From NCBI GenBank assembly GCA_947478865.1, contig CANJXF010000039.1, forward strand, positions 1 through 42,239: 42,239 nucleotides of DNA. The letters run 5' to 3'. The stretch's first letter is position 1, and the number at the start of each line of letters is the position of its first letter. Shown here piece by piece: positions 1-42,239 of the stretch. Made by a program: the position numbers and the translations under genes. A model generated the notes under the pieces. It searched no databases, had not been told where the DNA came from, and was given only the letters and a program-made list of their open reading frames with translations. This stretch comes from Verrucomicrobiales bacterium (lineage in GTDB: Bacteria > Verrucomicrobiota > Verrucomicrobiia > Limisphaerales > CANJXF01).

Positions 1-91
1 CTCGATCGAGTTTTTCCAGGAAATCATTGGTCAATGTCGAAGGCATCAAGCTGTCCAGAAGTCCCAGCTGTGGATTGGTCGTGGTTTGCAT
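1..91 (-). CDS. Partial 5' end of an unidentified gene, possibly a transposase
   Basis: Reading minus from an ATG at 91 there are 30 open codons to the window edge, beginning MQTTTNPQLGLLDSLMPS and ending FLEKLDR. A GAAAGAG purine-rich Shine-Dalgarno sequence abuts the ATG. The start region with a phrase like F-L-E-K-L-D-R resembles the N-terminus of IS5/IS1182-type transposases, but 30 residues are too few to identify a family. The body of the gene lies outside the window. I saw no terminal inverted repeat in the roughly 185 bases before the next gene. Confidence 0.45.
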   Translation of the reverse strand, partial: MQTTTNPQLGLLDSLMPSTLTNDFLEKLDR

Positions 92-277
92 CTCTTTCAG
101 ACTTCTATTCACGCGCTATATTCACGCCGAGTTTTTCAGAGGTCTCAATCTTTGTCTCGAAATGAGAAAGATAACCTTAAAAACCCTAAGATATAACGAT
201 AACTCGTGTCAACAATATCTCCAGCGGATCATGACCTCGATTGCCTTAGAACTAGGCTCAGAACTTGAGAAGTGTGC
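92..277. other. AT-rich intergenic stretch
   Basis: This stretch lies between the left-edge partial gene and the end of the M42 peptidase gene. It is noticeably AT-richer than its surroundings. A plus-strand open frame crosses it, but its translation has no recognisable domain and it extends into the left-edge gene, so I do not call it. It probably holds the promoter of the left-edge minus-strand gene. Confidence 0.4.
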
Positions 278-1348
278 TTAAACTGTAACTTTAAAGACTT
301 CACCCTTCTTGACGGAAAGCGCGAAGGAACTCATCAGCACTGGAATCTGTTTTAGGTCCTTCAGACTGACCAGTTCGACAGGAGAATGCATATACCGGTT
401 TGGCAGGCTGATTAATGCGCTCGGGATTCCACCCCGGGTCCAAAAGATAACGTCGGTATCGGTGCCACTGGTGGCCGACATGGCTTCGTGCTGAAGTTTG
501 ATCTTTTGTTTTGCAGCAACCGCTTCAAGGCGTTCCACCACCACAGGATGATTACAGCCACCGTGGGTTAAGGTTGGCCCGCAACCAATTTTCACGTCGC
601 CATGCTGCGCTTTGCTGACGGTCGGGTAATCCGTCGCATGGGTTACGTCAACCACCAGCGCCACGTCGGGCTTGAGCGAATAAGCGATTTGCCGGGCGCC
701 GAGCAATCCGACCTCCTCCATAATATTTGAGACCGCGCAAATCTCAGCGTTAAGCTTTCCCTTTCCTTCTTTCAAAAGCCGCAATGCTTCCGCCACTGAC
801 CAAGTGCCGATGCGATTATCAAACGCACGGGCAATCGCCAGGTCACCTCGCAACATTTCGAAATCGTGGTTGAGCGTGATTGGATTTCCAATTTGAACCA
901 ACTTCAGCGCTTCCGCTCGGCTGGCGACCCCAATGTCGATGAACAAATCCTCGATTTTTGGCGCTCTGGGTTCCTTTTCCGACTTCATCAGGTGAGGCGC
1001 CACATTTCCGACGACCCCTTTCACGGGACCTTTCTTCGTGTGAATGATGACCCGTTTTGCCTTGGTGATCGCGGGATCGACTCCGCCCAGTTTTCGAACG
1101 TAAATAAACCCTTCCTCGCTGACCCAATTGACCGCCATCGCAATCTCGTCGGCGTGCGCAGCCAACATGATCCGAGGCGAACCGCCTTTGTTCAAAACGG
1201 CAACGCAGTTTCCATACGAATCCGAAAAAGTCTCGTCCGCGTATTGTTTTACGTAATCCAACCAGACTCGTTGCCCCCGGGTTTCGTGTCCGGATGGACT
1301 GGGCGTGTTGACAAGAGTTTTTAGAAATTCCAATGAAGCTTCGCGCAT
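278..1348 (-). CDS. M42 family glutamyl aminopeptidase / endoglucanase-like protein
   Basis: 356 residues, the normal length for the M42 dinuclear metallo-aminopeptidases (YsdC/FrvX/TET type). These are cytosolic enzymes that trim N-terminal residues from peptides, often as large tetrahedral oligomers. Visible signatures are His65-x-Asp67 in AAHADE (first metal ligand), Asp177 in AFDNR (bridging Asp), the Glu211-Glu212 pair in MEEVGLLGA (catalytic base and ligand), Asp234 in VVDVTHATD, and a late ligand His in the YMHSPVE motif. All catalytic positions are present. The gene is divergent from proB, with about 90 bases between them. The exact peptide preference cannot be told from sequence. Confidence 0.93.
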   Translation of the reverse strand: MREASLEFLKTLVNTPSPSGHETRGQRVWLDYVKQYADETFSDSYGNCVAVLNKGGSPRIMLAAHADEIAMAVNWVSEEGFIYVRKLGGVDPAITKAKRVIIHTKKGPVKGVVGNVAPHLMKSEKEPRAPKIEDLFIDIGVASRAEALKLVQIGNPITLNHDFEMLRGDLAIARAFDNRIGTWSVAEALRLLKEGKGKLNAEICAVSNIMEEVGLLGARQIAYSLKPDVALVVDVTHATDYPTVSKAQHGDVKIGCGPTLTHGGCNHPVVVERLEAVAAKQKIKLQHEAMSATSGTDTDVIFWTRGGIPSALISLPNRYMHSPVELVSLKDLKQIPVLMSSFALSVKKGEVFKVTV

Positions 1349-1441
1349 GCCGATTGTAGGCGGAGGCGATACTCGATGCGCAACAGAAAAACAGCGGCTT
1401 GCCGGATATTGCTTCTCACCTATAGCCTAGCATCCGATTTT

Positions 1442-2518
1442 ATGTTTCGTGAGTCGCTAAAAAACGTCAGCCGCATCGTCATCAAGCTCGGGACCGGGGT
1501 TCTCACCGACAGCCAAAAGCAACCCGACCTGGCGCAGATGAAACAACTCGTCACCCAAGCCGCCGCCTTGCGCAAAGCTGGCAAGGAAATTGTCATCGTC
1601 ACCTCGGGGGCAGTTGGAGCCGGCATGGGCGTCTTGGGCCACACCAAACGCCCCGCCGAATTGGCGGAAATGCAGGCCTGCGCAGCGGTCGGCCAATCGC
1701 GCCTGATGGCCACCTACGAAAAGCTTTTTGCAGAATTTGAGCTCAACGTCGCGCAAGTTCTCCTCACCCACGACGACCTCCAACATCACGAACGCCATCT
1801 CAATGCGCGCAATACGCTGGTCACTTTGCTCGAACATGGCGTGGTCCCGATCATCAATGAAAATGACGCCATCTCGTTCACCGAATTGAAATTTGGCGAC
1901 AACGATAAACTCTCGGCACTCGTCGCCTGCTTATTGCCCGCCGATCTGCTCGTGATTCTAACAACCGTCGACGGCGTGATCGAAAACTTTGGAAAAGAGA
2001 ATCCGAAGACCATCAACGTCATCGAACAAATCGACGAGACTCTGGAAAAACTTGCCGGCGGAACGACCAGCGACACAGCCGTGGGCGGAATGGCTTCCAA
2101 AGTGCAGGCAGCAAAAATAGTGGCTCGGGCGGGAATTCCGCTCGTCATTGCCTCGGGCCAAAAAAAGGACGTGCTTGCCGGCATCCTGCAAGGCGACGAC
2201 GAAGGAACACTTTTCGTCCCCCAATCCCTCAAGCTGCCCGGAAGAAAACGTTGGATCGCATTCTTTCATTCTCCGCGCGGAACTTTGTATGTGGATGATG
2301 GTTGCAAGGAGGCATTGCGCGAGCGCGGCACCAGCCTGCTTCCACCCGGCGTCACCAAGTGCGAAGGACATTTCGCGGCGGGCGAAGTCGTGCGCGTCTG
2401 CGACGCAAATGGAACTGAGTTTGCGCGAGGCATCTCGTATTTCAATTCCGATGCGCTCAAAACTCACGACCTCCCGCGGACCGAAGTGATTCACCGCGAT
2501 AATCTGGTGATTTTGTGA
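1442..2518 (+). CDS. proB: Glutamate 5-kinase
   Basis: Phosphorylates L-glutamate to gamma-glutamyl phosphate, the first step of proline synthesis. The amino-acid kinase domain comes first: IVIKLGTGVL phosphate-binding start, VTSGAVGAGMG, NENDAIS and GDNDKLSA substrate loops, TTVDGV, and the GGMASKVQAA nucleotide site. A C-terminal PUA domain (from about residue 260, with YVDDGCKEAL and GEVVRV) is kept, as in E. coli ProB. I start at the ATG at 1442 because family members begin with this MxxxSLKNxxRIVIKLG pattern. An in-frame ATG at 1376 has a GGAGG nine bases upstream but would add 22 unrelated residues. No proA lies next to it here. Confidence 0.94.
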   Translation: MFRESLKNVSRIVIKLGTGVLTDSQKQPDLAQMKQLVTQAAALRKAGKEIVIVTSGAVGAGMGVLGHTKRPAELAEMQACAAVGQSRLMATYEKLFAEFELNVAQVLLTHDDLQHHERHLNARNTLVTLLEHGVVPIINENDAISFTELKFGDNDKLSALVACLLPADLLVILTTVDGVIENFGKENPKTINVIEQIDETLEKLAGGTTSDTAVGGMASKVQAAKIVARAGIPLVIASGQKKDVLAGILQGDDEGTLFVPQSLKLPGRKRWIAFFHSPRGTLYVDDGCKEALRERGTSLLPPGVTKCEGHFAAGEVVRVCDANGTEFARGISYFNSDALKTHDLPRTEVIHRDNLVIL

Positions 2519-2542
2519 GCGAAAACTTTCTTACTCTCACTC

Positions 2543-2605
2543 CTAATCTTAATCTCCGGGAAAGATTCAGATTCAGATTCAGATTAAGATTACGATTAGG
2601 ATTAA
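2543..2605 (+). repeat. GATTNN hexamer tandem repeat with inverted counterpart
   Basis: Seven consecutive 6-bp units of the form GATTNN occupy 2564-2605 (three GATTCA, then GATTAA, GATTAC, GATTAG, GATTAA). A CTAATCTTAATC segment at 2543-2554 is the reverse complement of two units, so the transcript could fold into alternative hairpins. It fills the gap between proB and mazG, ending seven bases before the mazG ATG. Confidence 0.85.
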
Positions 2606-2612
2606 GAACGGA

Positions 2613-3269
2613 ATGAAAAAATCACCCGCCATCAACGATCTCCTCGCCGTCATGGCGAAACTCCGTTCGCCCAAAGGTTGTCCGTGGGACCGCGAGCAGA
2701 ATCACATGACGCTGCGCTTTCACGCCGTCGAAGAAGTTTATGAACTGATCGACGCCATCGAGGCCGACGACGACCACGAACTCGCGGAAGAACTCGGCGA
2801 CCTGTTGTTGCAAGTCGTCTTTCATTGCCAGCTCGGCCAGGAACGCGGCGCATTCGATTTTGAAAAAGTGGCGCGTCACATCACTGATAAATTGATTCGC
2901 CGTCATCCGCACGTCTTTGGCGAAATGAAAGTCAAGAATGTCGATGAAGTCTGGGCGAACTGGGAGAAAATCAAACGCGCGGAAAAGCACGGAACGAAAC
3001 ACGAACGCGCCTCCGCCCTCGATGGAATTCCCAAGCATCTCCCTGCCCTTCTCCGCGCCGAGAAGCTCGTCAAGAAAGCGCGCAAAGCGCATTTGATTTC
3101 CAAGGCGGCGAAAAACGGCACAACAAAAAGCGCGCTGGCAAAGCAGCTTTTTAAATTGGCTGAATGTGCGCAAAGCAAAGGTTGGAATGCCGAGGAACTT
3201 TTGCGCGCCGAAGTTAAAAAGCGCGAACGCAAATTTCGGCAAATGGAAACCCGGAGCGCCGGTTTCTAA
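2613..3269 (+). CDS. mazG: MazG nucleoside triphosphate pyrophosphohydrolase
   Basis: Hydrolyses (d)NTPs to monophosphate and pyrophosphate, a housekeeping nucleotide-pool role. The N-terminal MazG helical domain is complete: LRSPKGCPWDREQ, then the metal-binding EEVYEL and EELGDLLLQ motifs, RHPHVFG and the VWANWEKIK tail. At 218 residues it is shorter than the usual two-domain form of about 260. The C-terminal copy keeps its last helix (EELLRAEVKKRERKFRQME) but lacks the EExxE...ExxD metal motif. The final residues and stop codon are encoded by the left arm of an inverted repeat (3253-3318), so the natural end may have been replaced by that element. Confidence 0.9.
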   Translation: MKKSPAINDLLAVMAKLRSPKGCPWDREQNHMTLRFHAVEEVYELIDAIEADDDHELAEELGDLLLQVVFHCQLGQERGAFDFEKVARHITDKLIRRHPHVFGEMKVKNVDEVWANWEKIKRAEKHGTKHERASALDGIPKHLPALLRAEKLVKKARKAHLISKAAKNGTTKSALAKQLFKLAECAQSKGWNAEELLRAEVKKRERKFRQMETRSAGF

Positions 3270-3318
3270 ACCGGCTTTTGATTCCCAACGCACAAAGCCG
3301 GTTGCAAACCGGCGCTCC
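3253..3318. repeat. REP-like nested inverted repeat overlapping the mazG stop
   Basis: Left arm 3253-3278 and right arm 3294-3318 are reverse complements over about 25 bases, differing only around the centre of each arm (TTTCTAAA against TTGCAAA). Each arm is itself nearly palindromic around GCCGGTTT..AAACCGGC, giving a hairpin-of-hairpins as in bacterial REP/BIME elements. The TAA that ends mazG (3267-3269) lies inside the left arm. It could also act as a transcription barrier before the aminopeptidase gene. Confidence 0.85.
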
Positions 3319-3408
3319 ATCGAAAGATTATCTTCGCTTCCTGCACGCGATGTTTTCTGCTGTGGCAAAATTCAACAATTCCATTTAGTTTCAAGAGCAA
3401 CAAAATAT

Positions 3409-4521
3409 ATGACTGACCCGCGTTACACAAAATTGGCGAAGCTTCTCATCGAATATTCCACCGCATTGAAAAAGGGCGAAAATGTTCTGCTCGATATGAT
3501 TGATGTGCCCGACGAGTTCTCGGTTGAGTTGATGCGCGCCGCAAGGAAAGTCGGCGCAACGCCAATCGTTGAAGTGCGGCACACCCGCGTTTCTCGCGAA
3601 GTGGTTCGCGAGACGAACGAAAAACATGCGGCGCTGGTTCGCGATGTGGAAATGTTTCGCATGAAACGGATGCAGGCTTACATCGCCATTCGTGGCAGCG
3701 CGAACGTGAGCGAAAACTCCGACGTGAACAGCGATTTGATGGCGATGTATTCCAAAACCATGCGGCCGGTTTTGAATTATCGCGTCAACAAAACGCGCTG
3801 GTGCGTCTTGCGCTGGCCGACGCCGAGCATGGCGCAGGCGGCAGGCATGAGCACGGAAGCCTTTGAAAATTTGTATTTCGACGTTTGCACGATGGATTAC
3901 AAAAAGATGGCGAAAGCGATGGTTCCGTTGCAAAAGCGGATGCGCAAAGCGAATGATGTCCGGCTCGTTTCTCCCGGCACGGATTTGACCTTCAGCAAAA
4001 AAGGAATCGATGCCATCTTGTGCGAGGGAATTCGTAACATTCCCGATGGCGAAGTCTTCTCCTGCCCGGTGAAAAATTCGGTGAACGGCGTGATCCAATT
4101 CAACACGCCGACGATTTATTCCGGCACGAAGTTTGAAAACGTGCACCTCGAATTCAAAGCCGGCAAAATCATCAACGCCACTTCCAACAACACGAAACGT
4201 CTGAACGAAATTTTGGATACTGATCCCGGCGCACGTTACATCGGAGAGTTTTCGCTCGGCTTCAATCCCTACATCCAGAATCCAATGTGCGACATTTTGT
4301 TTGATGAAAAAATTGCCGGCTCGCTGCATTTCACGCCCGGCCAGGCCTACGAAGTCGCCGACAATGGAAACCGATCCGCCGTGCATTGGGACATGGTTTT
4401 GATTCAGCGCAAAGAATGGGGCGGCGGCGAAGTCTGGTTCGATGGCGAGCTGATTCGCAAAGATGGAAAATTCTTGCCGAAAGATTTGCAGCCCCTAAAT
4501 CCGGAGAATTTGAAGTCCTGA
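3409..4521 (+). CDS. M29 family (AmpS/PepS-type) aminopeptidase
   Basis: 370 residues from the ATG at 3409, matching the usual length of the M29 leucyl aminopeptidases (aminopeptidase T/S/PepS), cytosolic dimetal exopeptidases of broad specificity. The open frame continues upstream to 3166 but only through the inverted repeat and other-frame mazG sequence, so the internal start MTDPRYTKLAKLLIEYS is chosen. Visible M29 signatures are EGIRNIPDGEV (Glu ligand), GEFSLGFNPYIQNPM, the SLHFTPG histidine and SAVHWDMV with its catalytic His and Asp. No signal peptide is present. The gene converges on the LysR gene. Confidence 0.9.
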   Translation: MTDPRYTKLAKLLIEYSTALKKGENVLLDMIDVPDEFSVELMRAARKVGATPIVEVRHTRVSREVVRETNEKHAALVRDVEMFRMKRMQAYIAIRGSANVSENSDVNSDLMAMYSKTMRPVLNYRVNKTRWCVLRWPTPSMAQAAGMSTEAFENLYFDVCTMDYKKMAKAMVPLQKRMRKANDVRLVSPGTDLTFSKKGIDAILCEGIRNIPDGEVFSCPVKNSVNGVIQFNTPTIYSGTKFENVHLEFKAGKIINATSNNTKRLNEILDTDPGARYIGEFSLGFNPYIQNPMCDILFDEKIAGSLHFTPGQAYEVADNGNRSAVHWDMVLIQRKEWGGGEVWFDGELIRKDGKFLPKDLQPLNPENLKS

Positions 4522-4528
4522 TTTTATT

Positions 4529-4586
4529 GCGGCGGCGCGTGACCGCCGCACTTTTCTGCCATCTACCGGCGGTCACAGACCTCCGC
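4529..4586. repeat. Second REP-like inverted pair
   Basis: Two GC-rich arms, 4529-4550 and 4565-4586, match as reverse complements at roughly three quarters of positions (shared core GTGACCGCCG / CGGCGGTCAC). The left arm is itself a hairpin (GCGGCGG...CCGCCGC). The element sits in the short space between the convergent M29 peptidase and LysR genes, a classic place for REP elements, and may act as a bidirectional terminator. Its sequence differs from the 3253-3318 element. Confidence 0.7.
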
Positions 4587-4594
4587 AACCAACA

Positions 4595-5470
4595 TCATCC
4601 CTTGAGGATGCTCAGGAACTGTTTCATGGCAGGCGAGAGAACTTTGTTCTTTTTGTAAATCGCGGCCAGCGGGCGAAATAGGTCCAGCCCTTCGATTTTC
4701 AATTCGGACAAGGTCTGTTTCGCAACTTCCTGCGTGATTGTTCCCTGCGGAACGATCGAAATTCCAGCCTCGATTTCCACCGCGCGTTTGACGGTTTCGA
4801 TGTTGTCGAATTCCATCACGGTCTGCACTTCGACGTTATTTTCCTTAAGAATTTTATCGATCGCTTTGCGCGTCGGAATGTCGGGTTCGAATCCAATAAA
4901 TTTCTGTCCGCTGAGCTGCGCAAGCTTCACCGTTTTGTTTTTCGCGAGCGGATGGTTGGGATGACAGATCATGACCAGGGCATCTTTGCGCAACGGGATT
5001 AATTCCAATTTCGCATCCTTGGCCGGGTAGGCCACGAGCCCGAGATCGACGACGTTGCCGAGCACATCTTCATAAACCTGGTTGGCCCGGCGATATTCCA
5101 CGTGAACGTTGACCGTGGGATAGCTTCGGAGAAATTTTTTCAAATACGGCGGAAGATCGTGCAAACCGATGCTGTAAATCGTGGCGACCCGAATGGTTCC
5201 AGAGATGATGTCTTTAATTTCCTGCAAACGATTGTGCAGCGAATCGTAGGTTTGAATGATCTGCTTGCTATATTCGTAAAGCACCTGGCCTTCGCGCGTG
5301 AGGCGAAACTTCTTCTTGCTGCGCTCGATCAGCAGGGATTTAAAAGTCTTTTCCAGTGAACTGATCTGCTGGCTGACAGCGGATTGGGTGACCTCGTTGA
5401 TTTGCGCGGCCTTGGTGAAACTCTCGGTCTCGGTCAGATCACAGAACACTTTCAGACTTTCGATTTGCAT
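4595..5470 (-). CDS. LysR family transcriptional regulator
   Basis: 291 residues, typical of LysR regulators. The N-terminal winged helix-turn-helix (about residues 3-62) has the family pattern FCDLTETESFTKAAQ...TQSAVSQQISSLE. A periplasmic-binding-like effector domain follows (about 90-290: GTIRVATIYSIGLHDLPPYL, VDLGLVAYP, EIEAGISIVPQGTI). LysR proteins are DNA-binding tetramers that usually respond to a small metabolite. It lies 37 bases after the kinase-like gene on the same strand, so it may be the last gene of the PNP-cdd-kinase run, unlike the common divergent arrangement with a target gene. The effector is unknown. Confidence 0.92.
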   Translation of the reverse strand: MQIESLKVFCDLTETESFTKAAQINEVTQSAVSQQISSLEKTFKSLLIERSKKKFRLTREGQVLYEYSKQIIQTYDSLHNRLQEIKDIISGTIRVATIYSIGLHDLPPYLKKFLRSYPTVNVHVEYRRANQVYEDVLGNVVDLGLVAYPAKDAKLELIPLRKDALVMICHPNHPLAKNKTVKLAQLSGQKFIGFEPDIPTRKAIDKILKENNVEVQTVMEFDNIETVKRAVEIEAGISIVPQGTITQEVAKQTLSELKIEGLDLFRPLAAIYKKNKVLSPAMKQFLSILKG

Positions 5471-5507
5471 AAGACAAATTCAAAACAGAAAGGGCGGGCG
5501 CGTCAAC

Positions 5508-6983
5508 TTACGAAACAGAGCTCAACATATCTTTGACCTTGCGCAAAAGGTCCTGGCTCGTGAAAGGCTTTTCCAGGTAAGCATCATTTTCTTCGGCGTT
5601 GCCAGCGCGGATGTATCCGCTGCAGCAAATCACCTTCATAGCGGGCGAGTTCCGACGGATCTTCTCGATCAATTCACGTCCACCCATGTTCGGCATGATC
5701 AGATCCGTGATCACAAGATCAACAGGACTTTGTGTTGCCATCAACAACTCAAGCGCTTTTTTTCCGCTGTGCGCTGTTAAAACCTTGTAGCCATAAGATG
5801 ACAAGACTTTCTCGCCCATTGTTAAAACCAGCTCCTCGTCATCAACGATCAGAATAGTTTGTGTTCCGCTCAGATCGGCGTGATCCACTGAAATGTCTTT
5901 CACCAACTTCTGGTTGGCTGGCAGATAAACCCGCACCGAAGCCCCCTCGCCCACCTGGCTGGAAACCGCCACTCCACCCCCGTGATTGGTGATAATTCCA
6001 TAAACCCAAGCCAAGCCGAGACCGCGATGGCGTGTTGTATTTTTTGTGGTGAAAAATGGCTCGAAAATTCGCGGCAAAACCTCGGCGTCAATTCCAGAAC
6101 CGGTATCCACAATTTCAAGGCAGACATAAGTTCCGGCAGCCAGCCTAGCCATCCGATCCTGGGTCGGTTCGGAGAGTTCCAGATTGCGGGTTTTCACACA
6201 AATTTTCCCATCTGCGCCCATCGCCTCCACGGCGTTCTCTAAAATTTTTGTGAGGGCCTGTTGGATTTTTGTTTCATCGAAGACGGCGGAGAAAAGCTTT
6301 CGCTCCAATTGCAGCGACCAGTCTAGCGCGGCTCGTTCTGGAGTGCGAAACGCTTCGACCGTCCGTTGCACGATGGCATTTAAGTTCCCGGCAATCTGTG
6401 CCCGAGGTTCCTTTTCCTGGCGGCTGAACGCAGCCAGATCGTCGGCGATTTCCGCGACCTTTATCGCCGCTTTCTCGACTTCCAGCAGCGAACCACGCCA
6501 TGGATTTTTCGCTTCCATTTCCGATAACACCAGCGAGGTGTGACCGAGAATTCCCGTGAGGGCATTATTCACGTCCAATGCAACGGATCTGGTTAACTGC
6601 AAGGCGCAATCGAGCTTTTGCTTTTGTGCTATGCTGGCATCGCTGGCCCTCGTCTCGCGAAACAGCTGAAGCACAAAATACTTCTGATCTTCCCGTTGCA
6701 ACGCCGAAATGTAGGTTGTGAAGGGCGTAATCGCTCCCCCTTTGACGACAAATTTTATCGGCAGCGGCCCGCATAAAGTTAAGTCGATCCGGCCCAGAAA
6801 TTGTTCCGCAGAAGAGCCGTTTCCCGCGCCCCATATTGCCGAAAGCTGCGAACTTTCTCCTTCGATAATCGAACCAAAAACACCGATCGACGCCTGATTT
6901 GCTCGGCGAATCGTTCCGCCCAATTCCAAAAGCAAGGCAGGCCAACTTGCGTGTTCGAGCAAAAATGAAAGATCTGACTTCAT
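5508..6983 (-). CDS. Hybrid histidine kinase-like protein lacking the phosphoacceptor His
   Basis: 491 residues with no membrane segment, so cytosolic. Order: PAS-like segment (about 10-110), HisKA-like dimerisation helices (about 120-190), HATPase_c (about 230-355), and C-terminal receiver (about 375-490). The ATPase has its N box (ILENAVEAM), G1 (DTGSGID), F box (FEPFFTT) and G2 (RGLGLAWVYG). The receiver keeps Asp427 (VITDLIMP) and Lys472. The H box reads VALDVNNALTGILGH where relatives have AHDFNN: residue 136 is Leu, codon TTG at 6578-6576. Autophosphorylation by the usual route therefore looks impossible. It may be a pseudokinase, a phosphatase for its receiver, or a partner in a heterodimer. 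It sits between cdd and the LysR gene on the same strand. Confidence 0.88.
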   Translation of the reverse strand: MKSDLSFLLEHASWPALLLELGGTIRRANQASIGVFGSIIEGESSQLSAIWGAGNGSSAEQFLGRIDLTLCGPLPIKFVVKGGAITPFTTYISALQREDQKYFVLQLFRETRASDASIAQKQKLDCALQLTRSVALDVNNALTGILGHTSLVLSEMEAKNPWRGSLLEVEKAAIKVAEIADDLAAFSRQEKEPRAQIAGNLNAIVQRTVEAFRTPERAALDWSLQLERKLFSAVFDETKIQQALTKILENAVEAMGADGKICVKTRNLELSEPTQDRMARLAAGTYVCLEIVDTGSGIDAEVLPRIFEPFFTTKNTTRHRGLGLAWVYGIITNHGGGVAVSSQVGEGASVRVYLPANQKLVKDISVDHADLSGTQTILIVDDEELVLTMGEKVLSSYGYKVLTAHSGKKALELLMATQSPVDLVITDLIMPNMGGRELIEKIRRNSPAMKVICCSGYIRAGNAEENDAYLEKPFTSQDLLRKVKDMLSSVS

Positions 6984-7037
6984 GTCTCTATTAAATAAAC
7001 TCCTAGGATACCTGAGGACGACCCGACCTCAACAAAC

Positions 7038-7451
7038 TTAAACAACTGCGGGCCGAAAATCCAAAAACGCGCCAGGCAACAACTCCTTGACGGAAAACTC
7101 TTTGACCTGCTTAGGCTTCGCGCTGTCACACACATAAACCATGGCGTCTGGCGCGTATTCCGAAAGCAACTGACGGCACGCGCCGCAAGGCATCCCGCCG
7201 CCGTCGATTCGCGCCACGACGGCAATCGCGGAAAACCTTTTCTCCCCATCGGTCAACGCCTTGAACAAGGCGATCCGCTCGGCGCAACAAGTCAAACCGT
7301 AACTCGCGCTTTCCACATTGGCTCCAGAAATAATTTTTCCGTTCTCGGTTATCAACGCTGCGCCCACTCTGAATTTCGAATACGGCGCACAAGCCATTTT
7401 CTGAGCCTTCACCGCGGCGGTAATTAACTTTTCTTTGTTAACTTTTCGCAT
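7038..7451 (-). CDS. cdd: Cytidine deaminase
   Basis: 137 residues, the small homotetrameric type. Deaminates cytidine and deoxycytidine to uridine forms in pyrimidine salvage. Zinc ligands are all cysteines: Cys56 in CCAE with catalytic Glu58, and Cys89 and Cys92 in PCGACRQ. APYSKFRVGAAL at the N-terminus is the usual nucleoside-binding start. The ATG lies inside the end of the purine nucleoside phosphorylase gene (14-base overlap in another frame), pointing to translational coupling and a shared nucleoside-salvage transcript. Confidence 0.95.
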   Translation of the reverse strand: MRKVNKEKLITAAVKAQKMACAPYSKFRVGAALITENGKIISGANVESASYGLTCCAERIALFKALTDGEKRFSAIAVVARIDGGGMPCGACRQLLSEYAPDAMVYVCDSAKPKQVKEFSVKELLPGAFLDFRPAVV

Positions 7452-8256
7452 ACAGCTCGCAAAAGCTTTTCAGAAATTGCGCAACGGCACCTTTTTTTTG
7501 TTCCGCGATCGCCAGCACTTCCGAATGAGACAATTGCCCCGATCCCAGGCCTGCGGCAAGGTTGGTGATGCAGGAAATTGCGGCGACGGACAAACCGCAT
7601 TGCCGGGCAACAATCGCCTCCGGCACTGTGCTCATCCCGACGGCATCCGCGCCGAGCCGTCCGAACGCGCGGATTTCTGCGGGCGTTTCATAACTTGGCC
7701 CCAGCGTGGCCAGATAAACGCCCGCGTGCAAACGTAGCTTGGTTTGCTTGGCCGCTTTCTTAAGAATCTCATTCACCTTCAAATCGTAAACGCGGGTCAA
7801 ATCGACAAAACGCGGCAAACCGAGATGCGCCGGACCGCGCAATGGATTTGTTCCCATCAAATTGATGTGATCCTCCAGCAGCATGAAATCGCCGGCTTTG
7901 TATTTGCGATTGATTCCGCCCGCCGCGTTGGTCAAGAGCAGCGAACGGATGCCAAATTCCGCCAGCACGCGAATGGGAAATGTGATGCGATCCATCTCGT
8001 GCCCCTCGTAAAAATGCGTTCGGCCCTTGAGCACAAGCACCGGTACTTTCCCAAAATGTCCAAGGACGAGTTTACCCGCGTGACCGCTCACGCCGACCGA
8101 CATGAAGCCGGGAAGCTGGCCGTAGGGAATCTCCACCGCTACATCCAGGAGGGTCAAAGCATGTTGGAAACCGCTGCCCAAAACCATCGCAAGGGTCGGG
8201 CGCAGCGGCGTTTGTTTCCTTAAAATTGACGCCGTGGCTTTTGCATTTAATGTCAC
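7438..8256 (-). CDS. punA: Purine nucleoside phosphorylase
   Basis: 272 residues of the trimeric PNP/MTAP family 2. It cleaves (deoxy)inosine and guanosine with phosphate to the free base and (deoxy)ribose 1-phosphate. Signatures: LGSGF and GHAGKLVLG phosphate-binding segments, GRTHFYEG (His and Glu), TNAAGGIN, LATLGPSYETPAE, and VGMSTVPEAIVA with the purine-site Met-Ser-Thr, then ITNLAAG. It is the first gene of a minus-strand run with cdd. About 70 bases separate it from the divergent moeB-like gene, so both promoters must lie there. Confidence 0.93.
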   Translation of the reverse strand: MTLNAKATASILRKQTPLRPTLAMVLGSGFQHALTLLDVAVEIPYGQLPGFMSVGVSGHAGKLVLGHFGKVPVLVLKGRTHFYEGHEMDRITFPIRVLAEFGIRSLLLTNAAGGINRKYKAGDFMLLEDHINLMGTNPLRGPAHLGLPRFVDLTRVYDLKVNEILKKAAKQTKLRLHAGVYLATLGPSYETPAEIRAFGRLGADAVGMSTVPEAIVARQCGLSVAAISCITNLAAGLGSGQLSHSEVLAIAEQKKGAVAQFLKSFCELYAKS

Positions 8257-8325
8257 GGCGGGATGATAGGTTGGCGGCTTGATTTATCTCAAACCTAATT
8301 TACTCTCGCTCAACAATTTTTTGAT

Positions 8326-9474
8326 ATGCAACTCAACAACGACGAAATCCGCCGCTACTCCCGACATTTAATCCTCCCGGAAGTTGGCATGGCAGGTCAG
8401 AAAAAAATCTGTTCCACCAGCGTGTTGTGCATCGGAGCGGGAGGACTCGGTTCGCCGATCGCGATGTATCTAGCCGCGGCAGGAATCGGAAAATTGGGGT
8501 TGCTCGATTTCGACACGGTTGACTTCTCAAATCTGCAGCGGCAGATCATCCATGGCACCGCTGACGTCGGACGCCCGAAGACCGACTCAGCCCAGGAGAC
8601 GATCAAGAGCATTAATCCGAATGTGGAAGTCGTCATTCACAACACCCGTATCAGCAGCGAAAACGCATTAGAAATCATCGGGCAATACGACATTGTCGTT
8701 GATGGAACGGATAATTTCCCCACGCGCTATCTCACCAATGACGCGTGCGTCTTGCTGAAGAAACCCAATGTTTACGGATCGATTTTCCGCTTCGAAGGAC
8801 AAGCGAGCGTTTTCGCCCCGCATCTTGGCGGACCTTGCTATCGCTGCCTTTATCCAGAACCGCCGCCGCCCGGAATGGTGCCGAGTTGCGCGGAAGGCGG
8901 CGTGCTCGGAGTGTTGCCGGGAATCATCGGCTGCATCCAGGCCACGGAAATTTTAAAGCTCGCGCTTGGCAAAGGAACTTCACTCATCGGTCGTTTGCTG
9001 TTGTTCAACGCGCTCGATATGAAGTTTCGCGAATTGAAACTTCGTCGCGATCCTCAATGCCCGTTGTGCGGAGAAAATCCGAGCGTCACCAAGTTGATTG
9101 ACTACGAAATGTTCTGCGGAATCTTGCCCGAGGCCACAAACCCCGCAGTAAACCCGGATGAAGTTTCAGTCCAGGATATGAAGACCGCTTTGGATAATCC
9201 GAAGTTGAATATCAAAGTCATCGACGTGCGTGACCCGGACGAATACCAAATTGCGCACATCAATGGCGTGCCGCAAATTCCGCTCGGCTCCTTGCCGCAG
9301 CGTTTCACGGAACTTGATCCGAACCAGCAGATTTACGTTCACTGCAAAAGCGGCGTTCGCTCGATGAAGGCGTTAAGGTTCTTGCGCGAGCAAGGATTCA
9401 AATACGTGAAAAGCGTTAAGGGCGGGATCAGCGCGTGGTCCGACGAAATTGATCACAGCGTGGCGAAATATTAA
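8326..9474 (+). CDS. moeB: MoeB/ThiF-type adenylyltransferase with C-terminal rhodanese domain
   Basis: E1-like enzyme that adenylates the C-terminal Gly of a small sulfur-carrier protein (MoaD/ThiS type) and, through the rhodanese domain, can pass sulfur to it. The Rossmann ATP loop GAGGLGSP (38-45) is followed by LLDFDTVDFSNLQRQ and VVDGTDNFPTRY. The structural zinc is held by Cys171/Cys174 and Cys245/Cys248. Cys188 in PSCAEGGVLG is the usual catalytic or persulfide-linked residue. The rhodanese domain (about 275-375) keeps its active Cys340 in CKSGVRS. Length 382 is typical of the MoeB-rhodanese fusions. No moaD or thiS gene is nearby, so the carrier partner is uncertain. Confidence 0.92.
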   Translation: MQLNNDEIRRYSRHLILPEVGMAGQKKICSTSVLCIGAGGLGSPIAMYLAAAGIGKLGLLDFDTVDFSNLQRQIIHGTADVGRPKTDSAQETIKSINPNVEVVIHNTRISSENALEIIGQYDIVVDGTDNFPTRYLTNDACVLLKKPNVYGSIFRFEGQASVFAPHLGGPCYRCLYPEPPPPGMVPSCAEGGVLGVLPGIIGCIQATEILKLALGKGTSLIGRLLLFNALDMKFRELKLRRDPQCPLCGENPSVTKLIDYEMFCGILPEATNPAVNPDEVSVQDMKTALDNPKLNIKVIDVRDPDEYQIAHINGVPQIPLGSLPQRFTELDPNQQIYVHCKSGVRSMKALRFLREQGFKYVKSVKGGISAWSDEIDHSVAKY

Positions 9475-9557
9475 GCGCTACTTCACTTGGTCGCCGCGTT
9501 ACAAACGATGGGAAACTCGCCTGTCGTGCCGATTGTCGCATCCCAGGCTTTATTGCC

Positions 9558-10019
9558 TCAGGTCCACCAACCGGGCGAAGCTGCTAATTCCTCCAACAGC
9601 TGTGCGTCAGCTTCGGGAAAAGCGTAATGCGCCAGTTCACCTGCGCTTACCCAGGCCAAAGCTGCACAACCAATCGGCTCGGGCTCATTCTGAAGCAACG
9701 CACAACGGAAAAATTTAAGGTGAACGGTTTTTTCAGGATAGGAGTGCTCAATAGATTTGATTAGCTCCCGAACTTCGACTTCGATCCCCAACTCCTCCTG
9801 CAATTCCCGGCGCAAGCAGGTTTCATCGCTCTCGCCAGATTCGCGTTTGCCGCCGGGAAATTCCCACAGCCCGCCGAGGTGATCCTGCAGCCTTCGTTGA
9901 GTGATCAGTAGCAATCCGTTGCGAAAAACCAGCCCAGCAGAAACTTCAATGCAGTTCTGGATTTTCGGTTCTGAATTTTGAGATGCATCAGAAGTCGAAC
10001 CATTCGCCGCGTCTTTCAT
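9558..10019 (-). CDS. mutT: Nudix hydrolase, MutT-like (8-oxo-dGTP diphosphatase family)
   Basis: 153 residues with the full Nudix box GGKRESGESDETCLRRELQEELG, matching G-x5-E-x7-REuxEExG, preceded by the MutT-like VFRNGLLLITQRRLQDHLGGLWEFPGG. MutT enzymes hydrolyse oxidised dGTP to avoid mutation. The strong match around the box supports this over other Nudix substrates but does not prove it. About 20 poorly conserved residues precede the core, so the true start may be internal. It begins 32 bases after the UDP-glucose dehydrogenase gene and is probably co-transcribed with it. Confidence 0.85.
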   Translation of the reverse strand: MKDAANGSTSDASQNSEPKIQNCIEVSAGLVFRNGLLLITQRRLQDHLGGLWEFPGGKRESGESDETCLRRELQEELGIEVEVRELIKSIEHSYPEKTVHLKFFRCALLQNEPEPIGCAALAWVSAGELAHYAFPEADAQLLEELAASPGWWT

Positions 10020-10051
10020 CCGTCTAAAAACTCAAATCTAGAACTGAAAGA

Positions 10052-11341
10052 TCATCTCCCGATGCTCTTATAAATGAACCCGAGCCGCTCCATTTCTTCG
10101 ACGTCGAACAGATTTCGGCCATCGAAGAGGATCGGGTGAGTCAACGCTTTGCGCACGCGTTCGAGGTCCAGTCTTTTAAATTCCGGCCATTCGGTCGCGA
10201 TAACCAAAGCGTCACAACCCTCAGCGACTTCGTTCATGTCATCGACAAAAACAACCTCTTTCAACACTGATTTCGCCTTCTCCATCGCACGCGGATCATG
10301 AACACGCAAGACCGCCCCTTCCTTTTGCAGCCGCAAACAAAGGTCAATTGCCGGGGACATCCGCACATCATCCGTGTTCTGCTTGAAAGCCAAGCCAAGC
10401 ACGCCGATGGTTTTGTTCTTCAAGACCCAAAGTGTCTCAATGATTTTTTTGACGAAACGCTCCATCTGCTCGGCATTGATGCGCTGAACTTCCTTAAGCA
10501 AACCAAAGTTATAGCCGAGCTGGTCAGAAATCTGGATGAACGCGCTCAAGTCTTTGGGAAAACAACTCCCGCCGAAGCCCAGAGACGCATCGAGAAACTT
10601 CCGACCAATCCGCGTGTCCATCCCCATGCCGTTGGCTACTTCCTGCACATTGGCGCCCGAGGCTTCGCAAATGACCGAAATGGCATTGATGTAAGAAATC
10701 TTAAGTGCGAGGAAGGAATTCGCCGCATGCTTGATGAGCTCGGCCGAATTAATGTCAGTGACAATAATTGGAGCGTTATAGGGAGCGTAGATCTCCTTCA
10801 TCGCGGCAACCGGACGTTGTGAACGCACTCCAACAACGACGCGGTCCGGGCGCATGAAATCGCCTACTGCAAAACCTTCGCGCAAAAATTCCGGGTTGCT
10901 GACCACGTCAAATTCCACCTTGGCCTTGCAATAGCGCTTGATCGTTTCAGCCACTTTGTCACCCGTCTTCACCGGGACCGTGCTTTTATCGACAACGATT
11001 TTATAACTCGTCATGGCGCCAGCAATTTCGCGCGACACGGCTTCGATGAAACTTAAATCCACCGAACCATCCATCTGCGCCGGCGTTGGCACCGCGATGA
11101 AAATCACGTCCGATTTTTCAACTCCCTCCTGCGTGCTGTTGCTGAAGGAGAGCCGACCTGCCGCGACGTTGACGTCCACCAATTCCTTCAAGCCGGGCTC
11201 GTAAATCGGCATGCCGCCGGCTTGAAGCAATTTGATCTTTCCAGCGTCCTTATCAACACAGATGACATGATGTCCCGCCTCGGCGAAACAGGTTCCTGTC
11301 ACCAAGCCAACGTAACCCGTTCCTATGATCGTAAGTTTCAT
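10052..11341 (-). CDS. ugd: UDP-glucose 6-dehydrogenase
   Basis: 429 residues. Oxidises UDP-glucose twice with NAD to UDP-glucuronate, a precursor for exopolysaccharide and envelope sugars. The N-terminal Rossmann domain has GTGYVGLVTG (7-16), AVPTPAQMDG and the VDKSTVPVKTG segment. The central helical domain has EFLREG and NSAELIKHAANSFLALKISY. Catalytic Cys260 lies in GFGGSCFPKD. The C-terminal nucleotide-binding domain has GLAFKQNTDDVRMSPA. All expected active-site residues are present. No other polysaccharide genes are adjacent apart from the Nudix gene downstream. Confidence 0.95.
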   Translation of the reverse strand: MKLTIIGTGYVGLVTGTCFAEAGHHVICVDKDAGKIKLLQAGGMPIYEPGLKELVDVNVAAGRLSFSNSTQEGVEKSDVIFIAVPTPAQMDGSVDLSFIEAVSREIAGAMTSYKIVVDKSTVPVKTGDKVAETIKRYCKAKVEFDVVSNPEFLREGFAVGDFMRPDRVVVGVRSQRPVAAMKEIYAPYNAPIIVTDINSAELIKHAANSFLALKISYINAISVICEASGANVQEVANGMGMDTRIGRKFLDASLGFGGSCFPKDLSAFIQISDQLGYNFGLLKEVQRINAEQMERFVKKIIETLWVLKNKTIGVLGLAFKQNTDDVRMSPAIDLCLRLQKEGAVLRVHDPRAMEKAKSVLKEVVFVDDMNEVAEGCDALVIATEWPEFKRLDLERVRKALTHPILFDGRNLFDVEEMERLGFIYKSIGR

Positions 11342-11434
11342 GTTCGGATTAAGATTGAGCGCATTTCCAAGGGAACTTCAAACGAAGCTTGTCGCACTTT
11401 CGCAGCACGGCAAACCGTCCAAAGCCCTGCTTGA

Positions 11435-12178
11435 TTACGGTTTCGCGGGCGGTTGGCTGGTTGAAATGGTCGCGCTTGGCGCGGGTGGAACAGCCATAGC
11501 TGGAGGGACCGGTTTAAGGTTGGGATATTTTTGGAGCAACAATTCGCGACGCTCTCCCGCTTCAGCACTCCACGGGTCGTAAGGATTATTTGAGCGGGTC
11601 AAATCTGCGTAAAGTTTCAACGCCTCTTCGGGTTTGTTCTGTCCTTCAAGCAACCGGGCCAAAGTCAGTTTCGCGGGCGAAATAATATTCTGCCCGGGAT
11701 ATTTTGAAATGACGTCCTGATATTTTGCAATCGCTTCGGCAGTCTTGCCCTGCGCTTCGAGGGAGGCTGCGACACCAATCGCCGCTTGCGCCTGAAGAGG
11801 GCTGGCTTCGCGTTGCTCCAGAAATTTCGCAAAACCTTTTTGAGCCTCGGCATATTTGCCGTCGCCAAACAGAATTCCGGCTGCGAGCAACTCAGCTCGT
11901 TCAGCCGCTCGTGTGTCTGGAAAATCCTGCGCTACCTTCTGAAAATCTTCGGCGCGCGCTGGAGCCGCCTTCGCATTGGCTCCGACCAAGGGAGGCAACG
12001 CAAACAACTCTGCGTTTGCTTTCACTTCATCCTGCGTTTTCTTCCACGTAAAAAGCGAGACTCCTGCCAGAATGACCGCCACGGCGGCCGATGTCACTCC
12101 GACCCGTACCCGGTTGACATAAAGCCACTCCAATAAAGTGTTTAAATCCCAGGATTCTGTAGTTGTTTCAGATTGCAT
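11435..12178 (-). CDS. YfgM-like membrane-anchored TPR protein
   Basis: 247 residues from the ATG at 12178. A TTG at 12211 would add 11 residues. There is a short cytosolic N-terminus (SWDLNTLLEWLYVNRVRVG), one transmembrane helix (about VTSAAVAVILAGVSLFTW), then an extracytoplasmic helical repeat region with tetratricopeptide character (AQAAIGVAASLEAQGKTAEAIAKYQ, SPAKLTLARLLEGQNKPEEALKLY) and a Pro/Ala-rich tail. This matches the TPR_21/YfgM plan, whose E. coli member binds SecYEG and helps periplasmic folding. Identity is low, so function is an inference. It lies upstream of ugd on the same strand with about 90 bases between them. Confidence 0.7.
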   Translation of the reverse strand: MQSETTTESWDLNTLLEWLYVNRVRVGVTSAAVAVILAGVSLFTWKKTQDEVKANAELFALPPLVGANAKAAPARAEDFQKVAQDFPDTRAAERAELLAAGILFGDGKYAEAQKGFAKFLEQREASPLQAQAAIGVAASLEAQGKTAEAIAKYQDVISKYPGQNIISPAKLTLARLLEGQNKPEEALKLYADLTRSNNPYDPWSAEAGERRELLLQKYPNLKPVPPAMAVPPAPSATISTSQPPAKP

Positions 12179-12297
12179 AAATGGGCTGAAATCTTCCGAA
12201 CGGAACCTCAAAAGGCAAGCCGCAAATCAGATTCTTCACTGCGCGGGAGTCTGATTCCTGACTGGTTTTCAATTAGGCACCAATAGTTTCCCAACAA

Positions 12298-13743
12298 CTA
12301 ATTCCTGTAAGGGACGGTGCCGTTGGCATCGGTGCGGTAACCCCATTTCTTGAGATAAACTTCGCCCGGCAAGAATTCGTCCCGAGTCTCGCGCAACTTG
12401 CGTTGCAAAACTCCGTCCAACTTGCGCTGCAGTTTTGCGGACCTGCCCTCGTTCACCAGGTTGGTTTGTTGCAACGGATCGATTTGATTGTCAAAAAGCA
12501 ACCATGGACCGTTCAGGTCGCGGACGTAGGTGTAACGATCGGTGCGAATGCCGCGATATTCCTTTCCGCCGTTGCGCCGCTCCCATTCGCCAAACGGAGC
12601 GACGCAGGAAATCAGTGCCGCACCTTCTGCCGAAGCTGTTTTGCCGCCGCGCATGTAGTTGCTGAAATCTTTACCCTCGACGGATTTCGGGGATTTGACA
12701 CCGCACAATCCAAGCAAGGTCAGCATGAAATCTTCCGAGTTGATGACCTGATCGACTTGCCGGGGATGCTTCAAACCGTTCGGCCAACGATACAGCAGCG
12801 GAACGCGAATCGATTCATCCCACGGTTTCTGTTTTTTGGCGAACCCGTGCGACCCAAGCATGTCGCCGTGATCCGCAGAGAAGACTACGATCGTGTTCTC
12901 GCTCAGACCGGTTTCACGCAACGTTTTGAGCAGATCGCCAACGCAATCATCGAGCGCCGTGCAATGGGCGTAATAGCCGGCCAAATTGCGTCGCGTCTGT
13001 TCAGCTAATTCCGCTGGAACATTTCCTCGGAGGGTCAACTTTGCGGCATTATACATCGCGCGATACTTTTCTGGCGCGGAAAAATAGGGATCATGCGGAG
13101 GTCCCCACGCCAGCATAAAAACAAAGGGCTTTTTGCTCGCAGCGCGTCCGCGAAGAAACGCTTGCGTGTCGCGAGTCTGGGCGATTGCGTCGTAGCCCTC
13201 CCACTTCTGTTTCTCAGGTGTGTCGCCGTAATAAAACGAATTGTTATAGTCGTGCGTGCATTCGAGCACTTTCCAGTAATCGAATCCCTGGCGGCGTTCC
13301 TGCGGAATAAAATTCGCGCGCCCGTTGCCGTTCAAGTGCCACTTCCCGACATAAGCCGTGTCGTATCCGGAACCCTTCAAAATCTTGCCAAGAGTCTCGG
13401 CGTCCGGAGACAACGGCACGTCGTTCATGAAGACTCCGTGCGTCAAAGCGCGTTGACCCGTCAGCAGCGAAGCGCGCGTCGGGCAACAAACCGGGACGCT
13501 GACCACCGCGTTCTTGAAATGCACACTCTCACGCTGTAACGCGTCCATGTTCGGCGTTTTAACATCCGGATTGCCGGCAAAACCAAACGCATCGGCACGC
13601 CATTGATCGGCGAGAATAACCAAAACGTTGGGTTGCGATTCCCTGGCCTCCGAACGATTTGTCAGAACCACGCCAAAAAATATGATGAGGCAGAGTCCAT
13701 TTTGAAGCGGTGAGCGGAACGAATTCCAGAGGGAAAATAACAT
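12298..13743 (-). CDS. Secreted arylsulfatase-type sulfatase
   Basis: 481 residues with a hydrophobic N-terminal export signal (about 12-33). Type I sulfatases remove sulfate esters using a formylglycine made from a Cys or Ser in C/S-x-P-x-R. Here Cys86-Cys87-Pro-Thr-Arg90 followed by ASLLTG fits, with Cys86 the residue to be modified. Calcium and active-site residues are seen in NVLVILADQWRAD, YVGKWHLNG and FSADHGDMLGSHG. It is the last gene of a minus-strand operon after the DUF5722-like hydrolase (9-base gap), suggesting joint action on a sulfated glycan. The real substrate is not readable, and the formylglycine-generating enzyme must be encoded elsewhere. Confidence 0.92.
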   Translation of the reverse strand: MLFSLWNSFRSPLQNGLCLIIFFGVVLTNRSEARESQPNVLVILADQWRADAFGFAGNPDVKTPNMDALQRESVHFKNAVVSVPVCCPTRASLLTGQRALTHGVFMNDVPLSPDAETLGKILKGSGYDTAYVGKWHLNGNGRANFIPQERRQGFDYWKVLECTHDYNNSFYYGDTPEKQKWEGYDAIAQTRDTQAFLRGRAASKKPFVFMLAWGPPHDPYFSAPEKYRAMYNAAKLTLRGNVPAELAEQTRRNLAGYYAHCTALDDCVGDLLKTLRETGLSENTIVVFSADHGDMLGSHGFAKKQKPWDESIRVPLLYRWPNGLKHPRQVDQVINSEDFMLTLLGLCGVKSPKSVEGKDFSNYMRGGKTASAEGAALISCVAPFGEWERRNGGKEYRGIRTDRYTYVRDLNGPWLLFDNQIDPLQQTNLVNEGRSAKLQRKLDGVLQRKLRETRDEFLPGEVYLKKWGYRTDANGTVPYRN

Positions 13744-13752
13744 GCGAAAATT

Positions 13753-15333
13753 CTATTTTCCGACACGACTGGTTTCAATTTCTTTCCACGATTTAAGACC
13801 GATGATCGGCAAGGCAAATTGAAAAGCACTTGGCCAATTCGTTGAGTCCGCAGCGCGAAACACGTCGTAAATGGGCTTTTTTCCAGCCGGCTCGGTGCTC
13901 CCCGGATGAGCTGTGTCGCGCCGCCAGAGACCGAGATTCAACCCGCCTTCGTGCGGATGATCCACGTGGCGATGCAAAATGAAAGAATCGATTCCGTCCA
14001 GACTCGCGGCCTTCCGGTAGGCGAAACAATAGGCGGCAGCTTGCGTCAACTCGCCTTGCGGCGTCGCGTCGGAATGAAATCCTTGCTCCGACAAAATAAT
14101 TCGACGCGGTTTGCCGTGATAGAGCAACTTTGGCTGACGCAGATATCGCGGAAGCAGTTCCAGATTCTTGAAAGTGATCCGCGGCGAGTCGTCAGCAAAA
14201 GTTGCGCTCTGGTCATTCCAGGTTTGCGCGTGGAAAAGATTTTCCGGGTAAGGATGGAAGGCGACGTGCCAGTCAAAATCCCCGCCAGCTTGCGCGCTCT
14301 GATTAAAATAACTTACGAATGGGCGACCAGCGAATCCTTGAGCCTCATCGCAACCGGCGTAGCGAATGTTCCAATGATGTTCCAGCGAAATAAAAACTCG
14401 CGCGCTGGCAGAATATTTCCGCACCGCCGTGTTACAGATTCGCACAGTGCGAAGATAATCATCCGCGAATTTCTCCATCGAGACGTGGCCCATGTTGGCC
14501 CAATACCAGTGCGAATTTACTTCGTTGCCGACGATGTAATTGACCACGCGCCCATGCGGATAACCCGTTGCTGAATATCGAGCCGCCAGAAATTCCATTC
14601 CCGCCTTGAAATAGGCCAAGCCCTCAGGCGTCCCGGTGTTGAAGGCGCTGAGATGATTGGGACAGGATTTATCGTAGGTCGGATGCATCAATATCTGATT
14701 AAGCTTTTCCTCCCCCCCCTGGTAGTTGAGCAAAATCAAACTGACGGTTGCGCCAAAATCCGAAAGCCTCTTGATACTCGCGTCCAACCCTTCCACATAG
14801 CCGCGGCGAAAATGAAAGGTTCGACCATCGGCCAGCCAGGAGAAATCGCCCGGCGACGCATCAAGAGCAACCATCTGACCGAGGTTGAAATTAAGCGCGG
14901 CGTGCCTGACCCCAAGGGCGATGGCATCGTCCACCATTTGAATTTGAAGTCCTTTTTTACTCGTAACCCGCGGATACAAATCCTGGTTTTCGGAAATATT
15001 CTTAAACTCGCCAACGAACTGCTTCTCACCGATGGGCAATCCATTTTCAAATGCCATGAAGCCCGAGTAAACCCGATCGCGCTCCCCGTCAAAGCGTGGG
15101 ATAACGATCTTTGACGTTCCCCGTTTCGTCGCAGTCACCACCGGCATCAAACCCGCGATGTCCCCGGCATTCTGGAACGCGGCTAATTCAATGATTTGCA
15201 GCGGAGGGTTCTTGACCTGAAACGTGAAAACGATCTCCGACTTCGTGGATGCCACTTTTAAAACCCCGCTGGGTTGCGCTGCAACGCCAAGGAAATTGAA
15301 AAACAAAATTACTAAAGTGAAACAACGGGCCAT
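13753..15333 (-). CDS. DUF5722-like secreted putative glycoside hydrolase
   Basis: 526 residues with a cleavable signal peptide (about 1-19). A beta-sandwich-like N-terminal part is followed by a probable TIM barrel from about residue 125 (KKGLQIQMVDDAIALGVRHAALNFN). Two glutamates sit where clan GH-A enzymes place their acid/base and nucleophile: Asn270-Glu271 in YIVGNEVNSHW at the end of one strand, and Glu416 in IILSEQGFHS. I recognise the family as DUF5722 from memory, and no specific activity is known to me. It sits between moxR and the sulfatase with gaps of 15 and 9 bases, implying a shared transcript and a shared polysaccharide substrate. Confidence 0.75.
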   Translation of the reverse strand: MARCFTLVILFFNFLGVAAQPSGVLKVASTKSEIVFTFQVKNPPLQIIELAAFQNAGDIAGLMPVVTATKRGTSKIVIPRFDGERDRVYSGFMAFENGLPIGEKQFVGEFKNISENQDLYPRVTSKKGLQIQMVDDAIALGVRHAALNFNLGQMVALDASPGDFSWLADGRTFHFRRGYVEGLDASIKRLSDFGATVSLILLNYQGGEEKLNQILMHPTYDKSCPNHLSAFNTGTPEGLAYFKAGMEFLAARYSATGYPHGRVVNYIVGNEVNSHWYWANMGHVSMEKFADDYLRTVRICNTAVRKYSASARVFISLEHHWNIRYAGCDEAQGFAGRPFVSYFNQSAQAGGDFDWHVAFHPYPENLFHAQTWNDQSATFADDSPRITFKNLELLPRYLRQPKLLYHGKPRRIILSEQGFHSDATPQGELTQAAAYCFAYRKAASLDGIDSFILHRHVDHPHEGGLNLGLWRRDTAHPGSTEPAGKKPIYDVFRAADSTNWPSAFQFALPIIGLKSWKEIETSRVGK

Positions 15334-15348
15334 AGCGCAAATCTCCGA

Positions 15349-16350
15349 CTACACCTTTACGGCGGTTGCATCCTTCGGGACGTCCTTCAAAATTTGATCG
15401 ATAATCAGATCGGTAGTGACGCCTTCGGCTTCGGCTTCGAAATTCAAAATCAAACGATGGCGCAACGCAGCGGTGGCGACTGCCTGAATATCTTCGAAGC
15501 TGACGTTGAAACGCCCATGAGTCAGTGCGCGAACTTTTGCCGCCAGGATCAAGGTCTGTCCCCCGCGCGGACTGCTGCCAAAACGCAAATATTGATTGCT
15601 GATCGGCGCGGCCGTTTCACTTTTCGGATGCGTGGCCAGCACCAAACGAACCGCGTAATTTTTCACATGGGAAGCGACCGGCACTTGTCGGACGAGCCCC
15701 TGCAGTTCCAGAATTTGATCCTTGGTGAGAACCCGGTTGATTTGCGCCTTCGTTCCTTCGGTGGTGCGGGTGAGAACTTCCGTCAATTCCGCTGCGCTCG
15801 GATATCCAACCACCAGCTTGAAAAAGAAACGGTCGAGTTGCGCTTCGGGCAATGGATAAGTTCCTTCCTGATCGATAGGATTTTGCGTGGCGAGAACGAA
15901 AAAAGGCTCGCCCAATTTGCGAATTTCACCACCCGCCGTGACGCTTTTTTCCTGCATCGCCTCGAGCATCGCCGATTGCGTTTTCGGTGTCGCACGGTTG
16001 ATTTCATCCGCGAGCAGCAGATGCGCAAAAATTGGCCCATGCTGAAATTGGAATTCACGTTTTCCACCGGGCGTTTCCATCACGATGTTCGTGCCGAGAA
16101 TATCGGCGGGCATGAGATCGGGCGTGAATTGGATTCGGCTGAAACTCATGTCGAGAACCTCGCTGAGCGTTCGCACCAACAGCGTCTTGCCGAGTCCAGG
16201 CACACCTTCCAGCAGAACATGACCACCGCCAAAAATAGCGATCAACGTGCCCTCGACGATCGCCTCATGGCCGACAATGACTTTGCCGATCTCAGCGCGG
16301 ACGGCTTCGTAGCTCTGGCGAAACGAACGGATTTTTTCTTCGGTGTTCAT
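15349..16350 (-). CDS. MoxR family AAA+ ATPase
   Basis: 333 residues from the ATG at 16350. The open frame extends further upstream to 16443 but only adds unrelated residues. Walker A is GVPGLGKT, Walker B LLLADEINR, sensor 1 LATQNP, and the MoxR-specific EGTYPLPEAQLDRFFFK is present. MoxR ATPases act as chaperones that help metal-cofactor or surface enzymes mature, usually beside DUF58 and von Willebrand A proteins. None of these partners is here. Instead it leads an operon with a putative glycosidase and a sulfatase, an unusual partner set. Confidence 0.9.
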   Translation of the reverse strand: MNTEEKIRSFRQSYEAVRAEIGKVIVGHEAIVEGTLIAIFGGGHVLLEGVPGLGKTLLVRTLSEVLDMSFSRIQFTPDLMPADILGTNIVMETPGGKREFQFQHGPIFAHLLLADEINRATPKTQSAMLEAMQEKSVTAGGEIRKLGEPFFVLATQNPIDQEGTYPLPEAQLDRFFFKLVVGYPSAAELTEVLTRTTEGTKAQINRVLTKDQILELQGLVRQVPVASHVKNYAVRLVLATHPKSETAAPISNQYLRFGSSPRGGQTLILAAKVRALTHGRFNVSFEDIQAVATAALRHRLILNFEAEAEGVTTDLIIDQILKDVPKDATAVKV

Positions 16351-16528
16351 GGCTTGGTGGCTTAGTTTCAATGACCATACTGAAGGGACTTTGAAAAACC
16401 AGTCCCAATCCTGAACGAAAACTCGTTCGGCACTAGGGCGCATTATTGAGAACCGCCCAACTGGAATGTGGATCGAGAATTCTCACTGACTCTCCGCAAG
16501 TTTCTGGCAAACTCAACCCGCAACCGTC

Positions 16529-17884
16529 ATGAGAAAATTTATTTTCATCAGTTTCGTTTTGTTGTCCGCAAGGATTTTCGCTGAAGATTGGCAACAATTC
16601 CTCGGCCCCACGCGCGACGGAATTTCCGCCGAAACCGGTTTGCTCGAAAAGTTTTCAACAAACGGCCCGCCGCTCGCTTGGGAAAAGCAGATTGGAACGG
16701 GCTACAGCGCGCCATCGGTTCGCGGGGACAAACTGATTTTATTTCATCGCGTCGGAAATGAAGAAATCGTGGAAGCGTTCGACGCGATCAAAGGCACCGC
16801 GCTTTGGCGCTACGCTTCCCCGAGCAGTTTTCAAGATCCGTACGGCTACAACAATGGCCCGCGTTGCACACCCCTTCTCACCAAAGATCTGTGTTACACA
16901 TTCGGCGCGGAAGGGGTGTTGACTTGCCTGGATTTACAGACGGGCAAACTCGTCTGGAAACGAAACACCGCGAAAGAATGGGATATTCCCGAGGCGTTCT
17001 TCGGCGTCGGCAGCACACCGGTGCTGGAGGATAATTTACTCATCGTCATGATCGGGGGGCAGCCCAACTCTGGCGTGGTTGGACTCGACGCAAAAACCGG
17101 CAAAATCATCTGGGAAAGCATCGGAGAAAAAAACTGGACCGGCGTGCCAATGACCGCCTGGCCCGGCGAACGCAAAGTGGAATGGCGTCGCTACGAAAAG
17201 CAGGCCAGCTACGCCTCACCGGTTCTCGCAACGGTCAACGGAAAGCGCATGGCCTTTTGTCTGATGCGACAAGGGTTGGTTTCACTCGACCCAAAGACGG
17301 GAAATATTTTCGACAGCTTTTGGTTTCGCGCCCGCGTGGATGAATCGGTCAACGCAGCCAATCCCGTTGTGGTCAGCAATCAGGTCTTTATTTCCAGCGC
17401 CTATTACAAATCCGGCTCCGTGATGTTGAAAGTCAACCCGGAGAGTCAAAAATTCGAAGAAGTTTGGCGCAGCCTTGCTTTGGAAATTCATTTTACAACG
17501 CCGATTATCAAGGACGGTTTTCTCTACGCCTTCAGCGGTCGCAACGAACCGGACGCGCGGTTCCGCTGCGTGGAATGGCAAACCGGAAAAGTGATGTGGG
17601 ACCGCGACGAACATTGGCAGGCGCACAGCTCAGCGCAGCCGAACAACTATGGGCGCGGCTCGTGCATTTTAGCGGATGGCAAACTCATTGTGCTGGGTGA
17701 AGGCGGTTTGCTCGGGCTCTACAAATTGAATTCTAAAACGGACGAAGAACTCTCGCGCTGGCAGGTTCCGCAGTTGCATTATCCCACATGGGCGGCACCA
17801 GTGCTGGCGAATAAAAAAATTTATCTGCGCAGCGAGAATCGGCTGGTCTGCCTGGACTTCTCAAATCGTGCGGGAACGAAATAA
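16529..17884 (+). CDS. Secreted PQQ-like beta-propeller protein
   Basis: 451 residues with an N-terminal signal peptide (MRKFIFISFVLLSARIFA). The mature protein begins DWQQFLGPTRDGIS and shows repeated PQQ/WD-like blades, for example LTCLDLQTGKLVWKR, VGLDAKTGKIIWE, VSLDPKTGNIFDSFW and VEWQTGKVMWDR. This is the BamB-like propeller family greatly expanded in Planctomycetes and Verrucomicrobia, where roles are mostly unknown. There are no PQQ dehydrogenase metal or cofactor residues to argue for an alcohol dehydrogenase. It is divergent from moxR. Only about 180 bases separate the two coding regions. Confidence 0.85.
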   Translation: MRKFIFISFVLLSARIFAEDWQQFLGPTRDGISAETGLLEKFSTNGPPLAWEKQIGTGYSAPSVRGDKLILFHRVGNEEIVEAFDAIKGTALWRYASPSSFQDPYGYNNGPRCTPLLTKDLCYTFGAEGVLTCLDLQTGKLVWKRNTAKEWDIPEAFFGVGSTPVLEDNLLIVMIGGQPNSGVVGLDAKTGKIIWESIGEKNWTGVPMTAWPGERKVEWRRYEKQASYASPVLATVNGKRMAFCLMRQGLVSLDPKTGNIFDSFWFRARVDESVNAANPVVVSNQVFISSAYYKSGSVMLKVNPESQKFEEVWRSLALEIHFTTPIIKDGFLYAFSGRNEPDARFRCVEWQTGKVMWDRDEHWQAHSSAQPNNYGRGSCILADGKLIVLGEGGLLGLYKLNSKTDEELSRWQVPQLHYPTWAAPVLANKKIYLRSENRLVCLDFSNRAGTK

Positions 17885-17970
17885 GTTTCAGCACGCGAAT
17901 CCCAACACTTTTTGTGGTCAAAACTTAGAGTGTTTATTATTCATCACGCTCCTGAATACCAGTTTACAAA

Positions 17971-18963
17971 ATGAAAATAAAAATCGCACAGTTCGGACTC
18001 GGGCCCATCGGAATCGAAACCTTGAAACTCATCGCAACCAAACCTTGGGCGGAGATCGTGGGCGGCGTGGATATCGATCCAAAAAAGGTTGGGCTTTCTC
18101 TCGCCGAACTCACCGGAATTGCCGCGCTGGAATCGAGCCGCGTCTATTCTTCCTTTGAGGAACTGTTGCAGAAAAACCGTCCGGACGTCGTGCTCCATAC
18201 TTCGGTTTCGCGAATGAACCAGGTTTTCCCGCAGCTTGAACCAATTGTGCGCGCCGGAGTGAGCGTTGTTTCGTCGTGCGAAGAATTGCTTTTCCCGCAG
18301 CTCAAAGAACCCGCGCTTGCCAAACAACTTGACGAACTCTGCCGCAAGCATGGCGCGCGCGTTCTCGGGACGGGCGTTAATCCCGGTTACGTCATGGACA
18401 CGCTCGCCGTTTGTCTGACCGGCGTTTGCCGCAACGTGGAGAAAATCGAAATTGAACGCGTCGTAAATGCCTCGCTGCGTCGCTTGCCGTTGCAAAAGAA
18501 AATCGGCAGCGGCTTGGATCCGGATGAGTTTCGAAAACTCTTTCGCGAAAACAAGATGGGCCACGTCGGCTTGGTAGAATCACTCGCGCTCGTAGCGCAC
18601 TGCTTGAATTGGAAAATCGGCGATATCAAGGAGACTTGCGAACCGATCATTGCGCCGAACGACATCCAGACGGAATTTCTCGAAGTCAAAAAAGGTCTTA
18701 CCTGCGGCATCCATCATCGCGCCGAGGCGGCAGTCAACGGCGAAACGAAACTCACGCTCGACTTGAAAATGTATCTCGATGCGAAAGACCCGCGCGACGC
18801 CGTGAAAGTCTATGGCGATCCGCCAATCAACGCCGTGCTGCACGGCGGCGTGCATGGCGATCGCGCCACGGTCGCCGCGTTGGTCAACGCGGTTCCAACC
18901 GTGCTGAAAGCCAATCCCGGTTTGCTGTTGATGACGGACATCGCAGTACCGCGGGTGAGTTGA
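17971..18963 (+). CDS. DapB-fold / 2,4-diaminopentanoate dehydrogenase-like oxidoreductase
   Basis: 330 residues. The N-terminal Rossmann fold has AQFGLGPIGIETLKLIA (NAD(P) loop), GGVDIDPKKVG, and the DapB-type PDVVLHTSVSRM and GVSVVSSCEELLFP. GTGVNPGYVMDTLAV resembles the substrate loop of dihydrodipicolinate reductase relatives. The C-terminal part matches the 2,4-diaminopentanoate dehydrogenase-like branch rather than true DapB, which is shorter at about 270. The substrate is probably an amino acid or imine but cannot be fixed here. It stands between the PQQ gene and a strong terminator, so it is probably monocistronic. Confidence 0.8.
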   Translation: MKIKIAQFGLGPIGIETLKLIATKPWAEIVGGVDIDPKKVGLSLAELTGIAALESSRVYSSFEELLQKNRPDVVLHTSVSRMNQVFPQLEPIVRAGVSVVSSCEELLFPQLKEPALAKQLDELCRKHGARVLGTGVNPGYVMDTLAVCLTGVCRNVEKIEIERVVNASLRRLPLQKKIGSGLDPDEFRKLFRENKMGHVGLVESLALVAHCLNWKIGDIKETCEPIIAPNDIQTEFLEVKKGLTCGIHHRAEAAVNGETKLTLDLKMYLDAKDPRDAVKVYGDPPINAVLHGGVHGDRATVAALVNAVPTVLKANPGLLLMTDIAVPRVS

Positions 18964-18981
18964 GCGCTCAGAATTCACGAG

Positions 18982-19018
18982 CGCGCGAATTGGTTTTCCC
19001 AATTTGCGCGTTTTCTTT
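18982..19018 (+). terminator. Strong intrinsic terminator
   Basis: A 12-bp stem (CGCGCGAATTGG pairing with CCAATTTGCGCG, one G-U wobble) with a 5-base loop is followed directly by TTTTCTTT. It lies 19 bases after the stop codon of the DapB-fold oxidoreductase and before transketolase, so it should end the upstream transcript. Confidence 0.85.
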
Positions 19019-19113
19019 GACGGCCCAATCAAACCGTTGGCGGAAAAGTTTACTTCCCTTTTCCAAACTCCGTTTTAAAGTTTGCGGCTTGAATTTAAAT
19101 AAATAAATCGACC

Positions 19114-20949
19114 ATGAACAATTCTGCTGAACTACTGACCGGGATCGCCAACCAACTCCGCATTCACTCCATCGCTTCCACCACCGCGGCGGGCAGCGGG
19201 CATCCGACCTCTTGCGCTTCGGCGGCAGATCTCGTTACAGCATTGTTCTTCGGCCAAATGCGCTACAACCCGAAGGATCCGCAATACGCCAACAACGACC
19301 GCTTTATTTTATCCAAGGGACACGCCGCGCCGCTGCTCTACGCCGCCTGGGCTGAAAACGGCGTCGTTCCAATCAGCGAATTGAGCAAGCTCCGCGAACT
19401 GGGCAACGACCTCGAAGGCCACCCCACCCCGCGTTTGCCGTTCGTCGATGTCGCCAGCGGTTCGCTCGGCCAAGGGCTCAGCATCGGTGTCGGCATGGCG
19501 CTCAACGCGCGGCTCGATCATTTTGATTACATGACCTACGTGCTGCTGGGCGACGGAGAATGCGCCGAAGGCAGTGTCTGGGAAGCGGCCTCGCTCGCGG
19601 GAACCTACAAGTTGAACAATCTCGTCGCTTTGATTGACGTGAATCGCCTTGGCCAAAGCCAGGAAACCGCGTTCGGTCATCACACCGAAGTTTACGAGAA
19701 ACGCTTTCAAGCGTTCGGGTGGCGCACGGAAGTGATCGACGGCCACGACATGGAAGAAATCCTCGAAGTGCTCGCCGCCGCCGGTCTCGGCAATCAACCA
19801 CTCGCCATCATCGCTAAAACAAACAAGGGCCAGGGCATCAATATCGCCAGCGACAAAGATGCGTGGCACGGCAAGGCGCTTTCCAAAGATGAAGCGGCCG
19901 CTGCGATCGCCGATTTGCAACCCAAAGCGCAATCCGGTCTTGGAGTGGAGATCGCCCAGCCAACTCAGGTTACGCCACCTGTGACCACCGCGCCGGCCAG
20001 TTATCCTCCGATCAATTACAAATTGGGCGATAAAATTGCCACACGCGAAGCCTATGGCGCGGCGCTCGTTCGTATCGGTGAAGCAGATCAGCGCGTCGTC
20101 GCGATGGATGGAGACACCAAGAATTCCACCTATTCCGACAAATTTTATAAAAAATTCCCAGAGCGGTTCACAGAATGTTTTATTGCCGAACAAAATCTCG
20201 TTGGCGTCGCCATCGGTTTCGGCTGCTTGGGCAAAGTTCCGTTCGCTTCGACCTTCGCCGCGTTCTTCAGCCGCGCCCACGACCAGATTCGCATGGGCGC
20301 AATTTCTCTGGCGAACCTCAAGCTCGTCGGCTCGCATGTCGGTGTCAGCATCGGTGAAGACGGCGGCTCGCAAATGGCCCTCGAAGACCTGGCCATGATG
20401 CGCGCACTGCCAGGAAGCGTCGTGCTCTATCCAAGCGATGCCGTCTGCGCGGAGAAATGTCTCGAAGAAATGGCGAAAACAAAGGGCGTCGCGTTCCTGC
20501 GCACCTCGCGTCCGAAGACTCCCGTCATTTACAACAACGACGAGCAATTCCCGATCGGCGGCGCAAAAATCCTGAAACAAAGCGCGAGCGATAAGGTCAC
20601 CGTGGTCTCCGGCGGCGTTACATTATTCGAGGCCCTGAAAGCCGCGGATATTCTGGCCAAAGACGGAATCACGATCACTGTCATCGACGCCTATAGTGTG
20701 AAGCCTCTGGCGAAAGATTTGATCCGCGACGCCGCGCAGAAAACCAAAGGCCTCGTGCTTACGGTCGAAGATCATTATCCGGAAGGCGGTTTGGGAGATG
20801 CGGTCGCCGGCGAACTCAGCGCGGACGGAATCAAAGTCCATAAGCTCGCCGTGTTTGAATTGCCACGCTCCGGCAAGCCCGAAGAATTGCTCGCGAAATA
20901 CGGTCTGGATGCCGCAGCCATTGTAAAGAAGGTCAAAGAGTTGGTTTGA
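19114..20949 (+). CDS. tkt: Transketolase (animal-type, single chain)
   Basis: 611 residues. Moves two-carbon units between sugar phosphates in the pentose phosphate pathway using thiamine diphosphate. The ThDP motif starts at Gly146-Asp147-Gly148 (GDGECAEGSVWEAA) and ends at ALIDVN. His30 in GSGHPTS and His70 in SKGHAAP are cofactor or substrate contacts. The pyrimidine domain begins about residue 306 (KIATREAYGAAL, AEQNLVGVAIG) and a C-terminal domain follows. The length of about 610 and the motif style resemble the mammalian-type enzymes rather than the E. coli type of about 660. A Pro/Thr/Ala-rich linker joins the halves. Confidence 0.93.
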   Translation: MNNSAELLTGIANQLRIHSIASTTAAGSGHPTSCASAADLVTALFFGQMRYNPKDPQYANNDRFILSKGHAAPLLYAAWAENGVVPISELSKLRELGNDLEGHPTPRLPFVDVASGSLGQGLSIGVGMALNARLDHFDYMTYVLLGDGECAEGSVWEAASLAGTYKLNNLVALIDVNRLGQSQETAFGHHTEVYEKRFQAFGWRTEVIDGHDMEEILEVLAAAGLGNQPLAIIAKTNKGQGINIASDKDAWHGKALSKDEAAAAIADLQPKAQSGLGVEIAQPTQVTPPVTTAPASYPPINYKLGDKIATREAYGAALVRIGEADQRVVAMDGDTKNSTYSDKFYKKFPERFTECFIAEQNLVGVAIGFGCLGKVPFASTFAAFFSRAHDQIRMGAISLANLKLVGSHVGVSIGEDGGSQMALEDLAMMRALPGSVVLYPSDAVCAEKCLEEMAKTKGVAFLRTSRPKTPVIYNNDEQFPIGGAKILKQSASDKVTVVSGGVTLFEALKAADILAKDGITITVIDAYSVKPLAKDLIRDAAQKTKGLVLTVEDHYPEGGLGDAVAGELSADGIKVHKLAVFELPRSGKPEELLAKYGLDAAAIVKKVKELV

Positions 20950-20978
20950 GGCAACTCATTTGGCTGGAAGCCTAGGAT

Positions 20979-21356
20979 ATGCGCCGTTTGATTTTAGTGA
21001 CGGTTTGCGTCTTGATAATTGCCTGCGCAGCGTATGTCGCGTTCCGGCACGTCGACCGCACACACGCCCAGCCTGCGCGGGATCTCTCGAAGATGATGGC
21101 GGTGCGAGTCGTCGTTTCAGATGCACTCTCGGCACATTACAACGAGCATCATAGCTATCCGCCCTCGCTGTCCGCGTTGCCATCGCAATCGCTTCCGTGG
21201 GGCGACGAGGGTTCGTCACTTTCGGACTTGGCTAACTGGTCATATTCCTCTGACGGTTCCATTTTTGCGATGAAATGGACCAACGCGCTCGGGACGGAGC
21301 TTTTTCTTGGTGGGAGAACCGGCCACGTTTTCTTCTTCAAGGATGAAAGCATATAG
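20979..21356 (+). CDS. Small exported pseudopilin-like protein
   Basis: 125 residues. A hydrophobic N-terminal helix (about 4-21) anchors or exports the protein. The next part, VVVSDALSAHYNEHHSYPPSLSALPS, has the spacing of the post-helix segment of GspG-like type II pseudopilins (a helix, then Y-P-x-SL). The end reads like a beta-rich tail (WSYSSDGSIFAMKWTN, TGHVFFFKDES). The usual pilin leader with Glu5 is absent, so it is not a canonical pseudopilin. No secretion genes are adjacent. It follows transketolase with a 29-base gap. Confidence 0.6.
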   Translation: MRRLILVTVCVLIIACAAYVAFRHVDRTHAQPARDLSKMMAVRVVVSDALSAHYNEHHSYPPSLSALPSQSLPWGDEGSSLSDLANWSYSSDGSIFAMKWTNALGTELFLGGRTGHVFFFKDESI

Positions 21357-21429
21357 GGCGCTGCCGTAATCTTTTTGGCTAAGAATGAATCTGGCCACGG
21401 CAGGAATCGTCACTATTCTCCGAAACACA

Positions 21430-22467
21430 ATGAAATCAGGAAAATCTCCAAACGGAGTTGCAGACCGTAGTTCCGCGCACATTACGCGCCGCGAAGCCCT
21501 CAAGAAAACGGTCGTCTTCAGCACGAGTTTCCTTACGGCGGGCTGGCTCAATTCGTTGCAGGCGAAATCGCCAGAAATAGAATTTTCCAAGGACGGGTTG
21601 CACTTCCTTGCGATTGGAGATTTCGGCAGCGGCAATGCAAATCAGAAAGCCGTCGCCCAAGGAATGGCCACCTTTGCCAAAACTTTGAACGCGCCACTGA
21701 CCGCAGTGCTGGCGTTGGGAGATAATTTCTACGGCAAACATACCCCGGAGCGTTTCACGAATCATTTCGAGGAAATGTATTCCAAGGATGGACTCGACTG
21801 TCCGTTTTACGCCTGTCTCGGCAATCACGATTACGGCCCGAAATACGATTCCAATCAAGGCCCAGCCAAAGCGCAAATCCAGCTCGACTACGCCAAGGAC
21901 AATCCGCAATCACGCTGGAAAATGCCGGCGAAATGGTATTCGCTAGAATTGCCAAACGCGAAAAAGCCGTTGGTGAAAATCATTTTCCTGGATGGCAATA
22001 CAATCGAAGGCTCATTAACTCCGCAGGAGAAGCTTGCGCAAAAACGTTTTCTCGAAGCCGAGTTGAAAAAGAAAACCGGGGCGCGCTGGCAATGGGTGGT
22101 GAGTCACTTCCCGATGTTCAGCGAAACCGTCAAACGCGGCGACAATTCCAAGTTGATCGAACAAATGGGAGAATATCTAAAAACCAATCCCATTTCGTTC
22201 TTTCTCACCGGCCACGACCACAACCTGCAACATCTGGAAGCGGAAGGTTTCAAGACCAGCTTTGTCATTTCAGGGGCGGGTGGCGCGGGGTTGTATGACG
22301 TCAAACCATCAACGCGCGGCTTCACGGAAAAAATCCTTGGCTTTACTCACCTTCACGTCGCGCGCGATAAGACGACCGTTCAATTCATCGATACCGAAAG
22401 CCGTTGCCTTCACGCCTTTCAGCGTTCTCTCAAAGGCAAAGTCGAAGTGATTTCGAAGGCTGGATAA
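21430..22467 (+). CDS. Tat-exported purple acid phosphatase-like metallophosphoesterase
   Basis: 345 residues from the ATG at 21430. An upstream in-frame ATG at 21385 would add 15. A twin-arginine signal is visible (THRR-like ITRREALKKTVVFSTSFLTAGWL, split across residues 18-40), so the folded enzyme is probably exported by Tat. Metallophosphatase motifs in order: GDFGSG, LALGDNFYG, CLGNHDYG, VVSHFPMF and TGHDHNLQ. The arrangement resembles tartrate-resistant (type 5) acid phosphatases. The likely role is release of phosphate from external phosphoesters. It stands alone and faces a tiny lipoprotein gene. Confidence 0.88.
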   Translation: MKSGKSPNGVADRSSAHITRREALKKTVVFSTSFLTAGWLNSLQAKSPEIEFSKDGLHFLAIGDFGSGNANQKAVAQGMATFAKTLNAPLTAVLALGDNFYGKHTPERFTNHFEEMYSKDGLDCPFYACLGNHDYGPKYDSNQGPAKAQIQLDYAKDNPQSRWKMPAKWYSLELPNAKKPLVKIIFLDGNTIEGSLTPQEKLAQKRFLEAELKKKTGARWQWVVSHFPMFSETVKRGDNSKLIEQMGEYLKTNPISFFLTGHDHNLQHLEAEGFKTSFVISGAGGAGLYDVKPSTRGFTEKILGFTHLHVARDKTTVQFIDTESRCLHAFQRSLKGKVEVISKAG

Positions 22468-22488
22468 ATCGATTGATTTTCGGCCCCG

Positions 22489-22611
22489 TTATTTCGTCGG
22501 AACCCAACCTTTGCCGGGAATAAATTCGCGACTTCCCGATTCGCTCTTGCAAGCGGTGAACAGGCTTGCCGCCACGAGGAGCGCGATGCCAACCATCAGA
22601 ACGTTTTTCAT
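22489..22611 (-). CDS. 40-residue lipoprotein
   Basis: An ATG at 22611 opens 40 codons ending TAA at 22489. The product starts MKNVLMVGIALLVAASLFTAC, a textbook lipoprotein signal with lipid-modified Cys21 (box L-F-T-A-C), followed by a short Ser/Glu/Gly-rich segment and the tail FIPGKGWVPTK. Entericidin-like tiny lipoproteins have a comparable plan, but the mature part is not recognisable to me. It converges with the phosphatase gene (21 bases between stops) and is divergent from yqgE. Confidence 0.75.
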   Translation of the reverse strand: MKNVLMVGIALLVAASLFTACKSESGSREFIPGKGWVPTK

Positions 22612-22679
22612 GTGGCGATTTTATTCCGATTTGTCATGGCAGCAAGCTTGTTGCAGATTGAGTTCGTAAACAAACGCGC

Positions 22680-23237
22680 ATGGCTAACCTGGCAAAAAAT
22701 CTCAAGGGACAACTGCTTCTCGATGGCGGGAAGCTCGCCGGCTCGTTTTTCCATCACGCGGTCGTCCTCATCTGCGAACACAATGCGGAAGGAGCGCTCG
22801 GCCTCATCCTTAATCGCGCCAGTGGCAATAAAGTCGGCGAAATGGTGGTGGCCGATTTACCCGAGGAACTGAAGGAGAAATCGCTTTTCCTTGGCGGCCC
22901 CGTTCAACCGGCGGCGCTTAGCTTCCTGCACAGCGATGCATTTCTTCCCAACGCAAATGTGATGAGCAATTTGAATGTGAGCCATTCTCTGGAGGCTTTG
23001 GTCGATATTGGCGAATCGTTTTCGAGCACGCAAAAGGTGAAGGTTTTTTCAGGTTACTCCGGCTGGAGCCCGGGACAATTGGAAGCGGAGATGAAAACCG
23101 GCGCATGGCTGGTGCACCCGGCTTCCATCGAACTGGTGTTTAACGACGACCCCAGTCTATGGAAAACAATTCTCGATCTTAAGGGCTGGAAATACAAATT
23201 GATGTCGCAAAGTCCGGAAGATTTGTCGTGGAACTGA
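22680..23237 (+). CDS. YqgE/AlgH family protein (UPF0301)
   Basis: 185 residues, the family's normal length. Visible motifs: KGQLLLDGGKLAGSFFHHAVVLICEHN with GALGLILNR, LFLGGPVQ, FSGYSGWSPGQLEAEMKTGAW (the most conserved stretch) and the SLWKTIL end. The fold is known structurally, but the biochemical function is not settled, and the AlgH name reflects alginate regulation in Pseudomonas. A 7-bp hairpin with a short T run follows the stop (23244-23266). Confidence 0.93.
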   Translation: MANLAKNLKGQLLLDGGKLAGSFFHHAVVLICEHNAEGALGLILNRASGNKVGEMVVADLPEELKEKSLFLGGPVQPAALSFLHSDAFLPNANVMSNLNVSHSLEALVDIGESFSSTQKVKVFSGYSGWSPGQLEAEMKTGAWLVHPASIELVFNDDPSLWKTILDLKGWKYKLMSQSPEDLSWN

Positions 23238-23243
23238 TGGGCA

Positions 23244-23266
23244 GAAGATTTTTCAATCTTCAGTTT
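23244..23266 (+). terminator. Intrinsic terminator after yqgE
   Basis: GAAGATT and AATCTTC form a 7-bp perfect stem with a TTTC loop, followed by AGTTTT. It lies seven bases after the yqgE stop and about 50 before the end of the convergent rhomboid gene. Confidence 0.65.
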
Positions 23267-23315
23267 TACATTCTAACTTCGAAGTCCTGTTTCTTATTGG
23301 CTCCAAAACTCAAAA

Positions 23316-24215
23316 CTATCTCAGCGCAAGCCACCAGGTTACCAAGGTCACACTGGTAAGAATAAGAGTTGAGAAGGTATTCGTCGCCGTCCCGCGGGTT
23401 ATTGCCGGCAAGAAATGGAGTGCAACCCCAATGATTGCCCCGCAAAAAAACCCTCCGACGTGAGCAATGATATCGGTCCCTTCGGCAAACCCAATCAAAA
23501 CCAAGACCAGGAACGCGGCTGCCGCGCCACGGCGAATTAAATAGGTGGCTCGCGTCGTTCGCCAGGCAGAGATTCCCTCGACGGCCAGCAATCCGAGCGC
23601 GCCCATCACCATTCCAGAAGCGCCAAGGCTGCGATGCGGTAATGGGTAAATAAAATATCCCGCGAGGTTCCCGCCGACCCCAGCAAGATAGGTCGCGAGC
23701 AGCGCCGGACCCGCTCCGTATCGCGCCATTGCCATGCCAAAAAGGAGAAATCCTGTCGTCACATTTGCAATCAGATGCGCCGCGTCGCCGTGCAAACTTA
23801 TCGCGGTAAATAACAGCCACCATTGCCCATGAGCAACCCTCTGGCTGTCCATCACGCCAAGGTCTTTTAAGCCCATTCCGCTCGTACGCGAAACGATGAA
23901 GAGCGCGATCAACAGAAGGCAGGGCGCAATGCTTCCCCAGTGAAAAATCAAACCCGTGCCCGGAAGTTTTTGTCGCCATTTCCAGCCGCGATTCTCTTTG
24001 CGATAAAGTTCAATCGCAGCCAGAGCGCGTTCGTAGTCCAATTCGCCAACCAACAGAGCCCAATTCTCGTCGCGTGTAATCGTGGTTTCGATCCCCTGGC
24101 TTGCGAGCACCAAGCTCCAATCCATTGCCTGCCGCTGGGTGCGCGCCCGAATTTGCCTGAGTGATTCTTCCATGTTGGCGAAATGATCTTCAGCTGCTAT
24201 TTTCTTCTCGTCCAA
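23316..24215 (-). CDS. Rhomboid family intramembrane serine protease
   Basis: 299 residues. A cytosolic N-terminal region of about 90 residues (TTITRDENWALLVGELDYERALAAIELY) precedes a six-helix membrane core. The catalytic dyad is Ser200 in LGASGMVMG and His252 in IAHVGGFFCG. The HGDAAHLIAN motif of the second helix is also kept, so it should be active. Rhomboids cut transmembrane helices of client proteins, here unknown. The N-terminal domain resembles the cytosolic domain seen in some bacterial rhomboids. It converges with yqgE. Confidence 0.92.
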   Translation of the reverse strand: MDEKKIAAEDHFANMEESLRQIRARTQRQAMDWSLVLASQGIETTITRDENWALLVGELDYERALAAIELYRKENRGWKWRQKLPGTGLIFHWGSIAPCLLLIALFIVSRTSGMGLKDLGVMDSQRVAHGQWWLLFTAISLHGDAAHLIANVTTGFLLFGMAMARYGAGPALLATYLAGVGGNLAGYFIYPLPHRSLGASGMVMGALGLLAVEGISAWRTTRATYLIRRGAAAAFLVLVLIGFAEGTDIIAHVGGFFCGAIIGVALHFLPAITRGTATNTFSTLILTSVTLVTWWLALR

Positions 24216-24327
24216 CAGTGATACCAGACTATGTGTTTTGCGAACATAGAGAATGGGGCCAAACGGTTTGCTTCAGAAATTTTCTCCACACGCTTCTGCC
24301 CACGACCTCTGCTAATCCCAAACAACT

Positions 24328-25052
24328 ATGAAAATGATTCAGCCCAATTGCCGAATTCAGTTCACGGCCGACGACATCGACTTCATCACTCGGGTTCTCG
24401 GCACCAAAATGGAAGTCTCCGGGTGCCTGGTCATGTTGCCGACCGACCCCGACACGCGCGATCTGATCCTGGACGATGAAGCGTTATTCCACGCGTTGTT
24501 GGAAGAGACGGTTGCCTGCGGGTCTCAAACCACTTCTATTTCTACGTCTTGGTCCGCCACGTCCTGCGCCGGTCGGGAATCGACGATCGCGCTGTGGCGG
24601 ATTACGTAGCTGAGATGCTGACTGAATTCTCGCGCCCGGAACAAAGCCGCTGCGTTTTGCCCGGTCAAACATCTCCGCTCGATTACTTTTTTGAAATGCT
24701 CGCGGCGTTGAGGACGGCTGACGAACGCACCACATTTTTGCTACGCGCCCACATCGGCAATCAGTCGCTGTTTCTCTCCGGCGTTTTTCCGGAGCGGATT
24801 CGATTCCGCGCAGAATCGAAAGGCTTTCCAAATTTGAAATACTACCAGGAGGTTGGCCGGATGAATTACCGCGTCGCGAGCGACCATCGGCTCGCCCAGA
24901 AATATGAACTGGCTCCAATTTTCTACACGCTCTACGCGCATTTTGAACCGGCACGACGAGCGTTGAACGACCTGTCCGAACGCATTTTCTCACTGGGCGA
25001 CAACGACCGATTTGCCCACACCCTCCTGCGTCCGAGCGAACGCCCTAATTGA
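24328..25052 (+). pseudogene. Conserved hypothetical gene broken by a single-base frameshift
   Basis: The first frame from the ATG at 24328 reads well (MKMIQPNCRIQFTADDIDF...LLEETVACGS) to about 24526, then turns to low-complexity sequence. The next frame takes over without a break as NHFYFYVLVRHVLRRSGIDDRAVADYVAEML and continues to 25052. Restoring one A in the CAAAC run at 24526-24530 joins both halves into one protein of about 240 residues. I do not recognise the family. It is helical, has no signal or membrane helix, and has a conserved-looking centre (RFRAESKGFPNLKYYQEVGRMNYRVAS). This is either a decaying gene or an assembly error. The slip site is not a programmed -1 heptamer. Confidence 0.75.
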
Positions 25053-25076
25053 GGAATGCCACGACTGAACACAGAT

Positions 25077-25682
25077 TCAAAAACCAAACTTCCGAACAGC
25101 CTGCATCGTTTTCTCAGGAGATTCCTGCAATATGGTTTGCCAATTTCTCGCTGCGCCAGCGGCAATATTTTCCGCGCGATCATCGAGATACAAAATCGAA
25201 TCGCCGCGTTTGCCTGTCATCTCTTCCACGACTTCATAAATTCTGGCATCCGGCTTCATGGAGCGGTGTTCGTAAGAAAAAACGTAACCGGAGAAATTTG
25301 CGAAAAACGGAAAGCGCTGGCGAATGTGGCGAACGGCCAGCTCATTTGTATTGGAAAAAATGTAAGTTGGAATTCCTCTCTGCCGCAAACCTTGATGCCA
25401 ATCGATCATCGGCTGGATCGGTGAAAAAATGTCGCCGAAAAGTCCTGCAAATTCCTCAAACGCCCCGCAATACCCTGTTGCCCCGCAGATGTCGGAAAAG
25501 AAGTCTTCCTTGTTCATCAAGCCGGTTTCAAAGCGGAAAAGCAGCGGTGAATGATCAATCGATTTTTGGATTTGCTCAGCCGTCATTCGCCCGCGACTGG
25601 CAATTTTATTTGCAGCAATACTGTAATCGAAATCGAGCAGGACTTTTCCCAAATCAAAGACGACGGCTTCAGGTGTTTTCAT
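25077..25682 (-). CDS. HAD superfamily hydrolase, YihX-like
   Basis: 201 residues from the ATG at 25682. A GTG at 25703 with an AAGG ahead of it would overlap recR by 14 bases and is possible. Motif I is VVFDLGKVLLD (nucleophile Asp, with Gly two residues on, as in YihX-type phosphatases where the usual second Asp is lost). Motif II is IFSNTNE, motif III the Lys in SMKPDARIY, and motif IV LYLDDRAEN. The helical cap lies between motifs I and II. YihX is an alpha-D-glucose-1-phosphatase. The substrate here is an inference. It follows recR closely on the same strand. Confidence 0.85.
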   Translation of the reverse strand: MKTPEAVVFDLGKVLLDFDYSIAANKIASRGRMTAEQIQKSIDHSPLLFRFETGLMNKEDFFSDICGATGYCGAFEEFAGLFGDIFSPIQPMIDWHQGLRQRGIPTYIFSNTNELAVRHIRQRFPFFANFSGYVFSYEHRSMKPDARIYEVVEEMTGKRGDSILYLDDRAENIAAGAARNWQTILQESPEKTMQAVRKFGF

Positions 25683-25689
25683 TTTTGGA

Positions 25690-26292
25690 CTAATCAAACT
25701 CACGGCGACCTTCGAGGGCGCGACTCAACGTTATTTCGTCGGCGAATTCTAATCCGCTCCCCGCAGGCAATCCGTGGGCGATCCGGGAAATTTTCACACC
25801 TTTTCCGGCCAGCCGTTTTGCGAGATAAAAACTGGTGGCGTCCCCTTCCACGTCGGTGCTCAACGCAATCACAATTTCCTTGATCGGCTCTTTGGTGACG
25901 CGCGTTTCTAGTTCGGCAATGCGCAAATCTTCCGGCTCGACCCCGTTCAAAGGAGAGATTTTTCCGCCCAGCACATGAAATTTTCCCCGGAAGCTTCCTG
26001 ATTTTTCGATGCTGAGAATGTCCACTGGCCGCTCGACCAGACAGATCAGACCAGCATCTCGGCGGGTATCAGAACAGATCGAGCAAGGATCCTTCTCGGT
26101 CAGCGCCCCGCAGATTCCACAGAGTTGAATCTTTTCGCGCGCGGTAACCAACGAATGCGCCAGTTGCCGAATCTCACCGGATTCTCTTTGCACCAAATAC
26201 AACGCCAGTCGTTCGGCCGAACGCGGGCCAATGCCAGGCAATTTTCCAAGCGCCTCGACAAGTTGGGAGATTGGTTCAGGAAGAGAACGCAT
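25690..26292 (-). CDS. recR: Recombination mediator protein RecR
   Basis: 200 residues, standard length. Works with RecF/RecO to load RecA on gapped DNA. The helix-hairpin-helix segment (LGKLPGIGPRSAERLA) is followed by the C4 zinc site Cys58, Cys61, Cys70 and Cys73, and a Toprim domain (LICLVERPVDILSIEKSG, GKISPLNGVEPEDL, ALSTDVEGDATSFYL). The C-terminal Walker-B-like IAHGLPAGSGLEFAD is complete. It is the third gene of a dnaX-ybaB-recR run. Confidence 0.96.
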   Translation of the reverse strand: MRSLPEPISQLVEALGKLPGIGPRSAERLALYLVQRESGEIRQLAHSLVTAREKIQLCGICGALTEKDPCSICSDTRRDAGLICLVERPVDILSIEKSGSFRGKFHVLGGKISPLNGVEPEDLRIAELETRVTKEPIKEIVIALSTDVEGDATSFYLAKRLAGKGVKISRIAHGLPAGSGLEFADEITLSRALEGRREFD

Positions 26293-26367
26293 GCTCAGTT
26301 AATTGTGGGATATGAAAGCGAACGGCGCAGAGACATTTATCCCCCTCCCCACCCGCGCTCCACCACG

Positions 26368-26679
26368 TCACATCATCCCCGGCAAATTAAATCCCGCCGT
26401 CGCTTTTCCCATTTCAGCGTTGGAAATTTCCTTGGCCTGGGTGAGCGCCTGATTGGTCGCGCTGAGAATCATATCTTCCAACAATTCAGCGTCGGACGGA
26501 TTAAGCGCTTGCGGATCAATTTTGATCGAGGCCAACGTGCCATCGCATTTCGCAATCACTTTCACTGCCCCGCCGCCGCTGGTGGCTTCCACCGTGCGAG
26601 CCGCGAGCTGCGCTTGAATTTGCTCCATCTGCTGCTGCATTTTCGCAGCTTGTTTCATCAATTTACCAATGCTGGACAT
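26368..26679 (-). CDS. ybaB: YbaB/EbfC family nucleoid-associated protein
   Basis: 103 residues. A helical N-terminus (LMKQAAKMQQQMEQIQAQLAARTVEATSGGGAVKV) is followed by the strand-loop VIAKCDGTLASIKIDP and a C-terminal helix (LEDMILSATNQALTQAKEIS), the tweezer-like dimer fold that binds DNA. The position between dnaX and recR is conserved in many bacteria. The end is rich in Gly and Met (GFNLPGMM), as in other family members. Confidence 0.94.
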   Translation of the reverse strand: MSSIGKLMKQAAKMQQQMEQIQAQLAARTVEATSGGGAVKVIAKCDGTLASIKIDPQALNPSDAELLEDMILSATNQALTQAKEISNAEMGKATAGFNLPGMM

Positions 26680-26709
26680 AATTTAATTTTGCGATTTTGG
26701 ATTTTCAAC

Positions 26710-28491
26710 TTACGAGCGGACATCCACGATCTGGCCTTTGAAGATTTCGAGGGCCTTCTGGATCAACGGATCATTCTTAAAATCATCTTTGTTGAACGGA
26801 ATCGACTCCGTTTTTGTTTTGACCGGTGCCGGAGGAGGCGCTGGCTTCGAACCGTTGGGTGCCACGCTGGCTTTCACCGGGGCGGCAGCAACTGGCGCAG
26901 GCACCGGTTTTGAACGACCAACGGGTGCTTCTGCCTTAACAAATTTCACCTGTGAATTCGGAAACCCAAGCTCACTGAGTTTGGTTTGAACAAGCGCGTG
27001 GTTTCGGGCGTTATCCACGAGAGCAATGTGATCGGCAAATTCCGGGTCAAATCCGATCGTAAAAATATTTTTCAGGAACGAAACCGGATGAGCCTCCACA
27101 AAATAAGCACGAACGAATGGGCTGGCGCGACCGATGGAATCCACGAGTTGCGTCCAAAGTGATTCCAAATCCAGCTCCCCCTGAGAGACTGGCGCAGCGA
27201 CTTCGGCGACAATTGGAGCGGGCGCCTGCGAAATTGGCGCAGCTGGTTCTGCGGGTTTTGCCGATGGTGCCAACGGTTTATGCAACACTGGTTTTTCCAC
27301 CGGACGAGCAGGCGCCGCAACCGGGGTGAGAGCACTCGGCGCGATTGGATTTCCCGAGCGTAGTTCCTGAAGTTGTTTCAACACGGAATCCAAGCTGACG
27401 GCGTTGCGGGCGTCGATCGCTTTCAGCAGCGCAACTTCGATCAAAATCTTTTTTGATGCGGCATCGCGCAGCCGTCCTTCGCAATCGGTCAAAACCTCCA
27501 TGATACGGGTCAGCGCATCGGAGGTCACGGTGGAGGACTGCTCTTTCAGGACAGCGGCTTCGGCTTCGGTTACTTCGAGAATGCGCATGTCGCCGCGCGA
27601 AACCTGATAAATCAGCAGGTTGCGAAAGTGGTTGAGCAATTCAGAAAGCAACCGGCCCAAATCTTTGCCTTGCTTGGCGAGATCGTTGAATTCGCGCAAG
27701 GCCGGCTCAATTTGCGCCGCGAGGAGGGCGCCGGCCAAAGAATAAATCTGGCTCTGCGCGGTCAGGCCGAACATCGATAGGACGTCCGCCTCGGCAATTT
27801 CATTTCCGCAAAAGCTGATGAGTTGATCGAGCGTCGATTCCGCATCGCGCATTCCACCGTCCGAACCGCGCGCGATGGCGTGCAGCGCGGCGTCATCGAT
27901 TTTCACGCCTTCCTTTTTCGCGATATAACCAAGATGTGAAACGATGAGCGCGGAGGGAATGCGCCGGAGATCAAAACGTTGGCACCGTGAAAGAATCGTG
28001 GGCAAAACTTTCTCGGGCTCTGTCGTCGCAAACATGAATTTCACGTGCGCCGGCGGTTCCTCCAATGTTTTCAGAAGCGCGTTGAACGCTTCCTTTGTCA
28101 GCATGTGAACTTCGTCGATAATGTAGATTTTGAACTTCGATCCTGCGGGAGCGTATTTCGCCGTCTCGCGCAATTCACGGATCTCATCGATGCCGCGATT
28201 ACTCGCGCCGTCGATTTCCATCACGTCCAGCGAACGGCCTTCCGTGATCTCATTGGCGCGCGGATCGTCGTCCGGGAAATCGATTTTTGGTCCGCCCGTA
28301 CAATTCAGGCACTTGGCAAAAATACGGGCGATCGTCGTCTTGCCCGTGCCGCGCGGCCCGACAAAAAGATACGCATGGGCAATACGGTTTTGCTCGATGG
28401 CATTGGAGAGCGTCTGCGTGACGTGTTCCTGACCAACGACATCCGCGAAACGTTGCGGGCGATATTTTCGAGCTATGACTTGATATGACAC
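26710..28491 (-). CDS. dnaX: DNA polymerase III subunit gamma/tau
   Basis: 593 residues. ATPase of the clamp-loader complex. Walker A is GPRGTGKT (45-52), Walker B IIDEVH, sensor 1 FATTEPEKVLPTILSRCQRFDLRR, followed by the lid and collar domain. A Pro/Ala-rich linker (about 390-440) leads to a tau-like C-terminal domain. Most DnaX proteins carry a zinc module C-x8-C-x2-C-x2-C after the first helix. Here Cys64 remains but the PCGxCxxC part is replaced by an Asp/Pro-rich stretch (DFPDDDPRANEI), so the zinc site is lost. No obvious slippery A6-G heptamer was noted for making gamma. Confidence 0.95.
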   Translation of the reverse strand: MSYQVIARKYRPQRFADVVGQEHVTQTLSNAIEQNRIAHAYLFVGPRGTGKTTIARIFAKCLNCTGGPKIDFPDDDPRANEITEGRSLDVMEIDGASNRGIDEIRELRETAKYAPAGSKFKIYIIDEVHMLTKEAFNALLKTLEEPPAHVKFMFATTEPEKVLPTILSRCQRFDLRRIPSALIVSHLGYIAKKEGVKIDDAALHAIARGSDGGMRDAESTLDQLISFCGNEIAEADVLSMFGLTAQSQIYSLAGALLAAQIEPALREFNDLAKQGKDLGRLLSELLNHFRNLLIYQVSRGDMRILEVTEAEAAVLKEQSSTVTSDALTRIMEVLTDCEGRLRDAASKKILIEVALLKAIDARNAVSLDSVLKQLQELRSGNPIAPSALTPVAAPARPVEKPVLHKPLAPSAKPAEPAAPISQAPAPIVAEVAAPVSQGELDLESLWTQLVDSIGRASPFVRAYFVEAHPVSFLKNIFTIGFDPEFADHIALVDNARNHALVQTKLSELGFPNSQVKFVKAEAPVGRSKPVPAPVAAAPVKASVAPNGSKPAPPPAPVKTKTESIPFNKDDFKNDPLIQKALEIFKGQIVDVRS

Positions 28492-28516
28492 AAGAGTTCT
28501 AAATTCTTAATAATTG

Positions 28517-28544
28517 ATTTTAAGTTGGGAGACGATGGACGCAA
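28517..28544 (-). promoter_or_regulatory. Candidate sigma-70-type promoter for dnaX
   Basis: On the minus strand TTGCGT (28544-28539) is followed after 16 bases by TAAAAT (28522-28517), about 25 bases before the dnaX start codon. It lies between the SRP RNA gene and dnaX. The match is good but unproven. Confidence 0.35.
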
Positions 28545-28580
28545 CCCTCAAGATTTAAAACTTAAAATTGGAGAGAAAAA

Positions 28581-28672
28581 GCCAGGGTGACCACGGCGGA
28601 TGCGGAGCAAACTACCGTTGCTGCATTCCTGCCCTGGCGGGGTTCGTAAGTCCGCATTCCATGGGCCCTGGC
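28581..28672 (-). ncRNA. ffs: Signal recognition particle RNA (small, 4.5S type)
   Basis: The minus strand contains the SRP domain IV signature: CCCCGCCAGG, then GCAGGAATGCAGCA, then ACGGTAG, that is the asymmetric loop, GNRA-like apical region and AGCAA used by Ffh. The ends pair as GCCAGGG (28672-28666) with CCCTGGC (28587-28581), giving a rod of about 92 nt, and five Us follow directly. It lies just upstream of dnaX, as in many bacteria. The tetraloop region GGAA-T-GCAGC differs by a base or two from the common GGAAGGAAGCAGC form. Confidence 0.9.
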
Positions 28673-28685
28673 AAATTCGTTGGAT

Positions 28686-28714
28686 AAAGTAAGCTCGTGA
28701 CAAAGTCGCTTCAA
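28686..28714 (-). promoter_or_regulatory. Promoter of the SRP RNA gene
   Basis: On the minus strand TTGAAG (28714-28709) and TACTTT (28691-28686) are spaced by 17 bases. Expected transcription start is around 28679, a few bases upstream of the predicted stem of ffs. Confidence 0.45.
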
Positions 28715-28823
28715 GTTTTATCGCTTTTCACCGCAGCCAATTTCTTTCGAGTGGTTTTCCGCAGGAGAATCGTCGATAAAAATCTTTTCAACCGAGACGT
28801 CTCTCTTCAATCTTTCGCAACCC

Positions 28824-29579
28824 ATGAGAGCCATCATTATCGCAGCAGGACGCGGACGGCGCCTAATGCCAACCACCGCAGATACGCCCAAATGCTATGC
28901 GGAAATTCAAGGCAAACGCATGCTGGACTGGGGCCTGGCATCACTCGCCGCGAACGGAATCAAAGACATCTGTTTTATTGGCGGCTACCAGATCGACAAG
29001 GTTCGCCGCGATTATCCGCAGTTCACTTTTCGCCATAATGACAACTGGGAGAACAACAACATTCTCCTGTCGCTGATGTATGCCGAAGACTTAATGAACG
29101 AACCGTTCATCTGCACCTACTCCGATTGTTTATTCACCGGCAGCGTCGTGAAAGAGCTGCTAGCGAGCGACGAGGATATTTCGCTTTCCATCGATACGCA
29201 GTGGCTTGACCGCTACGTTCATCGCACGAATCATCCGCCTGATGACGCGGAAAAAGTCACCGTTTCCAATGGTCATGTGACGCGCGTGCATCGCGGAATC
29301 GAGCCGAGTGATGCTTACGGCGAATACACTGGCCTGGCAAAATTCTCAGTGAACGGCGCGGGCGCATTGAAAAAACATTTTCATCAAGCGCGTGAGAAGT
29401 TTTCCGGCAAACCATTTCGCGAGGTTCCCGTTTTTGAAAAAGCATATTTCATCCATCTGCTGCAGGACATGATTGAAGCAGGCGCAAAGATGGCGCACGC
29501 CGACACTCCCGGAAACTACATGGAAGTTGATACGCAGCAGGATTTCGAATTGGCGCAGACGTTTTGGAAAGCCGCTTAA
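28824..29579 (+). CDS. LicC-like sugar/choline-phosphate nucleotidyltransferase
   Basis: 251 residues, the length of the single-domain nucleotidyltransferases such as LicC phosphocholine cytidylyltransferase. The nucleotide-binding motif is RAIIIAAGRGRRLMPTT, followed by TPKCYAEIQGK, FIGGYQIDKVR, NDNWENNNILLSLMYAEDL and the metal-site Asp in TYSDCLF. Near the C-terminus EVDTQQDFELAQ is the second Asp motif. It could activate phosphocholine, another amino-alcohol phosphate or a sugar phosphate for envelope decoration. It ends only 4 bases before the methyltransferase gene, so the two are probably co-transcribed. Confidence 0.85.
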   Translation: MRAIIIAAGRGRRLMPTTADTPKCYAEIQGKRMLDWGLASLAANGIKDICFIGGYQIDKVRRDYPQFTFRHNDNWENNNILLSLMYAEDLMNEPFICTYSDCLFTGSVVKELLASDEDISLSIDTQWLDRYVHRTNHPPDDAEKVTVSNGHVTRVHRGIEPSDAYGEYTGLAKFSVNGAGALKKHFHQAREKFSGKPFREVPVFEKAYFIHLLQDMIEAGAKMAHADTPGNYMEVDTQQDFELAQTFWKAA

Positions 29580-29583
29580 ATGT

Positions 29584-30645
29584 ATGAGCAAACTGCTTTT
29601 CCCAACCTCCGTCGTCGGCTCAATGCCGCGCTCTAACTTCGTCCAGGATCTGATCAACGACAAACCTCCCCTTTCGCCAGATCGATACGAGCATGAAATG
29701 GATGCAGCCATCCGTTACATCGTCGCGTTGCAAGAGCACGCCGGTCTCGACGTTCTCACCGATGGCGAATGGAGACGGAAATCTTACATCGGCGTGATCG
29801 CTGAACTCGCGCACGGTTTCGAACTCGGCTACAACCCGGCAGATAATCGCCCTTGGACCATTGTGGTTGATAAGCTTTCCGCGAAAACCCCCGGATTCAT
29901 CGCAAGAGAAATTACATTTCTCAAGACGCTGACCAATCGGAAAATCAAGGCGACGCTGCCGTCCCCTGCTCTGCTCGGCGAACGGATGTGGCATGCCGAA
30001 AAATCCCGCAAAGCATATCCGAACCGCGACGATTTTGTTCGCGATTGCGTGCCGATTCTCCGTCGCGAACTGGAATTAATCCGTGAAGCCGGGGCGGACA
30101 TCGCGCAGATTGACGACCCGCACCTTTGCCTGTTCGTCGATCCGCAAGTCCGCTCGCAATATCCAAACGCTGATGCTGCTGCCGATTTTTCCGTGGACAT
30201 GGTCAATCAGCTCGTGAGCGGAATCAGTGGAATCAAACTCGCGGTGCACCTGTGTCGGCGTGCGGGCGCGAGAGTTCGTGGCGAAGCGCAATTTCAAGGC
30301 GGCTACGACCCAATTCTGAAGCAGTTGAACAATCTGAAAGTGCATCATCTTACCATGGAATTCACCGCGCCCGGCGCTGGCGACATGGCCGTTTTCAAAA
30401 AACTTCGCGAAGATTTCGAAATTGGTTTGGGCTGCGTCAGCGTTGTGCCCGGTCAGGTGGATTCTGCGGAAACCATTGTCAGCCGTGTGAAACAGGCGTG
30501 CCAATTTCTCGCCCCGGAACGAATCACCTTGAATCCAGATTGTGGATTCGCGCCCGGCTCCGGCGCGGTCGTCAGCATCGACGAGGCCTATCAAAAGCTT
30601 CGCAACGAGGTGGCGGCGGCAGAGATTCTACGCGCGCAATTCTAA
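29584..30645 (+). CDS. Short MetE-like cobalamin-independent methyltransferase
   Basis: 353 residues from the ATG at 29584, equal to the C-terminal catalytic barrel of MetE without its N-terminal domain, as in archaeal and many bacterial short forms. Beginning FPTSVVGSMPR is family-typical. Zinc ligands are visible: His-x-Cys in AVHLCRR, a Glu in TMEFTAPGAGD and the last Cys in NPDCGFAPGS. These enzymes transfer a methyl group from a folate or corrinoid carrier to a thiol. The short form may not use homocysteine in all cases. Cotranscription with the nucleotidyltransferase is likely, but no shared pathway is obvious. Confidence 0.85.
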   Translation: MSKLLFPTSVVGSMPRSNFVQDLINDKPPLSPDRYEHEMDAAIRYIVALQEHAGLDVLTDGEWRRKSYIGVIAELAHGFELGYNPADNRPWTIVVDKLSAKTPGFIAREITFLKTLTNRKIKATLPSPALLGERMWHAEKSRKAYPNRDDFVRDCVPILRRELELIREAGADIAQIDDPHLCLFVDPQVRSQYPNADAAADFSVDMVNQLVSGISGIKLAVHLCRRAGARVRGEAQFQGGYDPILKQLNNLKVHHLTMEFTAPGAGDMAVFKKLREDFEIGLGCVSVVPGQVDSAETIVSRVKQACQFLAPERITLNPDCGFAPGSGAVVSIDEAYQKLRNEVAAAEILRAQF

Positions 30646-30762
30646 TTTCCAGCGATCTCTTTCGGGAACGTCGCTCTCCGAAAATCGCTCAAAGGGAAAC
30701 GCAAAGAATATTTCTTGTTGCAGTCGGAGAATTTGCAACGAAACTTTCGCTCTAATTAATTT

Positions 30763-32592
30763 ATGGCTGAAGGTAAAAAACACGTTTACGACGAGAGTAA
30801 AATCAAGACGCTGTCGTCCCTCGAGCATATTCGACTGCGCACCGGCATGTACATCGGGCGCATCGGCAACGGATCCGATCACGACGACGGTTGTTACATT
30901 TTGATGAAGGAAGTGATCGATAATACGATCGATGAATTCATCATGGGCCATGGCAAGGAGGTTCAGATCGCACTCGAAGGCAGCGTCGTTTCCGTGCGCG
31001 ATTTCGGTCGCGGAATTCCCTTGGGCAAAGTCATCGAATGCGTTTCGCAGATCAACACCGGCGCAAAATATAACGACGACGTTTTTCAATTCAGCGTCGG
31101 GCTGAACGGCGTCGGCACCAAGGCGGTCAACGCGCTCTCCAAAGAATTCTTCGTGCGCAGCCATCGCAACGGAGAATTTGTCGAGGCCACTTTCAAGCAG
31201 GGCAGGCTGAAGAAGGAAAATCGCGGCAAGACCACGGAGCCGGACGGAACTTTTATTCGCTTCGAGCCGGATCCAGAAATCTTCAAAAACTCAGAATTCC
31301 GCACGGAATTTATTGAGAAACGATTGCGCCATTACAGTTACCTGAACGGCGGTTTGAAATTAATTTTCAACGGGCAGACGTTTCAATCGCGCCGCGGTTT
31401 GATGGATTTGGTATTGGAAGATTTAAAGACCGACAGCAGCGAGCCGATTTATCCCCCGCTCCATTATACAAGCAAGACATTGGAGTTTTGTTTCACGCAC
31501 AGCAACAGTCGCTACGGCGAGACGTTTTTTTCGTTCGTCAACGGTCAATACACTTCGGACGGCGGCACGCATCTGAGCGCATTTCGCGAAGGCCTGCTCA
31601 AGGCAGTCAACGAACACGCCAAGGGCAAATTCGAGGGCGACGACGTCCGCGAATGCATGATTGGCGCGGTGGCGATTCGGTTAAAGGATCCCGTTTTTGA
31701 ATCGCAAACGAAAAACAAACTGGGCAACACGGAAATTCGTTCTGAGCTGGTCAACACCGTGCGGGAAGAGCTGCTCCATTTTTTCAATCGCAACAAGGAA
31801 GTCGCAGACAAAATCATTGCGAAAGTTCAAGACACGCAACAGTTGCGCAAGGAATTGCAGGAGGTAAAAAAGCTCGCGCGCGAACGGGCGAAGGCGATCA
31901 CGTTGCGCATCCCGCAGTTGAAAGATTGCAAAGTTCACTTCGACAAAGCGAAGGACAAAGGGCGCGGCTCGATGGTGTTCATCACCGAAGGACAATCGGC
32001 CGCGGGTTCGATTGTCAGCTGTCGTGACGTGAATACTCAGGCGATTTTTGTGCTGAAAGGAAAACCGCTCAACGTCTGGGATTTGAAGCGCGACATCGTT
32101 TATAAAAATGACGAGATGTATAACTTGATGCGCACGCTCGACATCGAGGACAACCTCGAAAATCTGCGCTACGAAAAAGTCATTCTCGCCACCGACGCCG
32201 ACGTCGATGGATTGCACATTCGCAATTTGTTAATCACCTACTTTTTCAAGTTTTTCGAACAAGTTGTCCATGACGGTCACTTGTTTGTTCTCGAGACACC
32301 GCTCTTCCGCGTACGCGACAAAAAAGAAACGATTTATTGCTACAGCGAAGCGGAGCGCGATCAGGCCGCCAAAAAAATCGGGAAAAACTGCGAAATCACA
32401 CGCTTCAAAGGCTTAGGAGAGATTTCGCCCAATGAATTCAAACAATTCATTGGAAAAGAAATGCGCTTGAGCCAGGTAGAGTATTCGCCGAAGCCGGATT
32501 CGACGAGTGTGTTTACGTTTTACATGGGCAAAAACACACCACAACGCAAAGATTACATCATGGAAAATCTGGTGGTGCCCGTGGAGGACTGA
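30763..32592 (+). CDS. parE: DNA topoisomerase IV subunit B
   Basis: 609 residues. ATPase and Toprim subunit that pairs with ParC to unlink and relax DNA. The GHKL ATP site has EVIDNTIDEF, the FGRGIPLG loop and GLNGVGTKAVN, and a transducer domain follows. The Toprim part has EGQSAAGS (catalytic Glu) and ATDADVDGLHI (Asp-x-Asp metal motif), then GLGEISPNEF. The usual QTKxKLGN is present. Length and lack of the large gyrase insertions favour ParE-like over GyrB. Its partner parC lies 3.7 kb downstream on the same strand, after an opposite-strand cassette. Confidence 0.93.
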   Translation: MAEGKKHVYDESKIKTLSSLEHIRLRTGMYIGRIGNGSDHDDGCYILMKEVIDNTIDEFIMGHGKEVQIALEGSVVSVRDFGRGIPLGKVIECVSQINTGAKYNDDVFQFSVGLNGVGTKAVNALSKEFFVRSHRNGEFVEATFKQGRLKKENRGKTTEPDGTFIRFEPDPEIFKNSEFRTEFIEKRLRHYSYLNGGLKLIFNGQTFQSRRGLMDLVLEDLKTDSSEPIYPPLHYTSKTLEFCFTHSNSRYGETFFSFVNGQYTSDGGTHLSAFREGLLKAVNEHAKGKFEGDDVRECMIGAVAIRLKDPVFESQTKNKLGNTEIRSELVNTVREELLHFFNRNKEVADKIIAKVQDTQQLRKELQEVKKLARERAKAITLRIPQLKDCKVHFDKAKDKGRGSMVFITEGQSAAGSIVSCRDVNTQAIFVLKGKPLNVWDLKRDIVYKNDEMYNLMRTLDIEDNLENLRYEKVILATDADVDGLHIRNLLITYFFKFFEQVVHDGHLFVLETPLFRVRDKKETIYCYSEAERDQAAKKIGKNCEITRFKGLGEISPNEFKQFIGKEMRLSQVEYSPKPDSTSVFTFYMGKNTPQRKDYIMENLVVPVED

Positions 32593-32630
32593 TTCGGCGG
32601 CGACGTTTTTCCAACTGGACCAGCGACTTT

Positions 32631-33461
32631 TTACCAGAGCGTTTTGATCTGCACCTCGACGGTCATTTTGCGCTCCAATGTGCCTTTGTAAGTTCCGCTG
32701 ACGGGAGTAACATCAGCGTAATCGCGACCGACGGCAATTTTCACGTACATTTCGTCGGGTTGGCGATTGTGTGTCGGATCTAACCCGCGCCAACCGATGC
32801 CGGGAATAAAGACTTCCACCCAGGCGTGCGTGGCGCTGGCGGTTTCCGTCGCAAGATATCCGCTCACATACAGCGCGGGAATTTTCAGCGAGCGACACAT
32901 CCCAAGCATGACGTGCGCAAAATCCTGGCAAACGCCGCGACGTTGCGCGATCACATCGCGCATGTGCGTATGAACGGTGGTCGAGGCGCTGTCGTAGGAC
33001 AAATTGGTGTGAACAAAATGCATGATGCTCAGCGCGCATTGCCAGACATCGGTTTGCCCTGCGATCGCATCAATCGCCAGGCGCCAAATCTCAGGCGAAA
33101 AATCAACGAAACGGGTCGGCTGCAGATATTCATAGCAGCGTTCTGCGTCGAGCGATTCGTTCAGGCGATTCATGGCCCACGGCGTGGCATCGAGCGGCAA
33201 CGGAGCAAGTGGATGTGTCACTACGCGGAGAAGACTTTCTACCGAAAGCATGCTGTGGGGTTCGTGAATTTCGAAATGATGCACGCAATTGGCGTAAAAA
33301 TCTTTGAAGTGACGAAGACGCGTCGGAGGAAGAATCTTCAGAAGAAACGATTCAACCGTTTGCGCTTCATTGGAAATCGCCTGGAGCCGCACTTCATTGA
33401 AACTTTCGCGCACGGGCGATGCATAGGCGTAGTGAGTACGATGCAGAACTTCAAACTTCAT
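32631..33461 (-). CDS. Transglutaminase-like cysteine peptidase (ATP-grasp/alpha-E associated)
   Basis: 276 residues from the ATG at 33461, whose ATGA overlaps the alpha-E stop codon. The N-terminal transglutaminase-associated domain (MKFEVLHRTHYAYASPVRES) is followed by the core with catalytic Cys in RRGVCQDFAHVML, His in SATHAWVEVF and Asp in GLDPTHN. Bacterial members of this group act as peptidases or amide-bond-forming enzymes rather than classical transglutaminases. With the alpha-E and circularly permuted ATP-grasp genes it forms the trio COG1305-COG2307-COG2308, known from comparative genomics as a predicted peptide-ligation system of unproven role. Confidence 0.92.
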   Translation of the reverse strand: MKFEVLHRTHYAYASPVRESFNEVRLQAISNEAQTVESFLLKILPPTRLRHFKDFYANCVHHFEIHEPHSMLSVESLLRVVTHPLAPLPLDATPWAMNRLNESLDAERCYEYLQPTRFVDFSPEIWRLAIDAIAGQTDVWQCALSIMHFVHTNLSYDSASTTVHTHMRDVIAQRRGVCQDFAHVMLGMCRSLKIPALYVSGYLATETASATHAWVEVFIPGIGWRGLDPTHNRQPDEMYVKIAVGRDYADVTPVSGTYKGTLERKMTVEVQIKTLW

Positions 33462-34531
33462 TCGCAGCGACCACGGTTGCAATTTTCACCCAAGATTAAA
33501 GCTGCGCTGACAAAAGACTGTTGCTGTTGCTCCTCTTGTTGCACCAAAAGTTCGCTTTCAAGATTTGAAAAAGCATGTGCGATGTAGGTTTTGAAGAGTG
33601 CTTCACCGATGGCGTTCAACTTGAGCTGAAGAGTGTCGATGTAGGAATGCAGCCCGTGATCGAAGATTTCTTCAATCGTGCTGAACTGCAGCTCCGCGAC
33701 AAGGCGGCCAGCGAGTTTTTCTGCTTCGTTCGAAAAGCGCGATTCGGCAACACCGGATATTTTGCGTAACGCAAGGTTCAATTGTTCGGCACAGAATCGG
33801 ACGGAGCGCGGAAAATCTTCGTTCAACAAAAGAAATTCCGCGACCAACTCGGGTCTCACTTCTGCGCCGTGAATCCATTTGTAAGCGTCCCACGCGCTGC
33901 ACGAACGAAGAATTGCCGACCATTCCAGCGCTTGAGCCTGATCAATCGCTTTTGGTGCGCCTTTTTTTGGCAACGATTCATGACGGACATCGAGGACGCG
34001 CGAGGTTTTATCGGTGCGCTCCAGAAACATCCCGGCTTGCGTGAACCACCATCCTTCATTGTGAATCACCGTGGCGTAGCTGAGTCCGATCAAATGCAGC
34101 GAACTCGCTTTGATCTGCTGGAAGAAATCACTCGGGCTCTCGTTCCAGACACGAAGCGCTTCGGAAGAGCGGACGAACAAATAGAGGCGGTTTAATTCCT
34201 CCCAATATTCCATCGTGATCTGGTCGCGAACCATGCGGGCATTTTCGCGAGCCTGAAAAATGGAAGAAACGATTGAGTTGGGATTCTCTTCCTGAAAAAC
34301 AAGAAACCGTGTTACGGCCGCGCCCGTTGCTTTGGGATGAAGCTGCAAAAATGTTTCTTCGTCGCCCATGCTTTGCACGATCGGCATCCAATGTCCGGCC
34401 AGGCGCTCGTCGTCCAGGCTTCGGTAATCGAGCAGCAACTGCAGATTCACATCCACCATGCGCGCGGTGTTTTCGGCGCGCTCAATGTGGCGGGCCATCC
34501 AATAAAGACTGTTCGCAACTCGTGATAGCAT
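33458..34531 (-). CDS. Alpha-E domain protein
   Basis: 357 residues, full length for the alpha-E (COG2307) family. The hallmark N-terminus LSRVANSLYWMARHIERAENTARMVDV is present, followed by a long all-helical protein including YRSLDDERLAGHW and LEWSAILRSCSAWDAYKW. The biochemical role is unknown, and it nearly always occurs with the permuted ATP-grasp enzyme. The start overlaps the ATP-grasp stop by one base (TAATG), and the stop overlaps the transglutaminase ATG by four, so translation of the trio is tightly coupled. Confidence 0.92.
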   Translation of the reverse strand: MLSRVANSLYWMARHIERAENTARMVDVNLQLLLDYRSLDDERLAGHWMPIVQSMGDEETFLQLHPKATGAAVTRFLVFQEENPNSIVSSIFQARENARMVRDQITMEYWEELNRLYLFVRSSEALRVWNESPSDFFQQIKASSLHLIGLSYATVIHNEGWWFTQAGMFLERTDKTSRVLDVRHESLPKKGAPKAIDQAQALEWSAILRSCSAWDAYKWIHGAEVRPELVAEFLLLNEDFPRSVRFCAEQLNLALRKISGVAESRFSNEAEKLAGRLVAELQFSTIEEIFDHGLHSYIDTLQLKLNAIGEALFKTYIAHAFSNLESELLVQQEEQQQQSFVSAALILGENCNRGRCE

Positions 34532-35966
34532 TAGTCGTCTCCGTAAAGCACCCAGGTATCTTTGCTGCCGCCCCCCTGGGAAGAATTTACAACCATCGAA
34601 CCCTTGCGCAGCGCAACCCGCGTTAAACCACCGGGAACAATCACCACTTTTTCGCCATATAAAACGAACGGGCGCAAATCGACATGGCGACCTTCAAATT
34701 GTCCATCCACGTGAGTTGGGTGGCGGGACAAATTGATCATCGGTTGCGCGATGTAATTTCGCGGGTCCGCTTCGATTTGTTTTCGGAACTGCTCGATTTC
34801 ATCTTTGCTCGCCATTGGCCCCATCAACATTCCGTAACCGCCGGATTCGTTGGCCGCCTTGACCACCAGTTCATTCAAGTGTTCCAGGATGTAGGCGCGA
34901 TCAGAAGGTTCGTTCGCCAAATAGGTTGGCACGTTCGGAATGATTGGTTTTTGATCGAGATAATATTCAATCATCCGCGGCACGAAATAATACATCACCT
35001 TGTCGTCGGCAATGCCGGTTCCGATCGAGTTCGCGAGCGAAACATTTCCAGCGCGATACGCATGGACCAATCCGGGCACACCGAGCATGGAATCTCGCCG
35101 GAAAACCGTTGGATCGAGAAAATCGTCGTCAATTCGGCGGTAGATCACATGCACCGGTTGCAATCCTTTCGTCGTGCGCATGAAAACCCGCTCGTCGCGA
35201 ACAATCAAGTCGCGCCCTTCGACAATCGTAATTCCCATGTGCCGCGCGAGATACGTGTGCTCGAAATAGGCACTGTTGTATGCGCCGGGCGTGAGCAAAA
35301 CAACGTTCGGATCAACTACGCCGGCAGGAGCGACGTGCTGCAGGGTTTTGAGTAATTCTTCGGGATACTGCGCGACCGGGCGGACGCCGATGCTCTCGAA
35401 CAACGCGGGAAACGTGCGCTTCATCGCCCGACGATTCTCGAGAACGTAGCTTACTCCGCTCGGACATCGGGCGTTGTCTTCGAGGACCATGTATTGGCCA
35501 TCCGCGCCGCGAATCAGATCCGAGCCGCAGACATGAATATAAATGTCTTTTGGCACGGCAAAGTTTACGAACTCGCGACGAAAATGTTTTCCCGACAAAA
35601 CGTAATGCGCGGGAATTACTCCGTCTTTTAAAATCTTCTGCTCGTGATAAATATCGTGCAGGAAAAGATTCAGCGCGATGATTCGCTGGGTCAGACCGCG
35701 TTCGAGGTAATCCCATTCTTTTGCCGGGATAATTCGAGGGACTAAATCGAAAGGAAAACTCGTTCCGCGCCTCGCGAATCGCCATAAACGTTGAACGTCA
35801 CGCCTTGTCGCAAAAACGCGAGATCGACGGCGTGGCGTTTGTGATCGAATTCTTCCGGCGTGAGGGTGTCAAACAATTCACGAAACTGCCGGTAGTGCGG
35901 AGACAAAACGTCCTGCCCGCCGATCATTTCGTCAAAAAATCCGTCGCGTTGATAACTGCTGAACAT
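34531..35966 (-). pseudogene. Circularly permuted ATP-grasp ligase gene with a frameshift
   Basis: The protein (COG2308-type amidoligase) is split. From the ATG at 35966 the frame reads MFSSYQRDGFFDEMI to [12 protein letters not shown] and then hits a stop. The next frame continues perfectly with [21 protein letters not shown] through the catalytic body ([49 protein letters not shown]) to 34531. Adding one C to the CC at 35754-35753 (minus strand) restores about 478 residues, the family's normal size. The distal part is intact without other damage, so the lesion is very recent or a sequencing/assembly artefact. Confidence 0.88.
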
Positions 35967-36079
35967 AGTTCCGTGGTTATGTTTGGCCAATTTGAGCGAT
36001 TTGCCGCAAGAGTTCACGCGGCGTCACACAGCTTGAGCTTGCACGAAATCAGAGGCAGGAACAGGGATTTCGCTAGGTG

Positions 36080-36244
36080 ATGGAAGGTAAATTATATTCG
36101 GATTCAAATTCGGTGAATTCATTGCAAGGTCAAATTAGCAAGCGCCATGCCGACGATGTCTGGATCGCGATTTCACGTCAGGTAAAACTTTATGCGCTGG
36201 CGGTCTGGACATTCCTTGCATTCGCGATATTTATTCTACCTTAA
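36080..36244 (+). CDS. 54-residue single-pass membrane protein upstream of parC
   Basis: ATG at 36080 to TAA at 36244. The product begins MEGKLYSDSNSV, has a charged middle (ISKRHADDVW), and ends with a hydrophobic helix VKLYALAVWTFLAFAIFIL close to the C-terminus, a possible tail-anchored protein. AGG lies very close to the ATG, so the ribosome site is weak. It ends 15 bases before parC on the same strand. I do not recognise a family, and coding status rests on the coherent membrane segment and position. Confidence 0.5.
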   Translation: MEGKLYSDSNSVNSLQGQISKRHADDVWIAISRQVKLYALAVWTFLAFAIFILP

Positions 36245-36259
36245 TTTTTAGACAACTGA

Positions 36260-38311
36260 ATGAGTAGCTCGAAAAAAGAATCCGCGTCTGGTCCCGAAGA
36301 GAATGGAAAAAGCGAAGGCTCCGCCGTCGGCTCCAGCGTTTCCACCCGCGTCCATGCCGCGCCGATGAAAGTTGATGGCCCTCTCCATCGCAGAATGGAC
36401 ACCAGCTTTTTGCAATACGCGTCCTACGTCATTCGCGATCGCGCCATTGCCAGTCTCGCGGACGGATTGAAGCCGGTTCAGCGCAGAATTCTGTGGGCCT
36501 TGCACGAGAAGGACGACGGGAAATTCATCAAAGTCGCCAACGTCTCCGGGCATGCGATGCAATATCATCCGCACGGCAACGTATCGATCGACGACGCACT
36601 GGTGGTTCTGACGAACAAACGGTATTTGATCGAGGGACAAGGGAATTACGGCAATATTTATACGGGTGACCCCGCAGCCGCATCGCGTTACATCGAGTGC
36701 CGCCTCACCGATCTGGCGCGTAACGAACTTTTCAATGACGAGATCACCCAGTTCGTCCCGAGTTACGATGGGCGCAACAAGGAACCGGTAACCCTTCCCT
36801 GCAAATTGCCTTTGACCCTGATGCTCGGGAACGAAGGCATCGCCGTTGGTTTGTCGTCGAAGATTCTCCCGCACAATTTCATTGAATTGCTCGAAGCCCA
36901 GATTGCCATTTTGAAGAAGCAATCGTTCAAGTTGCTTCCCGATTTTTTCACTGGCGGATTGATGGATGCACGTGAATACGGTGACGGCAAGGGCAGCATC
37001 AAGGTTCGCGCCAAGATCAAAGTTAGGGACGATTCCACGTTGGTGATTAAAGAAATCCCGCCGACAACCACGACTGATTCCCTCATCAGTTCGATTGAAG
37101 ATGCGGTTCGCAAAGGCAAGCTGAAGGTCAAAACCATCAACGATTTCACCTCCGAAGATGTCGAAATCGAGATCAAAGCGCCCAGTGGCGTCAGTTCGGA
37201 AAAATTACTCGACGCGCTGTATGCCTTCACTGATTGCGAGATCTCCATCACCAGCCGGATCATTATCATTAAGGAGAATCGTCCGGTCGAAATGACGGTT
37301 TCCGAGGTTTTGCGCGAAAACACCGGCCAACTGGTCAGCATCCTCAAGCAGGAATTGGAACTGAAAGAGTCGCAGTTATTGCAGGAACTTCATTTCAAGA
37401 CCTTGGTCCGAATATTCATCGAAAACCGGATTTACAAAAAAATCGAGCAGTCCAAAACCAACGAAGCAGTTCACGAGGCGATTTATGACGGCTTCAAACC
37501 CCATCGCAAAGAAATGTGGCGCGATTTGGTCGATGAGGATGTCCAGTTGTTGCTCGAAGTACGGATCCGCCGCATTTCACTCTTCGACATCAATAAACAC
37601 CGGGAAGAGATGGACCGAGTCCAAGCGCAACTCGACGAAACACGGAAGCACCTCAAGAATGTAACCAAGTTCGCCATCGCCCATTTGGAGGCGTTAATCG
37701 AGAAATACGGTCCGCAATATCCTCGGCTCACCCGCAGCAGCCGCTATGATGAAGTTGATTCCAAGGAAGTTGCCTTCAAAGCCTTCAAAATCGCCTATGA
37801 TCGGGAATCAGGTTATCTCGGCCACAAAGTTTCTGGGGAGGAATACCGAGTTGATTGCACGAAATTCGATAAATTGCTCATCGTTTTTCGCGATGGCCAT
37901 TACAAAGTAATCGAGTTGCCGGAAAAAGTATTCGTCGGGCCGGAACTCGTCTATTGCGCCACGCCGGATCGAGACCAGGTTTTCACATTGTGTTATACCA
38001 ACCGCGATGCGACTTATATCAAGCGCTTCAACTTTGGCGGGATTATCATGAACAAGGAGTATTTTTGCATTCCAGAAAAGTCGAAAATCCTGTTTTTCGC
38101 CCCAAATACCCCGGATCAGCTTTACATCAAATACAAGCCTGCCCCGCACCAGAAAATCCAGCAGCAAACCTGTAATCCGTCTGAGATCGAAGTTAAAGGG
38201 GCTAAAACTCTCGGCCGCCAGATTTCCATTAAAGACGTGGCCTCCATCAACAGCAGACCTCCGCGCAACTGGGATCCGGAAGCCGCGACAACCCGCTTGC
38301 CCTTTTCCTGA
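36260..38311 (+). CDS. parC: DNA topoisomerase IV subunit A
   Basis: 683 residues. DNA-cleaving subunit partnered with ParE. Winged-helix and tower motifs: SFLQYASYVIRDRAIASLADGLKPVQRRILWA and QYHPHGNVSIDDALV. Tyr144 in AAASRYIECRLT is the DNA-linking residue. A long coiled-coil and primary-dimer gate follow, then a reduced C-terminal pinwheel (from about 500). The Ser-rich N-terminal tail of about 35 residues is unlikely to be structural. Length is below typical GyrA (about 850), which supports ParC. The separation from parE by an opposite-strand cassette is unusual. Confidence 0.92.
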   Translation: MSSSKKESASGPEENGKSEGSAVGSSVSTRVHAAPMKVDGPLHRRMDTSFLQYASYVIRDRAIASLADGLKPVQRRILWALHEKDDGKFIKVANVSGHAMQYHPHGNVSIDDALVVLTNKRYLIEGQGNYGNIYTGDPAAASRYIECRLTDLARNELFNDEITQFVPSYDGRNKEPVTLPCKLPLTLMLGNEGIAVGLSSKILPHNFIELLEAQIAILKKQSFKLLPDFFTGGLMDAREYGDGKGSIKVRAKIKVRDDSTLVIKEIPPTTTTDSLISSIEDAVRKGKLKVKTINDFTSEDVEIEIKAPSGVSSEKLLDALYAFTDCEISITSRIIIIKENRPVEMTVSEVLRENTGQLVSILKQELELKESQLLQELHFKTLVRIFIENRIYKKIEQSKTNEAVHEAIYDGFKPHRKEMWRDLVDEDVQLLLEVRIRRISLFDINKHREEMDRVQAQLDETRKHLKNVTKFAIAHLEALIEKYGPQYPRLTRSSRYDEVDSKEVAFKAFKIAYDRESGYLGHKVSGEEYRVDCTKFDKLLIVFRDGHYKVIELPEKVFVGPELVYCATPDRDQVFTLCYTNRDATYIKRFNFGGIIMNKEYFCIPEKSKILFFAPNTPDQLYIKYKPAPHQKIQQQTCNPSEIEVKGAKTLGRQISIKDVASINSRPPRNWDPEAATTRLPFS

Positions 38312-38711
38312 CGTCTCGAAAACGCTCACAGACGAGGGTCGATGGCCTCTGAAAACGCCCGACCCTTACTCAGTTTTGGTTTCCTCCCGCAGCATTGGCT
38401 TGTTTCCGAAAACCTTTGCACAGCGCTTTTTCGACGATTCATATTCTTAAAAGGCGACTCAAATTGCACCGTTTTAGAACACGAAACGCTGATAAAACAT
38501 GACAACGCACGCATAAGAAGGTAGATCATCCCTGAATCTCCCACATACTTTAACGCTATCTAATTTGCGCAATGCAGGTTAATTCAGCCAATTTCCATCA
38601 AATTACCCCCCTGTAACCTCTTCGCAGGACGAACGTCTTTGATAGCGATAGTCCTGTAATTGATTGGGAACGATACCTGCTAAAGGGCACATGGATGAAA
38701 AAGGGAATAAA
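38312..38711. other. 400-base intergenic region before the surface protein
   Basis: AT-richer than the flanking topoisomerase genes, with no convincing open frame on either strand. A short GGGTCG / CGACCC pair (38336-38341 and 38360-38365) could form a hairpin but has no T run. The promoter of the surface protein should lie in the second half, but I cannot point to a firm -35/-10 pair. Confidence 0.5.
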
Positions 38712-41700
38712 ATGCAAAAGTTAACATTAAACACACTAGCTTTGTCGTTTTTGCTATTTGGGCTACCTCAAGTGGGATGGAGCGCCTCCGCTCTCTACTT
38801 TGGTGCAAATGGGACTTCAACGCTTCCGCTGAGCCCCGTTGATTGGACCGGTGGAAATGTTAATGCTCAAAAGGCCCATTTGGTTGAAGGTTATTCTATA
38901 CCATGCCGCGCATGGCTAACTGGGGTAACCGCAGGGAGTAACTCCATCACTATTACGTGGGACACGCAAGTTAAGGGAACAGCAGCAATTGATTATATTA
39001 CATCTTATGATCGCCTTCAGCCACATAATCAATTTGGACCAACCCACACAGCTGCAGAGCAGGTTGATCCTTTGTCAGATTTGTTGGGAACTTTCAGCGC
39101 GCCGAGTAACTTCCCAATTCCAGCTCCATCGACGGCTGGAAGTTCTGTCCCAGGACAGCCCGCTGCAAGCTTCAACTCGCTTCCAGCCAATGAAAGAGTA
39201 ATGACAATTTACAACGGCACAATCACTAGCCTCATTTATACAAACGAGATTAACCTGACTAATAACACTGCTTCGACAACAATCATTGTTCAGTTTATTG
39301 CAACAAACCCAACCGTCGTCATTGCTTTCGGAGCACATCTGGCGTCAACAGTTGACTGGGGCATCGGATCCTCATCTATTGGTGGCTCTCCATATCACAT
39401 GAGTATTAACGGCGGTGCCAATCATCAGCTCTCAACCGATTCGGTCGCAGTTCCTCCTGCTTGCAGCGTTTCAGGAAGCAGCTTAATTTGCCCGGGAACA
39501 ACAAATACGTTCACCTCGGCTACGGATGCGGCATCTGCCACCTTTACTTGGGCGTTGACGAATAATACTGCGGGCGCATTTTTTATCGGTTCCACGAATA
39601 CCAACATCGTTCACATCGCTTCTGGAGCGAGCGGTTCGTACGGTGTGAACGTTTCAATCCTCAATGGATTAGCGTTCAGTTCGTGCGAACAGATTGTCTT
39701 TGTTGGGACCAACACTTCTGCAGGTGCCCTGTCAAACCTCACGGTGTGTCCGGGCCAAAACGCAACCTTCACAACCGTTCCAAGCGGGACCGGGCCATTT
39801 AGCTTTGGGTGGAAGAAAAACGGAACAACCCTCAGTGGCCAAACCAATAGTTCGCTTACGATTTTCGGAACGGCGACCAATGCGGCGACCTACAGCGTGG
39901 TCGTCTCGGGTTGCACATCCGTGACCAATTCGGCGACATTAACGATTGGAACCAATCTGGCCATTTTGACCAGCAGCGTGACGAATCAAACGCGATGCTC
40001 GGGAAGTAGTTTGAGCCTGGCCGTCACGGTTTCAGGAAGTTCGCCCCAATTCATTTGGAAAAAAGATGAAATCATTATCGCGGGACAGACGAACAATTCG
40101 TTAGTGATTCCTGCTGTTGCCACACTCGATGCCGGCACCTACACAGTTGAGGTAAGCGGCTCATGCAATTCACTAACGAATACAGCCGTTGTTTCGGTGG
40201 GTGTCGGCACGCAAATAACTGCTCTAGGTGACACGGCAGTCTGTCCCGGCCAACCGGTGACGTTTAGCACATCAGCTACGGGGACGGCGCCGTTCACCTA
40301 TGTTTGGAAAAAAAATGGCGTCATGATCCCGGGTCAAATCGGCAATTCACTTACGTTCGCCTCGGTAACTTCAACAAACGCCGGTATCTACACAGTTGAG
40401 GTTCAGGGTCAGGGCTCGTGCAACGTTGCTACCAGCAGTGCAACATTGACAGTTAACAATGACGTTTCTCTCGCCAGTCTAACGCCCGTCAAGGTCTGCA
40501 CTGGCACGCCCGCAACGTTCACCGCAAGCCCCTCGGGAAGTGGTCCATTTAATTTCTCTTGGAAGCTCGATGGCTCCTCAACTGGACTAAATGGCTCGGA
40601 GTTAATTGTTACCACCGACAGCCTCGGATCCGGGGAACATCAGATTCAAGTCGTCGTGGCTGGAAGTTGTGGTTCCGCAACGAATCAAACCACTCTGACC
40701 ATCCCCGAGCCCATCACTGTCAGTGGCTTGACTAACGCCTCCATTTGTCAGGGAGGCACCACGAACTTTGCTGTTTCAACGACGGGGAGTGGCCCATTGA
40801 ACTTTGTTTGGACTGTGGATGGCCTTCAAGTTCCACCGAATAGCCCAACTGCAGCCATTGAAACGGCTACGCTTTCTCTTGGCGATCACTCAATTCAGCT
40901 CGTGGTGAGCGGAGATTGCAATATGATCACAAATCAGGCCGTTCTAACGGTAATCCCCTCGCCTTCCTATTTGATCGCAGGGGTAACCAACCAGGTTTGC
41001 CCTAATTCATTTTCGAATATGTATAGCGTTCCCACTGGTGCCGCAATTTATAGCTGGAGCATCTCCGGAAACGGAATGATTGATTCTGTGACAAATGGGA
41101 ACTCGGTTTTTGTGACCGCGCAAGGTTCGGGGACGTTCACGTTGAATTTAGTTACGATAGATACAAACGGATGCTCGAGTTTTTCCCAACAGATGGTCAC
41201 GGTTAATGACAGCCAAGCGCCGACTGTGATCTGCCCAAACTCTCTACTCCTAACCTCCGACGCGGGCCAATGCAGCAAGAGCAATGTCACTTTCTCCGTC
41301 AGCGCGACCGACAACTGCGGCAGCGTAACGGTGGTTTCAACTCCGCCATCCGGTTCCACCTTCCCGGTCGGAACGACTACCGTAACCAATGTCGCCACCG
41401 ATGCTTCCGGCAACTCCAGCAGTTGCACCTTCACCGTCACCATCAACGATTCGCAGGCTCCCGATATTACATGTCCACCAGACGTGTTCGTTTCAGCGAA
41501 CTCCGGCTGCAATGCGACTAACGTAGACCTCGGCACACCGATTACGAGTGACAACTGCACCGTTGCAAGTGTCACGAATGATGCATCAGCGACCACAGCA
41601 CCTTTGCGTGCAAGCCAGAACCTCCGCGCTGCTTCAGTGAAAATGTCACGCGGCTTAGCGACAGTAAGTTGGCCTTCTCAAGCAGGCGAGACTTACCGCC

Positions 41701-42239
41701 TGCTCTATAAGAGCGCTCTGACCGATACAACCTGGACAGCCGCGCCAGATGCTGTCACTGCCACTGGTCAGGAAACGAGCCAAACCAACTTTGTTGGCAA
41801 CGCGCCGCAACGTTTTTATAAAATTCAGTTAATAAACGCCGCAACTGCTACATTTCCTGTGGGAACAAACCTTGTAACTTGGACGGTAACCGACGCAAGC
41901 GGCAATGCCAAAAGTTGCGTGCAGCGCATTGTCGTAAGTGACACAAACTCGCCTTCCATCATTTGTTCATCCAACCTCGTGTTGAGCACCGACGTCGGCC
42001 AATGCAGCAAGAGCAATGTCACTTTCTCCGTCAGCGCGACCGATAACTGCGGCAGCGTAACGGTGGTTTCAACTCCGCCTTTCGGTTCCACCTTCCCGGT
42101 CGGAACCACCACCGTGACCAATGTCGCCACCGATGCTTCCGGCAACTCCAGCAGTTGCACCTTCACCGTCACCATCAACGACACTCAACTCCCGAACATC
42201 GTCTCCTGCCCGACCAACATGAGTCTGACTGCGGACATC
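38712..42239 (+). CDS. Giant secreted Ig/HYR-repeat surface protein (3' end outside window)
   Basis: An unbroken frame of 1176 codons runs from the ATG at 38712 to the window edge. AAGGG sits 6-8 bases upstream, and an in-frame ATG at 38691 is an alternative. A signal peptide (LTLNTLALSFLLFGLPQVGWSA) leads into a beta-rich N-terminal module (about 25-240, ending WGIGSSSIGGSPYHMSIN) known from other bacterial surface proteins. About six Ig-like repeats follow with the motif VCPGQNATFTT...SGxGPFxFxWKKNG...YTVEV, then HYR repeats (SATDNCGSVTVVSTPPxGSTFPVGTTTV, split by variable residues). One HYR unit is interrupted by an inserted 87-residue module (41586-41846). Probable adhesin or matrix protein. 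Base composition and codon use look AT-richer than neighbours. Confidence 0.9.
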   Translation, partial: MQKLTLNTLALSFLLFGLPQVGWSASALYFGANGTSTLPLSPVDWTGGNVNAQKAHLVEGYSIPCRAWLTGVTAGSNSITITWDTQVKGTAAIDYITSYDRLQPHNQFGPTHTAAEQVDPLSDLLGTFSAPSNFPIPAPSTAGSSVPGQPAASFNSLPANERVMTIYNGTITSLIYTNEINLTNNTASTTIIVQFIATNPTVVIAFGAHLASTVDWGIGSSSIGGSPYHMSINGGANHQLSTDSVAVPPACSVSGSSLICPGTTNTFTSATDAASATFTWALTNNTAGAFFIGSTNTNIVHIASGASGSYGVNVSILNGLAFSSCEQIVFVGTNTSAGALSNLTVCPGQNATFTTVPSGTGPFSFGWKKNGTTLSGQTNSSLTIFGTATNAATYSVVVSGCTSVTNSATLTIGTNLAILTSSVTNQTRCSGSSLSLAVTVSGSSPQFIWKKDEIIIAGQTNNSLVIPAVATLDAGTYTVEVSGSCNSLTNTAVVSVGVGTQITALGDTAVCPGQPVTFSTSATGTAPFTYVWKKNGVMIPGQIGNSLTFASVTSTNAGIYTVEVQGQGSCNVATSSATLTVNNDVSLASLTPVKVCTGTPATFTASPSGSGPFNFSWKLDGSSTGLNGSELIVTTDSLGSGEHQIQVVVAGSCGSATNQTTLTIPEPITVSGLTNASICQGGTTNFAVSTTGSGPLNFVWTVDGLQVPPNSPTAAIETATLSLGDHSIQLVVSGDCNMITNQAVLTVIPSPSYLIAGVTNQVCPNSFSNMYSVPTGAAIYSWSISGNGMIDSVTNGNSVFVTAQGSGTFTLNLVTIDTNGCSSFSQQMVTVNDSQAPTVICPNSLLLTSDAGQCSKSNVTFSVSATDNCGSVTVVSTPPSGSTFPVGTTTVTNVATDASGNSSSCTFTVTINDSQAPDITCPPDVFVSANSGCNATNVDLGTPITSDNCTVASVTNDASATTAPLRASQNLRAASVKMSRGLATVSWPSQAGETYRLLYKSALTDTTWTAAPDAVTATGQETSQTNFVGNAPQRFYKIQLINAATATFPVGTNLVTWTVTDASGNAKSCVQRIVVSDTNSPSIICSSNLVLSTDVGQCSKSNVTFSVSATDNCGSVTVVSTPPFGSTFPVGTTTVTNVATDASGNSSSCTFTVTINDTQLPNIVSCPTNMSLTADI
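41265..41449 (+). repeat. 185-bp direct repeat, copy 1
   Basis: Encodes one HYR module of the surface protein. It matches 41997-42181 at all but about six or seven positions (for example GACAAC/GATAAC and CCATCC/CCTTTC), an offset of 732 bases or exactly 244 codons, so the reading frame is kept. Confidence 0.9.
41586..41846 (+). other. Foreign beta-module nested inside a HYR domain
   Basis: The HYR domain reads ...SDNCTVASVTNDA, then about 87 unrelated residues, then ATFPVGTNLVTWTVTDASGNAKSC. The inserted segment contains VSWPSQAGETYRLLYKSALTDTTWTAAPDAV (split by variation) and NAPQRFYKIQLI, which I recognise as the module usually found at the C-terminal ends of verrucomicrobial secreted proteins. 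Boundaries are approximate. Confidence 0.75.
41997..42181 (+). repeat. 185-bp direct repeat, copy 2
   Basis: Second near-identical copy of the HYR-coding unit at 41265-41449. The identity at synonymous sites points to recent duplication or gene conversion within the surface protein. Confidence 0.9.

Follow-up and report, generated by a model that had tools for sequence, protein, structure and literature searches.

Giant repeat proteins are usually taken to acquire domains by end-joining or tandem duplication. Nesting within Ig-like domains is nonetheless already known, as in the pilus adhesins RrgA and GBS104, in which the vWA domain D3 is inserted between the regions forming the Ig-like domains D1-D2 (PMC7893114), and close termini generally favour the insertion of one domain into another (PMC12328240). 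No description of nested domains in HYR units, or of the tail module that concerns us here, was found in the open-access literature that was searched, and this absence is weak evidence. Here we describe a HYR unit that is interrupted by a whole foreign module. The reading that we hold to be very probable is that a giant secreted protein, built of repeats, contains a HYR unit with a nested domain, an FN3-like module that probably arrived by recombination and may be displayed laterally.

Results

The giant-protein gene and its contig

The window, meaning the whole stretch of 42,239 nucleotides that was analysed, is an entire contig of a draft assembly of 114 contigs. An open frame on the forward strand (38664-42239) forms the 5' part of a giant secreted-protein gene and leaves the contig end 387 nt past the insert described below, within HYR repeats. 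The first ATG of this frame is at 38691, and the start is likely to be either this codon or the ATG at 38712 (MQKLTLNTLALSFLLFGLPQVGWSA...), which looks like the start of a signal peptide when read by eye, without a predictor. Pfam matches in the frame are to Ig-like domains and HYR units (PF02494). The gene upstream (36260-38311) reads by eye as a GyrA/ParC-type DNA topoisomerase subunit and is unrelated to the nested HYR unit.

A second contig of the source genome, C95 (L076, G000:C95:1-4000), opens within HYR repeats. The first of these share 94-96% DNA identity with the repeats that end the window (42075-42239), which makes C95 probably the remainder (3' part) of the same giant gene. The C95 product ends with Ig repeats, then a P-proprotein domain, then a degenerate tail module. 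The features of the locus are as follows.

38691..42239, forward strand: giant secreted/surface protein gene, 5' part (sequence; Pfam Ig and HYR stretches)
41208..41447, forward strand: intact HYR unit preceding the host unit (residues 849-928, E 5.5e-25 with a HYR profile built in this work; PF02494)
41448..41585, forward strand: split HYR unit, N-terminal half (DSQAPDITCPP...DNCTVASVTNDA), with three of the four cysteines (HYR profile, alignment, AlphaFold2)
41586..41627, forward strand: insert, N-terminal linker (SATTAPLRASQNLR), of low predicted confidence (pLDDT <50 at composite residues 50-55)
41628..41834, forward strand: insert, folded core, FN3-like, predicted strands A, B, C, C', E and F without G (AlphaFold2, structure alignment, family membership)
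41835..41846, forward strand: insert, C-terminal linker (NAAT) (sequence, AlphaFold2)
41847..41939, forward strand: split HYR unit, C-terminal half (ATFPVGTNLVTWTVTDASGNAKSCVQRIVVS), with the fourth cysteine (PF02494 positions 48-80, 25.6 bits; HYR profile, alignment, AlphaFold2)
41940..42179, forward strand: intact HYR unit following the host unit (HYR profile; DNA 94-96% identical to the repeats at the start of C95)

A HYR unit split in frame by 87 residues

Intact HYR units read ...TSDNCxVASVTNxAPATFPxGxTxVTWTVTD, with VTNxAPATFPxG at the point of interruption. The split unit breaks off past DNCTVASVTNDA (41585) and picks up again at ATFPVGTNLVTWTVTD (41847), and the frame reads across both junctions as ...TSDNCTVASVTNDA / SATTAPLRAS...QRFYKIQLINAAT / ATFPVGTNLVTWTVTDASGN..., such that the insert comprises 87 residues in frame (41586-41846). 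Relative to intact units the resumption is as expected, with at most one residue (P) lost or replaced. The initial annotation had placed an in-frame insert of 87 residues within 41580-41852, in a HYR unit split after VTNDA and resuming at ATFPVGTNLV just as an intact unit would; comparison with the intact units bears this out, minus the one P, and a single open frame passes through both junctions.

An HMM search against HYR had been proposed alongside that reading, and it agrees with it. Our HYR profile matches the N-terminal half over model positions 1-53 (E 4e-15), with the C-terminal half beginning near model position 48, and Pfam HYR matches the C-terminal half by itself (model 48-80, 25.6 bits, the cut-off being 21.7). 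The four HYR cysteines are all kept (C9, C21, C37 and C157 of the composite, that is, the split unit with its insert) and align with those of intact units, and the DNC and VTWTVTDxSGN motifs are preserved.

A second composite in another family of the order

A search of the order with the composite as query returned a match (E 1.9e-39) in an uncultured Verrucomicrobia MAG, G227, from another family of the same order (CAIKLQ010000428.1, G227:C428:361-858). The two composites are 57% identical over 166 columns, and that of G227 is split at the same point, reading VTNNAPAS / module / FGVGTNFVTWTV; its protein also carries an intact sibling HYR unit, DNCAVGSVTNNAPASFPLGTNLVTWTV. By profile search the composite is present in two of 320 genomes of the order, the window genome included, and no further one was found in a 388-genome sample of the phylum; these searches scored the best 9-14 first-look candidates per genome, and weak composites may be missed. 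Read by eye, the G227 protein appears to end as the C95 product does, in the same series of Ig repeats, P-proprotein domain and degenerate tail module. The sequences of the two genomes thus establish the split HYR unit, its open frame, the module family and a second occurrence, which speaks against a chance resemblance.

The second composite bears on the possibility that an assembler joined the end of a C-terminal-module gene to a HYR repeat gene. The assembly is a draft, and the contig stops soon after the insert in HYR repeats, where assemblers fail. An artefact would, however, need two precise in-frame joints restoring exactly one HYR unit, and the 341-base stretch with both junctions occurs once in the genome, the junctions being unique sequence and not repeats. 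Because a separate MAG shows the same nested arrangement in a diverged sequence, and because the junctions are unique, we regard misassembly, which the initial annotation had named among the findings that would overturn its reading, as very unlikely.

The inserted module belongs to a family that usually closes proteins

The insert conforms to the module family pattern TW..Y....YK..L....W...VTATG...QRFYRV. This module is present at E <= 0.001 in 51 of the 58 genomes searched of the order, and 46 of 60 distinct copies end 3-8 residues before the stop codon; the 60 copies were gathered with a profile built in this work on fetched loci and are mostly best matches to the window module, so that the terminal share (77%) is approximate. 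All three other copies found in the source genome lie at the C-terminus. The resemblance of the insert to a module that usually closes secreted proteins, suggested by the initial annotation, therefore holds for the family at large. The window copy departs from the typical C-terminal position and is assigned by sequence; it is internal, as are the G227 copy and 12 others. Of the 14 internal copies, the ones inspected stand either between repeats or beside other modules in a tandem array, and only the window and G227 copies were seen inside another domain. Tail modules in tandem or between other repeats occur in L027 (G088:C12), L029, L030, L032, L033 and L084, so the module is not confined to protein ends.

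The module falls under no family of Pfam or NCBIfam, and sequence comparison with the PDB gave no matching solved structure. A weak FN3-like signal is present, in that Pfam fn3 gives its best E-value (0.0049) in one of 39 module members and the module weakly matches gp130 and neuroglian chains (E 0.2-0.8). Pfam fn3 (PF00041) does not match the window copy, and the whole module family scores below its curated cut-off.

Predicted fold of the composite

AlphaFold2 modelled the composite from an alignment that included 27 intact HYR units and the G227 composite. Mean pLDDT is 86.3, low mainly in the N-terminal linker and at about 90 or higher across most of the two HYR halves, and pTM is 0.58, the relative orientation of the two domains not being fixed by the model. 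In VIA-align, 72-78 residues spanning model positions 2..165 align with single PKD-like domains (Z 8.0-8.3, rmsd 2.0-2.6; rows 1-5). The HYR halves are thus predicted to reassemble into one Ig/PKD-like domain around the insert, and the modelling is consistent with the earlier suggestion that both sides remain foldable.

For the inserted segment (model 53..130) the matches are FN3 domains, those of neuroglian and sDscam, with Z 6.8-7.0. When the module was modelled alone, one of five models was good (79.9) and the others scored 44-55; with the module-alone model, FN3 chains fill most of the match list (Z about 6.2-7.2). Z values near 7 lie in a range where a common beta-sandwich arrangement alone may be shared, and we consequently use FN3-like as a working label. 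Foldseek gave no E-value <0.001.

The insert model has six main strands, with none between residue 129 and the resumption of the HYR unit. In FN3 scaffolds with simple numbering, the aligned part ends at residues 78-82 of 90-96, short of strand G, and terminal members of the module family break off immediately past strand F. The module thus appears, from models and alignments, to have no strand G, and since the seven strands A-G are not all present we call it FN3-like and not FN3. It may resemble FN3 in its predicted fold, and it has a W in strand B, a Y in strand C and a Y in strand F, as FN3 has, besides the weak profile signal; it differs in scoring below any Pfam cut-off, in its predicted want of strand G, and in that most members end after strand F. 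In FN3 domains strand F ends close to the N-terminus, and a module without strand G would for this reason have both termini at one pole.

These models can be set against the view that the segment is an ordinary long loop, or part of a larger HYR subtype, and no separate domain. Two of the few VSANSGC-type units found carry the segment, which is therefore not rare within that small subtype. Against this, dozens of proteins carry the same module by itself, at their ends or between domains; the G227 protein and L111 have intact units, of this subtype or a similar one, that are without it; and in the one good separate model it folds on its own. The initial annotation had proposed a comparison with orthologues, which might have revealed a larger single domain; G227 instead keeps the nested arrangement as two separable domains beside its intact sibling unit. 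We consider the long-loop reading highly improbable and treat the insert as a domain in its own right.

Origin of the insert

A mobile element or a diversity-generating cassette could have delivered the module, which is a compact coding segment inserted in frame with an Ala-Thr pair repeated near both junctions. However, the insert is without terminal inverted repeats or a clear target duplication, its DNA occurs only once in the genome, and one scan of viral contigs gave no viral relative, so that such delivery seems highly improbable. A recent duplication from one of the genome's own C-terminal modules was also considered and rejected, as the insert has no DNA match elsewhere and none of the three is among its closest modules; no donor copy was found in the genome. 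Composition is uninformative as to horizontal acquisition, the GC content of the insert being 0.533 compared with 0.521 in the host halves and 0.515 (sd 0.032) in the gene. The preferred route is in-frame illegitimate recombination, in which the end of another secreted protein gene probably supplied a module-coding segment that was joined into a HYR loop, and this may have happened long enough ago for two families of the order to carry the insertion.

Whether the two composites reflect one insertion or two is a closer question. Independent insertions of the same kind of module into the same permissive HYR loop would fit the linkers, which are wholly different (SATTAPLRASQNLR/NAAT in the window and PASGSLPVAGPDVP/VVGGGGG in G227), and the modules, which at 52% identity are no closer to each other than to some C-terminal copies (50-53%). 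The window host unit is likewise marginally closer to the intact G227 unit (76%) than to the split one (73%), and HYR loops have repeatedly accepted other inserts (see below). On the other side, both composites hold a module of the same family in the same loop to within about three residues, share the HYR subtype VSANSGCxATNV and similar following units, and are the only ones among the 320 genomes. Trees of the modules (63 columns) and of the host units (about 80 columns) do not discriminate between the two readings, and AU tests leave a single clade unrejected (p 0.51 for the modules as sisters, 0.43 for the hosts). The architecture common to the C95 product and the G227 protein also speaks for a single event, if C95 continues the window gene. 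We favour a single inherited insertion and hold two independent ones to be less likely. If the composites are of one origin, then, judged from the sequences, the insertion is old, being present at ~57% identity in another family.

Other nested HYR units

About 778 full HYR units were counted in the fetched loci, and besides those of the window and G227 eight others (about 1%) are interrupted by a foreign stretch between complementary halves; the loci were retrieved by pattern searches for intact HYR motifs, and the rate is indicative. Several splits were delimited by eye from half-unit matches, and jelly-roll-like and alpha/beta-like are by-eye labels except where a Pfam match is quoted.

L078 (G000:C63:19000-24854, source genome), residues 635-932 and 1335-1575: two split HYR units (HYR profile)
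L093 (same region as L091): HYR unit with a nested jelly-roll-like domain (by eye)
L095 (Flavobacteriales): two split HYR units, one with an FBA (F-box associated) insert, residues 539-790, directly after DNC (PF04300, E 2e-35)
L144: HYR unit with a nested jelly-roll-like domain (by eye)
L146 (Pontibacter), residues 962-1262: HYR unit with an alpha/beta-like insert of ~213 residues, glutamine amidotransferase or ThuA-like by eye, without a Pfam match
L089 (Bacteroidetes MAG), residues ~50-280: P-proprotein domain in the first HYR unit after the N-terminus (PF01483, E 5e-11)

The FBA domain is best known from eukaryotes. The L078 inserts are of about 230 residues, after strand C' of a HYR_4C-like unit, and about 135 residues, after the first GxC of the other unit. 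Three insertion places are thus represented. One follows the first GxC, one follows DNC directly, and the third follows strand C' (the window, G227 and one L078 unit). All eight are like the window unit in being split by a whole foreign domain with flanks that complete each other; they differ in what is inserted, and most inserts follow the first GxC or come directly after DNC, ahead of strand C'. Nesting is not peculiar to the tail module, as other HYR units in Bacteroidota and in the source genome carry other domains. The initial suggestion that such insertions may show how giant surface proteins gain internal domains is supported, with the refinement that the insertion is neither fresh nor peculiar to this module.

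Discussion

The arrangement that we propose places the FN3-like module in the loop after HYR strand C' (composite residue 47), where the HYR stalk would fold normally around it and the module would project sideways on flexible Ala/Thr/Ser-rich linkers. Termini at one pole would suit the tail module to insertion into a loop. A straight Ig-like stalk could in this way gain a side domain for binding or for stalk-stalk contacts, and a role of lateral display in adhesion or cross-contacts is suggested by the binding types (FBA, jelly-roll-like) of some of the other nested domains. Nesting in HYR units looks to be a recurrent means by which rod-like surface proteins acquire side branches. A broader proposal, to which we give an even chance, is that HYR is a general carrier domain, in which a few fixed loops (those after GxC, DNC and strand C') repeatedly accept whole foreign binding domains in at least two phyla, the tail module of Verrucomicrobiota being pre-adapted by its want of strand G, and that rods are turned into branched adhesins by this means.

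Both genomes have intact reference units next to the split one, which opens insertion into a domain core to direct testing. Our small survey suggests that HYR loops accept very different domains, and annotation misses such nesting because profiles recognise only halves of the units. Should the tail module truly be without strand G, it would be a natural insertable cassette for understanding and building branched extracellular scaffolds.

Compared with the HYR domain as described (PF02494, an Ig-like hyalin repeat), the window unit agrees in both of its halves, in its cysteines and motifs, and in the intact units that flank it, and differs in being interrupted after model position ~47 by a foreign module of 87 residues. 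The parallel with RrgA and GBS104 is that a foreign domain is nested in, and displayed from, an Ig-like stalk; the domains and the phylum are unrelated, and the insert of the pilus adhesins lies at the pilus tip, whereas that of the protein described here lies within a long series of repeats.
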